Shown here one piece after another: positions 1-64,000 of a stretch of DNA of 64,000 bases (position 1 is the first letter of the stretch; each line of letters opens with the position of its first letter). A program made the translations under genes and the position numbers. The notes below the pieces were generated by a model. The model was not told where the DNA came from. It saw only the letters and a list, made by a program, of their open reading frames with translations, and searched no databases. The stretch spans positions 1,674,001 to 1,738,000 of the forward strand of contig NZ_CP151636.1 of NCBI RefSeq assembly GCF_038397745.1, given 5' to 3'. Source of the DNA: Microbacterium sp. LWH11-1.2 (lineage in GTDB: Bacteria; Actinomycetota; Actinomycetes; Actinomycetales; Microbacteriaceae).

Positions 1-661
1 CCGGGTCCCGCGGGATGCCGGCTTCGCGCAGGGCGTCGTGCACGCCCTCGAGGCGCAGTCGACTCGTCGCCGTCGCGACGGACGGGTCGTCGTCGGCGCC
101 GACCACCGCGATCCGCCTGGCGCCGCGCGAGAGCACGTGCCGCGTGGCATCCGCGGCCGCCATCCGGCTGTCGATGCGCACGTGGTCGGCCCTGTTCTGC
201 TCGACCTCGCCGATCACGACGAGGGGCGGCAGACGATCGGAGTACTTGATGACGCTGTCCTCGAGGCGGATGGGGTTGAGGATCAGCCCGTCGACGAGGT
301 GCGCCCTGGCGCGCGAGACGAGCTCCTTCTCGCGCTCGGGCACCGACGCGGTCTCCTCGATCTGCACGGCCAGGCCGCGATCGTGTGCGGCCTCGACGAT
401 GCGGTGCAGCAGCTCGGCCGAGAACGCGGTCGCGAGATCGGGGAGGGCGACGGCGATGATGCCGGACCGCCCCTTGCGGAGCCCGCGTGCGCTGAGGTTC
501 GGGACGAAGTCGAGCTGCGTCATCGCGGATTCGACCTTGGCGCGCGTCTCCTCGCGCACGGCCACGGTGCCGGTGACGACGTTGGAGACGGTCTTGATCG
601 ACACCCCGGCGAGGGCGGCGACGTCTCTCATCGTCGCGCGTGGCGGTGGCGTCGCTGTCAT
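1..661 (-). CDS. LacI-family transcriptional regulator (3' end beyond window)
   Basis: Reading the minus strand from the ATG at 661 gives about 220 residues with no stop before the window edge. An N-terminal helix-turn-helix (MRDVAALAGVSIKTVSNVV, about residues 11-29) is followed by the hinge region and the start of a periplasmic-binding-protein-like sensor domain. The protein should bind a palindromic operator and release it on binding a sugar. An ATG at 631 (MRDVAAL) is an alternative start. It is divergent from the alditol oxidase gene at 740, and a LacI-type operator (699-710) lies between them, so it probably controls both genes. The sugar ligand is not visible. Confidence 0.9.
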   Translation of the reverse strand, partial: MTATPPPRATMRDVAALAGVSIKTVSNVVTGTVAVREETRAKVESAMTQLDFVPNLSARGLRKGRSGIIAVALPDLATAFSAELLHRIVEAAHDRGLAVQIEETASVPEREKELVSRARAHLVDGLILNPIRLEDSVIKYSDRLPPLVVIGEVEQNRADHVRIDSRMAAADATRHVLSRGARRIAVVGADDDPSVATATSRLRLEGVHDALREAGIPRDP

Positions 662-698
662 CCGGTCAGCCTAGTGGGGACCGCCTCCGGCGAGGGAG

Positions 699-710
699 TA
701 CAACGATGTA
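699..710. promoter_or_regulatory. LacI-type operator between divergent lacI and alditol oxidase genes
   Basis: TACAACGATGTA is an imperfect palindrome (5 of 6 pairs) with the central CG typical of LacI-family operators. It sits in the 78-bp divergent spacer, upstream of a -10-like TATCAT (728-733) that lies 6 nt before the alditol oxidase ATG. Binding by the adjacent LacI protein is inferred. Confidence 0.5.
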
Positions 711-739
711 GTCGAGCCGTTCGTGGCTATCATGGCGCC

Positions 740-1999
740 ATGGGCATCGAACGCAACTGGGCGGGCAACCTCACGTATCGCGCATCACGCGTGGAGCACC
801 CGTCGTCGACGGATGAGCTGGCCGCGCTTCTCGCGCAGGGCGGTCCGGTGCGGATGCTGGGATCACGCCACAGCTTCAACGACCTCGCCGACACCGACGG
901 CCTGCTCGTGGCCGTCGACGCGCTGCCCGCGGTGTTCGAGGTGAACCAGGCGCGCGACGCCGTCCGCGTCTCGGGTGGGCTGCGCTACGGCGACATCGCC
1001 CCGCGTCTGCTGGCGGAGGGGCTCGCGCTCGCGAACCTCGCCTCGCTCCCGCACATCTCGGTGGCGGGCGCGGTCATCACCGGCACGCACGGCTCGGGCG
1101 ACGCGATCGGCTCGCTCGCGAGCGCGGTGCGTGCGCTCACGATCATCACGCCGACGGGGGAGATCCGCACGCTCCGCCGCGGCGACGACGACTTCGACGG
1201 CGCGGTGGTGAATCTCGGCGCGCTCGGAGCGGTCGTCGACCTGACCCTCGACGTCGAGCCGACCTACGAGGTCGCTCAGCACGTGTTCGAGCATCCGGAC
1301 TGGGACGCGATCCTCGCCGACCTCGACGACGTGACCGGCGCCGGCACCAGCGTGAGCATCTTCTCGACCTGGCAGCGGACCGACATCGCCGACCAGATCT
1401 GGGTGAAGCAGCGGCTGCCCGAGGCGCACGAGGCTGCGCGCGAGTCGCTGTTCGAGCGTCTCGGCTCCGCGGCCGCCGTGAGCAAGCGGCATCCCATCCT
1501 CGGTGTGGACCCGGTCGCCTGCACCGACCAGCTGGGCGTTCCCGGGCCCTGGTCCGAACGGCTGGCCCACTTCAAGCTCGAGTTCACGCCCTCGGCCGGG
1601 GCCGAGATCCAGAGCGAGTACCTCGTGCCGCGCGCCGACGCCGTCGCCGCGATCCAGGCCGTGCGCACGCTCGCCGGCCAGATCGCCCCGCTGCTGCTGG
1701 TCAACGAGATCCGCACGGTGCGGGCCGACAGCCTCTGGCTGAGCTCGTCGTACGAGACGGATGCCGTGGGCATCCACTTCACGTGGAAGCCCGAGGAGGC
1801 CGCGGTCCGGGCGCTCCTCCCGACGATCGAGGCGGCGCTGCCGCCGACGGCCCGTCCGCACTGGGGCAAGGTGTTCGAGTTCGACGGCGCCGAGGTGCGC
1901 TCGCGGTACCCGCGCTTCGACGACTTCGCGGCGCTCGCCGCGCGCTTCGACCCCGATCGTCGGCTGGTGAACCCGTACCTGGAGCGCCTCGGACTGTAG
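740..1999 (+). CDS. FAD-binding alditol (xylitol/sorbitol) oxidase
   Basis: The 419-residue product matches the length of Streptomyces alditol oxidase (AldO, 418 aa). It has an N-terminal VAO-type FAD-binding domain with GSRHSFND around residue 44; this His corresponds to the residue carrying covalent FAD in AldO. The C-terminus (RPHWGK and LVNPYLERLGL) is typical of the family. The enzyme should oxidise terminal hydroxyls of alditols such as xylitol, giving aldose and H2O2. The ATG at 740 is chosen because homology begins there; a TATCAT box 6 nt upstream and no Shine-Dalgarno suggest a leaderless mRNA. The setting in a pentose locus fits a role in recovering pentitols. Confidence 0.85.
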   Translation: MGIERNWAGNLTYRASRVEHPSSTDELAALLAQGGPVRMLGSRHSFNDLADTDGLLVAVDALPAVFEVNQARDAVRVSGGLRYGDIAPRLLAEGLALANLASLPHISVAGAVITGTHGSGDAIGSLASAVRALTIITPTGEIRTLRRGDDDFDGAVVNLGALGAVVDLTLDVEPTYEVAQHVFEHPDWDAILADLDDVTGAGTSVSIFSTWQRTDIADQIWVKQRLPEAHEAARESLFERLGSAAAVSKRHPILGVDPVACTDQLGVPGPWSERLAHFKLEFTPSAGAEIQSEYLVPRADAVAAIQAVRTLAGQIAPLLLVNEIRTVRADSLWLSSSYETDAVGIHFTWKPEEAAVRALLPTIEAALPPTARPHWGKVFEFDGAEVRSRYPRFDDFAALAARFDPDRRLVNPYLERLGL

Positions 2000-2004
2000 G
2001 TCGG

Positions 2005-2077
2005 CCCTTCGACAGGCTCAGGGACCCAGAGGTGCGGAGGCTCAGGGACCCAGGGGTGTGGAAGCTCAGGGACCCAG
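2005..2077 (+). repeat. Interspersed 25-bp repeat, one full copy plus two half copies
   Basis: A full copy with core CTTCGACAGGCTCAGGGAC (2005-2029) is followed by two partial copies of GCTCAGGGACCCAG (2040-2053 and 2064-2077) separated by about 10 bp. The cluster lies between the convergent stops of the alditol oxidase and GH127 genes. Confidence 0.9.
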
Positions 2078-2087
2078 GGGTGCCGAC

Positions 2088-3956
2088 TCAGCTCGTCGGG
2101 ATCCAGACCCGCATGGTCGACGGGCCGCGCTGCGCCCAGTCGTGGTACGGCACCAGCACGGCATCCGCGACCTCGCCGGACGCGCGGTGCCGCAGCGGCA
2201 GGCGCACCTGCCCGCCGGATTCGACCGGCTCCCCGGCGACGACCGCGTCGACGATGTCGGCACCGAAGTCGATCGACTCCAGTGCGAGCACCTCGGGGCC
2301 GCGCTCGACGACGACGGATCCGCGCACGGCATCCACTCGAGGATCGGCGCTGCTCACCCGGGCGACCAGCGGCAGGGTCAGCTCGACGACGTCGCCGGCG
2401 CGGAAGGGACGACGCACCTCGACCGTGCCGGGAGCGGCCGCCTCCTCCGTGACCTCGCCGTCGGCTTCCACGCGCACCGTCGCCCCCTCGGCCCACGCCG
2501 GCACCCGCAGCGTCAGGGTGAACTCGGCATCCTCTGCGATCGACACGCGGATGCCGCCGTCGACCGGGTAGCCCGTCTCGACGTCGAGCGCGACGACCCT
2601 CCCGTCGGGGAGCGTCGTGCGCACGGATGCCGGCGCGTACTGGTGCAGCTGCACGCCCTCGGCGTCTGAGGTCGCGAGGTAGGCGGCGAGGCTCGCGAAC
2701 GTGCGCGCCACGTTGGGCGGGCAGCACGAGACCTCGAACCAGGGTGCGCGCAGCGAGGACGACGCCCGCTTCGACGTGCCATCGGGATCGGCCTCGACCC
2801 CCGGCATCCGCTGGTGGAGCGTGTTGGCGTAGTAGAACGCGCGTCCGTCGGGAGCCGGCGAGGTGGCGACGACGTTGAACAGCGTGCGCTCGATGAGGTC
2901 GGCGTGCTGCGTCGCGCCCGTCGCGAGCAGCAGGCGCCACGAGAACATGATCGACCCCACGCCGGCGCAGGTCTCGGAGTAGGCGCGATCGCTCGGCAGC
3001 TCCCAGTCGGCGCCGAACGCCTCGTCCTGGTGGTGCGAGCCCTGTCCCCCGGTCACGTAGGTGCGGCGTTCCGTCGTGCGGTGCCACTGGGCGCGCAGGG
3101 CATCGAGCAGACCGTCGTCGGAGAGCTCCACGGCGACGTCGGTCGCCCCGGAGGCGAGGTAGTTCGCCCGCACGGCGTGCCCGCGCAGCGCCTCGGCCTC
3201 GCGCACCGGCACGTCGTCCTGGAAGTACTCCTGCCCCCACTCGATCTCGGCGAGGGTCCCGCGTCCGTGCCGCTCGACGAACAAGGCGGCCTGATCGATG
3301 AAGCGCTGCTCGCCGAGCGCTCGACCGAGTTCCGCGAGACCGACCTCGACCTCGGCATGGCCGCAGATCGCGTCGCGTCCGGCCGGCCCGAACTCGCGGA
3401 TGACCAGCTCTGCCGCGCGTCGCGCGATCTCGATCAGTCCGTCGTCGGCGTCGGGGCGGGTGCGGTGCCGGGCGACCGCCGCCTGGAAGAGGTGCCCGAG
3501 GCAGTACAGCTCATGCCCCCACTCCAGGTCCGACCAGCGGTCGCCCTGGCCGGGGCGACCGAACCGCGTGTTCAGGTAGCCGTCGGCCTCCTGCGCGGCC
3601 GCGACGCGTGCCACGACCGACCGGAACCGCTGCTCGAGCGCGGCGTCTGGCGCGGCATCCGTCCGTCCGATCTCCCAGGCGAGCGCCTCGAGGTACTTGT
3701 AGACCTCGGAGTCGGCGAACTCCCGGCCCCGACGTCCCGCGGGCAGCGTGCCGGCGGCGGCGAGATCGAAGTTCGGCAGCCAGCCCTCGGACTCGAGACG
3801 AGAGGCGATGTGGTCGAGCGTCGCCGCGCCGTTGATCTCCTGGCGCTCGCCCCAGAACCCTCCGGTGATGCGCACCTCGGAGAGGCCGAGCGGGCGCAGG
3901 CGACCGCGCGTGGGGACCACCGGCGCCGCCGGTGCAGTGATGTCGTACATGGTCAT
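2088..3956 (-). CDS. GH127 beta-L-arabinofuranosidase
   Basis: The 622-residue product has the GH127 signature. Glu328, Cys330, Cys411 and Cys412 (in AYSETCAGVG and SCCPPNVARTF) line up with the zinc ligands and cysteine nucleophile (Cys417) of Bifidobacterium HypBA1. Glu312 lies 16 residues before Glu328, the same spacing as HypBA1 Glu322 and Glu338, and is the likely acid/base. No signal peptide is visible, so it should act in the cytoplasm on imported beta-arabinofuranosides. The start ATG at 3956 overlaps the permease stop by ATGA, placing it last in an operon with the sugar importer. Confidence 0.93.
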   Translation of the reverse strand: MTMYDITAPAAPVVPTRGRLRPLGLSEVRITGGFWGERQEINGAATLDHIASRLESEGWLPNFDLAAAGTLPAGRRGREFADSEVYKYLEALAWEIGRTDAAPDAALEQRFRSVVARVAAAQEADGYLNTRFGRPGQGDRWSDLEWGHELYCLGHLFQAAVARHRTRPDADDGLIEIARRAAELVIREFGPAGRDAICGHAEVEVGLAELGRALGEQRFIDQAALFVERHGRGTLAEIEWGQEYFQDDVPVREAEALRGHAVRANYLASGATDVAVELSDDGLLDALRAQWHRTTERRTYVTGGQGSHHQDEAFGADWELPSDRAYSETCAGVGSIMFSWRLLLATGATQHADLIERTLFNVVATSPAPDGRAFYYANTLHQRMPGVEADPDGTSKRASSSLRAPWFEVSCCPPNVARTFASLAAYLATSDAEGVQLHQYAPASVRTTLPDGRVVALDVETGYPVDGGIRVSIAEDAEFTLTLRVPAWAEGATVRVEADGEVTEEAAAPGTVEVRRPFRAGDVVELTLPLVARVSSADPRVDAVRGSVVVERGPEVLALESIDFGADIVDAVVAGEPVESGGQVRLPLRHRASGEVADAVLVPYHDWAQRGPSTMRVWIPTS

Positions 3957-4858
3957 CCCTTGAAGGCGCCGGACATGAAGCCGCGCACGTAGTGTCGTTG
4001 GAGGATCAGGAAGAGAAGGATGCAGGGGAGCGCCAGCACGACCACCCCGGCCTCGGTCGCGCCGTAGTCGACCACGCCCTGCACCTGCCCGCGGAGGTTC
4101 GCGACCGCGAGCGGCAGCGTCATCCGGTTGGAGTCGTTGATGAGGATCAGCGGGGCCATGAAGTCGTTCCACGCCGTGAGGAAGGCGAAGAGTCCGACGG
4201 TCACGAGTCCCGGCTTGACCGCCGGCAGCAGCACCCGCCACAGGGCGCCCCAGCTGGAGCATCCGTCGACCATGGCGGCCTCATCCATCTCGCGCGGGAT
4301 CGACTCGAACGAGATCCGCATCATGAACATCGAGAACGGCAGCTGGAACATCGTGATCACGAGCGCGACGCCCACGAGCGAGTTCTGCAGGCCGACCGCG
4401 TTGAGGATCACGTAGAGCGGGATCAGCAGGGTCGCATACGGCACCATGAGGATCGCGAGCGTCACCAGGAACAGCGCGTTCTTGCCGGGGAACGAGAACC
4501 GGGCGAAGGCATAGCCGCCCAGCAGCGAGATGAACAGGGTGAGGGCGACCGTGAGCACCGAGACGAACAGCGAGTTGCCCAGGTACACCCAGATGCCCGC
4601 CTGGTAGTCGGCGAGGGCGATGTAGTTGCCGAAGCCCCAGCCGTCGGTCTGGCTCGTGCCGGCCACCGGGCTGAGCGAGGAGACGCCGGTCCAGATGAGC
4701 GGATAGAGGAAGATCACCGCGAGGGCGGTCGTGAACACCCAGTAGGGGATGCCGAAGACGATGCGCGCCGCTCTCGAGCGGTACCGCGGAGCGGCGGGCT
4801 GATGGTTCGGGGCGACGATCGTGCGCGTGAGTGTCTGGGACATGGCTTCAGCTCTCAT
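3953..4858 (-). CDS. ABC sugar transporter permease, MalG/CUT1 type
   Basis: The product (up to 301 residues) has six predicted membrane spans. It carries the EAA cytoplasmic loop (DEAAMVDGCSSWGALWRVLL) that contacts the ATPase. It ends FMSGAFKG, as CUT1 inner permeases do. Two starts are possible: ATG 4858, overlapping the upstream permease by 11 bp, or ATG 4843 (MSQTL), which has a GAGAG upstream and may be better. It forms the membrane channel with the permease encoded immediately upstream. No ABC ATPase gene is nearby, so a shared MsiK/MsmX-type ATPase elsewhere is likely. Confidence 0.92.
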   Translation of the reverse strand: MRAEAMSQTLTRTIVAPNHQPAAPRYRSRAARIVFGIPYWVFTTALAVIFLYPLIWTGVSSLSPVAGTSQTDGWGFGNYIALADYQAGIWVYLGNSLFVSVLTVALTLFISLLGGYAFARFSFPGKNALFLVTLAILMVPYATLLIPLYVILNAVGLQNSLVGVALVITMFQLPFSMFMMRISFESIPREMDEAAMVDGCSSWGALWRVLLPAVKPGLVTVGLFAFLTAWNDFMAPLILINDSNRMTLPLAVANLRGQVQGVVDYGATEAGVVVLALPCILLFLILQRHYVRGFMSGAFKG

Positions 4859-5753
4859 CCGGACGCCGGAAGGCGCGCAACTGGAAGACGTTGATGACGA
4901 TGAGCGCGAGCAGCACGATCACCGAGAGGGCGCCGGCGATGCCGAGGCTGTTCTGACCCTGGAAGGCCACGTTGTAGATGAGCTGCACGACCGTCATGGT
5001 GCTGTTGTCGGGGCCGCCCTTGGTGAGGATGTAGAACTGCTCGAACGCGAGCAGGGAGCCGGTCACGCACATGACGGTGGTGAGCGCGAAGGTCGGCTTG
5101 AGGAGGGGCACCGTGATGTAGCGGAACGTCTGCCAGCGGCTCGAGCCGTCGATGCGCGCTGCTTCGTAGATGTCGTCCGGGATGCCCTGCAGGCCCACGA
5201 GCATCAGCAGCATGTAGAAGCCGGCGAAGCGCCACACGATGAGGAAGATCGTCGACCAGAGGGCACCGTCGGGGGTGCCGAGGAACGTGATGCCCCACGA
5301 CTTCATCAGGCCGGCGAAGGGGCCGGCGATGGGGGAGTAGAGCACGTAGAACAACAGAGACGCGGAGGCCAGGCCGAGGGCGCTCGGGATGAGGAAGGCC
5401 GTGCGCAGGAGGCCCTTCCAGCGGGTCGACTCCTGCACGAGGAGGGCGAGTCCGAGGCCCAGGCCGATCAGGATCACGGTCGTGATCAGGGTGTACAGCA
5501 GGGTGAAACGGATGCTGTCCCAGAAGAGCCGGTGGCTGACGGCATCCACGTAGTTCTCGGGGAAGTTCGGGCCGCGGTTGCCGCTGAGCAGCGGCCAGTC
5601 GGACCCGGACATCTGCAGCACGAGCACCAGCGGCACCACGAACAGCAGGGCCACGAAGATCGCGGTCGGTGCGGCGTAGAGCCAGCCCTGCACGGGGCCG
5701 CCGAATCCGGTGCGCGCGCGGCGGCGGCGCAGCGGGGGTGCGGTCGAGGTCAT
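4848..5753 (-). CDS. ABC sugar transporter permease, MalF/CUT1 type
   Basis: A 301-residue integral membrane protein with a basic N-terminus (RRRRARTG), about six hydrophobic spans and the EAA loop EAARIDGSSRWQTFRYITVP. It pairs with the MalG-type permease downstream to form a carbohydrate uptake channel. The ATG at 5753 is chosen because GAAAGAG lies about 7 nt upstream; an upstream in-frame extension to 5813 is low-complexity and unlikely. The gene lies 66 bp downstream of the binding-protein gene, and all three belong to one operon with GH127. Confidence 0.92.
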   Translation of the reverse strand: MTSTAPPLRRRRARTGFGGPVQGWLYAAPTAIFVALLFVVPLVLVLQMSGSDWPLLSGNRGPNFPENYVDAVSHRLFWDSIRFTLLYTLITTVILIGLGLGLALLVQESTRWKGLLRTAFLIPSALGLASASLLFYVLYSPIAGPFAGLMKSWGITFLGTPDGALWSTIFLIVWRFAGFYMLLMLVGLQGIPDDIYEAARIDGSSRWQTFRYITVPLLKPTFALTTVMCVTGSLLAFEQFYILTKGGPDNSTMTVVQLIYNVAFQGQNSLGIAGALSVIVLLALIVINVFQLRAFRRPDES

Positions 5754-5819
5754 CTCAGTCTCTTTCGATCGGGGCGAGCGGGCGGTGGGGCGGCACGGCG
5801 TGCGCCGCCCCACCGAGGA

Positions 5820-7115
5820 TCACTGCGAGAGGATCGCGGTGATCTCCTCGTTGTCGGCCTCGACGGCGTCCTCGCCGTTCAGTACCCGGTTGCGCACCAG
5901 CGAGAGCCACGGGCTGCCCGGCGCGTTGAACGCCTGCTGGAAGTTGAGCGCGACGGGAGTGCTGCCTTGCGCTGCGACCTCGTTGATCGTGACCAGGCGC
6001 GGGTCGGCGGCCGCGTACTCGTTGTCGGCGAGATCGCCGCGGGAGACGGCGTTGCCGTCCTTGGCGAGCACCTCGACCTGGGCCTCCTCGGACATCATCC
6101 AGTTGAGGAAGTTCCAGGCCTGCGCGGACTGCTTCGAGTCCTTCGAGATTCCGATGCCGTCACCGCCCACGAACGTGGAGACGCCGCCGTCGACACCGGG
6201 GATGCCGGCGACTCCCGCGTCGAACTCGAGAGAGGGCAGCAGTGTGGCCGGGAACGGCATGACGCCGACCTTGCCTTCGCTGAACGCCGCGGTCCAGGTC
6301 GGACCGGCCTCATCGGTGGAGCTGGGCAGCACGGCGCCGGCCTTCTCGAGCTCTGCCCAGGTGTCGTACACGGCCTGCGCGGCGTCGCCGTCGAGCAGCG
6401 CCTCGGAGCCGTCGTCTGTCATGACCTCTTCGCCGGATGCCCAGACCGAGGGGAACCACGTGAAGACCAGGCATCCGCCGCAGTTGAGCCCGGTGGCGGT
6501 GCCGTAGGTGTCGGGCTTATTGAGCGCCTGCACGGCCTGCGCCGCCTCGGAGAACTCCTCGAGCGTGGCCGGAGCCTTCTCGGGGTCGAGCCCGGCCTCG
6601 GAGAACAGCTCCTTGTTCCAGAACAGCATCGAGAGGTCGAGGGCGAACGGCAGCACGTACTCCTTGTCGTCGACCGTGCCGGCGGAGAGGTGGCCCTGGT
6701 TGATCTCGTCCTTGAAGTCGAGGCCGTCGATCTGCTCGGAGATGTCGGCGAAGAGTCCCTGCTGCGCCCAGTTGGGCACGTAGACGATGTCGGCGGCGAA
6801 GAGGTCGGGGAGTCCTCCGGAGCCGGCAGCGGCGCCGACCTTGGCGACGTAGTCGTCGTTCGGGACGACCGTGAGCTCGACCTGGTTCTCGTGCGACTCG
6901 TTGTACGCGTCGACGAGCAGTTTGGCCTGGCGCTCGATGGGCGCGCGGGTCCAGAGGGTCAGGGTCGACCCGTCGTCGACGCCTTCGGCGGTGATCGGCT
7001 CGTCGGACGCGGCTTCACCGCCGGATGCGCAAGCGGCGAGAGGGGCGGCGAGCAGGGCGGTCGCCGCGAGGGCGGTGACGGTGCGTCGGAGCGCACGGCG
7101 TCGGGTGGTGTGCAT
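5820..7115 (-). CDS. ABC transporter sugar-binding lipoprotein
   Basis: The 431-residue product has an Arg-rich N-terminus, a hydrophobic signal and a lipobox (APLAAC, Cys29), so it should be lipid-anchored outside the cell. The remainder is a family-1 solute-binding fold with LTLWTRAP and DLFAADIVYVPNWAQQ. It delivers an oligosaccharide, probably an arabinoside judging by the GH127 in the same operon. ATG 7115 has GGAGG 8 nt upstream. A LacI-type operator lies about 90 bp upstream. Confidence 0.93.
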   Translation of the reverse strand: MHTTRRRALRRTVTALAATALLAAPLAACASGGEAASDEPITAEGVDDGSTLTLWTRAPIERQAKLLVDAYNESHENQVELTVVPNDDYVAKVGAAAGSGGLPDLFAADIVYVPNWAQQGLFADISEQIDGLDFKDEINQGHLSAGTVDDKEYVLPFALDLSMLFWNKELFSEAGLDPEKAPATLEEFSEAAQAVQALNKPDTYGTATGLNCGGCLVFTWFPSVWASGEEVMTDDGSEALLDGDAAQAVYDTWAELEKAGAVLPSSTDEAGPTWTAAFSEGKVGVMPFPATLLPSLEFDAGVAGIPGVDGGVSTFVGGDGIGISKDSKQSAQAWNFLNWMMSEEAQVEVLAKDGNAVSRGDLADNEYAAADPRLVTINEVAAQGSTPVALNFQQAFNAPGSPWLSLVRNRVLNGEDAVEADNEEITAILSQ

Positions 7116-7202
7116 GGGATGGCCTCCAGGACTCTTCGGTGAGCGGATGCTGTCGTCGGGCGACGGCGCTGACTTGCGTTGGCGGGCGGCTTCGAAAATC
7201 TC

Positions 7203-7216
7203 CGAAACCGCTTTCG
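7203..7216. promoter_or_regulatory. LacI-type operator for the arabinoside transport operon
   Basis: CGAAACCGCTTTCG is a 14-bp palindrome with one mismatched pair and a central CG, typical of LacI-family sites. It lies in the 191-bp divergent region between the binding-protein gene (start 7115, minus) and the lacI gene (start 7307, plus). A TTCGAA half-site is adjacent at 7191-7196. Control by the neighbouring LacI protein is inferred. Confidence 0.65.
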
Positions 7217-7306
7217 AAAAGGTATATCGTGAATGGGGTGCAGCGGTCAAGGACTGCTCCGATAACCTTTCAGCAACGTGCGGTTCAGTGCGGTTCAGGG
7301 GGCGAG

Positions 7307-8332
7307 ATGGCAAACGGCGAATCCGTGGGCAAGGCGGCGACGCTCAGCGATGTGGCCCGTCTCGCTGGCGTGTCGATCGCGACGGCATCCAAGGCGCTCA
7401 ACGACCGTGGGGATGTCGCCGCAGCGACGCGAGCCCGTGTGCTCGCGGTCGCCGACGAGCTCTCCTTCACGCCGAACGCCATGGCGCGGGGGCTGCTCGC
7501 CGGCCGCACCGGCACCGTGGGCCTGCTCACGAGCGACCTCGAGGGCCGCTTCATGATCCCGATCCTGATGGGGGCGGAGGATGCCTTCGGCGCCGGCCGC
7601 ATCAACGTGTTCCTGTGCGACGCCCGCGGCGACGCGATCCGCGAGCAGCATCACCTGAAGGAGCTCCTCAGCCGCCGGGTCGACGGCATCATCGTGGTCG
7701 GACGTCAGACCGACCCGCGCCCATCGCTCGGACAGGACCTTCCCGTGCCGGTCGTCTACGCGTACGCGCCGTCGGATGACCCGCGCGACCTGTCGCTCAC
7801 TCCCGACAACTACGCCGGCGGGCGCCTCGCGATCGAGCACCTGCTCGCGTGCGGGCGCCGGCGCATCGCCCACATCTCCGGCGACCCCTCGTACGCCGCG
7901 GCCCAGGATCGTCTCGCCGGAGCACGGGCCGCGCTCGGCGAGGCCGGACTCGAGCTCGTCGGAGAGCCGATGTTCTCGGAGTGGACCGAGCACTGGGGCA
8001 GAGACGCCGCCGCGATGCTCCTGCAGCGGCATCCCGACATCGACGCGGTGTTCTGCGGCTCCGATCAGATCGCGCGCGGCGTGCTCGACTCGGCGCGCGA
8101 CCTCGGACGCTCGGTGCCCGATGACCTCGCGGTGATCGGCTACGACAACTGGGAGGTGCTCGCGACCAACGCCCGCCCCGAGCTCACCAGCATCGACGCG
8201 AACCTGCAGCAGCTCGGGCGGCAGGCCGCTCAGCGCGTGTTCGATGCGATCGACGGCGTCGACATCGGCGAGGGCTCGCACCACCTGCCCGTGCGCCTGG
8301 TGATCCGCGGCTCGACCATCGCCCGGCGGTAG
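7307..8332 (+). CDS. LacI-family regulator of the arabinoside import operon
   Basis: A 341-residue regulator with an N-terminal helix-turn-helix (LSDVARLAGVSIATASKALN, about residues 13-32) and a ribose-binding-protein-like effector domain ending HHLPVRLVIRGSTIARR. ATG 7307 follows a G-rich Shine-Dalgarno. It is divergent from the ABC transporter/GH127 operon with an operator between, so local repression relieved by an imported sugar is likely. Confidence 0.9.
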   Translation: MANGESVGKAATLSDVARLAGVSIATASKALNDRGDVAAATRARVLAVADELSFTPNAMARGLLAGRTGTVGLLTSDLEGRFMIPILMGAEDAFGAGRINVFLCDARGDAIREQHHLKELLSRRVDGIIVVGRQTDPRPSLGQDLPVPVVYAYAPSDDPRDLSLTPDNYAGGRLAIEHLLACGRRRIAHISGDPSYAAAQDRLAGARAALGEAGLELVGEPMFSEWTEHWGRDAAAMLLQRHPDIDAVFCGSDQIARGVLDSARDLGRSVPDDLAVIGYDNWEVLATNARPELTSIDANLQQLGRQAAQRVFDAIDGVDIGEGSHHLPVRLVIRGSTIARR

Positions 8333-8341
8333 CCCGGGGTG

Positions 8342-8391
8342 CTTCGACAGGCTCAGCAACCCAGGTGCCTGGGTCCCTGAGCCTGTCGAAG
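8342..8391. terminator. Long hairpin made of two inverted copies of the 25-bp repeat
   Basis: CTTCGACAGGCTCAG (8342-8356) pairs perfectly with its complement (8377-8391), and an inner CCCAGG/CCTGGG stem lies between them. The hairpin sits in the 79-bp gap between convergent stops of the lacI gene and the SDR gene. It could end transcription from both sides, although there is no T-tract. Confidence 0.6.
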
Positions 8392-8411
8392 GGCCGGCCG
8401 AGAGGCGTCCG

Positions 8412-9257
8412 TCAGACGTGGTCGCGCCAGGAGTGCTGCGGGTCGAACCCCAGCACGCGCCGCGCCCTGTCGATCGAAAGCAGCGTCTCGTTCGGCCCGA
8501 ACTCGCCCCTGACCGGCACGTCGGGGAACACCTCGGCGAGCAGCTCGGCGTTCGCTCGTGTCATGACCGTGTCGGCGGCCGCGATGATGAAGCGGTCGAA
8601 TCCGGGAGCGGCGACCTCGAGCGCGCGCTGCACGGCCTGCGCCCCGTCGCGGGCGTCGATGTAGCCCCAGAGGTTCCACTTGCGCAGCAGCGCATCGGCG
8701 TCGAACGACGGGAAGGCCGCGTAGTCCTCGGGGTCCATCACGTTCGAGAACCGCAGCGCCGTGATCGACAGATCGGGGTGCCAGCGGACGAGCTCGGTCG
8801 CCAGCTGCTCCTCGAGCGTCTTCACCAGCGAGTACACCGACTCCGGGCGCGCCGGATAGTCCTCGTCGACCGGCACATAGGGCGGCGGAACGTCGAACGG
8901 CAGGCCGAGAACCGTCTCGCTCGACGCGTAGACGATACGACGGATGCCGAGCCGCACGGCCGCCCAGAACACGTTGAACGTGGCCGGCATGTTGTTGTGG
9001 AAGGTCGCGACATCGCTGCGGATGCCGGGCGCCGGGATCGCGCCGAGATGCACGACCGCGTCGATGCCGTCGTGCCGATCGCCGACCGCGGTGAAGGCGT
9101 CGACGACCTGGCCGTAGTCGGTGAGATCGACCTGCACGAAATCGGGTCCGCGGACGCCCGCGACATCCATCCCGATGACGTCGTAGCCGTTCGCGCGCAG
9201 TTCGCGAGCGACGACGCGGCCGAGCTTGCCCGATGATCCCGTGAGAGCGATGCGCAT
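8412..9257 (-). CDS. NAD-dependent epimerase/dehydratase-family (extended SDR) sugar dehydrogenase
   Basis: The 281-residue product starts MRIALTGSSGKLG, a Rossmann GxxGxxG loop, and carries the catalytic YxxxK pair as YSLVK. A conserved VHLGAIPAPG segment precedes the active site. Length and motifs resemble uronate- or sugar-oxidising extended SDRs; the exact substrate cannot be read from sequence. ATG 9257 has no strong Shine-Dalgarno. It is divergent, with 57 bp between starts, from a LacI regulator that may control it. UDP-sugar epimerase is an alternative role. Confidence 0.75.
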   Translation of the reverse strand: MRIALTGSSGKLGRVVARELRANGYDVIGMDVAGVRGPDFVQVDLTDYGQVVDAFTAVGDRHDGIDAVVHLGAIPAPGIRSDVATFHNNMPATFNVFWAAVRLGIRRIVYASSETVLGLPFDVPPPYVPVDEDYPARPESVYSLVKTLEEQLATELVRWHPDLSITALRFSNVMDPEDYAAFPSFDADALLRKWNLWGYIDARDGAQAVQRALEVAAPGFDRFIIAAADTVMTRANAELLAEVFPDVPVRGEFGPNETLLSIDRARRVLGFDPQHSWRDHV

Positions 9258-9314
9258 GTCTCCAGAGTGGCACGGCTGCGAGCGGCGCGGGTCGGGCGTC
9301 GTACACTCGTCGGC

Positions 9315-10325
9315 GTGAGTGAGTCCCCCAGCGCGTCGAATCGCACGGTCGGCGTCCGCGACGTCGCGGCGCTCGCCGGGGTGTCCCGGCAGACCGTCTC
9401 GCGGGTGCTCAACGATCACCCCGATGTCGCCCCCGAGACCCAGGTGCGCGTGCAGGCGGCCATGGCCGAGCTCGGATACCGGATGAACAACGCCGCCCGC
9501 GCGCTGGGCACCCGCCGGTCCCGCACGCTGGGCGTGCTGGCCTCCGACGCCCTGCAGTACGGTCCCTCACGCAGCATCGCCGCGCTCGAGGCGTCCGCTC
9601 GTGCGGCGGGGTACTGGGTCAGTGCGGCCTTCGCCGATGCGGGAGACGCCGCTGCGGTCGTCGCGGCCGTCGACCACCTCATCACCCAGGGCGTCGAGGG
9701 CATCGTGGTCGTCGCTCCGCATGCCCGCACGCTCGAGGCGCTCGACGCCCTCTCGATCGGCGTTCCCGTCGTCACCCTGCATTCCGCCGGGCGCGGCGCT
9801 CACGGACTTTCCGTCGATCAGGCGGCCGGCGCGCGCATGGCCGTCGCCGCCCTCGCGGATGCCGGGCACACCCGCATCGTCCATCTCGCGGGTCCCGCCG
9901 ACTGGCTCGAAGCGGAGTCGCGCGCGGAGGGCTTCGCCGCGGAGCTGGCCGCACGGGGTCTCCCGGCCGGACCCGTGATCGCAGGGGACTGGTCGGCGGG
10001 ATCGGGGTATGCCGCCGTCGCCGCGGTCCGCGCCGCGGGTGCCACCGCCGTCTTCGCCGCGAACGACCAGATGGCGCTCGGACTGCTCGGTGGACTGCAC
10101 GAGGCCGGGCTCGCGGTCCCCGCGGACATCAGCGTGGTCGGCTTCGACGACATCCCGGACGCCGCGTACTACTGGCCGAAGCTCACGACCGTGCGGCAGG
10201 ACTTCGACGAGCTCGCGCGCCGCGCGGTCGCTGCTGCGGTCGGCGGCGCCGAGGCCGAGGCGGCGCATCTGGCCCCGGTCGCCCCGGTGCTGATCACGCG
10301 CGACTCGGTCGCCCCGCCGCGCTGA
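9315..10325 (+). CDS. LacI-family transcriptional regulator
   Basis: A 336-residue regulator with helix-turn-helix VRDVAALAGVSRQTVSRVLN near the N-terminus and a sensor domain with GFDDIPDAAYYWPKLTTVRQ, typical of sugar-responsive LacI proteins. The GTG at 9315 is preceded by a -10-like TACACT (9302-9307) 7 nt upstream and no Shine-Dalgarno, so translation is probably leaderless. It lies between a divergent SDR gene and the downstream araDBA operon, and is the best local candidate for the operator at 10519-10534. Confidence 0.88.
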   Translation: MSESPSASNRTVGVRDVAALAGVSRQTVSRVLNDHPDVAPETQVRVQAAMAELGYRMNNAARALGTRRSRTLGVLASDALQYGPSRSIAALEASARAAGYWVSAAFADAGDAAAVVAAVDHLITQGVEGIVVVAPHARTLEALDALSIGVPVVTLHSAGRGAHGLSVDQAAGARMAVAALADAGHTRIVHLAGPADWLEAESRAEGFAAELAARGLPAGPVIAGDWSAGSGYAAVAAVRAAGATAVFAANDQMALGLLGGLHEAGLAVPADISVVGFDDIPDAAYYWPKLTTVRQDFDELARRAVAAAVGGAEAEAAHLAPVAPVLITRDSVAPPR

Positions 10326-10366
10326 CCCTCGGCTCGTGGTCGCCCCGTCGTTCCGGCCGGAGTGGC

Positions 10367-10464
10367 GTTCGCAATTCAGCAAGAGTTCGGACGCGCGGGG
10401 CTCCTTCCCTCGGAATTCCGGGGGCCGTGATCGGGGCGCAGGGAGTTCTTGCTGAATTGTGAAC
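10367..10464. repeat. Palindromic element, family 1 (98 bp copy)
   Basis: Terminal inverted arms GTTCGCAATTCAGCAAGA (10367-10384) and TCTTGCTGAATTGTGAAC (10447-10464) match at 17 of 18 positions around a GC-rich centre. Related copies occur at 26558-26643 and 56843-56928. It occupies most of the gap between the lacI gene and araD and encodes no protein, resembling a small non-autonomous palindromic element. Confidence 0.85.
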
Positions 10465-10488
10465 GGCCGACCGCCGAGCCCCGTCCTC

Positions 10489-10534
10489 TTGACGACCCGC
10501 GCGACCCGTGTCACACTTCTGTGACCGGTCACAG
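10489..10534 (+). promoter_or_regulatory. araDBA promoter with perfect 16-bp operator
   Basis: A -35 TTGACG (10489-10494), 17-bp spacer and weak -10 CACACT (10512-10517) precede the perfect palindrome CTGTGACCGGTCACAG (10519-10534), which would cover the transcription start. A repressor bound here would block the ara operon. The adjacent LacI protein (9315-10325) is the likely binder, by inference. Confidence 0.65.
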
Positions 10535-10563
10535 TGGCCGGTCGTGAAGCATCCGAGGTCCTT

Positions 10564-11283
10564 GTGAGCAACGACGCCCCCGCCTTCGACCCCGCCGTCG
10601 ATGCGGCCATCGCCACCGTCCGCGCCGACGTCGCCCGACTGCACGGCGAGCTGGTCCGCTACGGACTCGTCGTCTGGACCGGCGGCAACGTCTCCGGCCG
10701 GGTTCCCGGCGCCGACCTGTTCGTGATCAAGCCGTCCGGCGTCTCCTACGACGACCTCGCACCCGACAACATGATCCTCTGCGACCTCGACGGGAACGTC
10801 ATCCCCGGCACCCCCGGCAGCGATCGCTCCCCGTCGAGCGACACCGCCGCACACGCCTACGTGTACCGCAACATGCCGGCGGTCGGCGGCGTCGTGCACA
10901 CGCACTCGACCTACGCCGTCGCCTGGGCCGCCCGCGGCGAGGAGATCCCCTGCGTGATCACCGCCATGGCCGACGAGTTCGGCGGACCGATCCCGATCGG
11001 CCCCTTCGCGATCATCGGCGACGACTCGATCGGACGCGGCATCGTCGAGACCCTCAGCGGACACCGCTCGCGGGCGGTGCTCATGCAGAACCACGGCCCG
11101 TTCACGATCGGCGTCGACGCGAAGGATGCCGTGAAGGCGGCGGTCATGGTCGAGGACGTGGCCCGCACGGTGCACCTCGCCCGCGAGGCCGGTCCGCTGG
11201 TCCCGATCCCGCAGGCGGCGATCGACAGCCTCTTCGACCGCTACCAGAACGTGTACGGCCAGAGTCAGGACGCCCGCCGATGA
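10564..11283 (+). CDS. araD: L-ribulose-5-phosphate 4-epimerase (class II aldolase family)
   Basis: The 239-residue product has the class II aldolase/AraD fold. HTHSTYAVAWA (His112, His114) and QNHGPFTIG (His177) provide the metal ligands, and TGGNVSGR with KPSGVSYDDL bind phosphate and substrate. It converts L-ribulose 5-phosphate to D-xylulose 5-phosphate, the last step of L-arabinose breakdown. GTG 10564 has GAGG about 7 nt upstream. It is the first gene of araD-araB-araA-mutarotase. L-fuculose-phosphate aldolase is a related possibility, but the neighbours argue for AraD. Confidence 0.88.
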   Translation: MSNDAPAFDPAVDAAIATVRADVARLHGELVRYGLVVWTGGNVSGRVPGADLFVIKPSGVSYDDLAPDNMILCDLDGNVIPGTPGSDRSPSSDTAAHAYVYRNMPAVGGVVHTHSTYAVAWAARGEEIPCVITAMADEFGGPIPIGPFAIIGDDSIGRGIVETLSGHRSRAVLMQNHGPFTIGVDAKDAVKAAVMVEDVARTVHLAREAGPLVPIPQAAIDSLFDRYQNVYGQSQDARR

Positions 11284-12881
11284 CCTCTCCGACCGCGGCG
11301 TCCGGCGCCGATGACATCCGCGCCGGCCGGGCGAGCCTCGGCATCGAGCTGGGTTCCACCCGCATCAAGGCCTGCCTGATCGGGTCCGACCCCACCGAGG
11401 TGCTCGCCACCGGCTCCTTCACGTGGGAGAACCGGCTCGAGGACGGGCTCTGGACCTACGCGATCGACGAGGTCTGGACGGGGCTGCAGGCCGCCTATGC
11501 CGCGCTCGTCGCCGACGCGGAGCGGCAGCACGGCATCCGTCCCTCATCGTTCGGAGCGATCGGCGTCTCGGCCATGATGCACGGCTACCTCGCGTTCGAC
11601 GAGGCCGGCGAGCTGCTCGTGCCGTTCCGCACCTGGCGCAACACCAACACCGGCGCGGCATCCGCCGAGCTGACCGAGCTGCTGGGAGTCAACATCCCGC
11701 TGCGCTGGTCGATCGCCCACCTGCACCAGGCGGTCATCGACGGCGAGGCGCATGTGCCCCGGATCGCCGGCGTGAACACGCTCGCCGGCTATGTGCACCA
11801 CAAGCTCACCGGTCGGCGCGTGCTCGGCGTCGGCGACGCCTCGGGCATGTTCCCGATCGACTCGGCCACCCGCGACTACGACGAACGGATGCTGCGCGCC
11901 TACGACGCCCACGCCGCCGGTCGTCTGCCTCGCCCGCTCGTCGAGATTCTCCCGGCCGCGCTCTCCGCCGGTGCGGATGCCGGTGCCCTCACGACCGAGG
12001 GAGCGGCGCTGCTCGACCCGAGCGGTGCTCTGCAGCCCGGCATCCGGCTGTGCCCGCCCGAGGGCGACGCGGGCACCGGCATGGTCGCGACGAACTCGGT
12101 CGCGCCGCGCACCGGCAACGTCTCTGCGGGCACCAGCATCTTCGCGATGGTCGTGCTCGAGCGTCCGCTGACCGAGGTGCATCACGAACTCGACCTCGTG
12201 ACCACCCCCGCGGGCGATGCCGTCGCGATGGTGCACTGCAACAACGGCGCGAGCGAGCTCGCGGCCTGGGCGGGTCTGTTCACCCGCTTCTCGGCCGCCG
12301 CGGGGCAACCGCTCGACGATGACGCCGTGTTCGATGCGCTGTTCCGCGAGGCGCTCGACGGAGAGGCGGATGCCGGCGGTCTGATCGCCTACAACCATCT
12401 CGCGGGCGAGCCCATCGCCGGGCTCGATGCCGGCCGGCCGCTGTTCGTGCGCACGCCCGACAGCGCGTTCACGCTCGCGAACTTCATCCGCTCGCAGCTC
12501 TACGGTGTGTTCGGCACTCTCGCGCTCGGCATGCAGGTACTGGCCGACGAGGGCGTCGAGTTGGACCGGATGTTCGCCCACGGTGGCATGTTCCGGACGG
12601 CCGGGGTCGCGCAGCGGTTCCTCGCCGGCGCCCTCGGTGCGCCGGTCGCCGTCGGAGAGCTGGCATCCGAGGGTGGGGCGTGGGGCATCGCGGTGCTGGC
12701 CTCGTACCTCGCGCATGCCGACGCGCTGTCCCTGGGGGACTACCTCGAGCACCAGGTGTTCGCCGCGGCATCCCTCTCCACGACCGAACCCGACCCCGCG
12801 GATGTCGCGGGCTTCGCCGCCTACCTCGACCGCTATCGGGCGGGACTGGCCGTCGAGGCCGCCGCCGTCGCATCCCTCTGA
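11280..12881 (+). CDS. araB: Ribulokinase (FGGY-family carbohydrate kinase)
   Basis: A 533-residue FGGY kinase. The N-terminal domain has the phosphate loop LGIELGSTRIKACLIG; VSAMMHGYLAFD and FRTWRNTNTGAASAEL follow. The C-terminal domain has GNVSAGTSIFAMV and a late Gly-rich stretch (ASEGGAWGIAVLA). It should phosphorylate L-ribulose with ATP. The ATG overlaps the araD stop by ATGA, which suggests translational coupling. It belongs to the actinobacterial FGGY branch rather than being an E. coli AraB look-alike (566 aa); assignment as ribulokinase rests on its place between araD and araA. Confidence 0.85.
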   Translation: MTSPTAASGADDIRAGRASLGIELGSTRIKACLIGSDPTEVLATGSFTWENRLEDGLWTYAIDEVWTGLQAAYAALVADAERQHGIRPSSFGAIGVSAMMHGYLAFDEAGELLVPFRTWRNTNTGAASAELTELLGVNIPLRWSIAHLHQAVIDGEAHVPRIAGVNTLAGYVHHKLTGRRVLGVGDASGMFPIDSATRDYDERMLRAYDAHAAGRLPRPLVEILPAALSAGADAGALTTEGAALLDPSGALQPGIRLCPPEGDAGTGMVATNSVAPRTGNVSAGTSIFAMVVLERPLTEVHHELDLVTTPAGDAVAMVHCNNGASELAAWAGLFTRFSAAAGQPLDDDAVFDALFREALDGEADAGGLIAYNHLAGEPIAGLDAGRPLFVRTPDSAFTLANFIRSQLYGVFGTLALGMQVLADEGVELDRMFAHGGMFRTAGVAQRFLAGALGAPVAVGELASEGGAWGIAVLASYLAHADALSLGDYLEHQVFAAASLSTTEPDPADVAGFAAYLDRYRAGLAVEAAAVASL

Positions 12882-12883
12882 CG

Positions 12884-12905
12884 CTTCGACAGGCTCAGCG
12901 ACCCA
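12884..12905 (+). repeat. Copy of the interspersed repeat in the araB-araA spacer
   Basis: CTTCGACAGGCTCAGCGACC lies 2 nt after the araB stop and makes up about half of the 42-bp spacer. The araA Shine-Dalgarno (AAAGG) follows it directly. Confidence 0.85.
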
Positions 12906-12923
12906 CTTCTGAAAGGCAACATC

Positions 12924-14438
12924 ATGGCCCTCTCCACCTCGCTCGACGGCTACGAGGTCTGGTTCCTCACCGGCAGTCAGCACCTGTACGGCCCCGAGAC
13001 GCTCGCCCAGGTCGCCGACCAGTCGCAGGAGATCGCGCGCCTGCTCGACTCCGCAGACGAGGTGCCCGTGAAGATCGTCTGGAAGCCGGTGCTGACGGAT
13101 GCCGCCGCCATCAAGCGCACCGCCCTCGAGGCGAACGCCGACGACCGGGTGATCGGACTCGTCGCCTGGATGCACACTTTCAGCCCGGCCAAGATGTGGA
13201 TCGCGGGTCTCGACGCGCTGCGCAAGCCGCTCGCGCACCTGCACACGCAGGCGAATGTCGAGCTGCCCTGGGCCGACATCGACTTCGACTTCATGAACCT
13301 CAACCAGGCCGCGCACGGCGACCGCGAGTTCGGGTACATCCAGACGCGCCTCGGCGTGCCGCGCAAGACCATCGTCGGGCACGCCTCCGACCCGCGCGTG
13401 CGCCGCGAGCTCGGCACCTGGCAGCGCGCCGCCGCGGGGCTCGCCGCGTCGCGCGACCTGAAGCTCGCCCGCTTCGGCGACAACATGCGCTTCGTCGCCG
13501 TGACCGAGGGCGACAAGACCGAGGCCGAGCTGCGCTTCGGCGTGCAGGTGAACACCTGGGGCGTGAACGAGCTGGCGGATGCCGTCGCCGCGGCATCCGA
13601 CTCCCAGATCGACGCGCTGGTCGCCGAGTACGAGGAGCTGTACGAAGTCGTCCCCGAGCTGCGGAAGGGCGGCGAGCGGCACCAGTCCCTGCGCGACGGC
13701 GCCGCGATCGAGATCGGGCTGCGCTCGTTCCTCGAGGAGGGCGGCTTCGGCGCCTTCACGACCTCGTTCGAAGACCTCGGCGCGCTGAAGCAGCTTCCCG
13801 GCCTCGCCGTGCAGCGGCTGATGGCCGAGGGCTACGGCTTCGGCGCCGAGGGCGACTGGAAGACGGCGATCCTCGTGCGCATCGCGAACGTCATGGGGGC
13901 AGGCCTCCCCGGCGGCGCGAGCCTCATGGAGGACTACACCTACGACATGACCCCGGGCGACGAGCTGATCCTCGGCGCGCACATGCTCGAGGTCTCGCCG
14001 TCGCTGACGACCGCGAAGCCGATGCTGGAGATCCATCCGCTCGGCATCGGCGGCAAGGACGACCCGGTGCGCCTGGTCTTCACGGCCGACCCCGGTCCGG
14101 CGATCGTGGTCGCGCTGAGCGACATGCGCGACCGCTTCCGGCTCACGGCGAACGTCGTCGAGAACGTGCCGCCGCGCGCCTCCCTCCCCAAGCTCCCGGT
14201 CGGCCGGGCGGTCTGGAAGCCGGCGCCCGACTTCACCACCAGTGCGGCCGCCTGGCTCACCGCGGGTGCGGCGCACCACACGGTCATGTCGACCGCGGTG
14301 GGTCTCGAGGCGTTCCGCGACTTCGCTGACATGGCCGAGGTCGAGCTGCTCGTGATCGACGACAGCACGACGCTGCCGGAGTTCCAGAAGCAGGTGCGCT
14401 GGAACCAGGCCTACTACCGTCTCGCGCAGGGACTGTGA
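12924..14438 (+). CDS. araA: L-arabinose isomerase
   Basis: The 504-residue product matches AraA length (E. coli 500). It contains the conserved [14 protein letters not shown] region, the metal-binding glutamates in [14 protein letters not shown] and [12 protein letters not shown], and a ligand histidine in [14 protein letters not shown]. It interconverts L-arabinose and L-ribulose with a divalent metal, the first step of arabinose use. ATG 12924 follows AAAGG at 9 nt. It is third in the ara operon, and the downstream mutarotase start overlaps its stop (TGATG). Confidence 0.95.
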
Positions 14439-15394
14439 TGACGGTGGGGCTGCGATCCGGGCGGCAGCTGCGCCTCGCCGGCCACGGCTACGAGGCGATC
14501 ATCGCGAGCGTCGGCGCCTCGCTGCGGATGCTGACGTTCGAGGGGCGCGACCTCGTCGTGCCGTTCGACGCCGACGAGGTGCGGCCCGGGTACCGCGGTG
14601 CGACCCTCGCTCCGTGGCCCAACCGGATCGTCGACGGCCGCTACCGCTTCGGCGGCGCCGTGCACCAGCTGCCGCTGACCGAGCCCGGGCGCGGCCAGGC
14701 CCTGCACGGACTGCTCGCCTGGGTGGAGTTCTCCGACCGGCTCATCCTCGACGATCGCGTCGTGCTCGCCGCTGTGATCGAGCCGCAGTCCGGCTACCCG
14801 TTCCGCATCGAGGTCGAGGTCGAGTACCGCCTCGACGCGGACGGCCTGCGCCAGACCGTCACCGCCCACAACATCGGAGCGGATGCCGCGCCTTGGGGCA
14901 CCGGACCGCATCCGTATCTCGTGGCGGGCCCTTCGACAGGCTCAGGGACCCAGGGAGGCGACTCGGCACCTCCGGTCGATGCCTGGACGCTCCTCCTTCC
15001 GGCATCCGAGGTCCTGACGGTCACTCCCGATCGCCTGAGCCCGGTCGCGGTCGAGCCGGTGGCGGAGCATCCGGAGTGGGACTTCCGCGCAGCCCGTCGG
15101 ATCGGCGATGTCTTCATCGACCACGCGTTCACGGGTCTCGCCCGCACCGACGGCGTGGCCGAGGTTCGGCTGACGACCGACGACGGGACGGGCGTCGCGA
15201 TGACCTGGGACGAGCGCTGCCCGTGGGTGCAGGTGCACACGGCCGACAATCCAGGACTCGACGGCATCCATCGGATCGGCCTCGCGGTCGAGCCGATGAC
15301 CTGTCCGCCCGATGCCTTCAACTCCGGCACGGATCTCGTGACGCTCGCCCCCGGCGCGGAGCACGCCGCGAGCTGGCGCATCCGGGCGGTGTAG
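14438..15394 (+). CDS. Aldose 1-epimerase (mutarotase) family protein, with repeat-encoded insertion
   Basis: A 318-residue galactose-mutarotase-like protein with YRGATLAPWPNRIVDGRYRFGG, LHGLLAWVEF, TGPHPYLVAG and a conserved late DNPGLDGIHRIGLAVEPMTCPPDAFNSG. It should interconvert sugar anomers, here probably arabinose, to feed AraA. ATG 14438 overlaps the araA stop. An in-frame copy of the 25-bp repeat (14929-14953) inserts GPSTGSGTQGGDS at about residue 164, just after the usual HPY motif. Such a surface loop insertion may be tolerated, since the rest of the fold is intact. Confidence 0.85.
   Translation: MTVGLRSGRQLRLAGHGYEAIIASVGASLRMLTFEGRDLVVPFDADEVRPGYRGATLAPWPNRIVDGRYRFGGAVHQLPLTEPGRGQALHGLLAWVEFSDRLILDDRVVLAAVIEPQSGYPFRIEVEVEYRLDADGLRQTVTAHNIGADAAPWGTGPHPYLVAGPSTGSGTQGGDSAPPVDAWTLLLPASEVLTVTPDRLSPVAVEPVAEHPEWDFRAARRIGDVFIDHAFTGLARTDGVAEVRLTTDDGTGVAMTWDERCPWVQVHTADNPGLDGIHRIGLAVEPMTCPPDAFNSGTDLVTLAPGAEHAASWRIRAV
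14929..14953 (+). repeat. Interspersed repeat inside the mutarotase gene
   Basis: A full 25-bp copy is read in frame as PSTGSGTQ within the coding region, leaving the downstream frame intact. Confidence 0.9.
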
Positions 15395-15408
15395 CCGAGG
15401 TTCTTCGG

Positions 15409-15456
15409 TTTCGATCGCCGTTCGTGCCGCCTCACGCGCCGGGAGCCGGCAGCAAC
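15409..15456. terminator. Hairpin between convergent mutarotase and xylB genes
   Basis: GTTTCGATCGCCGTT and its near complement AACGGCGACCGGAAC pair at 13 of 15 positions, the mismatches being G-U compatible. The hairpin lies in the 106-bp gap between the two stops. It is a possible bidirectional terminator without a T-tract. Confidence 0.4.
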
Positions 15457-15500
15457 GGCGACCGGAACGCCTGGTGACGACGGGAACTGCGACCTGAGGC

Positions 15501-16811
15501 TCAGCCGCCGAGCACCGCGGCCGCCTGACGGACGGCGCCGAGGGCGACGTACTCGCCGGCCGGCGGCACCTCGACCGGGATGCCGAGCACCTCAGGGGCG
15601 ATCGCCCGCACGGCCTCGGACTGCGCGCCGCCGCCGATCAGCAGGGCCCGATGCAGGGGCACGCCCTCCTCGCGGAGCGCGTCGAGGCCCGCCCCGAGAC
15701 CGGACAGCATCCCCTCGACCGCGGCTCGCGCCAGGTTCTCGCGGGTCGTCGAGGCCAGCGTCATGCCGCTGAGCGTGGCCGTCGCATCCGGCAGGTTCGG
15801 GGTGCGCTCTCCCTCGAAGTACGGCACCAGCGAGAGCCCGTCGGCACCCGACGGCGCCGAGAGGGCCAGGCGGCTGAGCTCGTCGTGGTCGACACCCAGC
15901 AGCGTCGCCGTGACGTCGAGCACCCGGGCCGCGTTGAGAGTGCACACCAGCGGCAGGAAGTGTCCGTCGGCGGAGGCGAAGCCCGCGATGATCCCGGTCG
16001 CATCGGCCGACGGCGCCTCGCTCACGGCGAAGACCGTGCCACTGGTGCCGATCGAGACGACGACATCTCCGGGACCGGCGCCCAGTCCGAGGGCTGCCGC
16101 GGCGTTGTCACCGGCGCCGGGCGCGACGCGTCGGCCCGCCGCATCGGTCACCCACTCGTCGGCGCCCAGCACTCGCGGGAGCATCGCGTCATGTCCCAGG
16201 GCGGCGATCAGCAGCTCGCGGTCGTATCCGCCGGTCGCCGCACTCCAGTACCCCGTGCCCGAGGCGTCGGAGCGGTCGGTGACGAGCTCGGCGAGGTCGG
16301 GCCCGAGCGGTGCGGCATCCGCTCCCGCCGGGCCGTACCCGCGCAGCCGCCAGGTCAGCCAATCGTGCGGTAGGGCGATCGCCGCCACGCGCGCCGCGTT
16401 GTCGGGTTCGTGATCGCGGAGCCAGCGCACCTTCGAGATCGTGAAGGATGCCACGGGCACGAGTCCCGTGCGGTCGGCCAGCTCCCGCGCCCCGAACTCG
16501 TCGACGAGCGCCGTCGCGGCATCCGCGGATCGGGTGTCGTTCCACAGCAGCGCATCGCGGATGACCCGGCCCACGGCGTCGAGCGCGACCATGCCGTGCT
16601 GCTGCCCGCCGATGGCCCACGCCGCGATGTCGTCGAGTCCGCCTGCCGCCGCGAGCGCCGCCTGCAGCGCGACCCACCACGCTTCGGGATCGACCGAGGT
16701 GCCGTCGGGATGCGATGCCCGACCGGTGCGCACGACGGCACCGGTCGAGCTGTCGACGACGACGACCTTGCACGACTGCGTCGAGGAGTCGACGCCGAGG
16801 ACGAGGGCCAT
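15501..16811 (-). CDS. xylB: Xylulokinase
   Basis: A 436-residue FGGY kinase starting [20 protein letters not shown], with the xylulokinase feature [11 protein letters not shown], then LLWNDTRS and [15 protein letters not shown] in the second domain. It phosphorylates D-xylulose to xylulose 5-phosphate. It is a little shorter than E. coli XylB (484 aa) but all core motifs are present. It lies 7 nt downstream of xylA on the same strand, so the two are cotranscribed. Confidence 0.92.
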
Positions 16812-16818
16812 CGCGGAC

Positions 16819-18009
16819 TCAGCGCGCGCCGAGCAGGTGCTCGGTCGCCAGCTGCTGAAGGCGCACGAAGCCGAAGCCGTGACCGCCGAGGTAGGCGTCG
16901 GCGTCGAAGTCCTCGTAGGCGCTGCGGTCGGCGAGGAAGTCGTCGTAGCTCTCGCCGGGGTTGAGCGTCGGCGTGGACAGCTCGGCGACCTTGGCGGCAG
17001 CCAGCGCCTCCTGCACCTCGGGGTCGGCGCGGAAGGCCGCGGCGCGCTCCTTGAGGAGGAGGTACGTGCGCATGTTCGCGGCGGCGGAGTCCCAGACCCC
17101 GCTCTCGTCCTCGGTGCGGCTCGGCTTGTAGTCGAAGTGCCGGGGGCCCTCGTACGCCGGGACGCCGTTCGGTCCGCCGTTCTCGAGCAGGTCGACCAGC
17201 GAGAAGGCGTTGTGCAGGTCGCCGTGCCCGAACACGAGATCCTGGTCGTACTTGATGCCGCGCTGACCGTTGAGGTCGATGTGGAAGAGCTTGCCGTGGT
17301 ACAGCGCCTGAGCGATGCCGGCCGTGAAGTTCAGACCCGCCATCTGCTCGTGCCCGACCTCGGGGTTCACGCCGACGAGCTCCGGGCGCTCGAGGGAGTC
17401 GATGAACGCGATCGCATGCCCGAGCGTCGGCAGCAGGATGTCGCCGCGAGGCTCGTTGGGCTTCGGCTCGATCGCGAAGCGGATGTCGTAGCCCTTGTCG
17501 GTCACGTAGTCGCCGAGCAGGTTCACCGCTTCGCGGTAGCGCTCGAGCGCCGCGCGGATGTCCTTGGCGGAGTCGTACTCGGCGCCCTCGCGGCCGCCCC
17601 ACATGACGAACGTCTTGGCGCCCAGCTCGGCGCCGAGGTCGAGCTGGCGGAACACCTTGCGCAGCGCGTAGCGGCGCACGTCGCGGTCGTTGGAGGTGAA
17701 GCCGCCGTCCTTGAAGACCGGGGCGCTGAAGAGGTTGGTGGTGACCATCGGCACGATCAGGCCGGTGCCGTCGAGCGCACCCTTGAGCCGGTCGATCTGC
17801 GTCTGCCGCTCGGCATCCGTCGATCCGAACGCGAACAGGTCGTCGTCGTGGAAGGTGAGCCCGTAGGCACCGAGCTCGGCGAGCTTCTCGACCGCGTGCA
17901 CCACGTCGAGGGCCGGACGCGTGGGTCCGCCGAACGGATCGGTGCCGTTGTAGCCGATGGTCCAGAGGCCGAACGAGAACTTGTCGTCGCGGGTCGGGGT
18001 GAGGCTCAT
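16819..18009 (-). CDS. xylA: Xylose isomerase
   Basis: The 396-residue product keeps exact actinobacterial XylA numbering: His54 and Asp57 (LTFHDDDL), and Glu181 and Lys183 ([12 protein letters not shown]). Metal ligands are present in [14 protein letters not shown] and [11 protein letters not shown]. It converts D-xylose to D-xylulose with two divalent metals. The ATG at 18009 has AAGGAG 6 nt upstream; longer in-frame extensions reach into the divergent regulator and are rejected. An inverted-repeat operator lies about 55 bp upstream. Confidence 0.96.
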
Positions 18010-18062
18010 GATGCTCCTTCGCATGGTGCGGCGCGCCGACATGCAGAAGTCGCCGTGCTCAA

Positions 18063-18081
18063 ATGTTGTGAGCAACAACAT
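18063..18081. promoter_or_regulatory. XylR-type operator between xylA and the ROK regulator
   Basis: ATGTTGT and ACAACAT form perfect 7-bp arms separated by 5 bp. The site lies between xylA (start 18009) and the divergent ROK gene (start 18146) and overlaps a TATATG/TATAGC A+T-rich stretch that could be the -10 on either strand. Repression by the ROK protein, relieved by xylose, is inferred. Confidence 0.7.
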
Positions 18082-18145
18082 ATAGCCTGGAGTGCAGGAT
18101 GTCCAGCCTCCTAGACTGAGACGCCGAACCGAATGCGAGGACGAT

Positions 18146-19312
18146 GTGACGGACGCTTCGACGGGGCGCAGCGCAACCGCGGCGCTCAAGGACTCGGGCG
18201 ACGGCGTGCGTGCGCGCAATCTCGCGCGGGTCCTGCGGCTGGTGCACCTGGGTGGAGCGCAGTCGCGGGCGCAGCTGACGACCGCGACCGGCCTGAACCG
18301 CTCGACGATCGCCGACCTGGTCGCCGAGCTCGTGAACGAGGGCTGGGTGGTCGAGCGCGATCCCGATCCGGTCGGACGGGTGGGGCGGCCCTCACCTGTC
18401 GTCGCGGCATCGCCGAGGGCGGTCGTGATCGCGGTGAACCCTGAGATCGACGCGGTCGAGATCGCGGCCATCGACCTCTCCCGCACGATCGCCGTCCGCG
18501 AGCGCATCGAATCCGCGACGCTGCTCACCGCCGTCGAGGTCGCCGATCTCGTCGCGGCCGTCGTCGATCGCTGGCGCGACGGCCCGCTCGCGGATGCACG
18601 GCTGGTCGCCGTCGGGGTCGCCGTGCCCGGCCTCGTGCGCGCGGCCGACGGGCTCGTCCGCAACGCCCCGCACCTCGGCTGGACGGATGCCCCGGTGCGG
18701 GCGCTGATCGCCGAGACGACGGGACTCCCGACCGCCGTGGGGAACGATGCGAGCCTCGGCGCGCTCGCCGAGCATCTCTTCGGCGCGGCACAGGGTGCCG
18801 ACGACGTCGTGTACCTCAACGGCGGTCCGTCCGGCATCGGCGGCGGCATCATCGTGCACGGCTCCCCGGTCGGCGGAGTGGGCGGGTACGCTGGCGAGTT
18901 CGGTCAGAACCGGGTCGACCCCACTCGCTCGGCCGTGCTCGAGGATGACGTGAGCCGTGCCCGCCTCCTGGCGGTGCTGGGCCTCGCGTCGGCTGACGAT
19001 GCGACGCTCGCGGAGTCTCTCGCCGCGGCATCCGATGCCGACCCCGTCCGCGAGGAGTGCGCGCGTCAGCGCGGGCTGCTGGCGCAGGCGATCGCGGATG
19101 CCGTGAACATCCTCGATCCCTCGGTGGTCGTGCTGGGTGGCTTCCTCGCCCAGCTGGAGGAGCTCGACCCTGAAGGCTTCGCCGCCGACGTGGCCGACCG
19201 CGCGATGGCGGAGAACGCGGAGGGGCTCCGCATCCTCCCGGCATCCCTCGCCGCCGACCGGCTGCTGCTCGGTGCGGCAGAGCTCGCCTTCACGTCCGTC
19301 GGCGTGATCTGA
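18146..19312 (+). CDS. xylR: ROK-family transcriptional repressor, probable xylose regulator
   Basis: A 388-residue protein with an N-terminal winged helix-turn-helix ([20 protein letters not shown]) fused to a ROK sugar-kinase-like domain ([41 protein letters not shown]). The usual CxCGxxGC zinc motif of ROK proteins is not visible. Its divergent position from xylAB with an inverted repeat between is the classic XylR arrangement. The GTG at 18146 is chosen for its GAGGAC Shine-Dalgarno. Ligand identity is inferred from context only. Confidence 0.85.
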
Positions 19313-19333
19313 CGAGCCCCGCCCGCCGGCCGA

Positions 19334-19999
19334 TCAGGCGAGGGCTGCCACCAGCGCCCGCGCCGCCGACTCCGAGGACTGCGGGTTCTGCCCCGTGATG
19401 AGCAGTCCGTCCACGATCGTGTGGTCGCTCCAGGCCTCGGAGACCTCGACGTCGGCGCCCAGCGCGCGCAGAGCGCTCTCGAGCAGGAACGGTGCGCGGT
19501 CGGCGAGACCGGCCTGACGCTCCTCCTCGTCGGAGAAGCCCGTGATCCGGCGTCCGGCGACGACCGGCTCGCCCGAGGCCGTGCGTGCGGGAAGGAGGGC
19601 CGCGAGGCCGTGGCAGACCGCGGCGAGCGGGCGTCCGGCGGCGAGGGTCGCCGTGATGAGCGCCGCCGAGTCGGCATCCTCGGCGAGGTCCTGCATCGGA
19701 CCGTGACCACCGGGGTAGTACACGGCGTCGTAGGCCGCGGGATCGACGTCGGCCAGAACCAGGGGCGTCGCGAGCGCGGAGATCGCCGCGATGGATGCCG
19801 CGTCGCCGTCCGCCACGCTCGCGGCGTCGGCGATCGGGGGCACCCCTCCCGGAGTGGCGAACACGATGTCGTGACCGGCTTCGGTCAGCAGTCGGTAGGG
19901 GGCGAGCAGCTCCTCGGCCCAGAACCCGGTGGGGTGCGCGGTGCCGTCGGTGAGGGTCCAGGTGCGGGCGGCGGTGACGACGAAGAGGACGGTGGACAT
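19334..19999 (-). CDS. DJ-1/PfpI-family (Hsp31-like) protein
   Basis: A 221-residue type-1 glutamine amidotransferase-like protein. The nucleophile elbow is AAVCHGLAALL, with the acidic residue in the YYPGGHGPMQDL region. Such proteins act as glyoxalases, deglycases or chaperones; which one cannot be told here. ATG 19999 has AAGGAG 6 nt upstream. It is divergent from a LysR regulator 92 bp away, which probably controls it. Confidence 0.85.
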   Translation of the reverse strand: MSTVLFVVTAARTWTLTDGTAHPTGFWAEELLAPYRLLTEAGHDIVFATPGGVPPIADAASVADGDAASIAAISALATPLVLADVDPAAYDAVYYPGGHGPMQDLAEDADSAALITATLAAGRPLAAVCHGLAALLPARTASGEPVVAGRRITGFSDEEERQAGLADRAPFLLESALRALGADVEVSEAWSDHTIVDGLLITGQNPQSSESAARALVAALA

Positions 20000-20091
20000 G
20001 GATGCTCCTTCAGGGGGTGACGGATGCCGAGCGGATGCCGGTATCGAGCACAACCGTTCGGCTTTGCGCGTCCTTCCGATAGATTCACGAT

Positions 20092-20991
20092 ATGAGCGAT
20101 CGGAATTCCGATGGACTGAGAGACGTCGCGCTGTGGCGGACGTTTCTCGCGGCATATCGATCGGGTTCGGTGTCGGCGGCGGCGCGGATGCTGGGACTCG
20201 CGCAGTCGAGCGTGACCGCGCAGCTGCAGGCACTGGAGGCGCGGATCGGCGAGCCGCTGTTCGACCGCCACGCCCGCGGCATCCGTCCCACCCCTCGGGC
20301 CGACGATCTCGCGAACCGGCTGGCGGGTCCGCTCGACGCGCTCGCGACGGCGCTCGGATCGCCTCCGCCCGCCGATGCGCCGCCCGTCCGACTCGGCGGC
20401 GCGGGCGATCTCCTCGCGGTGCTGGCGGCTCCTGCGCTCGCCTCGGCCGTGGCGGGAGGCCTCCGGGTCACCATGACGCCGGGACTCGCGGCCGACCTGC
20501 TGGACCGGATCGCGACGGGGAGCCTCGACCTCGTGGTCTCGGCGGTGCGACCGCGCGGTCGCGCGCTCCCGACCGTCGCCCTCTTCGACGAGGAGTTCGT
20601 CCTCGTCGCATCCCCCTCGCTCGGGATCGAGCCGTCGGTCGACCTGCGGCCCGATGTGCTGGCGTCGACGCCGCTTCTCGCGTTCGCACCGGATGTGCCG
20701 ATCCTCCGCCGCTACTGGCGGCACGTGTTCGGGATCCGACTCGAGCGCGCACCCGCTCTCGTCGCTCCCGATCTGCGCGCCCTCGTCGCCGCGGCGGTGG
20801 CGGGTGCGGGAGCCACGGTGCTGCCCACCTATCTGATCGCCGGCGAACTGGCCGACGGGCGGCTGACGGTCCTGCGCGAGACCGACGACCCGCCGATCAA
20901 CACCCTCTACCTCGTGCGGCGCCCCGGGCCGCTCGCCGAAGGGGTCGCGGTGGTCGAGCGCGCGCTGCGCGACGCCGTCGCGGACCTCTGA
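20092..20991 (+). CDS. LysR-family transcriptional regulator
   Basis: A 299-residue regulator with an N-terminal winged helix-turn-helix (SVSAAARMLGLAQSSVTAQL) and a LysR substrate-binding domain. The ATG at 20092 is preceded by a -10-like TAGATT (20080-20085) and no Shine-Dalgarno, so it is probably leaderless. It is divergent from the DJ-1-family gene, the usual layout for a LysR regulator and its target. Confidence 0.9.
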   Translation: MSDRNSDGLRDVALWRTFLAAYRSGSVSAAARMLGLAQSSVTAQLQALEARIGEPLFDRHARGIRPTPRADDLANRLAGPLDALATALGSPPPADAPPVRLGGAGDLLAVLAAPALASAVAGGLRVTMTPGLAADLLDRIATGSLDLVVSAVRPRGRALPTVALFDEEFVLVASPSLGIEPSVDLRPDVLASTPLLAFAPDVPILRRYWRHVFGIRLERAPALVAPDLRALVAAAVAGAGATVLPTYLIAGELADGRLTVLRETDDPPINTLYLVRRPGPLAEGVAVVERALRDAVADL

Positions 20992-20992
20992 C

Positions 20993-21577
20993 TCAGCGCG
21001 CGAACCAGCTCCGCAGCGAACGGGTCACGAAGGGCAGCACCCAGTAGGTCATGATCGGCGTGAGCACCAGGGTCGTGGCGAGCACGCGCAGCCAGATCGG
21101 CAGGGCATCCCAGCCGGGGATGGGACTCATGGCGTAGGTGAACGCGAGGTTCACGGGGAAGAAACCCAGCCAGATCGAGACCGCCTGCTTCCAGCGGGGA
21201 GGGGCGGGCGCGACGGTGACGGTGGTGGTCCCGCCCTCGGGCGTCGGCAGGGTGATGCTGCCGGTGGTCGGCTCGTCGAACCAGCCCTCGATGCCCGTGC
21301 GGCGCTTGGAGCGCTCGCTGCGGATGAAGCCCTCGCCCATCGAGAGCCACCATTCGCGCTCGCCGGACTTCTCCCATGCGACGAGGGATTCCTCGTTCGC
21401 GAAGCGGTAGAGCATGTGCCAGATCTGGGAGTCCTCGCCGGCGCGGACCCAGCCGGAGCCGAGGAATCCCGGATACTTCGTCGCGAGGTTCACGCCCGTC
21501 TGCACCCAGACGGTCGCCTCGGTGATGCGGTCGGGGTCGACCTCGCGGCGGATGGACACGGTGATGGGTTCGGACAC
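20993..21577 (-). CDS. Antibiotic-biosynthesis-monooxygenase (ABM) domain membrane protein
   Basis: A 194-residue protein. Residues 1-100 resemble an ABM ferredoxin-like domain (SEPITVSIRREVDPDR, KYPGFLGSGWVR, WHMLYRFANEESLVAWEKS). Residues 130-194 contain two hydrophobic spans (VSIWLGFFPVNLAFTYAM and a second about 30 residues on). Similar ABM-plus-two-span proteins are widespread and uncharacterised. It converges with the LysR gene, with only 1 bp between stops. Confidence 0.75.
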   Translation of the reverse strand: MSEPITVSIRREVDPDRITEATVWVQTGVNLATKYPGFLGSGWVRAGEDSQIWHMLYRFANEESLVAWEKSGEREWWLSMGEGFIRSERSKRRTGIEGWFDEPTTGSITLPTPEGGTTTVTVAPAPPRWKQAVSIWLGFFPVNLAFTYAMSPIPGWDALPIWLRVLATTLVLTPIMTYWVLPFVTRSLRSWFAR

Positions 21578-21716
21578 GATGCAGTCCTCGAAGACGGGGA
21601 GCCCGGATCACGGGCTGCCGAAGCGGCTGCGCCGGGGTGCGGGCGCACGTCGATTCTATTTCGGCTCGGCGGGCACGCGGAATCACGCGATCTCATGAGG
21701 CTCCCGGGAAAGAGAG

Positions 21717-21746
21717 GACCCCCGCCGACCCGATTCGGCGGGGGTC
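21717..21746. terminator. Perfect 12-bp GC-rich hairpin in a divergent region
   Basis: GACCCCCGCCGA pairs perfectly with TCGGCGGGGGTC around a 6-nt loop. The stem looks like an actinobacterial intrinsic terminator without a T-tract, but no recognised gene ends here. It may end an unannotated small RNA or act in a 5' leader. Confidence 0.5.
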
Positions 21747-21915
21747 TCGCGGCGTGGGCACCGCGACGGGAGCGAGAGTGCTCACCGAGTGCGCGGATGA
21801 TGTGACTACCCGATCCGGTCTGAGTCTCCTTGCCCGCGCATCTGCAGTTGTAATCGACCGAGGTGACGGGACGGTGAACGCGGTGCGAACATCCGCGCGC
21901 AGACGCTGTTCCTCA

Positions 21916-21937
21916 TTTACAAGGATGTCCTAGTAAA
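21916..21937. promoter_or_regulatory. Operator-like inverted repeat upstream of mmsA
   Basis: Arms TTTAC-n-AGGA and TCCT-n-GTAAA form a 22-bp palindrome with a single mismatched pair, 60 bp before the mmsA start. The sequence is A+T-rich compared with its surroundings, and a TAAATAAT stretch overlaps its right end. Size and position suit a TetR- or GntR-type repressor of the valine operon; no such gene is adjacent. Confidence 0.6.
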
Positions 21938-21997
21938 TAATCGGATGCCGGAGTAAACTCCCAATGTGCCAATGATGGCTCGGAGGGATGTCACACA

Positions 21998-23497
21998 ATG
22001 ACTCGTACTATCCCGCACTTCGTGGGCGGATCGCTTCTCACCCCGGACACCGGTCGCTTCGCCGACGTGTTCGATCCGAGCTCGGGCGCCGTGCAGGCTC
22101 GTGTGCCCCTGGCGTCGGCCGACGAGGTGCGCGAGGTGATCGCGAACGCCGAGGCGGCGCAGATCGCCTGGGCCGCGACGAACCCGCAGAAGCGCGCCCG
22201 CGTGCTGCTGCGCTTCCTCGATCTCGTGCAGCGCGAGATGCAGTCGCTCGCCGAGCTCCTCGCCAGCGAGCACGGCAAGACCGTCGACGACGCCAAGGGC
22301 GACATCCAGCGCGGCCTCGAGGTCATCGAGTTCTCGGCGGGTGCCCCGCACCTCCTCAAGGGCGAGTACTCGACGGGGGCCGGGGCCGGGATCGACGTCT
22401 ACTCGATGCGGCAGCCGCTCGGCGTGGTCGCCGCGATCACCCCGTTCAACTTCCCCGCCATGATCCCGCTGTGGAAGGCGGGTCCGGCGCTCGCCGCGGG
22501 CAACGCCGTGGTGCTCAAGCCCAGCGATCGCGACCCCTCCGTGCCCGTGCGCATCGCCGAGCTCTTCCTCGAAGCGGGTCTTCCCGCCGGCGTGCTGAAC
22601 GTCGTGCACGGCGATAAGGAAGCCGTCGACACGCTGCTCACCGACGAGCGCATCCGCGCCGTCGGCTTCGTGGGGTCCACCCCGATCGCCGAGTACATCT
22701 ACTCGACCGCCGCGGCGCACGGCAAGCGCGCACAGTGCTTCGGCGGCGCGAAGAACCACATGATCGTGATGCCGGATGCCGACCTCGACCAGACCGTCGA
22801 CGCGCTCATCGGCTCCGGCTACGGCTCGGCGGGGGAGCGCTGCATGGCGATCTCCGTGGCCGTCCCGGTCGGGCAGGAGACCGCCGACGCGCTGGCCGCG
22901 AAGCTCCTCGAGCGGGTGGGGCAGCTGCGCATCGGCCCGTCGCTCGCGAAGGACGTCGACTACGGACCCCTCGTGACCCGCGCCGCGGTCGAGCGGGTCG
23001 AGGGTTACATCCAGCAGGGCATCGACGAGGGTGCCACGCTTCTCGCCGACGGCCGCGGCTTCACCGTGGACGGCTACGAGGAGGGCTTCTACCTCGGCCC
23101 GACGCTGTTCGATCACGTCACGACCGACATGGCGATCTACCGCGAGGAGATCTTCGGACCGGTGCTCGTGATCGCACGGGCGGCCGACTACGAGGAGGCC
23201 CTGCGGATGGCGTCGGAGCACGAGTACGGAAACGGCGTCGCGATCTTCACCCGCGACGGAGATGCCGCCCGCGACTTCGCCGCCCGGGTGCAGGTCGGGA
23301 TGGTCGGCGTGAACGTGCCGATCCCGGTGCCGATCGCCTACTACACGTTCGGCGGCTGGAAGCGCAGCGGCTTCGGCGACCTGAATCAGCACGGCGCCGA
23401 CGCGTTCCGCTTCTACACGAAGACCAAGACCGTGACGAGCCGCTGGCCATCGGGCATCAAGGACGGTGCCAGCTTCGTCATCCCGACCATGCACTGA
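21998..23497 (+). CDS. mmsA: CoA-acylating methylmalonate-semialdehyde dehydrogenase
   Basis: A 499-residue ALDH-family enzyme with ITPFNFPAMIPLWK (Asn151), FVGSTPIAEYIY and catalytic Cys282 in GSAGERCMAISVAV. The RCMAIS context is diagnostic for the CoA-acylating MmsA/IolA group. It turns (methyl)malonate semialdehyde into propionyl- or acetyl-CoA, ending valine breakdown. ATG 21998 follows GGAGG at about 11 nt. It leads an operon with isobutyryl-CoA dehydrogenase and mmsB. IolA of inositol breakdown is excluded by these neighbours. Confidence 0.94.
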   Translation: MTRTIPHFVGGSLLTPDTGRFADVFDPSSGAVQARVPLASADEVREVIANAEAAQIAWAATNPQKRARVLLRFLDLVQREMQSLAELLASEHGKTVDDAKGDIQRGLEVIEFSAGAPHLLKGEYSTGAGAGIDVYSMRQPLGVVAAITPFNFPAMIPLWKAGPALAAGNAVVLKPSDRDPSVPVRIAELFLEAGLPAGVLNVVHGDKEAVDTLLTDERIRAVGFVGSTPIAEYIYSTAAAHGKRAQCFGGAKNHMIVMPDADLDQTVDALIGSGYGSAGERCMAISVAVPVGQETADALAAKLLERVGQLRIGPSLAKDVDYGPLVTRAAVERVEGYIQQGIDEGATLLADGRGFTVDGYEEGFYLGPTLFDHVTTDMAIYREEIFGPVLVIARAADYEEALRMASEHEYGNGVAIFTRDGDAARDFAARVQVGMVGVNVPIPVPIAYYTFGGWKRSGFGDLNQHGADAFRFYTKTKTVTSRWPSGIKDGASFVIPTMH

Positions 23498-23501
23498 CCC
23501 A

Positions 23502-23526
23502 CCCTTCGACAAGCTCAGGGATCCAG
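23502..23526 (+). repeat. Interspersed repeat in the mmsA/acyl-CoA dehydrogenase spacer
   Basis: A variant copy (CTTCGACAAGCTCAGGGATC) fills most of the 34-bp spacer, leaving only AGAGAAA as a ribosome-binding region for the next gene. Confidence 0.85.
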
Positions 23527-23531
23527 AGAAA

Positions 23532-24713
23532 ATGACAATGACCACCGTCACCACCACCGCCGAAGAGCGCGAGGCCATCCTCGACGCCGTCCGCGACTTC
23601 GCGGAGACCGAGCTCGCGCCGTACGCCGCCGAGCGCGACGAGAAGCACATCTTCCCGCGGGAGTCGCTGAACAAGGCCGGAGAGCTCGGGCTCGGCGGCA
23701 TCTACGTCCGCGAGGAATTCGGCGGCACGGGCCTGAGCCGCACCGACACCGTGGCGATCTTCGAGGAACTCGCGAAGGGCGACCCCGCGGTGGCCGCCTA
23801 CATCTCGATCCACAACATGGTCGTGTGGATGATCGACACGTACGGCGACGACCCGCAGCGGAGTGCCTGGCTGCCGCAGCTCACCGCGATGCAGGAGTTC
23901 GGCGGCTACTGCCTCACCGAGCCCGGTGCCGGCTCGGATGCCGCGAACATCGCCGCCAGTGCGGTCCGCGACGGCGACGAGTACGTGCTCACCGGCGTGA
24001 AGCAGTTCATCTCCGGTGCGGGTGAGGCAGCGGTCTACGTCGTCATGGCGCGCACCGGAGAGCCGGGCGCCCGCGGCATCAGCGCGTTCCTGGTCGCCGG
24101 CGACGCGGAGGGACTCAGCTTCGGAGCGCCGGAGAAGAAGATGGGGTGGCACGCCCAGCCCACGCGGCAGGTGATCCTCGACGGGGTGCGCGTTCCGGCA
24201 TCCGCTCTTCTCGGTGAGGAGGGTCGCGGCTTCGCGATCGCGATGTCGGCGCTCAACGGCGGTCGGCTCAACATCGCCGCATGCTCGCTCGGCGGGGCGC
24301 AGTGGGCGCTCGACAGGGCGGTGCAGTACGTGCACGAGCGGGTCGCCTTCGGAGAGCCCCTGGCCGAGAAGCAGTCGATCATGTTCGCTATCGCCGACAT
24401 GCGCACCGACCTGCAGGCGGCTCGCCTGATGGTGCGCGACGGCGCTGAGGCGGTCGACCAGCACGCCCCGGATGCGACCATGCGGTGCGCGATGGCCAAG
24501 CGCTTCGCCACCGACGCCGGCTTCGACGTCGCGAACCGCGCGCTGCAGCTGCACGGCGGATACGGCTACCTGCAGGACTACGGGATCGAGAAGGTCGTGC
24601 GCGACCTGCGCGTGCACCAGATCCTCGAGGGGACGAACGAGATCATGCGCCTGATCGTCGGTCGCGAGATGCTGCGACCCGCGGGGTCGTCGTCGATGCG
24701 GAGTGCATCATGA
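23532..24713 (+). CDS. Acyl-CoA dehydrogenase, probable isobutyryl-CoA dehydrogenase
   Basis: A 393-residue flavoenzyme with ACAD motifs: [15 protein letters not shown], a middle beta domain ([13 protein letters not shown]) and C-terminal [33 protein letters not shown] with the catalytic Glu in LEGTNE. It oxidises an acyl-CoA and passes electrons to ETF, for which genes lie 4 kb downstream. Position between mmsA and mmsB points to isobutyryl-CoA of valine breakdown. The ATG at 23532 lies just after the repeat with a weak AGAGAA; 23538 is an alternative. Confidence 0.9.
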
Positions 24714-25597
24714 CGAGCGTCGCCTTCCTCGGCCTCGGGCACATGGGTCTGCCGATGGCGAAGAACCTCGTCGCCGCGGGCCACGAGGTGCACGGGTTCG
24801 ATCTGGTGCCCGCCGCGATCGAGGCGGCGCAGGCGGCGGGGATCGCCGTGGCGTCGAGCGGGGCGGATGCCGTGGCCGACGCGGATGTCGTCATCACGAT
24901 GTTCCCCGCGGGGAAGCACGTGATCGAGGCGTACCGCTCCGAGCTGCTCGCCGCCGCGCGCCCCGGCACCCTGTTCATCGAGTCATCGACGATCGCGGTC
25001 GACGAAGCCCGTGCGGCGCATGCACTGGCGATCGCCGCCGGTCACCGCAACGTCGACGCTCCCGTGTCGGGCGGCGTCGTCGGGGCCGAGAACGGCACCC
25101 TGGCCTTCATGGTCGGCGGGTCCGACGAGGACTACGCCGCTGCCCTTCCGCTGCTCGAGGTCATGGGCAAGCGGACCGTGCACTGCGGCGGACCGGGCCT
25201 CGGCCAGGCAGCGAAGGTGTGCAACAACATGGTCCTCGCGGTGTCGCAGATCGCGGTCGCCGAAGCGTTCGTGCTGGGGGAGCGTCTGGGCCTCGAGCAT
25301 CAGGCGCTGTTCGACGTGGTCTCGCAGGCGTCCGGTCAGTGCTGGTCGATCACGACCAACTGCCCGGTGCCGGGACCGGTGCCGACGAGCCCCGCCAACC
25401 GGGACTACCAGCCGGGGTTCGCCGGCGCGCTGATGGCCAAGGACCTGGGCCTCGCGCTGCAGGCGATCGAGCAGACGTCGACGGATGCGCAGATGGGACG
25501 GCTCGCGCAGCAGATCTACGCCGCGTTCGCTGCGGGCGACGGTGCGGGCCGGGACTTCTCCGGCATCATCACCGACATCCGCGACGCGACCGACTGA
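24710..25597 (+). CDS. mmsB: 3-hydroxyisobutyrate dehydrogenase
   Basis: A 295-residue beta-hydroxyacid dehydrogenase. The N-terminal Rossmann motif is [15 protein letters not shown], the substrate motif [16 protein letters not shown], and the catalytic lysine is in [10 protein letters not shown]. It oxidises 3-hydroxyisobutyrate to methylmalonate semialdehyde, the substrate of MmsA. The ATG overlaps the acyl-CoA dehydrogenase stop by ATGA. Confidence 0.93.
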
Positions 25598-25608
25598 CCG
25601 ATGCCCGC

Positions 25609-25687
25609 CAGTTTGCAGGTCGGCGATACATCTGCAGGTCGCATCCGCGCATCGAGACCTGCATCTGTCTTTTCGACCTGCAAACTG
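25609..25687. repeat. Palindromic element, family 2 (copy 1)
   Basis: Perfect 14-bp ends CAGTTTGCAGGTCG and CGACCTGCAAACTG enclose a second, inner inverted pair of GCAGGTC/GACCTGC. The core GCAGGTCG occurs again at 57700 and 62147 in similar palindromes. It lies between mmsB and the enoyl-CoA hydratase gene. Confidence 0.8.
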
Positions 25688-25767
25688 CGCCGGGAACTGC
25701 GGATCCGGGTCGAGCGACGAGACCGCACGCAGGGCGATACTGGGATGACCACGACGGAGAGGGCCAC

Positions 25768-26544
25768 ATGACCGAGTACGAGACGATCCTGGTCGAGCAG
25801 CGCGGACGCGTCGGGTGGATCACCCTGCACCGGCCGGAGGCGCTGAACGCCCTCAACAGCCGACTCGCGGAAGAGGTCACGGCCGCAGCGGTCGCCTTCG
25901 ACGAGGACGAGGGTGTCGGTGCGGTCGTCGTGACCGGGTCGGAGAAGGCGTTCGCGGCGGGTGCCGACATCAAGGAGATGGAGAGCATGTCGGCCGCGGA
26001 GATGCTCGAGACCGACCACTTCGGCGTCTGGCATGAGTTCGCGGCGGTGCGCACGCCGGTGATCGCTGCCGTCTCCGGCTTCGCGCTGGGCGGCGGATGC
26101 GAGCTGGCGATGATGTGCGACATCATCCTCGCCGCCGACACCGCGAAGTTCGGACAGCCGGAGATCAATCTCGGCGTCATTCCGGGCATGGGCGGCACGC
26201 AGCGTCTGATCCGCGCCGTCGGGTACTACAAGGCCGCTGAGCTGGTGCTCTCCGGACGCTTCATGGGCGCCGAGGAGGCGGAGCGCTCAGGTCTCGTGTC
26301 GCGCGTCGTCCCGGCATCCGATCTCCTGGCCGAGACTTCGGCGCTCGCCGAGACGATCGCCTCGAAGTCGTTGCCCTCGGTCTATGCGGCCAAGGCGGCT
26401 CTGGATGCGGCGATGGAGACGACGCTCGCCGAGGGGCTGGCGCATGAGAAGCAGGCTTTCGCCGCGCTCTTCGACACCGCCGATCAGAAGGAGGGCATGT
26501 CGGCCTTCCGGGAGAAGCGTGCACCGCAGTTCGAGAACCGGTGA
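25768..26544 (+). CDS. Enoyl-CoA hydratase (crotonase family)
   Basis: The 258-residue product has the oxyanion-hole [11 protein letters not shown] and both catalytic glutamates in [15 protein letters not shown] and [19 protein letters not shown]. This is the full active set for hydration of 2-enoyl-CoA, here plausibly methacrylyl-CoA between the dehydrogenase and hydroxyisobutyrate steps. ATG 25768 has GAGAGG upstream. It is separated from mmsB by a 170-bp gap with a family 2 element, so it may have its own promoter. Confidence 0.92.
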
Positions 26545-26557
26545 CGGGTGTCGGGGT

Positions 26558-26643
26558 GTTCACAATTCAGCAAGAATCCGGCGGATGTGCCCGGAAAGGA
26601 CTCGCCAGAGCCGGTGAAGCCATGATCCTGCTGAATCATGAAC
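26558..26643. repeat. Palindromic element, family 1 (86 bp copy)
   Basis: The left end GTTCACAATTCAGCAAGAAT and right end GATCCTGCTGAATCATGAAC are imperfect inverted arms matching the element at 10367. It fills the 101-bp gap between convergent stops of the enoyl-CoA hydratase and YdeI-like genes, so it could also end transcription. Confidence 0.85.
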
Positions 26644-26645
26644 GG

Positions 26646-27089
26646 TCAGCTGCGGAGACCGTCGACGATCTTCGCGATCCTGCGCTCCCGGGTCGCCTCC
26701 TGCTTCGCGTCGGCGACCGTGCGGGCGTGCTCCTTGCGGGCCGAATAGCTCAGCGCGTCGAACGCCGCACGCACGGCCGGGTCGGCATCCAGCGCCGTGG
26801 CGAGTTCGTCGGGCACGTCGACCGTCCGCTCGGCGGAGTCCACCCGGATGACGGCGTCGATCTCCTGATCGATCTCGAGTCCGAGATCCGCGCGCACGGC
26901 CTTGGTGAAGCCGATCATGTTCTCGCCGCCCATGCGCGCCAGGCGCAGTCGCGCCGTGCGTCCGCCGATCGTGACGGCCACGGGGAAGGCCTTGCCTGCC
27001 CCGAAGGACGCGACCTGCTCGTCGCTGAGCAGGATCGCCGCGGCGGGACCACGGCCGGTGAGGACGGTGTGCAGGCGCAGTTCGCTCAT
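26646..27089 (-). CDS. DUF1905/YdeI-OmdA family protein
   Basis: A 147-residue protein. The first 95 residues resemble DUF1905 (AFPVAVTIGGRTARLRLARMGGENMIGFTKAVRADLG); the C-terminus resembles the YdeI/OmpD-associated bacteriocin-protection helix pair (FDALSYSARKEHARTVADAKQEATRERRIAKIV). Its biochemical role is not known. The ATG overlaps the SRPBCC stop by ATGA, making it the last gene of a MarR-SRPBCC-DUF1905 operon. Confidence 0.8.
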   Translation of the reverse strand: MSELRLHTVLTGRGPAAAILLSDEQVASFGAGKAFPVAVTIGGRTARLRLARMGGENMIGFTKAVRADLGLEIDQEIDAVIRVDSAERTVDVPDELATALDADPAVRAAFDALSYSARKEHARTVADAKQEATRERRIAKIVDGLRS

Positions 27090-27556
27090 GCCGACAGATT
27101 ACGCCCGTGTCCCGCGACTTCCGCGGAGAGGATCGCGTTGCGTTCCTCGATCAGCCGGCGCATGTACGCGCGCATGAAGACGGCATCGACGAGCCGGCCG
27201 AGCGGACCGAACGGCGAGTGGAAGGTCACGGTGTCGCGCATGAGGGTGCCGGTCGGATGCTCGTCGAACCGGTGCTCGTGCAGGAAGGCCCCGAAGGGGC
27301 CGGCGATCTGCCGATCGGAGAATCCGCGCGGCGGATCGATGTCGAAGACCACCGAGCGCAGGCGGAAGCGGATGCCGAGATGGCGCGCCTGCCAGGTCAC
27401 GGTCGAGCCCTCGGTGAACACCCCGCCCGCCGGAGGCTCGACCATCGTCTCGCCGTACCGTGCCATGGAGCGCACGTGCAGGCCCGGATCGAGCGAGGCG
27501 CCGAAGACTTCGGCCGGTGGGGCGGCGATGATCGTCTCGAGAACGAACCGCGCCAC
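27086..27556 (-). CDS. SRPBCC-family (START-like) protein
   Basis: A 156-residue protein beginning with MARFVLETIIAAPPAEVFGASLD, the usual start of polyketide-cyclase/SRPBCC ligand-binding folds, followed by FSDRQIAGPFGAFLHEHRFDE. The GTG at 27556 lies 1 nt after the MarR stop. Ligand and activity are not apparent. Cotranscribed with marR and the DUF1905 gene. Confidence 0.78.
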   Translation of the reverse strand: MARFVLETIIAAPPAEVFGASLDPGLHVRSMARYGETMVEPPAGGVFTEGSTVTWQARHLGIRFRLRSVVFDIDPPRGFSDRQIAGPFGAFLHEHRFDEHPTGTLMRDTVTFHSPFGPLGRLVDAVFMRAYMRRLIEERNAILSAEVAGHGRNLSA

Positions 27557-27557
27557 G

Positions 27558-28094
27558 TCAGAGCGCTTCGGGCTGGGGGCGCGGGTCGGCGAAGTCGCCG
27601 GCGTCCTTGCGCATCCTCGCCACGATCGCGACGAGCTCGGCGGCATCGTCGCGGCTGAGACCCGGATCGGCGAAGACGTCGGCGTTGAGGGCCTCGGTCG
27701 CCCGCTCGACGAGCTCGCGGCCGGCATCCGTCAGGGCGAGGAGCGCGGCGCGGCCGTCGTAGGGGTGCGGCGCACGCACGATCAGGCCGTCCCGCACGAG
27801 CCGCTCGGCTGTGCTCGTCACCGTGGTCGCATGCACCTGGAGCCGGGCGACCACGCTCGACAGCGGCAGGCTCCCCGCGCGGCTGAACGCCAGCAGGCGC
27901 AGCACCTCGTAGCGGGCGAAGCTCAGCGCGAACGGCTTCAGGGTGGCGTCGACGCGGGCGAGCAGCAGCTGTTGCGCGCGCATGACCGAGGTGACGACGG
28001 TCATGCCGTCGGCGGCATCCGTCCATCCGTGCGCGAGCCATTGCCGCTTCGCCTCGGCGAGCGGATCAACGGGGAGCGGTCGGGATTGGGCCAC
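27558..28094 (-). CDS. MarR-family transcriptional regulator
   Basis: A 178-residue regulator with a winged helix (PLSSVVARLQVHATTVTSTAERLVRDGLIVR) and the wing APHPYDGRAALLALTDAGREL. It leads an operon with SRPBCC and DUF1905 genes and is divergent from etfB, 139 bp away. It could repress itself or respond to a small aromatic or lipid ligand; no clear palindrome was identified. Confidence 0.88.
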   Translation of the reverse strand: MAQSRPLPVDPLAEAKRQWLAHGWTDAADGMTVVTSVMRAQQLLLARVDATLKPFALSFARYEVLRLLAFSRAGSLPLSSVVARLQVHATTVTSTAERLVRDGLIVRAPHPYDGRAALLALTDAGRELVERATEALNADVFADPGLSRDDAAELVAIVARMRKDAGDFADPRPQPEAL

Positions 28095-28233
28095 ATCCCT
28101 ACGGTAGCGGCGGGAGGCCGGTGCGTCGGGACGGCGCGCGACGCGCCATCGTCGGAGTCCTTGGGTCTCAGTCGCAGAGGTGCTGGGACTCAGTATCGCG
28201 GTCTAGAATTGCAGCAGTCGTGAGGAGCAATCG

Positions 28234-29010
28234 ATGAAGATCTTCGTCCTGGTCAAAGAGGTGCCGGACACCTATGGCGATCGCAAGCTGAATCTCGAGA
28301 CCGGCCTCGCGGATCGGGCGGCAGGCGATGTGGTCCTCGACGAGATCACGGAGCGTGCCCTCGAGGTCGCGTTGGCCTTCGCCGACAAGAATGAGGGCAC
28401 CGAGGTGGTCGCCCTCTCGATGGCACCCGCGGGGTCGACGGCATCCGTCCGACGCGCTCTCGCGATCGGCGCAGGGTCAGCCGTGCACATCGCCGACGAG
28501 CAGTTGGCGGGCGCGGATCTCGGACTCACGGCCGAGGTGCTGGCCGCGGCCATCCGCCGCGGTGCTCCCGACCTGGTGATCACCGGGAACCTGTCGACCG
28601 ACGGATCCGGCGGCGTGATCCCGGCGATGCTCGCCGAGCACCTCGGCTTCGCGCAGGCCACCGCCCTCAGCTCCGTCGAGATCACCGCGGATGCCGTCGC
28701 CGGCACGCGCGCCGCGGATGCCGGCGGCCAGCAGATCTCCGCTCCGCTTCCTGCCGTGATCTCGATCACGGAGGCGCTCCCTGACGCCCGGTTCCCGAAC
28801 TTCAAGGGGATCATGGCTGCGAAGAAGAAACCGCTCGACGTGCTCTCGCTCGCCGACCTCGAGGTCTCGGCCGACCCCGCCGCCGCGCCGCGCACCATCA
28901 TGACCGCGGTGGCCGAGAAGCCGCCGCGGGCGGCGGGCGTGAAGATCACCGACGAGGGCGATGCCGCCGAGAAGCTCGTCGAGTACCTCGTGCAGAACAG
29001 GCTGGTGTGA
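28234..29010 (+). CDS. etfB: Electron transfer flavoprotein beta subunit
   Basis: A 258-residue ETF beta subunit starting [20 protein letters not shown]. It has the AMP-binding/ATIPase-like fold, the recognition-loop region [20 protein letters not shown] and a C-terminal [16 protein letters not shown]. With EtfA it carries electrons from acyl-CoA dehydrogenases to the quinone pool. ATG 28234 has GAGGAGC upstream. etfA follows by 1 nt. Confidence 0.96.
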
Positions 29011-29011
29011 G

Positions 29012-29983
29012 ATGACCTATCCCGAGAACCCCATCCTCGTCCTCATCGACGTCGACCCGTCGGGCGATGCCGCGAGCAGCACAGCCGCACTGATCGGCGC
29101 GGCGTCGACGATCGGCGCCCCGATCGCGCTGGTGGTCGGCGGCAGTCAGGCGGCGGTGGATGCCGCGGCAGTCGCCGGCGCTGCGGTCGTGCTGACCGCC
29201 GACGGCGACGCCACGGCGCTCACCGTGCCGATCGTCGACGCGCTGCAGGCCGCTTTCGACCGGGTGGAGCCGGATGCCGTGCTCGTCTCGAACTCGATCA
29301 CGGGCCGCGACGTCGCCGGACGGTTCGCCGTGCGCGCTCGACTCGCTCTCGCCGTGGATGCGGTCGGCGTCTCGCGCGACGACGAGGGCATCGTCGCGCA
29401 CCACTCCGTCTACGGCGGCTCGTATCTCGTCGATGCGGCTGCCACCTTCGGCGCCCCCGTCATCACTGTGCGGCAGGGCGCGGTCGACACGCGCGCCGAG
29501 GCCGCGGCATCTCCGACCGTCGAGGCGCTGCAGGTCGCGGCATCCGGTGCGGTCGCCGCGAAAGCCGGCGCGGTCGAGGCGGTCGAGGTCGCCTCCTCCC
29601 GGCCCGAGCTCCGAGGGGCGACGCGCGTCGTCTCGGGCGGACGCGGCCTCGCATCGAAGGAGAAGTTCGTGCTCGTCGAGGAGCTCGCCGATGCGCTCGG
29701 CGCCGCCGTCGGCGCCTCGCGCGCGGCAGTGGATGCCGGGTACATCCCGCAGTCGCACCAGGTCGGACAGACCGGGGTCTCGGTGTCCCCGCAGCTGTAT
29801 GTCGCTCTCGGCATATCCGGGGCGATCCAGCACCGCGCCGGCATGCAGACCTCGAAGACGATCGTCGCGATCAACAAGGACGGCGAGGCGCCGATCTTCG
29901 ACGTGGCCGACTTCGGCATCGTCGGCGACCTCTTCACCGTCGTGCCGCAGGTCATCGCCGCGCTCGAGGCGCGGAAGAAGTAG
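29012..29983 (+). CDS. etfA: Electron transfer flavoprotein alpha subunit
   Basis: The 323-residue product has the FAD-binding C-terminal domain with [55 protein letters not shown] and [20 protein letters not shown]. It binds FAD and docks with EtfB. ATG 29012 lies 1 nt after the etfB stop. A cytochrome-b membrane protein follows 2 nt downstream, suggesting an unusual membrane partner. Confidence 0.97.
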
Positions 29984-29985
29984 AC

Positions 29986-31683
29986 ATGGCCCTTCGTCAG
30001 GCTCCGGGACCGGCGAGCATGCGGCGCGGACTCCCGCGCGTGCCGGGCGGTGAGCCGTGGCCCCCGGCGGATGCCGCGGCCGAATGGGTCGCTGCGCCTG
30101 TCGATGCGTCTGCGGGTGCGGGCCCTTCGACGAGCTCAGAGACCCAGGTTGCGAGCAGTGCAGAGGTGACTCCCAGTTGGGTCGCTGAGCCTGTCGAAGC
30201 GTCTTCCGCCGTGGGCCCTTCGACAAGCTCAGGGACCCAGGTCGCGGAAGGTCCGGTCGCGCGCATGCGTAGCGGTCTGCCTCGCGTCGTCGGCGGCGAG
30301 CCCTGGCCACCCGCCGGCACGGCTGCGGTCGGTTCCGCGACTGACCGTGGCGCCGCGCCCACCGTGGGGGCCGACATGCCAGATGTCGGACATTCGACCC
30401 CAACCGGTCCGACATCTGGTGTGTCGACCCCCGACGCGGCGTCGGCTGCGCCCGAGGCGGTGGCGACGCCCGTGGCTGCGGCAGCCGCCGTGACGCCGGC
30501 ACCCGGCGAGTCCTCGGTCCGTCGAGGTCTTCCACGCGTCGCCGGAGGCGAGCCCTGGCCTCCGGCCGGGACGGCTCCCGCGTCGGGAGACGTTTCGTCT
30601 CGGTCGGCTTCGCCGTCCTCCCTCGACGACCGGGCGTCCGACGTCGGCGCCCTCGTCGTCGTCCAGCCCGAAGCATCCGCGCCTGCCGCCCTCCTCTCCG
30701 CCGACCTCGACACCCCGCTGCCGTGGACCCGCACCGTCTGGAACGGCCGGGCACCCCGCCACGTGGCCGCCGCGCCGGCATCCGCTCGTCGTCTTCCGAC
30801 GTGGCCGCAGGCGATCGCCGGGCTCCTCGCCGCCGCCGCTCTGGGCCTCGTCGCCGGTGCGGCGATCGCGTTCGTGCGCACGCTCCTCAGCTTCCCGTTC
30901 ATGCAGGACTTCCTCGCCGCCTTCCCCGGCGAGTACGAGCCCGCGATCGCGGTCGAGCCGGGCTTCGCGCCCTGGGTCAACTGGGCGCACTTCTTCAACA
31001 TGTTCCTGATCGTGCTGATCATCCGGTCGGGGCTGCGCGTGCGCAGCGAGAAGCGGCCGACGGTCTTCTGGACGCCGCGCGGCAACCAGAAGGGCAAGAT
31101 CAGCCTGACCCTGTGGTTCCACCAGGCGCTCGACCTGCTGTGGATCATCAACGGCGTGATCTTCGTGGTGCTGCTGTTCGTCACCGGGCACTGGGTGCGC
31201 ATCGTGCCGACGAGCTGGGAGGTCTTCCCGAACGCGCTCTCCGCCGCGCTGCAGTACGTGTCGTTCGACTGGCCGCACGAGAACGGCTGGAACAACTACA
31301 ACAGCCTGCAGCAGCTCGCCTACTTCGCGACCGTGTTCATCGCCGCGCCACTGGCCGTCGCGACCGGCTTCCGGATGTCGGGACTGTGGCCGAAGAAGGC
31401 CGAAAAGCTGTCGAAGGCCTACCCCGTCGAGTGGGCCAGGGCGCTGCACTTCCCGATCATGCTGTACTTCGTGGCGTTCATCATCGCCCACGTCGCGCTC
31501 GTGATGCTGACCGGGTTCCTGCGCAACCTGAACCACATGTACGCATCGCAGGATGCCGTGACCTGGACCGGCTTCTGGGTGTTCATCGCCTCGCTCGTCG
31601 TGCTGGCGGTCGCCTGGTTCGCGGCGCGACCGCTCGTGCTCGCGCCGATCGCGAAGCTCTTCGGCCAGGTGTCGGGCCGGTGA
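29986..31683 (+). CDS. Cytochrome b/b6-domain membrane protein with repeat-rich N-terminal extension
   Basis: A 565-residue protein. Residues 1-270 are low-complexity Pro/Ala/Ser with three copies of RGLPRVxGGEPWPP (about 13-27, 95-109 and 179-193), between which genomic repeats are translated both ways (GPSTSSGTQ and WVAEPVEA). Residues 275-565 resemble the cytochrome b subunit of hydrogenases or formate dehydrogenases, with His-containing spans ([46 protein letters not shown]). It should bind heme and pass electrons in the membrane. The gene starts 2 nt after etfA, so it may accept electrons from ETF; that link is inference. Confidence 0.8.
30085..30240. repeat. Cluster of interspersed repeats in both orientations inside the cytochrome b gene
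   Basis: Direct copies lie at 30123-30147 and 30216-30240 and reverse copies at 30178-30201 and, degenerate, 30085-30108. All four keep the reading frame open, giving [26 protein letters not shown] and WVAAPVDA. Confidence 0.88.
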
Positions 31684-32150
31684 GCCCGGAGAGCGACGAC
31701 GCGCGCATCGCCGACTACTGGCGCGATGCGCGAACGGCGCTGCCGGAGCTGCCGGAGACCCCGCCCGAGGCGTGGGGTTTCGGCGCGACCCCCTGGCAGG
31801 CCGATGAGCTCCTCGCGCTGGTGCTCGCCGGGCTGAAGGACGGGACCGCGTCGTCCCTGTGGGACTACGAGGCGAACGGGGACCCGCTGCCGGCGGTCGG
31901 AGAGATGAGCATCATCCTCGACGGGGCGGGTGCACCCCGAGCGGTGATCGAGACCACGGCGGTCGAGATCGTCCCCTTCGACGAGGTCGACGAGGTGCAC
32001 GCCAGCGCCGAGGGTGAGGGTGACCGTACCCTCGCGCACTGGCGCGAGGTTCACGAGCGGTATTGGCGTGAGCACTCCGAGAACGCCCGCGGCTATGCGC
32101 CCGACATGCCGGTCGTGTGCGAGCGGTTCCGGTTGATCCACGCCGCGTGA
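31680..32150 (+). CDS. ASCH-domain protein
   Basis: A 156-residue protein with WQADELLALVLAGLKDGTASSLWDYEANGDPLPAVGEMSIILD and a VCERFRLI end, typical of the ASCH (PUA-like, possible RNA-binding) family. GTG 31680 overlaps the cytochrome b stop by GTGA, so it is translationally coupled. The family's cellular role is not settled. Confidence 0.82.
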   Translation: MSPESDDARIADYWRDARTALPELPETPPEAWGFGATPWQADELLALVLAGLKDGTASSLWDYEANGDPLPAVGEMSIILDGAGAPRAVIETTAVEIVPFDEVDEVHASAEGEGDRTLAHWREVHERYWREHSENARGYAPDMPVVCERFRLIHAA

Positions 32151-32194
32151 ACCCGCGAACGCGCACGCGCGCGACGAGGGAGAGGAAGAAGAGC

Positions 32195-33346
32195 ATGGCA
32201 GAGGCATACATCGTCGACGCGGTGCGCTCGCCGGTCGGCAGGCGCGGCGGCTCGCTCTCCGGCATCCATCCTGCCGATCTCGGTGCGCACAGCCTGCGCG
32301 CGCTGGTCGACCGGGTCGGCATCGACCCGGGGCTGATCGACGACGTCATCCTCGGCACGATCGATGCGATCGGCGGGCAGGCCGGCAACGTCGCCCGCAC
32401 CGCCCTGCTGGTCGCAGGCTTCCCGGAGCACGTTCCGGGCGTCACGATCGACCGCCAGTGCGGGTCGAGTCAGCAGGCCGTGCATTTCGCGGCGCAGGCC
32501 GTGATGAGCGGCACGGCCGACCTCGTGATCGCGGGCGGGCTGCAGAACATGTCGCAGGTGCCGCTCACGTCGTCGGCCCTCGTGGGGGAGGCGTTCGGAT
32601 TCACGACGCCGTACGCGGAGTCGCCCGGATGGCAGGTGCGGTACGGCGACCAGGAGATCTCGCAGTTCGTCGGCGCCGAGCTGATCGCCGAGAAGTGGGA
32701 CATCACCCGGGAGCAGATGGAGCAGTTCGCGCTCGAGAGCCACCGCCGGGCGGCGCTCGCCCAGGACGAGGGCCGTTTCGCGCGTCAGATCGCCCCGCTG
32801 GGCGGCCTCGACCACGACGAGGGCGTCCGTCGCGACACCACCCTCGAGCGGATGGCGGGCCTCGCGCCGCTGCGTCCCGGCGGCCGCATCACGGCCGCCG
32901 TCTCGTCGCAGATCAGCGATGCGTCGAGCGCCGTGCTCGTCGCGAGCGAGCGGGCGGTGAAAGAGCACGGCCTCGTGCCCCGTGCTCGTGTGCACCATAT
33001 CTCCGTGCGTGGCGACGACCCCGTGTTCATGCTCACGGCGCCTATCCCCGCGACTCGGCGTGCTCTCGAACGCACCCGCCTCACGATCGACGACATCGAC
33101 CTGTTCGAGATCAACGAGGCGTTCGCCTCGGTCGTGCTCGCCTGGATGCGCGAGCTCGACGTCCCTCACGAGAAGGTCAACGTCAACGGCGGAGCGATCG
33201 CCCTCGGCCACCCGATCGGCGCCACGGGGACACGCCTGATGACCACGCTGCTCGCCGAACTCGAGCGCACCGGGGGCCGCTACGGACTGCAGACGATGTG
33301 CGAGGGCGGTGGCGTCGCCAACGTCACGATCATCGAGCGACTCTGA
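32195..33346 (+). CDS. Acetyl-CoA C-acyltransferase (thiolase)
   Basis: A 383-residue thiolase with nucleophile Cys89 in [13 protein letters not shown], His in [15 protein letters not shown] and the second Cys in [12 protein letters not shown]. It catalyses the final thiolytic step of beta-oxidation or the reverse condensation. ATG 32195 has GAGGAAGA upstream. Company with etfBA and acyl-CoA genes suggests a degradative role. Confidence 0.93.
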
Positions 33347-33376
33347 CGCGCGTCTGCGAGACCCGCGGCGCCCGAC

Positions 33377-33886
33377 TCAGGAGCGGACGAAGCGGACCTC
33401 GGTCAGCGTCTCGCCGAGGAAGGGCTCGGTGTGCGTGGCGCCGTCGAGCGTGAAGCCGTTGCGCGTGTAGAACCGGTGCGCGCGGGGGTTGTCCTCGGCG
33501 ACCCAGAGGTACAGCGGCTCGTCCTTCTCCACGGCGGCGTCGAAGAGCTTCTGGCCGATGCCGGTGCCGTGCAGCGCGTCGAGCAGGTAGATGAAGTAGA
33601 GCTCGCGGAATGCCGGGGCATCCTTGTCACGGGCGGGGCCCGAGCCGACGAACCCGACGATCTCGCCGTCGACCAGCGCGGCCCTCATGGTGAACTCGGG
33701 GCCCTGGGCCGCCCAGTGCGTCCACAGCTCCGCCATGCGGCGGGGCGAGACCCGCTCGAGCGCAGCCTTGCTGATCAGGTGGTCGTAGGTCTCGTGCCAG
33801 CACTGGGCGTGCACGCGACCGAGAGCCTCCGCGTCCACATCACGGACCGGACGGACGATGACTTCAGGCTGGGCTTCGGCGCTCAT
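33377..33886 (-). CDS. GNAT-family N-acetyltransferase
   Basis: A 169-residue acetyltransferase with IVGFVGSGPARD, the acetyl-CoA loop LLDALHGTGIGQKLFDAA and the late LWVAEDNPRAHRFYTRNGF. The acceptor is unknown. It converges with the thiolase gene, 30 bp between stops. Confidence 0.88.
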   Translation of the reverse strand: MSAEAQPEVIVRPVRDVDAEALGRVHAQCWHETYDHLISKAALERVSPRRMAELWTHWAAQGPEFTMRAALVDGEIVGFVGSGPARDKDAPAFRELYFIYLLDALHGTGIGQKLFDAAVEKDEPLYLWVAEDNPRAHRFYTRNGFTLDGATHTEPFLGETLTEVRFVRS

Positions 33887-34016
33887 GCCGCGACTCTACG
33901 CGCGGCATTCCAGATCAGGAAATCGAACGGATGCCGTGCGCGGAGTGATCGAAACCGATGGAGGATTCGTACAACGATGTTCGCGGATCGTTCGTCGATG
34001 GCTACGATCGATCTTC

Positions 34017-34577
34017 GTGAATGTGATCTGGCGCACGCTCCTCGTGATCCTCCGTGCTCGTCGCCGTGTGCGTCGGGGAAAGACGCTCGACCCGACGGCC
34101 GTCGGCACCGTCCGCGTCACGACCCTCCCCACCGATCTCGACATCCTGCGGCACATGAACAACGGCCGGTATCTGTCGCTGTTCGACCTCGGGCGCTGGG
34201 ACCAGCTCATCCGCACGGGGCTCTTCGACGCCATGAAGGAGCGCGGCTGGTACGCGGTCGTCTCGAGCGAGACCATCACGTTCCGCAAGTCGCTGCAGCT
34301 GTGGCAGCGCTTCGAGGTGCAGTCGCGGTTCATCGGCCACGACGAGAAGGCTCTCTTCATGGAGCACCGGGCCGTGGTCGACGGCGAGGTCTACGCACGC
34401 GCGATCGTGCGGGCGCGGATGCTGCGCCGCACCGGCGGCACCGTCAGCAATGAGGAGCTCTTCGCCGCGGTCGGCAAGCCCGATGGCGTGCCGGAGATCG
34501 ATCCGTGGGTGCACGACTGGGCCGCGGCATCCGCTCTTCCTCCCGTGCGCACGAAGGCGCCGAGCGTCTGGTCGTAG
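34017..34577 (+). CDS. Acyl-CoA thioesterase (4HBT hotdog family)
   Basis: A 186-residue hotdog-fold protein with LDILRHMNNGRYLSLFDLGR, the substrate-pocket motif, followed by ITFRKSLQLWQRFEV and KALFMEHRAVVDGEVYARA. It should hydrolyse acyl-CoA thioesters; substrate unknown. The GTG at 34017 is preceded by TACGAT (34003-34008) at 8 nt and no Shine-Dalgarno, suggesting leaderless translation. The first 20 residues are a hydrophobic/basic segment. Confidence 0.85.
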   Translation: MNVIWRTLLVILRARRRVRRGKTLDPTAVGTVRVTTLPTDLDILRHMNNGRYLSLFDLGRWDQLIRTGLFDAMKERGWYAVVSSETITFRKSLQLWQRFEVQSRFIGHDEKALFMEHRAVVDGEVYARAIVRARMLRRTGGTVSNEELFAAVGKPDGVPEIDPWVHDWAAASALPPVRTKAPSVWS

Positions 34578-34619
34578 CGCCGGTATTCCGGATGGCGCTC
34601 GACGCGGTAGTTTAGGGCC

Positions 34620-36020
34620 GTGCTGGGGATCCTGACCACGACCGGACGCGTGCTGATGAGGCACTGGCCGGCACTCATGGCGTGGTACCTCGCCGGAGTG
34701 CTCGTGCAGTACGTGATCGGCCAGGTCGCAGGATTCATCGGAGCCTCCTCGGCGACGCTCGGCTTCCTCGTGCTCCCGATCGGCATCCTCGCGCGACTGA
34801 TCAGCATCGTCGCGATGTTCCTCGTGTTGCGCGATGGCCTGCGCAACCTGCAGGAGGTCGCCCCTCTTCCCGCGGATCCGGTCGAGCGTCGGCGCACCTT
34901 CCTCTCGGCGTTGCTCGCCGGCATCCTGCCCTTCTTCGCCGTGTACTGGGCGCAGGGACTGCTCCGCGAGGATGTGAACGCCTATTCCACGCGTGCCCTG
35001 GAGGTGCGCTCCGGCATCATCTTCACCGCCAGTGTCAACGGCGACGGCCCGGTGAGCGATCAGGACACGGTCCTGAACCTGCCCTTCAACGTCTGGACGG
35101 TCGCGATCATCGTGATCGCTTTCGCCGGGCGGTGGGCGTGGTCGAAGTGGTCGGCCAAGCTCTCGACCTGGCTCGCGCCTGTGGCTGTCTACTTCGAGGT
35201 CGTGTGGGTCTTCTTCTCGGTCATCCTGCTGGGCGATCTCTTCGACGCGATCAAGGCGTGGGTGGACAGCCGTGCGGCCATGGCGTTCCTGGAGGATGTG
35301 CGGGAGCGGATCCTGGATGCCGTCGCGCCGCTGCGCTGGCTGTGGGAGGCGATCGGATGGGTGCTCACCGAGGCGGGCCCCGTGCTCCTCGCTCCGCTCG
35401 CCTGGCTCACGATCGCCGGTGTCGTGTTCGGTCAGGCGATCGTCGCGGAGAAGCTGCGCGTGGAGAACCAGCTGATCTCCCGATTCCGCCAGCATGCGAC
35501 CGTGATACCGAACCCTGTGGTGCGGAGGCTGAAGGATCTCGGTGACGAGCTCGGCGCGCGCTTCCGGCCCATCGGGCGCGCGATCCTGCTGATGTGGCGG
35601 GCCGGGCCACTGCTGGTCGCCTCGTATGCGCTGTTCTACGTCGCTGTGAAGGCGCTCGAGTCGTACCTCTCGCTCGGGATCACGAGGCTGATCGGCCCGC
35701 ACGAGTTCCTGACCTGGGCGATCATCCTGCCGGTGGTCTCGATCGTGCCGCTGCTCCTCACCGAGCCCCTGCGCATCGCCGTCATCAGCGGTGCCTACGA
35801 CGCGACACTGGGGCGTCTGCGCCGCCGCCCGCAGGAGCGCGCGGACTCCGCGACCGTGTCGTCGGAGGAGACCGAGATGCGCGCCGTCGCCGACGCCGCC
35901 GGTCTGCTGCCTGCCTCAGCGGATGCCGTCGCCGCCGCGGTCGTGTCGGCACCGCCGCGGGATGCGGTCGGCGGTCAGTCCTCGAGCGTGAACCTGAGGA
36001 ACGATCCGCCCGCCTCCTGA
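34620..36020 (+). CDS. Multi-pass membrane protein of unknown function
   Basis: A 466-residue protein with about eight hydrophobic spans (such as WYLAGVLVQYVIGQVAGFIG and ILPFFAVYWAQGL) and a polar Ala/Asp-rich tail. No enzymatic motif is recognised. GTG 34620 has TAGTTT (34608-34613) 6 nt upstream, typical of a leaderless gene. Its 3' end overlaps the convergent gene below by 46 bp (35975-36020), so the two messages are partly antisense. Confidence 0.75.
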   Translation: MLGILTTTGRVLMRHWPALMAWYLAGVLVQYVIGQVAGFIGASSATLGFLVLPIGILARLISIVAMFLVLRDGLRNLQEVAPLPADPVERRRTFLSALLAGILPFFAVYWAQGLLREDVNAYSTRALEVRSGIIFTASVNGDGPVSDQDTVLNLPFNVWTVAIIVIAFAGRWAWSKWSAKLSTWLAPVAVYFEVVWVFFSVILLGDLFDAIKAWVDSRAAMAFLEDVRERILDAVAPLRWLWEAIGWVLTEAGPVLLAPLAWLTIAGVVFGQAIVAEKLRVENQLISRFRQHATVIPNPVVRRLKDLGDELGARFRPIGRAILLMWRAGPLLVASYALFYVAVKALESYLSLGITRLIGPHEFLTWAIILPVVSIVPLLLTEPLRIAVISGAYDATLGRLRRRPQERADSATVSSEETEMRAVADAAGLLPASADAVAAAVVSAPPRDAVGGQSSSVNLRNDPPAS

Positions 36021-36562
36021 GGCCAGACGTCGACCCAGAACGGGCCTTCGACATCGTCCGGGACGACGAAGGGGACGATCAGCTCGTAATCACCCTTCTC
36101 GTCGCTCACGCAGGTCTCCGGCTCCTCCGAATCGGAGAGCAGACCCATCTCGGACCGCGCCGTCTGCCATTCGCGACCGCTCGCCTGATGCACGAGGACC
36201 GGAGCCGTGCACGTGACGCCGTCCGTCCCGGCGTCGACGGGAACGCCGACCGCGATCACCTTCGCGCCGTCGGGGACATCGAATCCGCTGAGGTCATCGA
36301 TCTCGCCTCCGCGCACGGGGCCCCAGGTCGCTCCGACGAGCTCGGCCGACGCGTCTTCCTCGACGACGATCGGCTGGAACGGACGGGCCTCGAACCCGTA
36401 GTACTGGTGCCACTCGTGCCACCCGATGCCGATGGCCGTCCCCGGGATGAGCACGACCAGGGCGATCAGGGCGAGGCGATTGCGCCGCCACCACGACGGC
36501 GACCGCGTGGGCTCCGGCTCCGGCTGCGGCTGCTCGCGGATCGGGGGAGGGGGAATCGTCAT
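35975..36562 (-). CDS. Membrane-anchored protein of unknown function (operon gene 3)
   Basis: A 195-residue protein: a Pro/Glu-rich N-terminal tail, one membrane span (LALIALVVLIPGTAIGIGW) and an external domain with Cys residues (VTCTAPVLVH, PETCVSDEKGDYELIVPFVV). No family is recognised. ATG 36562 overlaps the previous gene's stop by ATGA. It is the last of three coupled genes for small anchored proteins. Confidence 0.7.
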   Translation of the reverse strand: MTIPPPPIREQPQPEPEPTRSPSWWRRNRLALIALVVLIPGTAIGIGWHEWHQYYGFEARPFQPIVVEEDASAELVGATWGPVRGGEIDDLSGFDVPDGAKVIAVGVPVDAGTDGVTCTAPVLVHQASGREWQTARSEMGLLSDSEEPETCVSDEKGDYELIVPFVVPDDVEGPFWVDVWPQEAGGSFLRFTLED

Positions 36563-37119
36563 CGCGCCCATCCGTTCTCGTCCAGGAGCACCTCGACCTC
36601 GACCGGGAGATCGTCGAGCACGATCGGAAGCTCGATGAGACCGTCGAGCAGCACCTCGTTCGGCGATCCGTTCGGCACGCCCAGCCGGAGAGTGGCAGTG
36701 CCGACCAGGGCGTCGGCGGGGAGCTCGAACGCGAGGCTTCCGGCGCGCGCGACGCCGGTGACGAGCCGCTGCTTGGCGAAAGTCGTTCCGCGGTCGGTGG
36801 CGCTGAAGGTGCGATCGCCGACGACCAGCTCGGCGAGACCGAGGATGGCGGCCTCCTGGGTGACGACCGAGGCGGCCTCCAGATCGACCACGACCCAGGT
36901 GCCCTCGGCAGACCAGCCGTCGGCATCCGTCACGCGGCTGGCGACGTGCACATCGGTGACCGTGACCTCGAGGTTGCGCACAGAGGCCGGCTCGTCGAGC
37001 GCGGCGACGGTCGGGAACGCCGCGGTCGAGGCGTCGTCGGGCAGCGTCGCCTTGGACACGCCCCACGCCCCGGCGAGCAGCACGAGCGTGAGAGCCCACA
37101 CCAGGATCCTCTGCTTCAC
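36559..37119 (-). CDS. Secreted/anchored DUF4352-like protein (operon gene 2)
   Basis: A 186-residue protein with an N-terminal hydrophobic segment (ILVWALTLVLLAGAWGVS) and a beta-rich remainder (LEVTVTDVHVASRV, GTWVVVDLEAASV), resembling telokin-like DUF4352 domains. Resemblance is by pattern, not search. ATG 37119 overlaps the stop of the upstream gene. Confidence 0.65.
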   Translation of the reverse strand: MKQRILVWALTLVLLAGAWGVSKATLPDDASTAAFPTVAALDEPASVRNLEVTVTDVHVASRVTDADGWSAEGTWVVVDLEAASVVTQEAAILGLAELVVGDRTFSATDRGTTFAKQRLVTGVARAGSLAFELPADALVGTATLRLGVPNGSPNEVLLDGLIELPIVLDDLPVEVEVLLDENGWAR

Positions 37120-37832
37120 GGCACGGGCTCCTCGTCGACCTCGGCCGGTACCTCGACGACCTCGGCGGTCACCGTGGCTCCGACGCGGGCGTCAGTCCAG
37201 TAGTCGCCCCGCATCACGCTCTTGCCGACGTAATGGGTCGAATCGGGGAGTGTGAGCTGGACTTCGTCGCCGTCGCGGTAGTCGTCGGGGCCGACGATCC
37301 AGGCCAGGAGGAGGCGGACGGGCACGTCGGGCTGCAGCATCGGACTGCCCGCTCCGTCATCGGCGCGCGAAACAGAGGGCTTCTCATCGATCCCCTCGAG
37401 GTGGATTCCGTTGACCACCGGCGACATCTTGTCACCGCTGTACGAGCTTCGAGGTGTGTCGAACGTGTTGACGACGTCGACCACGACCACGAGTACGCGC
37501 TCGTCTTTCTCCTCGTCCGGATAGAGGGCGGCGTTGCCAGGCTCCTCGCGCAGCTCGACGCCGACGATCGTCATCTCGAGGTCGGATCCCGCGAACGTCT
37601 CGCCGACTGCGACGGTGGGCGTCGGGTCGACCGCCGCGGCCTCCAGGCCGCCGAAGATCGCGGTGGCACCGAGCAGCACAGCGCCGGCACCGGTGATCAG
37701 CCACGAGGTCGGGATGAGATCGATGCTCCGCCGTGCCCATCCGAGCACCTTGGCACGCGCCCCCGCGTTCGCGGATGCGACGCCGCGGGCATCGGGCTGC
37801 GCTCCCGGCTCGCCCGGCGGTGTCGCGTTCAC
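37116..37832 (-). CDS. Membrane-anchored protein, DUF4352-like (operon gene 1)
   Basis: A 238-residue protein with a polar N-terminus, one span (SWLITGAGAVLLGATAIFGG) and an extracellular beta domain (GSDLEMTIVGVELREE, ERVLVVVVDVVNTFDTPR). The GTG at 37832 is 6 nt after TATGCT (37839-37844 on the minus strand), fitting a leaderless transcript that starts the operon. It overlaps the next gene by ATGA. Role unknown. Confidence 0.68.
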   Translation of the reverse strand: MNATPPGEPGAQPDARGVASANAGARAKVLGWARRSIDLIPTSWLITGAGAVLLGATAIFGGLEAAAVDPTPTVAVGETFAGSDLEMTIVGVELREEPGNAALYPDEEKDERVLVVVVDVVNTFDTPRSSYSGDKMSPVVNGIHLEGIDEKPSVSRADDGAGSPMLQPDVPVRLLLAWIVGPDDYRDGDEVQLTLPDSTHYVGKSVMRGDYWTDARVGATVTAEVVEVPAEVDEEPVP

Positions 37833-38040
37833 GGAAACAGCATAGAGCCGCGGGCGCGCTTGCGCGGTGGGGAGCGGTGCCCGGTGCACGGCATACGTAT
37901 TCCGCAAGAAATGGAATTCTTTTCTCGTAATGTGACCAGAAGGGCAGGGCGCTGCCGTCTCCTCTCAGTACTGTGAGCGGAACATACGGGCACGGTAGCC
38001 CGCAAGACCCCGTCGGAGCAGACGGGCGGAGGAGGAGCAA

Positions 38041-39576
38041 GTGGCAGTCATCGGCATCGTGCGGGAGCCTGCGGGCGAAGCACGGGTCTCGGCCACCCCG
38101 GCGACGATCGCGTCGCTGCGGAAGCTGGGCCACACGGTCAGCGTGGAGCGGGGAGCAGGCGCAGCAGCGTCCTACCCGGATTCGGAGTACGAGGCGGCCG
38201 GTGCGACGCTCGTCGACCGTGCAGGGGCATGGGGGAGCGAGATCGTCCTCGCGATCACCGCACCGGATGCCGCGGCGATCGCACTCCTCGCCGATGGGGC
38301 GACGCTCATCGCCCTGCTTTCGCCGGCACTCCGTCCTGACCTCGTCGAGTCGCTCGCCCAGCGGGGGATCACCGCGCTCGCCCTCGACGCGGTGCCGCGC
38401 ATCTCGCGCGCGCAGTCGATGGACGTGCTCAGCTCGATGGCGAACATCGCCGGCTACCGCGCTGTCGTCGAGGCCGCGCACGAGTTCGGACGCTTCTTCA
38501 CCGGGCAGGTCACCGCTGCCGGCAAGGTGCCGCCCGCCAAGGTCCTGGTCGCCGGAGCCGGTGTCGCCGGTCTCGCGGCGATCGGTGCCGCGTCGAGCCT
38601 GGGCGCGATCGTCCGCGCCACCGATCCGCGCCCCGAGGTCGCCGACCAGGTCACGTCGATCGGCGGCTCGTATCTGCCGGTCGACGTCGCGGTCGCGGCA
38701 TCCTCCGACGGCTATGCGAAGGCGACCAGCGAGGACTACAACCGGCGTGCGGCGGAGATCTACACCGAGCAGGCCGCCGACGTCGACATCATCATCACGA
38801 CCGCGCTGATCCCCGGTCGCGCGGCGCCGCGTCTGATCACGGCATCCGACGTCGCCCTGATGAAGCCGGGCAGCGTGATCGTCGACATGGCCGCGGGCCA
38901 GGGCGGAAACGTCGAGGGCTCGGTCGCCGGAGAGCGCACCGTGACCGACAACGGCGTCATCATCCTGGGGTACACCGACCTCGCCTCGCGCCTCGCCGCG
39001 CAGGCCTCGCAGCTGTACGGCACGAACCTCGCCAACCTCGTGGCGCTCCTGACGCCCGCGAAGGACGGGCAGCTGGTGATCGACTTCGACGACGTCGTGC
39101 AGCGCTCGGTCACCGTCGTCCGCGACGGAGCCGTGACCTGGCCGCCGCCTGCCGTGCAGGTCGCGGCCGCTCCCGCGAAGGCGGTCGAGGCGGCAGTCGA
39201 GATCGCGAAGCCGAAGACGATGTCGACCGGCCGCAAGGTCGCCCTCATCGTGCTCGGCATCGCCGCGCTGTTCGCCGTGAACGCGTTCGCGCCCGCTCCG
39301 CTGCCGCAGCACTTCACCGTGCTCGTGCTCTCGGTCGTGATCGGCTTCTACGTGATCGGCAAGGTGCACCACGCCCTGCACACGCCGCTCATGTCGGTGA
39401 CGAACGCCATCTCCGGCGTCATCGTGGTCGGCGCGATGCTGCAGGTCACCTCCTCGATCCCGGTCGTGCAGGTGCTCGCCGCGATCGCCGTGCTGCTCGC
39501 ATCCATCAACATCTTCGGAGGATTCGCGGTCACCCGCCGAATGCTCGCGATGTTCACGAAGGGCGGCCACAAGTGA
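38041..39576 (+). CDS. pntA: NAD(P) transhydrogenase alpha subunit
   Basis: The 511-residue product matches E. coli PntA (510 aa). An NAD-binding domain ([53 protein letters not shown]) is followed by about four membrane spans from residue 400. With PntB it uses the proton gradient to reduce NADP+ with NADH. The GTG at 38041 has a strong GGAGGAGGAG upstream. pntB overlaps its stop. Confidence 0.96.
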
Positions 39577-40970
39577 CCGTCGACGCCCTCGCGGGAGCGG
39601 CCTACATCGTCGCCGCCCTGCTGTTCATCCTGAGTCTCGCGGGACTCAGTCGCCACGAGTCCGCCCGTTCCGGCGTGGTCTACGGCATCTCCGGCATGAC
39701 CATCGCGCTGCTCGCGACCGTCGCCCTCACCATGGCGGATGCCTGGACCACGGGCGCCTTCCTCGGGCTCGGCCTGCTCGTCGCCGCGGTCGCCGTCGGC
39801 GCGGCCATCGGCCTGTGGCGGGCGCGCTCGGTCGAGATGACCGGCATGCCCGAGCTCATCGCGCTGCTGCACAGCTTCGTCGGCCTCGCCGCCGTGCTCG
39901 TCGGCTGGAACGGCTATCTCGCCCACCCGAAGATCGCTCCGCAGCTCGAGGGCATCCACAACGCCGAGGTCTTCATCGGCATCTTCATCGGCGGCGTGAC
40001 GTTCACCGGATCGATCGTGGCCTACCTGAAGCTCTCGGCGAAGATGTCGTCGAAGCCGCTCATGCTGCCGGGCAAGAACGTGCTGAACGTCGGAGCGCTC
40101 GTCGCCTTCGTCGCGCTCACCGTCTGGTTCGTGAACGACCAGCAGCTCGCCCTCCTGATCGGCGTCACGGTGCTGGCGTTCGCACTCGGATGGCACCTGG
40201 TCGCCTCGATCGGCGGCGGCGACATGCCCGTCGTCGTCTCGATGCTCAACAGCTACTCCGGATGGGCGGCGGCCGCCGCGGGCTTCCTGCTGAACAACGA
40301 CCTGCTGATCGTGACGGGTGCGCTCGTCGGCTCGTCGGGTGCGTACCTCTCCTATGTGATGTGCAAGGCGATGAACCGCTCGTTCCTGTCGGTGATCGCC
40401 GGCGGATTCGGCATCGCCGCGCCGACGGCCACCGACGAGGAGTACGGCGAGCACCGCGAGATCACCGCCGAGAGCGCGGCCGAGATGCTCACCGAGGCGA
40501 AGTCGGTCGTGATCACCCCCGGCTACGGCATGGCCGTCGCGCAGGCGCAGTACCCGGTCGCCGACCTCGTGCGCCGACTGCGCGAGCGGGGCGTGGACGT
40601 GCGGTTCGGCATCCATCCGGTCGCCGGCCGTCTGCCGGGGCACATGAACGTGCTGCTGGCCGAGGCGAAGGTGCCGTACGACATCGTGCTCAGCATGGAC
40701 GAGATCAACGACGACCTGGCATCGACCTCGGTCGTGCTCGTGATCGGCGCCAACGACACGGTCAACCCGGCCGCGGCTGAGGACCCGTCGAGCCCGATCG
40801 CCGGGATGCCGGTGCTCAAGGTGTGGGAGGCCGAGAACGTCATCGTGTTCAAGCGGTCGATGGCCGCCGGATACGCGGGCGTGCAGAACCCGCTGTTCTT
40901 CCGCGACAACGCCTCGATGCTGTTCGGCGACGCGAAGCAGAAGGTGGAGGACATCATCGCGGCACTGTAG
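39573..40970 (+). CDS. pntB: NAD(P) transhydrogenase beta subunit
   Basis: A 465-residue protein (E. coli 462) with N-terminal membrane spans and the C-terminal NADP-binding domain ([54 protein letters not shown]). GTG 39573 overlaps the pntA stop by GTGA. The complex supplies NADPH for biosynthesis. Confidence 0.97.
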
Positions 40971-40973
40971 CGG

Positions 40974-41062
40974 CGTGCGCCCGCGAAGGAGAAGTGCGCT
41001 TGGCGAGGACGGATCCCGCGGATTCAACCATGTGGAGCGCACTTCTCCTTGCCGGGCGCACG
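40974..41062. repeat. Palindromic element with 27-bp arms downstream of pntB
   Basis: Arms 40974-41000 and 41036-41062 are complementary at 25 of 27 positions (core AAGGAGAAGTGCGCT), around a 35-nt loop. It lies 4 bp after the pntB stop and could fold into a very stable terminator-like hairpin. No second copy was seen in this window. Confidence 0.8.
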
Positions 41063-41147
41063 TCGGTGGACGCGATTGCGAACAGGTGGCGGCGTCGACC
41101 GGGTGGCGTCCGCTGCTCGAGCGGCATCCAGACCTAATGTGGAGACC

Positions 41148-44100
41148 ATGGCAGAGTCGTCGTCATCCTCCGCGGATGCCGTGGCATCCGCTCCTCTCGC
41201 GGATCGTGCCGTCGAGCTCGCGCGCCGCTGGGTGACCGAGGCCGCGGCGGCCGAGGTCGACCCCGCGGCGGAGCGGCTCGCCGGCGTGCTGCAGGATGCG
41301 AACGGGCTCCCCTTCACCCTCGGTTTCGTCGACGGCGTGATGCGTCCGGAGAGCCTGGCCGCGGCCGCATCCCAGCTGCACCGGATCGCTCCGATCGTGC
41401 CCGAGTTCCTGCCGTGGTACCTGCGCTCCGCCGTGCGCCTCGGCGGGGGCATGGCGCAGGTGCTGCCGTCCCCGGTCGTGCCGATCGCCCGGCGGGTGCT
41501 CCGCGACATGGTGGGGCACCTCGTCGTCGACGCCCGCCCCGCGAAGCTCGGACCGGCGCTGGAGAAGATCCGCACGCCCTCGACGACCACCGGAACCGCC
41601 GCGCGCGTCAACCTCAACCTCCTCGGCGAGGCCGTGCTGGGCGAAGCCGAGGCGAAGCGTCGGCTCGATGGCATCCACGAGCTGATCCGCCGCCCCGACG
41701 TCGACTACGTCTCGGTGAAGGTGTCGGCGATCATCAGCCACATCTCGATGTGGGCGTTCGACGAGGTCGTCGACCTGGTGGTCGAGCGGCTGATGCCGCT
41801 CTATCTGACGGCGGCGGGCCCTTCGACAGGCTCAGGGACCCAAGAGGGGACGGGCTCAGGGACCCAGACCTTCATCAACCTCGACATGGAGGAGTATCGC
41901 GACCTCGATCTCACGATCGCGGTCTACACGCGCATCCTCGAGGACCCGCGACTGCAGCACCTCGAAGCGGGCATCGTGCTGCAGGCCTACCTGCCCGATG
42001 CCCTCCCCGCCCTGCAGGAGCTCACCGCGTGGGCGCAGGACCGGGTCGCGCACGGCGGAGCCCCGATCAAGGTGCGCCTCGTGAAGGGCGCGAACCTCGC
42101 GATGGAGAACGTCGAGGCGCGGCTGCACGGCTGGACCCCGGCGACCTACGACACGAAGCTCGACACAGACGCGAACTACCTCCGCTGTCTCGACTGGGCG
42201 CTGACCCCCGAGCGCACCGCCGCGGTGAAGCTGGGCATCGCCGGGCACAATCTCTTCGGCATCGCGTACGCCTGGCTGCTGGCCGGGGAACGCGGAGTCC
42301 GCCCTTCGACGAGCTCAGGGACCCAGGTTCCGGGTGCGGGGCAACCGCCGATCGCGTTCGAGATGCTGCTGGGGATGGCGCAGGGGCAGGTGCAGGCCGT
42401 CTCCCGCGAGGTCGGCGCCGTGCTCCTGTACGTGCCGGTCGTGGAGCCGGCCGAGTTCGACGTCGCCATCAGCTACCTGGTGCGCCGGCTCGAGGAGAAC
42501 GCGTCGGCCGACAACTTCCTCTCCGCAGCGTTCCGGCTCGACGAGGACGAGGCCCTGTTCGTGCGCGAGCAGGATCGCTTCCTCGACGCCCTCGACCGCT
42601 CCACCGACCCGACGCTGCGCATCGGTCCCCGTCGCACGCAGGACCGGCTCGCCCCCGTGCACGAGTCGGTGCGCCCGGCGCTCGCGGCCCCGACCCCCGA
42701 GGTCGACCTCACGAAGGCCGTGCTCGGCATCTCGCGCGGATCGGATGACGGCGACGGCGAGGCCTTCCTCGAGACCGCCGTCTACTCGGCGCGGGAAGCG
42801 CCGGAGGACGCCGGCGGCGCTCCCGGATTCTCGAACACCGCGGACAGCGATCCCTCGCTTCCGGCCAACCGCGACTGGGCGCGCTCCGTGCGCGACGGCA
42901 TCCGCGGTTCGACGGCCGGCCGCACCACGCTCGAGGCCGCGCTGATCGACGATCCCGCTGCCCTCGACGAGACCGTGCAGCGGGTGCGCGACGCGGCTCC
43001 CGCCTGGGGTTCCCGCCCGGCCGCCGAGCGTGCCGAAGTGCTGCTCCGCGCCGCCGCCGCCCTCGAGTCGCGTCGCGGCGAGCTGATCGAGGTCGCGGCG
43101 TCCGAGACGGGCAAGGTCTTCGCCGAGGCCGACGTCGAGGTCAGCGAGGCGGTCGACTTCGCCCGCTATTACGCGGCCAAGGCCCGCGAGCTCGATGCGA
43201 TCGCGGGAGCGACCTTCCTCCCCGCGAAGGTGACCGTGGTGACGCCGCCCTGGAACTTCCCCGTCGCGATCCCGGCGGGCGGCGTGCTCGCGGCGCTCGC
43301 CGCAGGTTCGGGCGTGGTGTTCAAGCCCGCCCCGCAGGCGCGCCGCTCGGCGGCCGTGGTCGCGGAGTCCCTCTGGCAGGCCGGTGTCCCGCGCGACGTG
43401 CTCGCTCTCGTCGACATCGAGGAGGGCGACCTCGGTCGCGCGCTCATCGGTCACGACGCGGTCGATCGCGTGATCCTCACCGGCGCCTGGGACACGGCGG
43501 CGCTGTTCCGCTCCTGGCGACCCGATCTGCCTCTGCTCGCCGAGACGAGCGGCAAGAACGCGATGATCGTCATGCCGTCCGCCGACCTCGATCTCGCCGT
43601 CGCCGACCTCGTCAAGAGCGCCTTCGGTCACGCCGGTCAGAAGTGCTCGGCGGCCTCGCTGGCGATCCTGGTCGGACCGGTCGGACGCTCTCCGCGCTTC
43701 GCCCGGCAGCTGGCGGATGCCGTCCGCTCCCTGCACGTCGGCTGGCCCACGGATCCGCTCGCCGAGGTCGGTCCGGTGATCGAGAAGCCGCAGGGCAAGC
43801 TCGCCTGGGCGCTGACCGAGCTGGATGGCGACGAGCAGTGGCTCATCCGGCCGGAGCTCGCGGCGGACGACGACGGCAGCGGACGGCTCTGGCGCCCCGG
43901 CATCCGGGTCGGCGTGCAGGCCGGATCGCGCTTCCACACCGAGGAGTTCTTCGGTCCCGTGCTCGGCGTGATGCACGCTCCCACGCTCGAGCGGGCGATC
44001 GAGCTGCAGAACGCGGTCGCCTACGGCCTCACGGCCGGCCTGCACACCCAGGACCCCGACGATCTCGCGCAGTGGCTCGACCGCGTGCAGGCGGGGAACC

Positions 44101-44915
44101 TCTACGTCAACCGGGGCATCACCGGTGCCATCGTGCAGCGGCAGCCGTTCGGCGGCTGGAAGCGCTCATCGGTCGGACCCGGCGCCAAGGCCGGCGGGCC
44201 GAACTACCTGATCGGACTCGGGTCGTGGCGCTCGCACCCCGGCGGGCCGGCATCCAGCACCCTGCACCTTCGCGGTCTCGACTCCCGGATCACCGCCCTC
44301 ATCGAATCGGCGCAGCCGTCGCTCGCCTACGAGCCGTTCGAGTGGCTGCGACGCTCCGCCCTGTCGGACGCGCTGGCCTGGGATCGCGAGTTCGGGCAGG
44401 TGCGCGACGTCTCCCGACTCGGTGTCGAGCGCAACCTCTTCCGCTACCGGCCGGTGCCCGTCGAGATCCGCGCGACGGACGACGCGGCCCTGCAGGATCT
44501 GCTGCGCGTCGTGATCGCCGGTGTGCGCGCCGGTGCCCGTTTCGTGCTCTCCAGCCCGACCGGCCTGCCGGCCGAGGTGCGCCGGGCGCTGGGGGATCTG
44601 GACGCCGTCGTCTTCCTCGAGACCGAGGCGGAGTGGATCGAGCGGATGCTGCGCCACGACGAGCCCGCAGAGGGCGATCGTCGTCCTGCGCCGAGCCGGA
44701 ACCGCGTGCGTCTGGTCGGCGGACGTGACACGGTCGCCGCTGCCCATGCGTCGCTGGCCGTGGCGTCGAGCGGTGATCCCGACCTCGCGGTGTACGACGG
44801 CGAGGTGACGGCGGCCGCGCGCATCGAGCTGCTGCCCTTCGTGCACGAGCAGTCCATCAGCATCACCGCGCATCGCTACGGGAACGTCGATCGCCGCTTC
44901 AGCGAGGTCATCTGA
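41148..44915 (+). CDS. putA: Bifunctional proline dehydrogenase/glutamate semialdehyde dehydrogenase
   Basis: The 1255-residue product has an N-terminal proline dehydrogenase barrel (VSVKVSAI, FINLDMEEYRDLDLT, VRLVKGANLAMENVE, GIAGHNLFGIAYAW, YLVRRLEEN). A P5C dehydrogenase follows (VTPPWNFPVAIPAGG, ETSGKNAMIVMP, catalytic Cys near 833 in FGHAGQKCSAAS), then a C-terminal part of about 200 residues. It oxidises proline to glutamate. Two in-frame genomic repeat insertions lie in the PRODH half (about residues 224-240 and 385-393). ATG 41148 has TAATGT (41135-41140) 7 nt upstream and also GGAG. No DNA-binding domain is seen. Confidence 0.95.
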   Translation: MAESSSSSADAVASAPLADRAVELARRWVTEAAAAEVDPAAERLAGVLQDANGLPFTLGFVDGVMRPESLAAAASQLHRIAPIVPEFLPWYLRSAVRLGGGMAQVLPSPVVPIARRVLRDMVGHLVVDARPAKLGPALEKIRTPSTTTGTAARVNLNLLGEAVLGEAEAKRRLDGIHELIRRPDVDYVSVKVSAIISHISMWAFDEVVDLVVERLMPLYLTAAGPSTGSGTQEGTGSGTQTFINLDMEEYRDLDLTIAVYTRILEDPRLQHLEAGIVLQAYLPDALPALQELTAWAQDRVAHGGAPIKVRLVKGANLAMENVEARLHGWTPATYDTKLDTDANYLRCLDWALTPERTAAVKLGIAGHNLFGIAYAWLLAGERGVRPSTSSGTQVPGAGQPPIAFEMLLGMAQGQVQAVSREVGAVLLYVPVVEPAEFDVAISYLVRRLEENASADNFLSAAFRLDEDEALFVREQDRFLDALDRSTDPTLRIGPRRTQDRLAPVHESVRPALAAPTPEVDLTKAVLGISRGSDDGDGEAFLETAVYSAREAPEDAGGAPGFSNTADSDPSLPANRDWARSVRDGIRGSTAGRTTLEAALIDDPAALDETVQRVRDAAPAWGSRPAAERAEVLLRAAAALESRRGELIEVAASETGKVFAEADVEVSEAVDFARYYAAKARELDAIAGATFLPAKVTVVTPPWNFPVAIPAGGVLAALAAGSGVVFKPAPQARRSAAVVAESLWQAGVPRDVLALVDIEEGDLGRALIGHDAVDRVILTGAWDTAALFRSWRPDLPLLAETSGKNAMIVMPSADLDLAVADLVKSAFGHAGQKCSAASLAILVGPVGRSPRFARQLADAVRSLHVGWPTDPLAEVGPVIEKPQGKLAWALTELDGDEQWLIRPELAADDDGSGRLWRPGIRVGVQAGSRFHTEEFFGPVLGVMHAPTLERAIELQNAVAYGLTAGLHTQDPDDLAQWLDRVQAGNLYVNRGITGAIVQRQPFGGWKRSSVGPGAKAGGPNYLIGLGSWRSHPGGPASSTLHLRGLDSRITALIESAQPSLAYEPFEWLRRSALSDALAWDREFGQVRDVSRLGVERNLFRYRPVPVEIRATDDAALQDLLRVVIAGVRAGARFVLSSPTGLPAEVRRALGDLDAVVFLETEAEWIERMLRHDEPAEGDRRPAPSRNRVRLVGGRDTVAAAHASLAVASSGDPDLAVYDGEVTAAARIELLPFVHEQSISITAHRYGNVDRRFSEVI
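41819..41867 (+). repeat. Interspersed repeat (1.5 copies) inside putA
   Basis: One full and one partial copy are translated in frame as GPSTGSGTQEGTGSGTQ directly before the conserved FINLDMEEYRDL strand. Confidence 0.9.
42302..42326 (+). repeat. Second interspersed repeat inside putA
   Basis: The copy with CTTCGACGAGCTCAGGGACC is read as RPSTSSGTQ in frame, between GIAYAWLLAGERG and QPPIAFEMLLGMAQGQ. Confidence 0.9.
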
Positions 44916-44930
44916 GCGGATCGGCGCGTC

Positions 44931-45797
44931 TCAGCGTCCGCTCGTGGTCACGCTGGCGAGAAGCGAGCGGATCAGCGGGTCCGTGGCACCGCGCCAGTAG
45001 ACCGAGATGTCGCGGCGCACGGGTTCCCGCAGCGCGTGCGCCGCGACCTGCGGAGGCACGATGTTTCGTGGCACCAGGGTATGGCCGAGCCCGTGCAGGG
45101 CGTACTCGACCGCGGCCCGGGCCTGCTCGGTGCGCAGGGCGGCACGCGGGATGAACCCGGCACGCGCGCAGGCCGCGTCGAGCAGTTCTCCCAATCCGTT
45201 GTCCGGGGTGAAGTGCACCCAGTCGTCGTCCCGCAGATCGGCGAGGTCGAGCGGGCCGTCGGGAGTCCGTCGATCGGCGCCGGAGAGCACCACGACGAAC
45301 TCCTCCTCGACCAGGCGGCTCCGACCGCCCGTCCAGCCCTCGGGGACCGGGCCGATCGCGAGATCGAACGCCCCGGCGAGGAGGCCGGCTACCAGCTCCT
45401 CCTGATGACGGAACTCGTGGAGCTCGGCCTGTACGCGCGGATGCTGCGATCGCCAGTCCGCGAGGATCGCCGGGAGGATGCCCAGGCTGAGGGAGTACAG
45501 GGTGCCGACCCGCAGCTCTCCGACCGCGCCGCTGGTCACGGTGCGCGCCGTCCGGACGAGGTCATCGTGGGCGGCGACCACCGCCCGCGCCGTGTCGAGC
45601 AGGGTGCGCCCGGCGGTGGTCGGACGCGTGGACCGAGGGAGGCGCTCGACCAGGGCGACGCCGAGGGCCTGTTCGAGCGCGACGAGCTGGCGGGACAGCG
45701 TCGGCTGACTGACGAAGAGACGCGCAGCGGCGCGCGTGATCGAGCCTTCGTCGCACACGGCGATGAAGGCGCGGAGCTGCCGCTCGGTCACATCCAT
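44931..45797 (-). CDS. LysR-family transcriptional regulator
   Basis: A 288-residue regulator with the winged helix QLRAFIAVCDEGSITRAAAR then LFVSQPTLSRQLVALE, and an effector domain with LRVGTLYSLSLGILPAIL. It is divergent from the heme-binding-like gene (118 bp between starts) and probably controls that pair. Confidence 0.9.
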   Translation of the reverse strand: MDVTERQLRAFIAVCDEGSITRAAARLFVSQPTLSRQLVALEQALGVALVERLPRSTRPTTAGRTLLDTARAVVAAHDDLVRTARTVTSGAVGELRVGTLYSLSLGILPAILADWRSQHPRVQAELHEFRHQEELVAGLLAGAFDLAIGPVPEGWTGGRSRLVEEEFVVVLSGADRRTPDGPLDLADLRDDDWVHFTPDNGLGELLDAACARAGFIPRAALRTEQARAAVEYALHGLGHTLVPRNIVPPQVAAHALREPVRRDISVYWRGATDPLIRSLLASVTTSGR

Positions 45798-45914
45798 GTC
45801 TTGAGTGTATGGATATCAGCGCTTTCTTGCATCGCATGCGGGGTATGGGGATCGAGGGCGGTGTGTTCCATCCCTCAGACGCCGCACCGGGCGTCCGGAC
45901 AGACAGGAAGAACC

Positions 45915-46334
45915 ATGACCGCTCTCACCATCGAAACCGCGTCCCGCGCCGCCGCCGCCGCCCAGGACGCGGCTCGGCAGCACGGCGTCGCCGTCGTCAT
46001 CACCATCGTCGATGCCGGGGTGCAGCCCGTGCTGGTCGTCCGACAGGACGGGGCGCCGATCGCGGCGATCGACGCGAGCCTGAGCAAGGCCCGCACGACG
46101 CTGTACTTCGGCGGCACCGCGACGGCCGACCTCGCCGGCGCGACCGCTCCCGGGGGACCGCTGTTCGGGTTCGAGCACGCCGTCGCCGCGCCGCTCGCCT
46201 TCCTCGGAGGAGCAGTACCCGTCCGAGACGCACAGGGAGAGATCATCGGCGCCGTCGGCGTCGGCGGCGGCACGGCCGAGCAGGACCACGCGATCGCTGT
46301 CACAGCGGCAGCGGCCATCGGAGCGTCGGCGTGA
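45915..46334 (+). CDS. GlcG/HbpS-family (heme-degrading/binding-like) protein
   Basis: A 139-residue protein matching the HbpS/GlcG pattern: ASRAAAAAQDAARQHGVAVVITIVDAGVQPVLVVRQDG, SLSKARTTLYFGG and GGAVPVRDAQGEIIGAVGVGGGTAEQD. The family includes heme-binding HbpS and proteins of unknown role beside glycolate or diol genes. ATG 45915 follows AGGAAG. The ABM-family gene overlaps its stop. Confidence 0.85.
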   Translation: MTALTIETASRAAAAAQDAARQHGVAVVITIVDAGVQPVLVVRQDGAPIAAIDASLSKARTTLYFGGTATADLAGATAPGGPLFGFEHAVAAPLAFLGGAVPVRDAQGEIIGAVGVGGGTAEQDHAIAVTAAAAIGASA

Positions 46335-46639
46335 GCTCGGCGGGCGAGGTCGTCGTCTCGCTGGCGACGCTGGTCGCGCGCGAGGGGCGGCGTGACGACC
46401 TGCGGCGCGCGCTGCTGCCGCTCATCGAGCCGACCAGGGCAGAGCCGGGAAACCTCGACTACGTCCTGTTCGAGAAGACCGAGGCGCCGGGCACGTTCGT
46501 CATGCGCGAGGCGTTCGCGTCGATGGGCGCTCTCGGCGAGCACCAGCAGACCGCCCACTACGTGGCTTTCGCGGCACAGGCCGACGACCTGCTCGCCGAG
46601 CCGCTCGCGCTGACGTTCCTCACGCAGGTCTCGGACTGA
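46331..46639 (+). CDS. Putative quinol/antibiotic-biosynthesis monooxygenase (ABM)
   Basis: A 102-residue ABM-family protein (LATLVAREGRRDDLRRALLP, EPGNLDYVLFEKTEAPGTFV, HQQTAHYVAFA). GTG 46331 overlaps the HbpS-like stop by GTGA. Pairing with a heme-binding-like protein raises the chance that the two act on the same quinone or heme substrate, but this is inference. Confidence 0.82.
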   Translation: MSSAGEVVVSLATLVAREGRRDDLRRALLPLIEPTRAEPGNLDYVLFEKTEAPGTFVMREAFASMGALGEHQQTAHYVAFAAQADDLLAEPLALTFLTQVSD

Positions 46640-46660
46640 GGCCTCGGCGACCGGAGCCGA

Positions 46661-46722
46661 TGTAAAAGATTCTTGACACGAGGGAGCGCTGAGGCGTACT
46701 CTCGTGTCAAGAATCTTTTACA
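46661..46722 (+). promoter_or_regulatory. Promoter framed by a perfect 22-bp inverted repeat
   Basis: Arms 46661-46682 and 46701-46722 are perfectly complementary. The left arm contains the -35 TTGACA (46673-46678); the -10 TACTCT (46697-46702) is 18 bp later and runs into the right arm, which also covers the start point. A dimeric repressor on both arms would block the promoter; the HTH protein encoded at 47168 is the likely binder. The arms are A+T-rich (AAAAGATTC) against the GC-rich background. Confidence 0.8.
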
Positions 46723-46733
46723 TGGGAGGCATC

Positions 46734-47168
46734 ATGGTCTACGAGGAGCGCAACGCCTGGGCGGGGTTGATCGTGAGCCCGATCACGATGATCGTCTACG
46801 TCATCCTCATCGTGCAGCAGGCCGCGGGCGGTCCGCTCACCGACGTCGACTGGTTCCCGCTCATGCTGTGGGTGATCGGCGGCAGCATCCTCGCCGTGAT
46901 CATCCTCAGCATCGTCTGGGGCATGATCGCCGGAGTGAAGGATGCCGGCGGCATCGGCCAGGCCGACATCCGCGATCGCGACATCAGCCGCCTGGGCGGA
47001 CGCGTCGAGCAGGCCTTCGTCGTGATCGCGGGACTCGGCGTGATCGCCCTCTGCGCGGTCGGGGCCGACGTCTTCTGGATCGCGAACACGATGTTCGCCG
47101 GCTTCTGGGTCGCCGCCGCCATCGGCAGCGTCGCCCGCGTCATCGCGTACCGCCGGGGGCTGATCTGA
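46734..47168 (+). CDS. Small four-span membrane protein (DUF2178-like)
   Basis: A 144-residue protein with about four hydrophobic spans ([71 protein letters not shown]). ATG 46734 has GGGAGG 5 nt upstream; in-frame starts further upstream lie within the operator. It is coupled (TGATG) to an XRE-type regulator, a pairing common for this kind of membrane protein. Function unknown. Confidence 0.8.
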
Positions 47169-47383
47169 TGGTCAAGCCGACCCGCGTCTCCAACAGCATC
47201 CGCGCCCACCGGGAGTCGGCGGGGATGACCCAGGCCGACCTCGCCCGCACGATCGGCGTGACCCGGCAGACCCTCATCGCGATCGAGCAGGAGAAGTACT
47301 CGCCCACGCTCGAGCTCGCCTTCCAGATCGCCCGCGCCTTCGGCGTGGGGATCGACGCCCTCTTCCAGTACCCGGAGCAGTGA
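47168..47383 (+). CDS. XRE-family helix-turn-helix regulator
   Basis: A 71-residue single-domain regulator ([51 protein letters not shown]), like small YozG/Cro-type proteins. It should bind as a dimer to the inverted repeat before the operon. ATG 47168 overlaps the membrane protein stop. Confidence 0.9.
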
Positions 47384-47384
47384 C

Positions 47385-48395
47385 ATGGACAACACGTCTG
47401 AGACCCCGACCATGACCGCCTGGCGCCGCGACACCTACGGCCCCGCCTCCGGGACGACACTGCAGGAGATCCCCGTGCCGGTCCCCGGTCGCGGCGAGGT
47501 GGTCCTTCGCGTGAGCGCCACGGCCCTCAACGCCGGCGACGTCCGCCTCATGCTCGGAGATCCTCTGCTCGTGCGGCCGATCTTCGGCATGACGAAGCCG
47601 AAGTACCCGGTGCGCGGCATCGAGGCCGCCGGAACCGTGGTCGCGGTCGGCCCCGACGTCGTGGGCGCCGAGCTCGACGAGCACGTGGTGGGAGAGCTCG
47701 TCGGGGGAGGCGGGCTCGCGACCTACGTGCGCGTCCCCGCAGCCCGGCTCGTCCCGGTCCCGCCCGACGTCGACCCCGCGGTCGCCGCGTGCCTTCCGGT
47801 CGCCGGCGGGACCGCCTGGCAGGCGCTCGATCTCGCGGAGGTCGGGCTGCGCGCCGGCAGTGCGCCACGCGTGCTCATCATCGGGGCATCCGGCGGGGTG
47901 GGCACCTTCGCGGTGCAGCTCGCCGCCCTGCGCGGCGCCGAGGTCTGGGCCACCTGCCGCACCCGCAACGCGCCGCTCGTCGAGTACCTCGGCGCCACCC
48001 GCACCCTCGACCACCGCACCTCGCCGCTGAGCGAGCTGCCCGCCGAGCACTTCGACGCGGTGATCGACATCGCCGGAGGGATGCCGCTGCGCGAACTGCA
48101 GCGCCTCGTCGCGCCCGGCGGCACGGTGGTGCTGGTGACCGGCGACGGCGGGCACATCATGGGTCCCGTGCCGCGCATGATCAAGGCGGCCTTCCTCTCG
48201 ATCGGATCCCGCCGCATCCGTCCTCTCGCGGCCTCGCCGCGCCCCGAGGTGCTGGCCAAGCTGCTGGAGCTCGTCGCCGAGGGGCGCATCTCCCCGGTGA
48301 TCGAGCGCGAGTACCCCTTCGCCGAGGCATCCGCCGCGCTCGCCCACATCGAAGCCGGGCACACGGTCGGCAAGCTCGTCGTGCGCGCCGGCTGA
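47385..48395 (+). CDS. MDR-family (quinone oxidoreductase-like) NAD(P)-dependent dehydrogenase
   Basis: A 336-residue medium-chain reductase with a GroES-like start (TTLQEIPVPVPGRGEVVLRV, YPVRGIEAAGTVVAVG) and the nucleotide-binding IIGASGGVGTFAVQLAALRGA. Structural-zinc cysteines are absent, as in quinone oxidoreductases. It starts 1 nt after the HTH gene, so it is part of the repeat-controlled operon. Confidence 0.85.
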   Translation: MDNTSETPTMTAWRRDTYGPASGTTLQEIPVPVPGRGEVVLRVSATALNAGDVRLMLGDPLLVRPIFGMTKPKYPVRGIEAAGTVVAVGPDVVGAELDEHVVGELVGGGGLATYVRVPAARLVPVPPDVDPAVAACLPVAGGTAWQALDLAEVGLRAGSAPRVLIIGASGGVGTFAVQLAALRGAEVWATCRTRNAPLVEYLGATRTLDHRTSPLSELPAEHFDAVIDIAGGMPLRELQRLVAPGGTVVLVTGDGGHIMGPVPRMIKAAFLSIGSRRIRPLAASPRPEVLAKLLELVAEGRISPVIEREYPFAEASAALAHIEAGHTVGKLVVRAG

Positions 48396-48562
48396 CGCAC
48401 TCGGCATCCCGGCGCGCTCTGGCGACGCACAGGGGGTGGATGACAGAATGGGAGCTGGCGTGCTCGAGTCGCATCTTCCCCGCAACCCCTCTGACGAGAA
48501 GCGGGTCGAAGGACCGCCGGGCCCCTGGACAGAGTCCGCCGCGTATCGTTCCGAGGAGCATC

Positions 48563-49459
48563 TTGTCTTTCGAAAACACGCTGTCGACGCCTGAGACCAC
48601 CGCGACCGCTGTGCCCACCCGCACCGCGCACCACCGTCACTACCTGATGTGCAAGCCGTCGCACTTCACCGTCAGCTACAAGATCAACCCGTGGATGGAG
48701 CCGGCCAACCCGACCGACACGGCGAAGGCCGTCGAGCAGTGGCAGCAGCTGCACGACCTCTACCTTGAGCTCGGCCACGAGGTCGAGCTCATCGAGCCGC
48801 TCGCCGGGTTCCCCGACATGGTCTACACGGCCAACGGAGGCTTCCTCATCGACGGCCGCGCCTATGTGCCGAAGTTCCGGTTCGTGGAGCGCCAGGGCGA
48901 GTCCCCGGCCTTCGCCGACTGGTTCCGCGCGGCCGGCTACGACACCGTCATCCCGGAAGAGGTCAACGAGGGCGAGGGCGACTTCCTGCTCGTCGGCGAC
49001 GTGATCCTGGCGGGCACCGGCTTCCGTTCGACCGGCGACAGCCACCGGGAGGTCGGCGAGGTATTCGGTCGCGAGGTCGTCTCGCTGAACCTCGTGGATC
49101 CGCGCTTCTACCACCTCGACACTGCGATCGCCGTGCTCGACCCGGTGCAGGGCACGGAGAACGGCGGGCCCGAGCGCGCCAACATCGCCTACCTCCCCGG
49201 CGCCTTCGACGACGCCAGCCGCGCGATCCTCGAGGAGCGCTTCCCCGACGCGATCCTCGTGTCGGACGAGGACGGCTCGGTCTTCGGCCTGAACTCCGCG
49301 AGCGACGGCTACAACGTGGTCATCTCGCCGCGGGCCAAGGGCTTCGAGCAGCAGCTGCGCGAGCGCGGCTACAACCCGATCATGATCGACCTGTCCGAGC
49401 TGCTGCTCGGCGGCGGCGGCATCAAGTGCTGCACGCTCGAGCTGCGCGGTGCCAAGTGA
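48563..49459 (+). CDS. ddaH: Dimethylarginine dimethylaminohydrolase-family amidinohydrolase
   Basis: A 298-residue protein of the amidinotransferase superfamily: FPDMVYTANGGFLID, GEGDFLLVGDVILAGTG, FYHLDTAIAVLD (catalytic His) and late GGIKCCTLELR (catalytic Cys). It should hydrolyse a guanidino compound such as dimethylarginine or arginine. The TTG start at 48563 is set by GAGGAG 5-6 nt upstream and the start of homology. It overlaps the ornithine aminotransferase gene by GTGA, suggesting joint arginine-derived metabolism. Confidence 0.85.
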   Translation: MSFENTLSTPETTATAVPTRTAHHRHYLMCKPSHFTVSYKINPWMEPANPTDTAKAVEQWQQLHDLYLELGHEVELIEPLAGFPDMVYTANGGFLIDGRAYVPKFRFVERQGESPAFADWFRAAGYDTVIPEEVNEGEGDFLLVGDVILAGTGFRSTGDSHREVGEVFGREVVSLNLVDPRFYHLDTAIAVLDPVQGTENGGPERANIAYLPGAFDDASRAILEERFPDAILVSDEDGSVFGLNSASDGYNVVISPRAKGFEQQLRERGYNPIMIDLSELLLGGGGIKCCTLELRGAK

Positions 49460-50715
49460 CGGGCCCTTCGACAGGCTCAGGGACCCAGGTGGCAGGCTCA
49501 GGGACCCAGGTGGCAGGCTCAGGGACTCAGGTGGAGGCGGCGACCGAGCCGCACGTCGCGCACAACTACCACCCGCTCCCGGTGAACATCGCCCGTGGTG
49601 AGGGGGCCTGGCTGACGGATGTCGAGGGCAAGCGCTACCTCGACCTGCTCGCCGCGTATTCCGCCGTGAACTTCGGCCACCGGCATCCGGCTCTGGTCGC
49701 AGCTCTCACCGAGCAGCTGGGGCGCGTGACGCTGATCAGCCGCGCGTTCCAGAGCGATCGGCTGGAGCCGTTCGCGGCGGCGCTCGCCGAGCTCGCCGGC
49801 AAGGACATGGTCCTGCCGATGAACACCGGCGCCGAGGCCGTCGAGACCGGGATCAAGGTCGCCCGCGCCTGGGGCTACCGGGTGAAGGGCATCGCGGAGG
49901 GCCGTGCGCGCATCATCGTCGCCGCCGGCAACTTCCACGGCCGCACCACCACCATCGTCAGCTTCAGCGACGACGAGTCGGCGCGCGACGGGTTCGGCCC
50001 GTACACGCCCGGATTCGACGTGGTGCCGTACGGGGATGCGGATGCCATCGCGGCCGCCATCACGGATGACACGGCGGCCGTGCTCGTGGAGCCGATCCAG
50101 GGGGAGGCCGGGGTCGTGATCCCGCCCGAGGGCTACCTGCGTCGCATCCGCGAGATCTGCGACGAGAAGAACGTGCTCTTCATCGCCGACGAGATCCAGT
50201 CCGGACTCGGTCGCGTCGGAGAGACGTTCGCGTGCGACCGCGAGGGCGTCGTCCCGGACCTGTACCTGCTCGGCAAGGCCCTCGGCGGCGGCATCCTGCC
50301 CGTCTCCGCCGTTGTCGGCAACGCCGATGTGCTCGGCGTCATCCAGCCGGGGGAGCACGGATCGACGTTCGGCGGCAACCCGCTGGCTGCGGCCGTCGGC
50401 CTCCGTGTGGTCGAGATGCTCGAGTCGGGGGAGTTCCAGGAGCGTGCTCGTGCGCTCGGCGCCCACCTCGATCAGGCGCTGCAGCCCCTGATCGGACACG
50501 GCGTGACAGCCGTCCGTATCGCAGGCCTGTGGGCGGGCGTCGACATCGACCCCGCCAAGGGCACCGGGCGCGAGATCGCCGAGAAGCTGCTCGCCCGCGG
50601 TGTGCTCGTGAAGGACACGCACGGCCAGACGATCCGCATCGCCCCGCCGCTCGTGATCCGCGCTACCGAACTCGACTGGGCGGTGGAGCAGCTCAAGCTC
50701 GTTCTCGGGGCCTGA
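49456..50715 (+). CDS. rocD: Ornithine aminotransferase
   Basis: A 419-residue PLP enzyme of class III with MNTGAEAVETGIKVARAWGY, FHGRTTTIVSFS, ADEIQSGLGRVG and the lysine in YLLGKALGGGILPVSA; ends IRIAPPLVI. It makes glutamate semialdehyde from ornithine. The GTG at 49456 overlaps the upstream stop. The first 25 residues are translated genomic repeats (GPSTGSGTQVAGSGTQVAGS), so a GTG at VEAATEPH just after them is an alternative start. Confidence 0.93.
   Translation: MTGPSTGSGTQVAGSGTQVAGSGTQVEAATEPHVAHNYHPLPVNIARGEGAWLTDVEGKRYLDLLAAYSAVNFGHRHPALVAALTEQLGRVTLISRAFQSDRLEPFAAALAELAGKDMVLPMNTGAEAVETGIKVARAWGYRVKGIAEGRARIIVAAGNFHGRTTTIVSFSDDESARDGFGPYTPGFDVVPYGDADAIAAAITDDTAAVLVEPIQGEAGVVIPPEGYLRRIREICDEKNVLFIADEIQSGLGRVGETFACDREGVVPDLYLLGKALGGGILPVSAVVGNADVLGVIQPGEHGSTFGGNPLAAAVGLRVVEMLESGEFQERARALGAHLDQALQPLIGHGVTAVRIAGLWAGVDIDPAKGTGREIAEKLLARGVLVKDTHGQTIRIAPPLVIRATELDWAVEQLKLVLGA
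49464..49530 (+). repeat. Interspersed repeat array (one full and two partial copies) at the rocD 5' end
   Basis: A full copy is followed by two GGCTCAGGGACCCAG-type units about 21 bp apart. They occupy the first codons of rocD in frame. Confidence 0.9.
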
Positions 50716-50745
50716 CTCGCGTCACTCCACCTCGGCAGAAAAGGC

Positions 50746-51132
50746 TCAGGCCGGCGGGGAATCCGGGTCGAGCGTCTTCAGGGTGTCCTCTTCGGCGGCG
50801 TTGTCGGCCTGGAGCTGATCCTCGGTCGTCTCGTCGCCGCCGAGCGGCGCCCCGTGCCCGGGTCCTGCGCTGCCCTGGATCGCGCCGCCCGTGGACTCGC
50901 CACGGGAGCTGTCGCCCTGGATCGCGCCGCCGTCGCCGCTGTCGGAGCCGTCATGATCAGGCCCTGCGCTGCCCTGGATCGCGCCGCCGGTGGATTCGCC
51001 GCGCGCGGCATCGCCCTGGATGGCGCCGTCGTCGCCGCCCTCATGGCCTTCGTTCTCGGTCGTGCCGTCCACGCCGGTGGCGCCTTCGGCCGGATCCTGC
51101 GGGTGCGGGGTGCTTTCGCTGTTGTGGTCCAT
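50746..51132 (-). CDS. Low-complexity acidic protein with GAIQG repeats
   Basis: A 128-residue protein, hydrophilic, with no predicted membrane span. GAIQG occurs four times (residues 36-40, 50-54, 69-73 and 83-87), forming two tandem units of about 33 residues with the pattern GAIQGD-RGESTGGAIQGSAGP. It is rich in Gly, Asp, Glu and Ser, so probably disordered. No family is recognised. A shifted reading frame is unlikely, because the periodicity is clean only in this frame. Confidence 0.6.
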   Translation of the reverse strand: MDHNSESTPHPQDPAEGATGVDGTTENEGHEGGDDGAIQGDAARGESTGGAIQGSAGPDHDGSDSGDGGAIQGDSSRGESTGGAIQGSAGPGHGAPLGGDETTEDQLQADNAAEEDTLKTLDPDSPPA

Positions 51133-51201
51133 GCGCCGACCCTACGTTCGGCGAAGACAGACGCGAAGGGTGTTGACAACGGGCCCTCGCGCGAGGACGG
51201 T

Positions 51202-52539
51202 TCAGTCGTTCTTCGTCGCCGTGCGGATCGGCGTGGTCGCGGCGGCCTCGTCGCTGAACTCGATCGGGTCGGCCCGCTCGATGACGCTGAGCGGACGCGT
51301 CTCGTCGAGAGTGAGCAGGAAACGACGGTTCTCGTCGCGGTGCAGACGTCCGGACGTGAACACCCAGATCGCGCCGATCGCGCAGGCGACGAATCCGGCC
51401 GTCCCGCCGAGCATGATCGCCGTGCGTGGACCGAAGGCGTCGGCGACCCAGCCGGCGATGGGCGCGCCGACCGGCGTCGAGCCCATGATCACCGCCATGT
51501 AGAGGGCGAGCACCCGTCCGCGCAGCGAGGGGTCGGTCGTCATCTGCACGTAGCCGTTCGCCGTGGTCAGCAGCGTCACGATCATGAAGCCCGTGAACAT
51601 CAGCGTCACCGCGTACGACGCGTACGTCGGCATGGCCGAGGAGACGAAGGCGGCGACGCCGAATCCGCCCGCCGCCAGAATGACGACGCGCACGCGCGCC
51701 CGGTCGCGCCGGGCCGCGAGCAGAGCGCCGGCGAGCGAGCCGATCGCGAGGATCGAGCTGAGCACGCCGTAGCCGTCTGCTCCGGATCCGAACTCGATCG
51801 CCATGGTCGAGGCGAAGATCGGGAAGTTCATGCCGAAGGCGCCGATGAGGAACACGGTCACGAACACGACCCGCAGATCACTGCGCCCCCACACGTACCG
51901 GAATCCGGCGAGGAGGCCGCCCCTGTTGCGCGTCTTCGGACGCGCGGCGAGCAGGCTCTTCCGCAGCATCAGCAGCGCGAGGATCATCGCGAGGAACGTC
52001 GCGGCGTTCACGATGAACACCCAGCCGGAGCCGATCGCCACGATCAGGAGACCGCCGACCGCCGGGCCGATCATGCGGGCGAGGTTGAAGGATGCCGAGT
52101 TCAGGGCGACGGCGTTCGACGTGTCGCCGGCGGTGACCATGTCGGACACGAACGCCTGCCGCGCCGGCGCATCGAAGGCGTTCACGACGCCGAACCCGAG
52201 CGCGAAGCAGAACATCATCGGCAGGGTCATGACGCCGCTGAGCAGCAGGATGCCGACGGCGACGGCCAGCCCCAGCAGCGCGGTCTGCGTGCACAGCAGG
52301 ATGTGGCGTCGGTCGAAGCGGTCGGCGACCCAGCCGGTCTGACTCACCAGCAGAAGAGGAGGGCCGAACTGCAGGGCCATCGTGATGCCCATCGCCGTCG
52401 CGTCATTGTCGGTCAGCTCGGTGAGGACGACCCAGTCCTGCGCCGTGGCCTGCATCCAGCCGCCGATGTTCGAGACGAGGGCCCCGGCGAACCAGATGCG
52501 GTAGTTGATGTTCGCGAACGAGCGGAACATGGCGCTCAT
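51202..52539 (-). CDS. MFS transporter, MFS_3/enterobactin-exporter-like
   Basis: A 445-residue protein with about 12 membrane spans; ANINYRIWFAGALVSNIGGW at the start and GWVADRFDRRHILL as the MFS loop motif. This branch usually exports drugs or siderophores. The ATG overlaps the MarR stop by ATGA, so the pump is coupled to its likely repressor. Confidence 0.9.
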   Translation of the reverse strand: MSAMFRSFANINYRIWFAGALVSNIGGWMQATAQDWVVLTELTDNDATAMGITMALQFGPPLLLVSQTGWVADRFDRRHILLCTQTALLGLAVAVGILLLSGVMTLPMMFCFALGFGVVNAFDAPARQAFVSDMVTAGDTSNAVALNSASFNLARMIGPAVGGLLIVAIGSGWVFIVNAATFLAMILALLMLRKSLLAARPKTRNRGGLLAGFRYVWGRSDLRVVFVTVFLIGAFGMNFPIFASTMAIEFGSGADGYGVLSSILAIGSLAGALLAARRDRARVRVVILAAGGFGVAAFVSSAMPTYASYAVTLMFTGFMIVTLLTTANGYVQMTTDPSLRGRVLALYMAVIMGSTPVGAPIAGWVADAFGPRTAIMLGGTAGFVACAIGAIWVFTSGRLHRDENRRFLLTLDETRPLSVIERADPIEFSDEAAATTPIRTATKND

Positions 52540-52976
52540 CGCTCGACCGCCCGTCGCATCAGCGCGCTGGCTTCTCGGAGCGTGGCCAGCTCCGCCTCGG
52601 TGTAGTCGACCTCGCGGAGCATGTCGGCCAGCAGCTCGTCGCGGCGGCGGATGGTCTCGACGACGATCTCGATCCCCGCGTCGGTGATGTCGACCTGCAC
52701 GCGGCGGCGATCGTCTTCATCCGGGGTCCTGGCGACGAAGCCCTGCTCCTCGAGGCCGTTCACGATGCTGGTCATCGAGGGCGCGGTCACCCGTTCGCGC
52801 TCGGCGAGCGTCGAGATCGTGCGGCGTCCGTTCACGCGCAGATCGGCGAGCACCGCGAGCTGCGCATCGCTCATCGAGTCGGCGGCGCGGGCGCAGCGCA
52901 GGCGGCGGGCGAGCCGGAACGTGGCCATGCGAAGGTCTGTGGCGGTGAGGTGGAGGGATTCATCAGACGCAGACAT
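52536..52976 (-). CDS. MarR-family transcriptional regulator of the efflux gene
   Basis: A 146-residue MarR protein (TISTLAERERVTAPSMTSIV, ARTPDEDDRRRVQVDITDAG). It is transcribed first in the operon with the MFS gene. A GTTAG-n5-CTAAC inverted repeat (52983-52997) lies 7 bp before its start, consistent with autoregulation. Confidence 0.9.
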   Translation of the reverse strand: MSASDESLHLTATDLRMATFRLARRLRCARAADSMSDAQLAVLADLRVNGRRTISTLAERERVTAPSMTSIVNGLEEQGFVARTPDEDDRRRVQVDITDAGIEIVVETIRRRDELLADMLREVDYTEAELATLREASALMRRAVER

Positions 52977-52982
52977 TACTTA

Positions 52983-52997
52983 GTTAGCCTATCTAAC
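52983..52997. promoter_or_regulatory. Possible MarR operator
   Basis: GTTAG and CTAAC arms spaced by 5 bp overlap a TAGGCT -10-like box on the minus strand, directly upstream of the marR ATG. Confidence 0.45.
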
Positions 52998-53037
52998 CTT
53001 CTGGAGGAGGGGAAGGGCGACCCGGCAGAATGGTCGG

Positions 53038-53775
53038 ATGACCCGAACCCTCGCCCTCGAGATCGCCGTGCAGGACCCCGCCGGAGTGCGCATCGCCGCG
53101 GAGGTCGGCGCGACGCGCGTCGAGCTCGCGAGTGCCCTCGCCCTCGGTGGACTCACGCCGTCTCCCGCGACGCTCGAGCTCGCCGTCGAGACGGCGGGCG
53201 CCGGAGGGCCCGAGGTGCACGTCCTGATCCGGCCGCGCGCCGGCGGATTCCACTACACCGAGGACGAGCTCCTGGTCTCGGAGCGCGACGTCCGCCGCGC
53301 CATCGGCGCCGGTGCGGCCGGCGTCGTGATCGGCGCCCTCGACGCCGACGGCTCTCTCGACGTCGACGCCATGGTGCGTCTGCGCGACGCCGCCGGCGGA
53401 GCATCCGTCACCCTCCACCGCGCGATCGACGTGACGCCCGATCCGGTCGCGACCCTGCGCACGGCCAGGGACCTCGGACTCCGTCGCGTGCTCACCTCCG
53501 GCGGGGCATCCGTCGCGATCGACGGCGTCGACACGCTGCGGATGCTCGTCGCCGCCGCCGAGGGCGGGATCGAGGTCATGGCCGGCAGCGGGGTCGACGC
53601 GGCCAGCGCTCCGGCGCTCGCCGCGAGCGGCGTCGACGCCATCCACTTCTCCGCGAAGCGGGCGGTGCGCGAGGTCGGGGGAGTGCGCATGGGCTCCGCC
53701 GCGGACGGCGTCGGCGGCTACGAGGTCACCGACCTCGACACGGCGCTCGCGGTCTGCGCCGCACTCGGCCGGTAA
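53038..53775 (+). CDS. cutC: CutC-family protein
   Basis: A 245-residue TIM-barrel protein with the CutC pattern (LALEIAVQDPAGVRIAAE, GATRVELASALALGGLTPS, VHVLIRPRAGGFHYTEDE, GASVTLHRAIDV). The family was named for copper homeostasis, but the biochemical role is uncertain. ATG 53038 has GGAGGAGGGG further upstream (about 25 nt), so the true ribosome contact is unclear. Confidence 0.9.
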   Translation: MTRTLALEIAVQDPAGVRIAAEVGATRVELASALALGGLTPSPATLELAVETAGAGGPEVHVLIRPRAGGFHYTEDELLVSERDVRRAIGAGAAGVVIGALDADGSLDVDAMVRLRDAAGGASVTLHRAIDVTPDPVATLRTARDLGLRRVLTSGGASVAIDGVDTLRMLVAAAEGGIEVMAGSGVDAASAPALAASGVDAIHFSAKRAVREVGGVRMGSAADGVGGYEVTDLDTALAVCAALGR

Positions 53776-53809
53776 CCGGCGGCGACCCGCGGTCGGTAGG
53801 CTCTCCCCC

Positions 53810-54688
53810 GTGACGGATACCCGCGAGTTCACCGACGCCCATGGCATCGCCATCGTCTACGACGTCCATCCGGCCACCACGACGGCCCGAGGAGTGGTCC
53901 AGCTCCTGCACGGCGTCGGCGAGCACGCCGGCCGATACGGCGTGCTGGCGAAGGCCCTCACCGATGCCGGATTCGTCGTGTACGCCGACGATCATCGCGG
54001 CCACGGCCGCACCGGCATCCGTCAGCACGGCGGACCCGCGCGGCTGGGGCGTCTCGGCGCGGGCGGACTCCGCGCGGCCGAAGACGCGATCTGGCAGCTC
54101 ACCGGCATCATCCGCGACGAGAACCCCGATCTGCCGCTCGTGCTCCTCGGGCACTCGTGGGGATCGTTCCTGGCGCAGAAGCTCGTCAATCACCACCCCG
54201 AGGCCTGGGACGCCGTCATCCTCTCCGGATCGGCCCTGCTGACTCCGGGGTCGCTCAACGCCGCGCCGCTCAACGCGCGCTGGGCGAAGGACGAGGGTGC
54301 GACCGGCCTCGAGTGGCTCAGCCGCGATCCCGCCGTGTGGGAGGCGTTCGATGAGGACCCGCTCACCACCGACGTCCCGCTGCTCAAGCTCTTCGGCCCG
54401 ATCGAGGCCGCCAAGCTCTACGGCCGCCCGGCGAAGGACCTCGTCTCGAAGGCGGGCCACGACATCCCGATGCTGCTGCTCGTCGGTCGCGACGATCCGG
54501 TGGGCGGACCGCGCAGCGTGCACAAGCTCGCCGACGAGTACCGCTCGCGTTCCGGTCTCGCCGACGTCACGACGCTGGTCTACCCCGATGCCCGTCACGA
54601 GATCTTCAACGAGCTGCAGCAGGATGAGGTGCGCGCCGACGTGCTCGCCTGGCTGGACAGCCGCTTCCCGTCGCGCGCGGACGGCTGA
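53810..54688 (+). CDS. Alpha/beta hydrolase, monoacylglycerol-lipase-like
   Basis: A 292-residue hydrolase of the Hydrolase_4 group. VVQLLHGVGEHAGRYG gives the oxyanion region, VYADDHRGHGRTG follows, the Ser nucleophile is in LLGHSWGSFLAQ, and the Asp/His are in LLVGRDDPVGG and YPDARHEIFNE. It should cleave monoglycerides or similar esters. GTG 53810 has TAGGCT (53797-53802) at 7 nt and no Shine-Dalgarno, so it is probably leaderless. Confidence 0.9.
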   Translation: MTDTREFTDAHGIAIVYDVHPATTTARGVVQLLHGVGEHAGRYGVLAKALTDAGFVVYADDHRGHGRTGIRQHGGPARLGRLGAGGLRAAEDAIWQLTGIIRDENPDLPLVLLGHSWGSFLAQKLVNHHPEAWDAVILSGSALLTPGSLNAAPLNARWAKDEGATGLEWLSRDPAVWEAFDEDPLTTDVPLLKLFGPIEAAKLYGRPAKDLVSKAGHDIPMLLLVGRDDPVGGPRSVHKLADEYRSRSGLADVTTLVYPDARHEIFNELQQDEVRADVLAWLDSRFPSRADG

Positions 54689-54839
54689 CCCGCGCGGCAA
54701 CCCGGCACAGCGCTCGCGCATTCCCTTCGGAGTCGCGACATTACGCACGGTGAAGGTGCGTGACGTCATCCGGGCGGCGGCCGCCGCCGTCGTTCTACAT
54801 TCGGACCATCATTCCGCGGGAACGCGAGAGGGCGGTCGG

Positions 54840-55577
54840 ATGAGCTTCGTCAGCGAATGGCGCGATTGGCACGCGGCGCGTGAGCGGCTCGCGGGATCGG
54901 AGTACGGTCCCTCGGCCCTGGAGTCGACGAACTGGCTCATCGAGATGCCGGCGGCCGTGGACGGCATCCCGGGCCTCTGGGCGCTGACCGGCGACGGCGG
55001 CATCCGCGGCAGCGAGCTCGGGCAGTCCGGTGCGAGCGTGACGCTGCGGGGTGCCGAGAGCTTCCGGCTCGGGCGGCGGGAGCTGCGCGTCTTCGACCGT
55101 CACGGAACGCTGGCTCTGCGGGTGCTGAACCCGTCCCGTCCGCAGCGCGAATGGTTCACGGCGATCGACGCCTATGCGCCCGACGAGCGCTGGCGCCTGC
55201 CGGCGCGGTTCGAGCAGACGCCCGACGAGCGGGTCGTGATCACCGCGGTCGACGGCGAGGAGCGGGAGTCTCCTGTCGCGGGACGTCTGCACTTCGAGCT
55301 CGCGGGTGCGCCGCACACGCTGACCGTGACGCGGAGCTCGCAGGGGACCCTGAGCGCCGTCTTCGCCGACGGCACCAACGGACTCGAGACCTACCGGTTC
55401 CGCTTCCTCCCGGTCGAGGAGCCCGCCGATGACGGTTCCGCGATCATCGACTTCAACCGCGCCTACCTCCCGCCCTGTGCGTTCTCGGATCAGTTCGTCT
55501 GCCCGCTTCCGCTGCCGGGCAACCGCTACTCGACGCCGATCCGGGCGGGCGAACGCGTCGTCGTGCTCGGCGGCTGA
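54840..55577 (+). CDS. DUF1684-family protein
   Basis: A 245-residue protein with the DUF1684 hallmark near the end: IDFNRAYLPPCAFSD then QFVCPLPLPGNR, plus PSRPQREWFTAIDAYAPDERW in the middle. Function unknown. ATG 54840 is chosen at the start of the conserved EWRDWHAARE stretch, with GAGGGCGG upstream. Confidence 0.85.
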   Translation: MSFVSEWRDWHAARERLAGSEYGPSALESTNWLIEMPAAVDGIPGLWALTGDGGIRGSELGQSGASVTLRGAESFRLGRRELRVFDRHGTLALRVLNPSRPQREWFTAIDAYAPDERWRLPARFEQTPDERVVITAVDGEERESPVAGRLHFELAGAPHTLTVTRSSQGTLSAVFADGTNGLETYRFRFLPVEEPADDGSAIIDFNRAYLPPCAFSDQFVCPLPLPGNRYSTPIRAGERVVVLGG

Positions 55578-55614
55578 CCCGCCGCGGGCCCCCGGCGCGC
55601 CTTAAGCTGGAACC

Positions 55615-56664
55615 GTGCACGGTGAATACAAGGTTCCAGGAGGAAAGCTGGTCGTCGTCGACCTCGACGTCGAAGACGACAGGATCGCGCGTTTCCGACT
55701 CGCCGGCGACTTCTTCCTCGAGCCCGACACGGCGCTCGACGACATCAACGCCGCCGTGAACGGCCTGGCGGTGGAGTCGGATGCGACGGTCATCGCCGCC
55801 GCGGTGCGCGAGGCTCTGCCCGACGGGGCCCAACTGCTCGGCTTCACGCCCGAAGCCGTCGGCACGGCCGTGCGCCGCGCACTGGTGACCGCACCGGGCT
55901 GGCGCGACTTCGACTGGGAGATCGTGCACGACAAGGCCGTCTCGCCGCGGATGAACCTGGCCCTCGACGAGGTGCTCACCTCGCGCGTCGGCGAAGGGCG
56001 CCGCCGGCCGACGCTGCGCATCTGGGAGTGGGACGAGTCCGCCGTCGTCATCGGGTCGTTCCAGTCGTACCGCAATGAGGTCGACCCCGAGGGCGCGGCC
56101 CGGCACGGCTTCGACGTCGTGCGCCGAATCTCCGGCGGCGGGGCCATGCTCATGGCCGCGGGACAGATCATCACGTACTCGCTGTACGTTCCGGCATCCC
56201 TCGTCGCGGGCATGACGTTCGCCGACTCCTATGCGTTCCTCGACGACTGGGTGCTGCAGGCGCTGCGGTCGCTCGGGATCGATGCGGTGTACCAGCCGCT
56301 CAACGACATCGCGAGCCCGACCGGCAAGATCGGCGGCGCCGCGCAGAAGCGCCTCGCGAACGGCGGGGTGCTGCACCACGCCACGCTCTCGTACGACATC
56401 GACGGTCAGACCATGACCGAGGTGCTGCGCATCGGCCGCGAGAAGCTGAGCGACAAGGGCACGACCTCTGCGGCGAAGCGCGTCGACCCACTGCGCAGCC
56501 AGACCGGGCTGACCCGCGCCGAGATCATCGAGCGCTTCAAGGACACCTTCCGCTCGCTGACGGATGCCGAGACGGGCACGATCGCCCCCGACGAGTACGT
56601 CGCAGCCGAAGCCCTCGTGGAGTCGAAGTTCGCCACCGAGGCGTGGCTGCATCGGGTGCCGTGA
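55615..56664 (+). CDS. lplA: Lipoate-protein ligase A with accessory domain first
   Basis: A 349-residue protein. The catalytic biotin/lipoate ligase domain (residues ~100-349) has VVIGSFQSYRNEVD, VRRISGGGAML and the lysine in ASPTGKIGGAAQKR. Residues 1-90 (HGEYKVPGGKLVVVDLDVED, FFLEPDTALDDINAAV) look like the accessory C-terminal domain of E. coli LplA, here placed at the N-terminus. It activates lipoate with ATP and attaches it to dehydrogenase E2 subunits. GTG 55615 has TAAGCT 6 nt upstream, so it is probably leaderless. Confidence 0.9.
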   Translation: MHGEYKVPGGKLVVVDLDVEDDRIARFRLAGDFFLEPDTALDDINAAVNGLAVESDATVIAAAVREALPDGAQLLGFTPEAVGTAVRRALVTAPGWRDFDWEIVHDKAVSPRMNLALDEVLTSRVGEGRRRPTLRIWEWDESAVVIGSFQSYRNEVDPEGAARHGFDVVRRISGGGAMLMAAGQIITYSLYVPASLVAGMTFADSYAFLDDWVLQALRSLGIDAVYQPLNDIASPTGKIGGAAQKRLANGGVLHHATLSYDIDGQTMTEVLRIGREKLSDKGTTSAAKRVDPLRSQTGLTRAEIIERFKDTFRSLTDAETGTIAPDEYVAAEALVESKFATEAWLHRVP

Positions 56665-57635
56665 CCGACCCTTCGACGGGCTCGGGGGCCCCGGCGTCGA
56701 AGGGCTCCGTCACGATCATCGAGGGCGACAACCTCGTCGCCGCGGCGTCTCTGCCCGCGGCATCCTTCACCCTCGTCTATCTCGACCCGCCGTTCAACAC
56801 GGGTCGCGCGCAGGAGCGGCAGGTGGTCACCGCGCGACGCGCGTTCACAACTCAGTCAGAATCCGGGGAACCGGCCGCTGACGGGGTCTCGCCGGCCGAT
56901 TCCGCGCCGGTCTTGCTGAATACCGAACACGCGGATGCCGCGACCGAGGTGCGGCGCGGGTTCCACGGGCACGCCTACGAGCGGGTGCGCGGGATGCTGC
57001 GCGCGTACGACGACAGCTTCGACGACTACGGGGCGTTCCTCATGCCGCGGCTTGAGGAGGCGTGGCGGCTCCTCGCCGACGACGGCACCCTCTACCTGCA
57101 CCTCGACTACCGCGAGGCGCACTACGCGAAGGTCATGCTCGATGCGGTGTTCGGGCGGGACTGCTTCCTCAACGAGCTGATCTGGGCCTACGACTACGGA
57201 GCGAAGTCCCGGCGCCGCTGGCCGACCAAGCACGACACGATCCTCGTCTACGTGAAGAACCCGCGCGAGTACGTCTTCAACTCCGAGGATGTCGACCGTG
57301 AGCCGTACATGGCGCCGGGGCTCGTGACGGCGGAGAAGGCGGCCCGGGGCAAGCTCCCCACCGATGTCTGGTGGCACACGATCGTGCCGACGACCGGGCG
57401 CGAGAAGACCGGGTATCCGACGCAGAAGCCCGAGGGCATCCTGCGCCGCATCGTCACGGCGTCGAGTCGTCCCGGCGACCGCGTCCTCGACCTCTTCGCC
57501 GGCAGCGGTACGACCGGGGCGGTCGCGTCGGTGCTCGGCCGCGATGCGGTGCTGGTCGACGACAATCCCGAGGCCGTCCGCGTGATGACCGAGCGGATGC
57601 CGCACGCCGAGGTCATCTCGTCCTCCGGTCGTTGA
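56661..57635 (+). CDS. Site-specific DNA methyltransferase (N6-adenine/N4-cytosine) with palindromic insertion
   Basis: The 324-residue product has motif IV YLDPPFNTGRAQ near residue 40 and motif I as DLFAGSGTTGAVA near the C-terminus, the beta-class order. Between them lie GYPTQKPEGILRRIV and a target-recognition part. Two oddities: residues 2-12 derive from a degenerate genomic repeat, and residues about 61-90 are encoded by an 86-bp palindromic element between motif IV and FHGHAYERVRGMLRAYDD. The frame stays open, so the protein may still be made. GTG 56661 overlaps the lplA stop. No restriction gene is adjacent. Confidence 0.85.
   Translation: MTDPSTGSGAPASKGSVTIIEGDNLVAAASLPAASFTLVYLDPPFNTGRAQERQVVTARRAFTTQSESGEPAADGVSPADSAPVLLNTEHADAATEVRRGFHGHAYERVRGMLRAYDDSFDDYGAFLMPRLEEAWRLLADDGTLYLHLDYREAHYAKVMLDAVFGRDCFLNELIWAYDYGAKSRRRWPTKHDTILVYVKNPREYVFNSEDVDREPYMAPGLVTAEKAARGKLPTDVWWHTIVPTTGREKTGYPTQKPEGILRRIVTASSRPGDRVLDLFAGSGTTGAVASVLGRDAVLVDDNPEAVRVMTERMPHAEVISSSGR
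56669..56692 (+). repeat. Degenerate interspersed repeat at the methyltransferase 5' end
   Basis: The variant with CTTCGACGGGCTCGGGGGCC is read as PSTGSGAP in frame. Confidence 0.7.
56843..56928. repeat. Palindromic element, family 1, inside the methyltransferase gene
   Basis: GTTCACAACTCAGTCAGAAT at the left and TCTTGCTGAATACCGAAC at the right match the ends of the elements at 10367 and 26558; the total length (86 bp) equals the second copy. The arms are degenerate, and the unit contributes about 29 codons in an open frame. Confidence 0.8.
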
Positions 57636-57657
57636 GCGAGCGCAGCGAGACGAAACG
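57628..57657 (+). repeat. Second interspersed repeat type, supplying the methyltransferase stop codon
   Basis: GTTGAGCGAGCGCAGCGAGA with flanking bases is a short GC-rich repeat familiar from Microbacteriaceae genomes. Its TGA (57633-57635) ends the methyltransferase. Only one copy is in this window. Confidence 0.5.
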
Positions 57658-57684
57658 CCGCGCCGCCCCCACCGGCATCCGTCG

Positions 57685-57750
57685 GTTGATCGCACACGTG
57701 CAGGTCGAGATCGACGGTTTCGACCTGCGGGCGTGAGATGAGCCTGCAGA
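57685..57750. repeat. Palindromic element, family 2 (copy 2)
   Basis: GCAGGTCGA (57700-57708) and TCGACCTGC (57720-57728) form the core, flanked by GTTGATCGCACA on the left and AGCCTGCAG on the right, matching the copy at 62131. It lies downstream of the methyltransferase gene. Confidence 0.75.
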
Positions 57751-57765
57751 TGGAGGCCAGGCGGG

Positions 57766-58335
57766 TCAGATCGGGCGCAGCAGCACGAGGAACTGCTCGA
57801 TCTCAGCGGCCATGTCGAGCGTCGGGTCGAGCATCCAGGCGGACTGCAGGCCGTCGGCGAGGGCGTGCATCGTCCGCACGATCCAGGCCGGATCGAGGTC
57901 GTCGCGCAGCCGGCCCGCCTGCTGATCAGCCGCGACCTGCGCCAGCGTGAAGCTCTCGACGCGCGCGGTTCGGTCGCGGAAGTAGTCGTGCGCCGGATGC
58001 TCGGGGTCGCCGGCCTCGGCGGCGAGCTGCGCGTAGAGCTGCACGAGTCCGGGGACAGAGGCGTTGTGCCGGGTCACCGCGAGGAAGGCCGCGATCACGT
58101 CTTCGCCGGCGTACTCCTGCTCGTCGCGGTCGTCGCGCGCCTGGAGGATCGCGACGAAGAGCTCCTCCTTGGTGCCGAAGTAGTGCAGGAGGCCGGCGGG
58201 GCTGAGGCCCGCGGCATCCGCGATCTCCCGCACCGAGGCCTTGCGATACCCGTGCTCGGCGACGACGGCGAGGGCCGCTTCGAGGATCTCCTCGCGCTTG
58301 GCGACGCCCTTCGCGTATGCCCCTCGAGTCGCCAT
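57766..58335 (-). CDS. TetR-family transcriptional regulator
   Basis: A 189-residue TetR protein with N-terminal helix-turn-helix KASVREIADAAGLSPAGLLH then YFGTKEELFVAI, and an all-helical ligand domain. It is divergent from the MFS-esterase-PAP2 operon, and two operator-like repeats lie between them. Confidence 0.92.
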   Translation of the reverse strand: MATRGAYAKGVAKREEILEAALAVVAEHGYRKASVREIADAAGLSPAGLLHYFGTKEELFVAILQARDDRDEQEYAGEDVIAAFLAVTRHNASVPGLVQLYAQLAAEAGDPEHPAHDYFRDRTARVESFTLAQVAADQQAGRLRDDLDPAWIVRTMHALADGLQSAWMLDPTLDMAAEIEQFLVLLRPI

Positions 58336-58371
58336 GGCTCCAGGGTATCCGTCACGACTCGATCACGAAAA

Positions 58372-58456
58372 CCAAACAACGTTCGTGAATCACTTGCGCT
58401 CGCGAGGACGCGTCTGTCACCATGTCCGATGAATACCAAACACCGTTTGGGATTCA
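58372..58456. promoter_or_regulatory. Tandem TetR operator-like sites
   Basis: Two direct copies, CCAAACAACGTTCGTGAATC (58372-58391) and CCAAACACCGTTTGGGATTC (58436-58455), lie 64 bp apart between tetR and the MFS gene. The second contains the perfect arms CCAAAC-n3-GTTTGG. Each could serve one divergent promoter. Confidence 0.7.
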
Positions 58457-58484
58457 TTCCGCATCCGCTCAACGAGGAGCCGAC

Positions 58485-59792
58485 ATGTCCGTGTCCCCGC
58501 TCGACCCCGCCGCCGAACTCGCACCGACCGGGACCATCCGGTCGGCGCCGCCGTCGGCGGGTGAACCCGCCGCCAGTCCGCCCGCGAACCGCAGGCTGCT
58601 GCCCAGTCTGCTGATCGCCTCGCTCACCCTCTTCGCCACGTACGGCGGGCTCATCGCGATCCTGTTGCCGAGTCAGGTGCTGCTGATCGACGAGGCGAAC
58701 AAGGTCGCCAACCTCGGCCTGGTCACCACCATCTCGTTCGTCTTCACGCTGTTCGCGCAGCCGATCGTCGGCGCGCTCAGCGACCGCACCCGCTCGCGCT
58801 TCGGTCGTCGGGTGCCGTGGATGGTGATCGGCGCGATCGTCGGCGGCATCTTCCTCTTCGGTCTCGGCTCGCTCAGCGACATCCTCTGGATCACGGTGTT
58901 CTGGGTCGTCATCCAGGTCGCCCTCAACTTCTTCCAGGCGCCGCTGACCGCCATCACCGCCGATCGCTTCCCGCGCGCCAAGCGCGGCGGCGCGAGCGCG
59001 ATGATCGGGCTCGGCACCCAGCTCGGGATGACGGTCGGCATCATGCTCGCCGGGGCCTTCGCCGCGCAGATCGGCATCGGGTACTCCGTCTTCGGCGGTG
59101 CGGTGATCGTCGCCGCCCTGCTGTTCGCCCTCGTGAACCGGGACTGGTCGTCGAAGGATGCCGCGGTCGATGCGTTCCGCTGGGGCGCCTTCTTCCGGGG
59201 ATTCTGGATCGACCCGCGCCGCCACCCGGACTTCGCCTGGGCCTTCGCCGCCCGCTTCCTGCTCATCCTCGGGTACTTCGTCGTGAGCGCCTATCAGCTG
59301 TACATGCTGACGGACTACATCGGCCTTCCGCTCGCCGAGGCCCAGGGGGCCGTGGTCACGCTCACGCTCGTGGCCTTCGTGCCGACCCTCGTCGCGATCG
59401 CGCTCTCGGGCTGGTGGAGCGACAAGGTCGGCCGCCGCAAGGTGTTCATCTATGCGGCATCCGTCGTCATGGTGGCGGGGCTCGCGATGCCGCTGCTGCA
59501 GCCGAACATGACCGGCATGATCCTGATGAGCATCATCAACGGCATCGGCTTCGGGCTGTACATGTCGGTGGATGCCGCGCTGATGACCGAGGTGCTGCCG
59601 AACGAGGGTGTCTCGGCGGGCAAGGACCTCGGCATCCTCAACGTCGCGACCAACGTGCCGCAGGCGCTGAGCCCCGCGATCGGCGGAGTGATCATCACGG
59701 CGCTGGGGGGCTACGCGACGCTCTTCGTGTTCGCGATCGTGTTCGTCATCCTCGCCGCGATCGCCACCGCTCCGATCAAGGGAGTGCGCTGA
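58485..59792 (+). CDS. MFS transporter
   Basis: A 435-residue protein with about 12 spans and the MFS loop GALSDRTRSRFGRRVPW, then YVVSAYQLYML-like and GWWSDKVGRRKVF in the second half. The pattern resembles sugar/SLC45-like permeases; substrate unknown. The ATG at 58485 (GAGGAG 6 nt upstream) is preferred over 58422, because the operator-like repeat at 58436 lies between the two. It is probably TetR-controlled and coupled to the esterase. Confidence 0.9.
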   Translation: MSVSPLDPAAELAPTGTIRSAPPSAGEPAASPPANRRLLPSLLIASLTLFATYGGLIAILLPSQVLLIDEANKVANLGLVTTISFVFTLFAQPIVGALSDRTRSRFGRRVPWMVIGAIVGGIFLFGLGSLSDILWITVFWVVIQVALNFFQAPLTAITADRFPRAKRGGASAMIGLGTQLGMTVGIMLAGAFAAQIGIGYSVFGGAVIVAALLFALVNRDWSSKDAAVDAFRWGAFFRGFWIDPRRHPDFAWAFAARFLLILGYFVVSAYQLYMLTDYIGLPLAEAQGAVVTLTLVAFVPTLVAIALSGWWSDKVGRRKVFIYAASVVMVAGLAMPLLQPNMTGMILMSIINGIGFGLYMSVDAALMTEVLPNEGVSAGKDLGILNVATNVPQALSPAIGGVIITALGGYATLFVFAIVFVILAAIATAPIKGVR

Positions 59793-61384
59793 TGCTCAGC
59801 AACGAACAGGAGAATGCTGTGATGACCGACACCGACACCGACTTCGTCGAGGTGGCCACCGCCGCAGGGCGCGTGCGAGGTCGCTGGCGTCCGACCACGG
59901 GTGGGCGGGGGAATCCGCGGTCTGCGGCATTCCTCGGCATCCCGTTCGCGGAACCGCCGGTGGGCGCGTTGCGGTTCCAGGCGCCGGTGCCGAAGGCCCC
60001 GTGGGCCGGGGTGAGGGACGCTCTCGAGTTCGGGCCGACCGCGCAGCGGGGCGACCCCGGCGTGACGCTCATCCCGGAGCCGAGCGTCGACGGAGAGTCG
60101 ACGCTGAACGTCAACGTCTTCACGCCTGCCCTTCGACGAGCTCAGGGACCCAGTGGTGAGGCTCAGGGACCCAGTGGTGAGGCTCAGGGGCCCAGCGGTG
60201 AGGGACCGGATGCCGGGCTGCCGGTGCTCGTCTGGATCCACGGCGGCGGCTACTTCGCCGGCTCCCCGGCGAGCCCCTGGTACGACGGCCGCAACTTCAA
60301 CCGCGACGGCGTCGTGACCGTGTCGATCTCGTACCGTCTCGGCTTCGACGGCTTCGGCTGGATCGAGGATGCCCCGTCGAACCGTGGCGTGCGCGACTGG
60401 CTGCTGGCGCTCGAGTGGGTGCAGCAGAACATCGCGGCGTTCGGCGGCGACCCGTCGCGCGTGACGATCGCCGGCCAGTCCGCCGGCGGTGGCGCGGTGC
60501 TGACGCTGCTCGGGATGGAGAAGGCGCAGCATCTGTTCCACGGTGTCTACGCGGTCTCGGGCGCCCTCGCGGATGTGTCGGCGGAGCGTGCGGAGGCGTT
60601 CGGCCGGGGTCTCGCCGCGACCGCAGGCGTCGAGCCGACGGTCGCGGGATTCTCGTCGCTCGCCGAGGAACGCGTGCTGGCGCTGCAGAAGAAGGCCACG
60701 CAGCTCGGCCCGTCGTCGCTCGGAGCCATCGTCGACGAGGGGCTGCCGCTGGGGCCGTCGATCGACGGCGACCTGCTGCCGCGGTCGACGAGGGAGTCGC
60801 TGCGCGCGGGAGTCGGGGCTGACAAGCCGCTCGTGCTCGGCGCGACCGACGACGAGTTCACCATGGCGTTCACGGGTGCTGCGGAACGGGCGCTGCGCTG
60901 GGTGCCGCAGAGCTTCCTGCTCGCCAGGCTCGGCCTTCCGCGAAGCGTGCGCCCGGCGTACCTCGACGCGAACGCCGATGTCGCGCGACGGGGCAAGGCG
61001 CGTCTCGCCGGTCGGCTGCTCACCGATCGGATGTTCCGCGCGGCGCTGCTGCGCGTTGTCGAGGATCGGGGGTCGGCCCCGACCTGGCTGTATCGGTTCT
61101 CCTGGCCGTCGGGCCAGTTCGGATTCGCGGAGCACTGCCTCGACGTGCCGTTCTTCTTCGACTGCCTCGACGGCCCGGCGATGGAGCCGCTGGCGGGACC
61201 GAAGCCGCCGCAGGAGCTCGCGGACGAGCTGCACGGCGCCGCGGTCGCGTTCATCACGAGCGGCGACCCGGGATGGCCGAGACACGACGGGACAGGCGGG
61301 ATCGCACGGGTGTACGACACGCCCACGCGTGACATCGCCGACGCCTACGCATCGGTGCGTCCGCTGCTGGGTGCCGCGTCGTGA
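59792..61384 (+). CDS. Type-B carboxylesterase with repeat-encoded insertion
   Basis: A 530-residue carboxylesterase: FLGIPFAEPPVGALRFQAPV, VLVWIHGGGYFAGSPASPWY (oxyanion hole), Ser nucleophile in VTIAGQSAGGGAVLTL and the His in EHCLDVPFFFDCLD. Three tandem genomic repeat units insert ALRRAQGPSGEAQGPSGE and a further partial unit near residue 115, before the conserved VLVWIHGGGY. ATG 59792 overlaps the MFS stop; ATG 59822 with GGAG is an alternative. It hydrolyses short-chain or aromatic esters, possibly of the transported compound. Confidence 0.9.
   Translation: MLSNEQENAVMTDTDTDFVEVATAAGRVRGRWRPTTGGRGNPRSAAFLGIPFAEPPVGALRFQAPVPKAPWAGVRDALEFGPTAQRGDPGVTLIPEPSVDGESTLNVNVFTPALRRAQGPSGEAQGPSGEAQGPSGEGPDAGLPVLVWIHGGGYFAGSPASPWYDGRNFNRDGVVTVSISYRLGFDGFGWIEDAPSNRGVRDWLLALEWVQQNIAAFGGDPSRVTIAGQSAGGGAVLTLLGMEKAQHLFHGVYAVSGALADVSAERAEAFGRGLAATAGVEPTVAGFSSLAEERVLALQKKATQLGPSSLGAIVDEGLPLGPSIDGDLLPRSTRESLRAGVGADKPLVLGATDDEFTMAFTGAAERALRWVPQSFLLARLGLPRSVRPAYLDANADVARRGKARLAGRLLTDRMFRAALLRVVEDRGSAPTWLYRFSWPSGQFGFAEHCLDVPFFFDCLDGPAMEPLAGPKPPQELADELHGAAVAFITSGDPGWPRHDGTGGIARVYDTPTRDIADAYASVRPLLGAAS
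60129..60195 (+). repeat. Three tandem units of the interspersed repeat inside the carboxylesterase gene
   Basis: One full copy and two GGCTCAGGGACCCAG-like partial units are read in a different frame from those in putA, giving AQGPSGE three times. Confidence 0.9.
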
Positions 61385-62136
61385 CCGCCGTGGAGACGGC
61401 CGGGTCCTCGACCCGGCCGGTGACGGTCGCGCGCCCGCGGTGGATGCTGTGGACGGCGCTCGGACTGCTGGTCGCGTTCGTCGCGCTCGCGCTCGGCGTG
61501 CTCGCCGCGCCGGATGCCCCGTGGACTCAAGCCCTCGACGACCTGTGGCGCGGGGCCGTCGGCGTCGGGCCCGACTCCTGGGTGCCGGCGTTCGCGCTCG
61601 CCCAGCTGTTCCAGCATCTCGGCCAGCTCCCCGGCGCGGTGCTGATGATGATCCTTCTGCCGCTGGTCCTCGTGCTCGTGGGACGGTGGCGTTCGGCGCT
61701 CTTCGTGATCGCCGTGCAGCTGGCGGGACCCGGGCTCCTGTCGCAGCTCACCAAGAACCTCGTCGACAGGCCGCGCCCCGCCGAGGACACGGTGGCCGGG
61801 TTGTTCGGTCCCCTCGTGCAGGTCGATCATGGCTCCTTCCCCTCCGGGCATTCGGTGAGCATGGCGGCGATCATCATCACCGTGCTCGCCCTCATCCCGG
61901 CATCCGCCGTATGGGCGCGACGGATCTGGATCGTGATCGGCGTGCTGTTGGCGGCCGGGATGGTGTGGCAGCGCACGCTGATCAACGCGCACTGGTTCAC
62001 CGACACCTGTGCGGGGCTGATCGGCGGCGCCGCGGTCGCCGTGCTGCTGTGGTGGGCGTTCCTGCCGTGGCTGGGTCGCGATCACGAGCGGCGGGTGTGG
62101 TTCGTTCGCCGCATCCGGCCTCGCAACGCAGGTTGA
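61381..62136 (+). CDS. PAP2-family membrane phosphatase
   Basis: A 251-residue protein with several spans and the phosphatase motifs KNLVDRPRP, HGSFPSGHSVS and RTLINAHWFTDTCAG, which carry the catalytic His residues. It probably removes phosphate from a lipid phosphate such as phosphatidate or undecaprenyl-PP. GTG 61381 overlaps the esterase stop by GTGA, so it may be coexpressed with it. Confidence 0.92.
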   Translation: MTAVETAGSSTRPVTVARPRWMLWTALGLLVAFVALALGVLAAPDAPWTQALDDLWRGAVGVGPDSWVPAFALAQLFQHLGQLPGAVLMMILLPLVLVLVGRWRSALFVIAVQLAGPGLLSQLTKNLVDRPRPAEDTVAGLFGPLVQVDHGSFPSGHSVSMAAIIITVLALIPASAVWARRIWIVIGVLLAAGMVWQRTLINAHWFTDTCAGLIGGAAVAVLLWWAFLPWLGRDHERRVWFVRRIRPRNAG

Positions 62137-62197
62137 TCGCACAGTTGCAGGTCGAGATCGGCGATCTCGACCTGCAACTGTGAAACGAACCTGCAAA
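62131..62197. repeat. Palindromic element, family 2 (copy 3), near-perfect 43-bp palindrome
   Basis: Arms 62140-62160 and 62162-62182 are perfectly complementary over 21 bp around a single base. The core is TTGCAGGTCGAGATCG. It lies between convergent PAP2 and cupin gene stops, so it could form a bidirectional terminator hairpin. Confidence 0.85.
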
Positions 62198-62217
62198 GCG
62201 TCTCGAACGACCGCGCC

Positions 62218-62565
62218 TCAGGCGATGTAGATCTTCCGCAGCGTCTCGCTGACGGTCCAGATCGTGCGCTGGCCGTCGGCGAGACGTACCACCGAGCCCG
62301 GACCGACCTCGAGGTCGGGCAGGTCGGGGTCGTCGAACGCGATGGTCGCGCGACCCGCGATGACGACGAAGACCTCGTCGACCTCGGTGTCGGATGCCGT
62401 GCCCGGGGTCATCTCCCAGACGCCGATCTCGGTGTCACCGAGTGTGGCGAGGGCGGCGCTCGCCGCGGTCGGAGACCCCTCCTGCACTTCTTCGACCGGA
62501 AGAGGGGTGTGGACGAGGAGCAGCGCGGCAGCATCCACGCCGGCTCCGGGACGCAGTTCGCTCAC
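62218..62565 (-). CDS. Cupin-domain protein
   Basis: A 115-residue single-cupin protein (GVWEMTPGTASDTEVDEVFVVI and DLEVGPGSVVRLADGQRTIW), like EutQ/Cupin_3 members. The usual first His of the metal triad is not evident, so it may not be an active metalloenzyme. GTG 62565 overlaps the oxidoreductase stop by GTGA. Confidence 0.85.
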   Translation of the reverse strand: MSELRPGAGVDAAALLLVHTPLPVEEVQEGSPTAASAALATLGDTEIGVWEMTPGTASDTEVDEVFVVIAGRATIAFDDPDLPDLEVGPGSVVRLADGQRTIWTVSETLRKIYIA

Positions 62566-63965
62566 GAGTCGAACCCCATGCCGACGGCATCCAGCGTCTT
62601 GAGGAACAGGTTGCGCTTGCCCCCGTTGTGGTCGGCCTGGTTCATCGCGGCGCGCACGAGGTTCACGCCGATCGAGGCGGCGGGCTCGGGCGGGAACGGG
62701 ATCGGCTTCTCGCGCACCATCCGCAGATCCGTGCGCTCCGTCACCTCGCCCGACAGCTTGTCGAGCATGACGTCGGCGGCGAAGCGCGCCGCCCCGACAC
62801 CGAGCCCGGTGAACCCGGTCGCATAGGCCACGCGGCCCTTTCGTGCCGTGCCGAAGAAAGCGCAGAAGCGGCTCGACGAGTCGATGGCCCCGGCCCAGCG
62901 GTGGGTGAACCTCAGGCCCTCGAGCTGCGGGAACGTCGTGAAGAAGTGCGAGGCGAGCTTGCGGTGGCTCTCCATGCGGTCCTCGTACTCGGGGCGCACC
63001 TTGCCGCCGTAGTGGTAGATCGCGTCGTACCCGCCGAAGAGGATGCGGTTGTCGGCGGTGAGCCGGTAGTAGTGGAACTGGTTGGCGCTGTCGGCCAGGC
63101 CCTGGCGGTTCGACCAGCCGATCGACGCCATCTGCTCCGTCGATAGCGGCTCGGTCATCAGCACGTAGTCGTACACCGGCACGGTCATCAGCCGGTTGCG
63201 CTTGAGGAGCGAGGGGAAGACGTTCGTGCCGAGAGCCACGGCATCCGCCGTCACCCGTCCGTTCGCCGTCACGAGCGTGATCGGCCCGGAGCCGTCGCCC
63301 TCGACGCGCTTCACCAGGCTGTGCTCGTAGATCTCGACGCCGAGGTCGGCCGCGACGCGCGCCAGCTCCATGCCGAGCTTCGCCGGGTGCACCATCGCGC
63401 AGGCCTCGCGCTCCCAGGCGCCGCCGAGGAACGTGGGGGAGTGCACCTCGGCCTGCACGGCCTCCTGGTCGAGGAATCCGGGCTCGTCGCGGTACCACTC
63501 GACCTGGTGCGGCTCGACGGCGACGGCCAGCTGCCCCGTGCGCTCGAAGTCGACGTCCATGTCGTAGCGGGCCACCGTCTGCTCGATGCCGTCGAGGTTC
63601 TCGAGTCCCATCTCCTCGAGGCGGTCGATCTCCTCGGGCCAGCGGGTCAGGCCGTTCTCATGACCGTGGGTGAGGCTCGCCTCGCAGAATCCGCCGTTGC
63701 GACCGGATGCCGCCCACGCGATGCGCGACGCCTCGAGCAGCACGACGCGTCGCTCGGGATCGCGCTCCTTGGCGCGCACGGCCGTCCACAGCCCGGCATA
63801 GCCGCCACCCACGATCGCGAGGTCGGCCGTGACGTGCCCGGTGAGGGTCGGGTGCGCGGTGCGCGTCACGTCATCGAGCCAGAACACCCCGAACGCGGTG
63901 TCGCGCAGGGACCCGGCGACTGCGACGGGGGCGGGCAGGCGGCGTTCGAAGACGGTGGTTCCCAT
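62562..63965 (-). CDS. FAD-dependent amine oxidoreductase (gamma-glutamylputrescine-oxidase-like)
   Basis: A 467-residue DAO-family flavoprotein: Rossmann motif LAIVGGGYAGLWTAVRAKE, then VVLLEASRIAWAASGRNGGF and the C-terminal RVAYATGFTGLGVGAARFAADVMLDKL. It resembles oxidases acting on gamma-glutamylputrescine or related amines; the substrate is inferred. ATG 63965 has AGGAG 5 nt upstream. It is followed by a coupled cupin gene, a pairing seen in polyamine/amine catabolic operons. Confidence 0.85.
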   Translation of the reverse strand: MGTTVFERRLPAPVAVAGSLRDTAFGVFWLDDVTRTAHPTLTGHVTADLAIVGGGYAGLWTAVRAKERDPERRVVLLEASRIAWAASGRNGGFCEASLTHGHENGLTRWPEEIDRLEEMGLENLDGIEQTVARYDMDVDFERTGQLAVAVEPHQVEWYRDEPGFLDQEAVQAEVHSPTFLGGAWEREACAMVHPAKLGMELARVAADLGVEIYEHSLVKRVEGDGSGPITLVTANGRVTADAVALGTNVFPSLLKRNRLMTVPVYDYVLMTEPLSTEQMASIGWSNRQGLADSANQFHYYRLTADNRILFGGYDAIYHYGGKVRPEYEDRMESHRKLASHFFTTFPQLEGLRFTHRWAGAIDSSSRFCAFFGTARKGRVAYATGFTGLGVGAARFAADVMLDKLSGEVTERTDLRMVREKPIPFPPEPAASIGVNLVRAAMNQADHNGGKRNLFLKTLDAVGMGFDS

Positions 63966-64000
63966 GGTCACTCCTGGTCGTGCGGATTCGGGCGCGGATG

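Follow-up and report, generated by a model that had tools for sequence, protein, structure and literature searches.

The parS site of plasmids P1 and P7, which works with ParB and IHF, has two arms around a bend, is ~84 bp long and is sensitive to helical phase; it combines a conserved box with a discriminator box that differs between species. On chromosomes, the sites of Noc and SlmA are dispersed and biased to one part of the chromosome, with matS as the terminus counterpart, and all of these are single short palindromes with a stable consensus. REP/BIME sequences with their RAYT and MITEs are dispersed intergenic palindromes, some in local pairs. Rickettsia palindromic elements (RPEs) are described as short palindromic DNA that lies in frame in unrelated genes and elsewhere, each being ~150 bp long and encoding a conserved peptide (PMC10969869).

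Here we describe the arms, the spacing rule, the A+T phasing, the orthologous persistence and the joint arm switching of an element of Microbacterium that lies in frame in five protein families; we interpret it as a two-armed DNA site that is old and has been maintained, and not as a mobile palindrome of recent capture. Its residence in unrelated genes resembles that of RPEs, but neither peptide nor interior is conserved, the length moves in helical turns and the arms change by lineage. The likeness to P1/P7 parS is one of architecture: two arms, helical spacing and A+T phase are seen and a bend is predicted, whereas the element is chromosomal, has ~25 copies and goes with no matching extra ParB that we could find. 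Like the Noc and SlmA sites, its sites are dispersed, and in most of the genomes checked they seem biased to one part of the chromosome; unlike the Noc and SlmA sites, they have two arms, phased spacing and shifting dialects. The element shares with REP/BIME sequences and MITEs its dispersed, mostly intergenic palindromic form and some local pairs, but a Y1 transposase was absent from the 45 genomes searched, the interior is not conserved and the length is quantised; dispersed copies that share internal sequence, a feature of MITEs, were not seen among 116 elements of eight genomes. The open-access literature searched yielded no description of such an element. Its surprising features are the phased spacing, the randomisation of the interior and the switching of dialects at fixed sites.

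The element and its copies in the genome

The window, that is, the whole stretch of DNA analysed (64,000 nucleotides), belongs to a genome of 4.22 Mb in a single contig. The in-gene unit occupies positions 56843–56928 (86 bp; FTTQSESGEPAADGVSPADSAPVLLNTE) within the reading frame of a DNA methyltransferase, where the preliminary description had placed it. Its body (56844–56927, 84 bp) consists of a 19-bp 5′ arm on the plus strand (56844–56862; TTCACAACTCAGTCAGAAT), a 46-bp interior (56863–56908) and an inverted 19-bp 3′ arm on the minus strand (56909–56927; minus-strand reading TTCGGTATTCAGCAAGACC), each arm having four mismatches to the arm consensus used. The interior matches the interiors of none of the others among the 116 elements. 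The frame stays open across the body, as had been reported, but the insert amounts to 28 residues (61–88) and not to 29 (about 61–90). A sister element at 26559–26642 (84 bp, L003) has the same kind of ends, which bears out the claim that the in-gene unit shares its ends with an element at 26558, and a third element at 10368–10463 (96 bp) is intergenic according to a simple gene finder; the same site is occupied in genome G005 (L152).

A 20-base arm pattern with up to three mismatches gave four matches in the window and none in each of 100 shuffles, and in the whole genome it gave 26 matches compared with none for the reversed pattern; the ends of the in-gene unit recur elsewhere in the genome. 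Two arm searches at this threshold found 26 and 32 arms (reversed control, 0), which resolve into 24 elements of 83–84 or 96 bp. A family profile, built from 60 elements of seven genomes, adds one more at 597308, so that the proposed dispersed family does exist, with 25 copies in this genome, mostly intergenic, and further members inside other genes. The profile matches the in-gene element at positions 1730842–1730928 of the contig (G000:C1) with an E value of 6e-13, the methylase copy being itself one of the 60 elements used.

Arms, spacing and A+T phasing

Each arm is ~19 bp long and reads TKCACAAYTC, then a lineage-specific core and, in most cases, AGAAC. The lengths of the 116 elements from eight genomes, found by a scan that ranged from 70 to 149 bp (70–109 bp in the window's own genome), fall into classes of 73–74 bp (9 elements), 82–85 bp (84), 95–96 bp (21) and 105–106 bp (2), and all 32 elements away from ~84 bp sit on ~11-bp steps. 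The shortest class is confined to one genome, G121, where it accounts for nine of the ten elements. From centre to centre, the arms are 54, 65, 76–77 or 86–87 bp apart. In the 83–84-bp elements, the A+T fraction peaks at positions 17–18, 27–28 and 37–38 from each end, with a period-10 A+T power of 2.31 against 0.14 ± 0.08 after shuffling; periods of 9 to 11 bp are almost as strong. The whole-turn spacing, together with A+T on one face, suggests a bent duplex that would bring the two arms to one protein assembly.

Arm shuffling within genomes, applied to 110 first-class elements with the second class (6 of 116) left out, gave 1745 matches between arms of one element and 1753 ± 11.5 between arms of different elements (p 0.78). 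The arms of one element show no extra likeness to each other, which argues for separate recognition sites and not for a hairpin. Only at arm column 2 do the two arms of an element tend to agree (p 0.0045), and when the second arm class (TCCACAACTCCGGAG) is included, both arms are of one class in 103 of the 116 elements compared with an expectation of 93 ± 2.2. An element thus belongs to one arm class, and within the class each arm follows the genome consensus independently. The tendency of an element, where classes are mixed, to have both arms of one class and the agreement in column 2 would also result from a fold-back or conversion process, which counts against our reading.

A hairpin of RNA or single-stranded DNA, for instance a terminator of transcription or a processing site, would account for the complementarity of the arms and for the G+C-rich stems of several interiors (20 of 110 fold with z < −2), and the median distance of 32 bp from an element to a gene 3′ end, measured with the simple gene finder, is also in its favour. 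We nevertheless regard a hairpin as very unlikely: pairing between the arms of one element is not in excess, steps of 11 bp suit the turn of a duplex and not a stem, the median fold z of the interiors is −0.4, and copies reside in coding DNA in three frames and, in 11 of 110 cases, between divergent genes. The other contexts of these 110 elements from eight genomes, assigned with the same gene finder, were tandem genes (48), convergent genes (39), an open frame (10) and unknown (2); in one of the ten open-frame cases (L172) the gene start is probably over-extended and the element really upstream of the gene.

Two further observations concern element structure. Second-class elements (TCCACAACTCCGGAG and variants) adjoin first-class ones at gaps of 10 or 21 bp, which are helical steps (L115, L120, L121 and L122 in G001, and L181 in G143). 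Fifteen 96-bp elements from several genomes have a recurring centre resembling CCSCGNAA/TTNCGSGG, which the 84-bp elements do not show.

Distribution, orthologous sites and arm dialects

In other species, the common TTCACAAYTC is followed by the cores AGC, AGG, AGT, CTC, CGG or CAC. With as many as two mismatches allowed, 26 of 149 Microbacterium genomes contained the AGC-type arm pattern and 27 the CTC-type, these matches taking in neighbouring cores too. The family profile matched 114 of the 149 Microbacterium genomes (E ≤ 0.01), 24 of 150 genomes of the family, with 19 of 85 genera (E ≤ 0.001, the window's genome counted), and, among 198 genomes sampled from the phylum, none but that of the window itself; all of these counts are lower bounds, at most 29 candidates per genome having been scored for genus and family and at most 22 for the phylum, with both strands counted. 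The remaining 35 of the 149 genus genomes had no profile match (30 of 135 among those at least 90% complete), so the system would be either dispensable or unrecognised there.

Comparison of flanks identified 52 orthologous pairs in 16 groups, with a best flank identity that averages 87 percent; to be accepted, a pair had to align near the element in both flanks, a single flank being enough if the second was absent. Identity in these pairs is 0.78 for the arms (random arm pairs, 0.76), 0.59 for the interior (random, 0.53) and 0.63 for the 25 bp outside, and 40 of the 52 pairs agree in length to within 2 bp, while seven differ by about one helical turn (9–13 bp) and five by two (20–24 bp). Interiors are nearly random between species, with arms and spacing kept, and elements stay at shared intergenic sites from species to species. 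At several sites both arms have switched to another dialect (L003/L157, L005/L156/L180 and L026/L161/L184), so that the arms of one site can be AG-type or CT-type depending on the species; the site of the 26559 element, for example, has CTCC-type arms in G117 (L157), and in G001 (L122) its arms are CAG-type. Because arms are kept, and even updated, at old sites, the element does not behave as an insertion left to drift.

Among the 116 elements, interiors are shared within a genome by neighbouring copies only: tandem copies 140–202 bp apart (L124, L187, L188 and L193) have 14–40 interior bases in common, and dispersed copies do not. Between genomes, interior matches are limited to orthologous sites and two stretches of 14–15 bases (L117/L141 and L126/L142). 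The preliminary description had taken the in-gene copy as direct evidence that the family moves into genes, an interpretation that this pattern and the many copies at orthologous sites do not support.

The methyltransferase gene

The host gene lies at 56664–57635 on the plus strand (323 amino acids read from 56664; the open reading frame runs from a GTG at 56643) and matches PF01555 over nearly its full length (E 1.2e-40, 140 bits). The upstream frame at 55615–56664, which may encode a lipoate-protein ligase, overlaps the longest methylase frame (56643–57635) by ~20 bases. Motif IV, DPPF, corresponds to residues 41–44 (56784–56795), and the insert starts 16 residues later. The named close relatives of the methylase are from Microbacterium, and a homologue is present in 141 of the 149 genus genomes (E ≤ 1e-30).

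The motif DPPFNT(G/A) was recovered at 68 of 70 methylase loci; 41 of the 68 hold the element at the same place, and the other 27 have different, mostly shorter linkers, relatives without the element having diverged at its borders. In genera outside Microbacterium (Agromyces, Cryobacterium, Labedella, Herbiconiux and others), no such arms were read at this site; the scan of these genera flagged 30 of 74 loci with false positives and served for reading linkers only, of which five were read by eye where the script gave none, and one locus gave no motif. The methylase copy is therefore an in-frame insertion relative to the other Microbacteriaceae genera read, but it is present in most of the Microbacterium methylases read, and this excludes recent capture. 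Taken together, the sequence comparisons point to an insertion that is old within Microbacterium and has been repeatedly lost or gained; the tree does not say which. Methylases that lack the element are not confined to element-free genomes, as we had supposed at first: the profile finds elements in G034, G080 and G096, whose methylases have none.

The two arm cores, typed partly by eye in the 41 methylases, have the same first two letters in 35 genes, 31 of which share the third letter too, and disagree in six. Of the 39 genes with a pair, 33 had an automatic arm span of 84 bp (17) or 96 bp (16); the remaining six spans were spurious or misplaced and were re-read by eye. The automatic pairing missed G127, G002 and G003, made wrong pairs in G135, G122, G108, G078 and G111 and a false pair in G052. 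On the methylase tree, a quick tree in which 8 of the 65 inner branches are starred, each arm changes 13 times and element presence 17 times, and on the starred branches only three independent dialect switches can be paired (p 0.25). In some genomes (G117 and G143), the methylase arms deviate from the main dialect. The six disagreements, the small number of paired switches and these deviations weigh against our reading.

That the element is inactivating the enzyme, as the preliminary description had offered as one option, is suggested by its position in the loop after motif IV, but we consider this extremely improbable given the open frame, the intact PF01555 domain, the gene's presence in nearly all genomes of the genus and the element's presence in 41 of 68 genes. 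In the structure model, pLDDT is below 50 over residues 45–101 and averages 60 overall, which supports only that the linker is not confidently modelled as structured. An old insertion would probably be tolerated here, since the linker is of low confidence and variable length and both 84 and 96 bp are whole numbers of codons.

Other host genes and residues that follow the DNA

In-frame copies were also found in an ATP-NAD-kinase-like protein (L020), in an MTS-domain methyltransferase (L066 and L164), in the second ATPase domain of an ABC-F protein (L027 and L149, with L153 as a candidate at the same site) and in an ABC exporter between its membrane and ATPase domains (L142 and L185). With the DNA methyltransferase, the hosts comprise five protein families and three reading frames; the other frames read VHNSAR..LLNTE in ABC-F and AQLSKN in the MTS methyltransferase. 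Among 120 ABC-F homologues, 112 were readable, with a segment of 24–25 residues in five and 43–55 in 107, and of 120 NAD kinase homologues 20 were readable by motifs, with 11–26 residues in nine, 53 in seven and more in four. The insert is missing from the methylase, ABC-F protein and NAD kinase of strain K24 (P0164, P0252 and L263); EST19A lacks it in ABC-F (P0152) and, if it is the same as G116, also in the methylase (L194). In K24 and EST19A/G116, it is as if the in-gene sites had been lost together. In some ABC-F proteins (P0156, P0176 and similar ones), the residues encoded by the arms look decayed, the linker being as long as usual.

The encoded residues vary with the dialect. In 95 scored of 120 methylases, Q occurs with LN/LS in 62, P with RS in 20, P with LN/LS in 13 and Q with RS in none; in 43 scored of 120 ABC-F proteins, A occurs with LN/LS in 16, A with RS in 3, S with LN/LS in 1 and S with RS in 23, all counted irrespective of relatedness. 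Judged from these comparisons, the in-gene amino acids change to follow the arm dialect. The presence of similar residues in many of the 120 close methylase homologues might instead point to a linker conserved as a functional peptide of the methylase. This is scarcely credible when ABC-F and the MTS methyltransferase read such DNA in other frames and spacers hold it as well, when the residues swap with the dialect, and when 27 of 68 methylases manage without an insert in a region of such low pLDDT.

The clearest competitor is a selfish mobile palindrome, of the MITE or RPE type, that enters spacers and genes and whose persistence at the same sites reflects inherited old insertions. Its inverted ends and similar lengths, its in-frame copies in five protein families and its presence or absence among related species in methylase, ABC-F and NAD kinase are what such an element would show. 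We still think it unlikely: apart from the two 14–15-base matches, interiors are shared by neighbours or orthologous sites only, and the arms of old copies match the current dialect though their interiors are randomised, which dead insertions would not do. In addition, a Y1 (RAYT) transposase was found in 0 of 45 genomes by a search that was positive in 5 of 14 control genomes, and two exact arm patterns occurred in no viral contigs; a RAYT-driven element was accordingly rejected. The family may nevertheless have had an ancient mobile origin.

A predicted binding protein and position on the chromosome

We propose instead, with a probability of roughly two in three, that the elements are ancient pairs of sites, selected at the DNA level, at which one trans-acting protein binds and bridges or wraps the DNA. 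Each arm would be recognised on its own by this predicted protein, the two inverted arms would have to share a helix face, and the A+T-rich steps about every 10 bp would allow the intervening DNA to curve around the protein, so that one protein might bridge or wrap the site. The specificity of the protein would drift between lineages with the sites following, and the methylase site would be an old insertion that is tolerated. Such pairs of sites would amount to a natural experiment: across species, dozens of them appear to co-evolve with a single factor, and several proteins carry residues that are set by a DNA site and not by what the protein does. They would also set right the view that palindromes inside genes are newly inserted mobile DNA.

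An extra ParB was tried as the binder and rejected, as ParB copy number does not track the elements. A single ParB_N match was found in 17 of 23 element-rich genomes (those at least 90% complete among 25 with at least 27 profile matches) and in 14 of 22 element-free genomes picked among the 35; with counts this similar, the elements are not accompanied by an additional ParB.

The clustering of elements around the origin in most, though not all, of the genomes checked prompted the further suggestion that the network of sites organises the chromosome around the origin. On this suggestion, Microbacteriaceae would have an undescribed chromosome-organising system in which a predicted protein bridges ~25 two-armed, helically phased sites around the origin, its specificity drifts between species and drags the sites along, in-gene ones included, and the amino acids of several enzymes are rewritten by selection at the DNA level. 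We put this forward tentatively, as a possibility somewhat short of even odds; should the factor prove to have this role, actinobacteria would have a new system of this kind. Not every genome shows origin clustering, since in G031, which has at least 29 profile matches, the three placed elements counted (C1 1646251, 1858110 and 2101776) lie in the terminus half (0 of 3 in the origin half). Among the matches listed, with weaker sites possible elsewhere, the origin half as marked by dnaA contained 20 of 20 clusters in G000, 16 of 16 in G001, 9 of 9 in G005, 14 of 14 in G117 (omitting 9 AGC-pattern matches), 4 of 4 in G126 and 11 of 15 in G121. Partial lists gave 15 of 15 in G083 and 4 of 4 in G128, and a short list with ParB as the marker gave 2 of 2 in G069.
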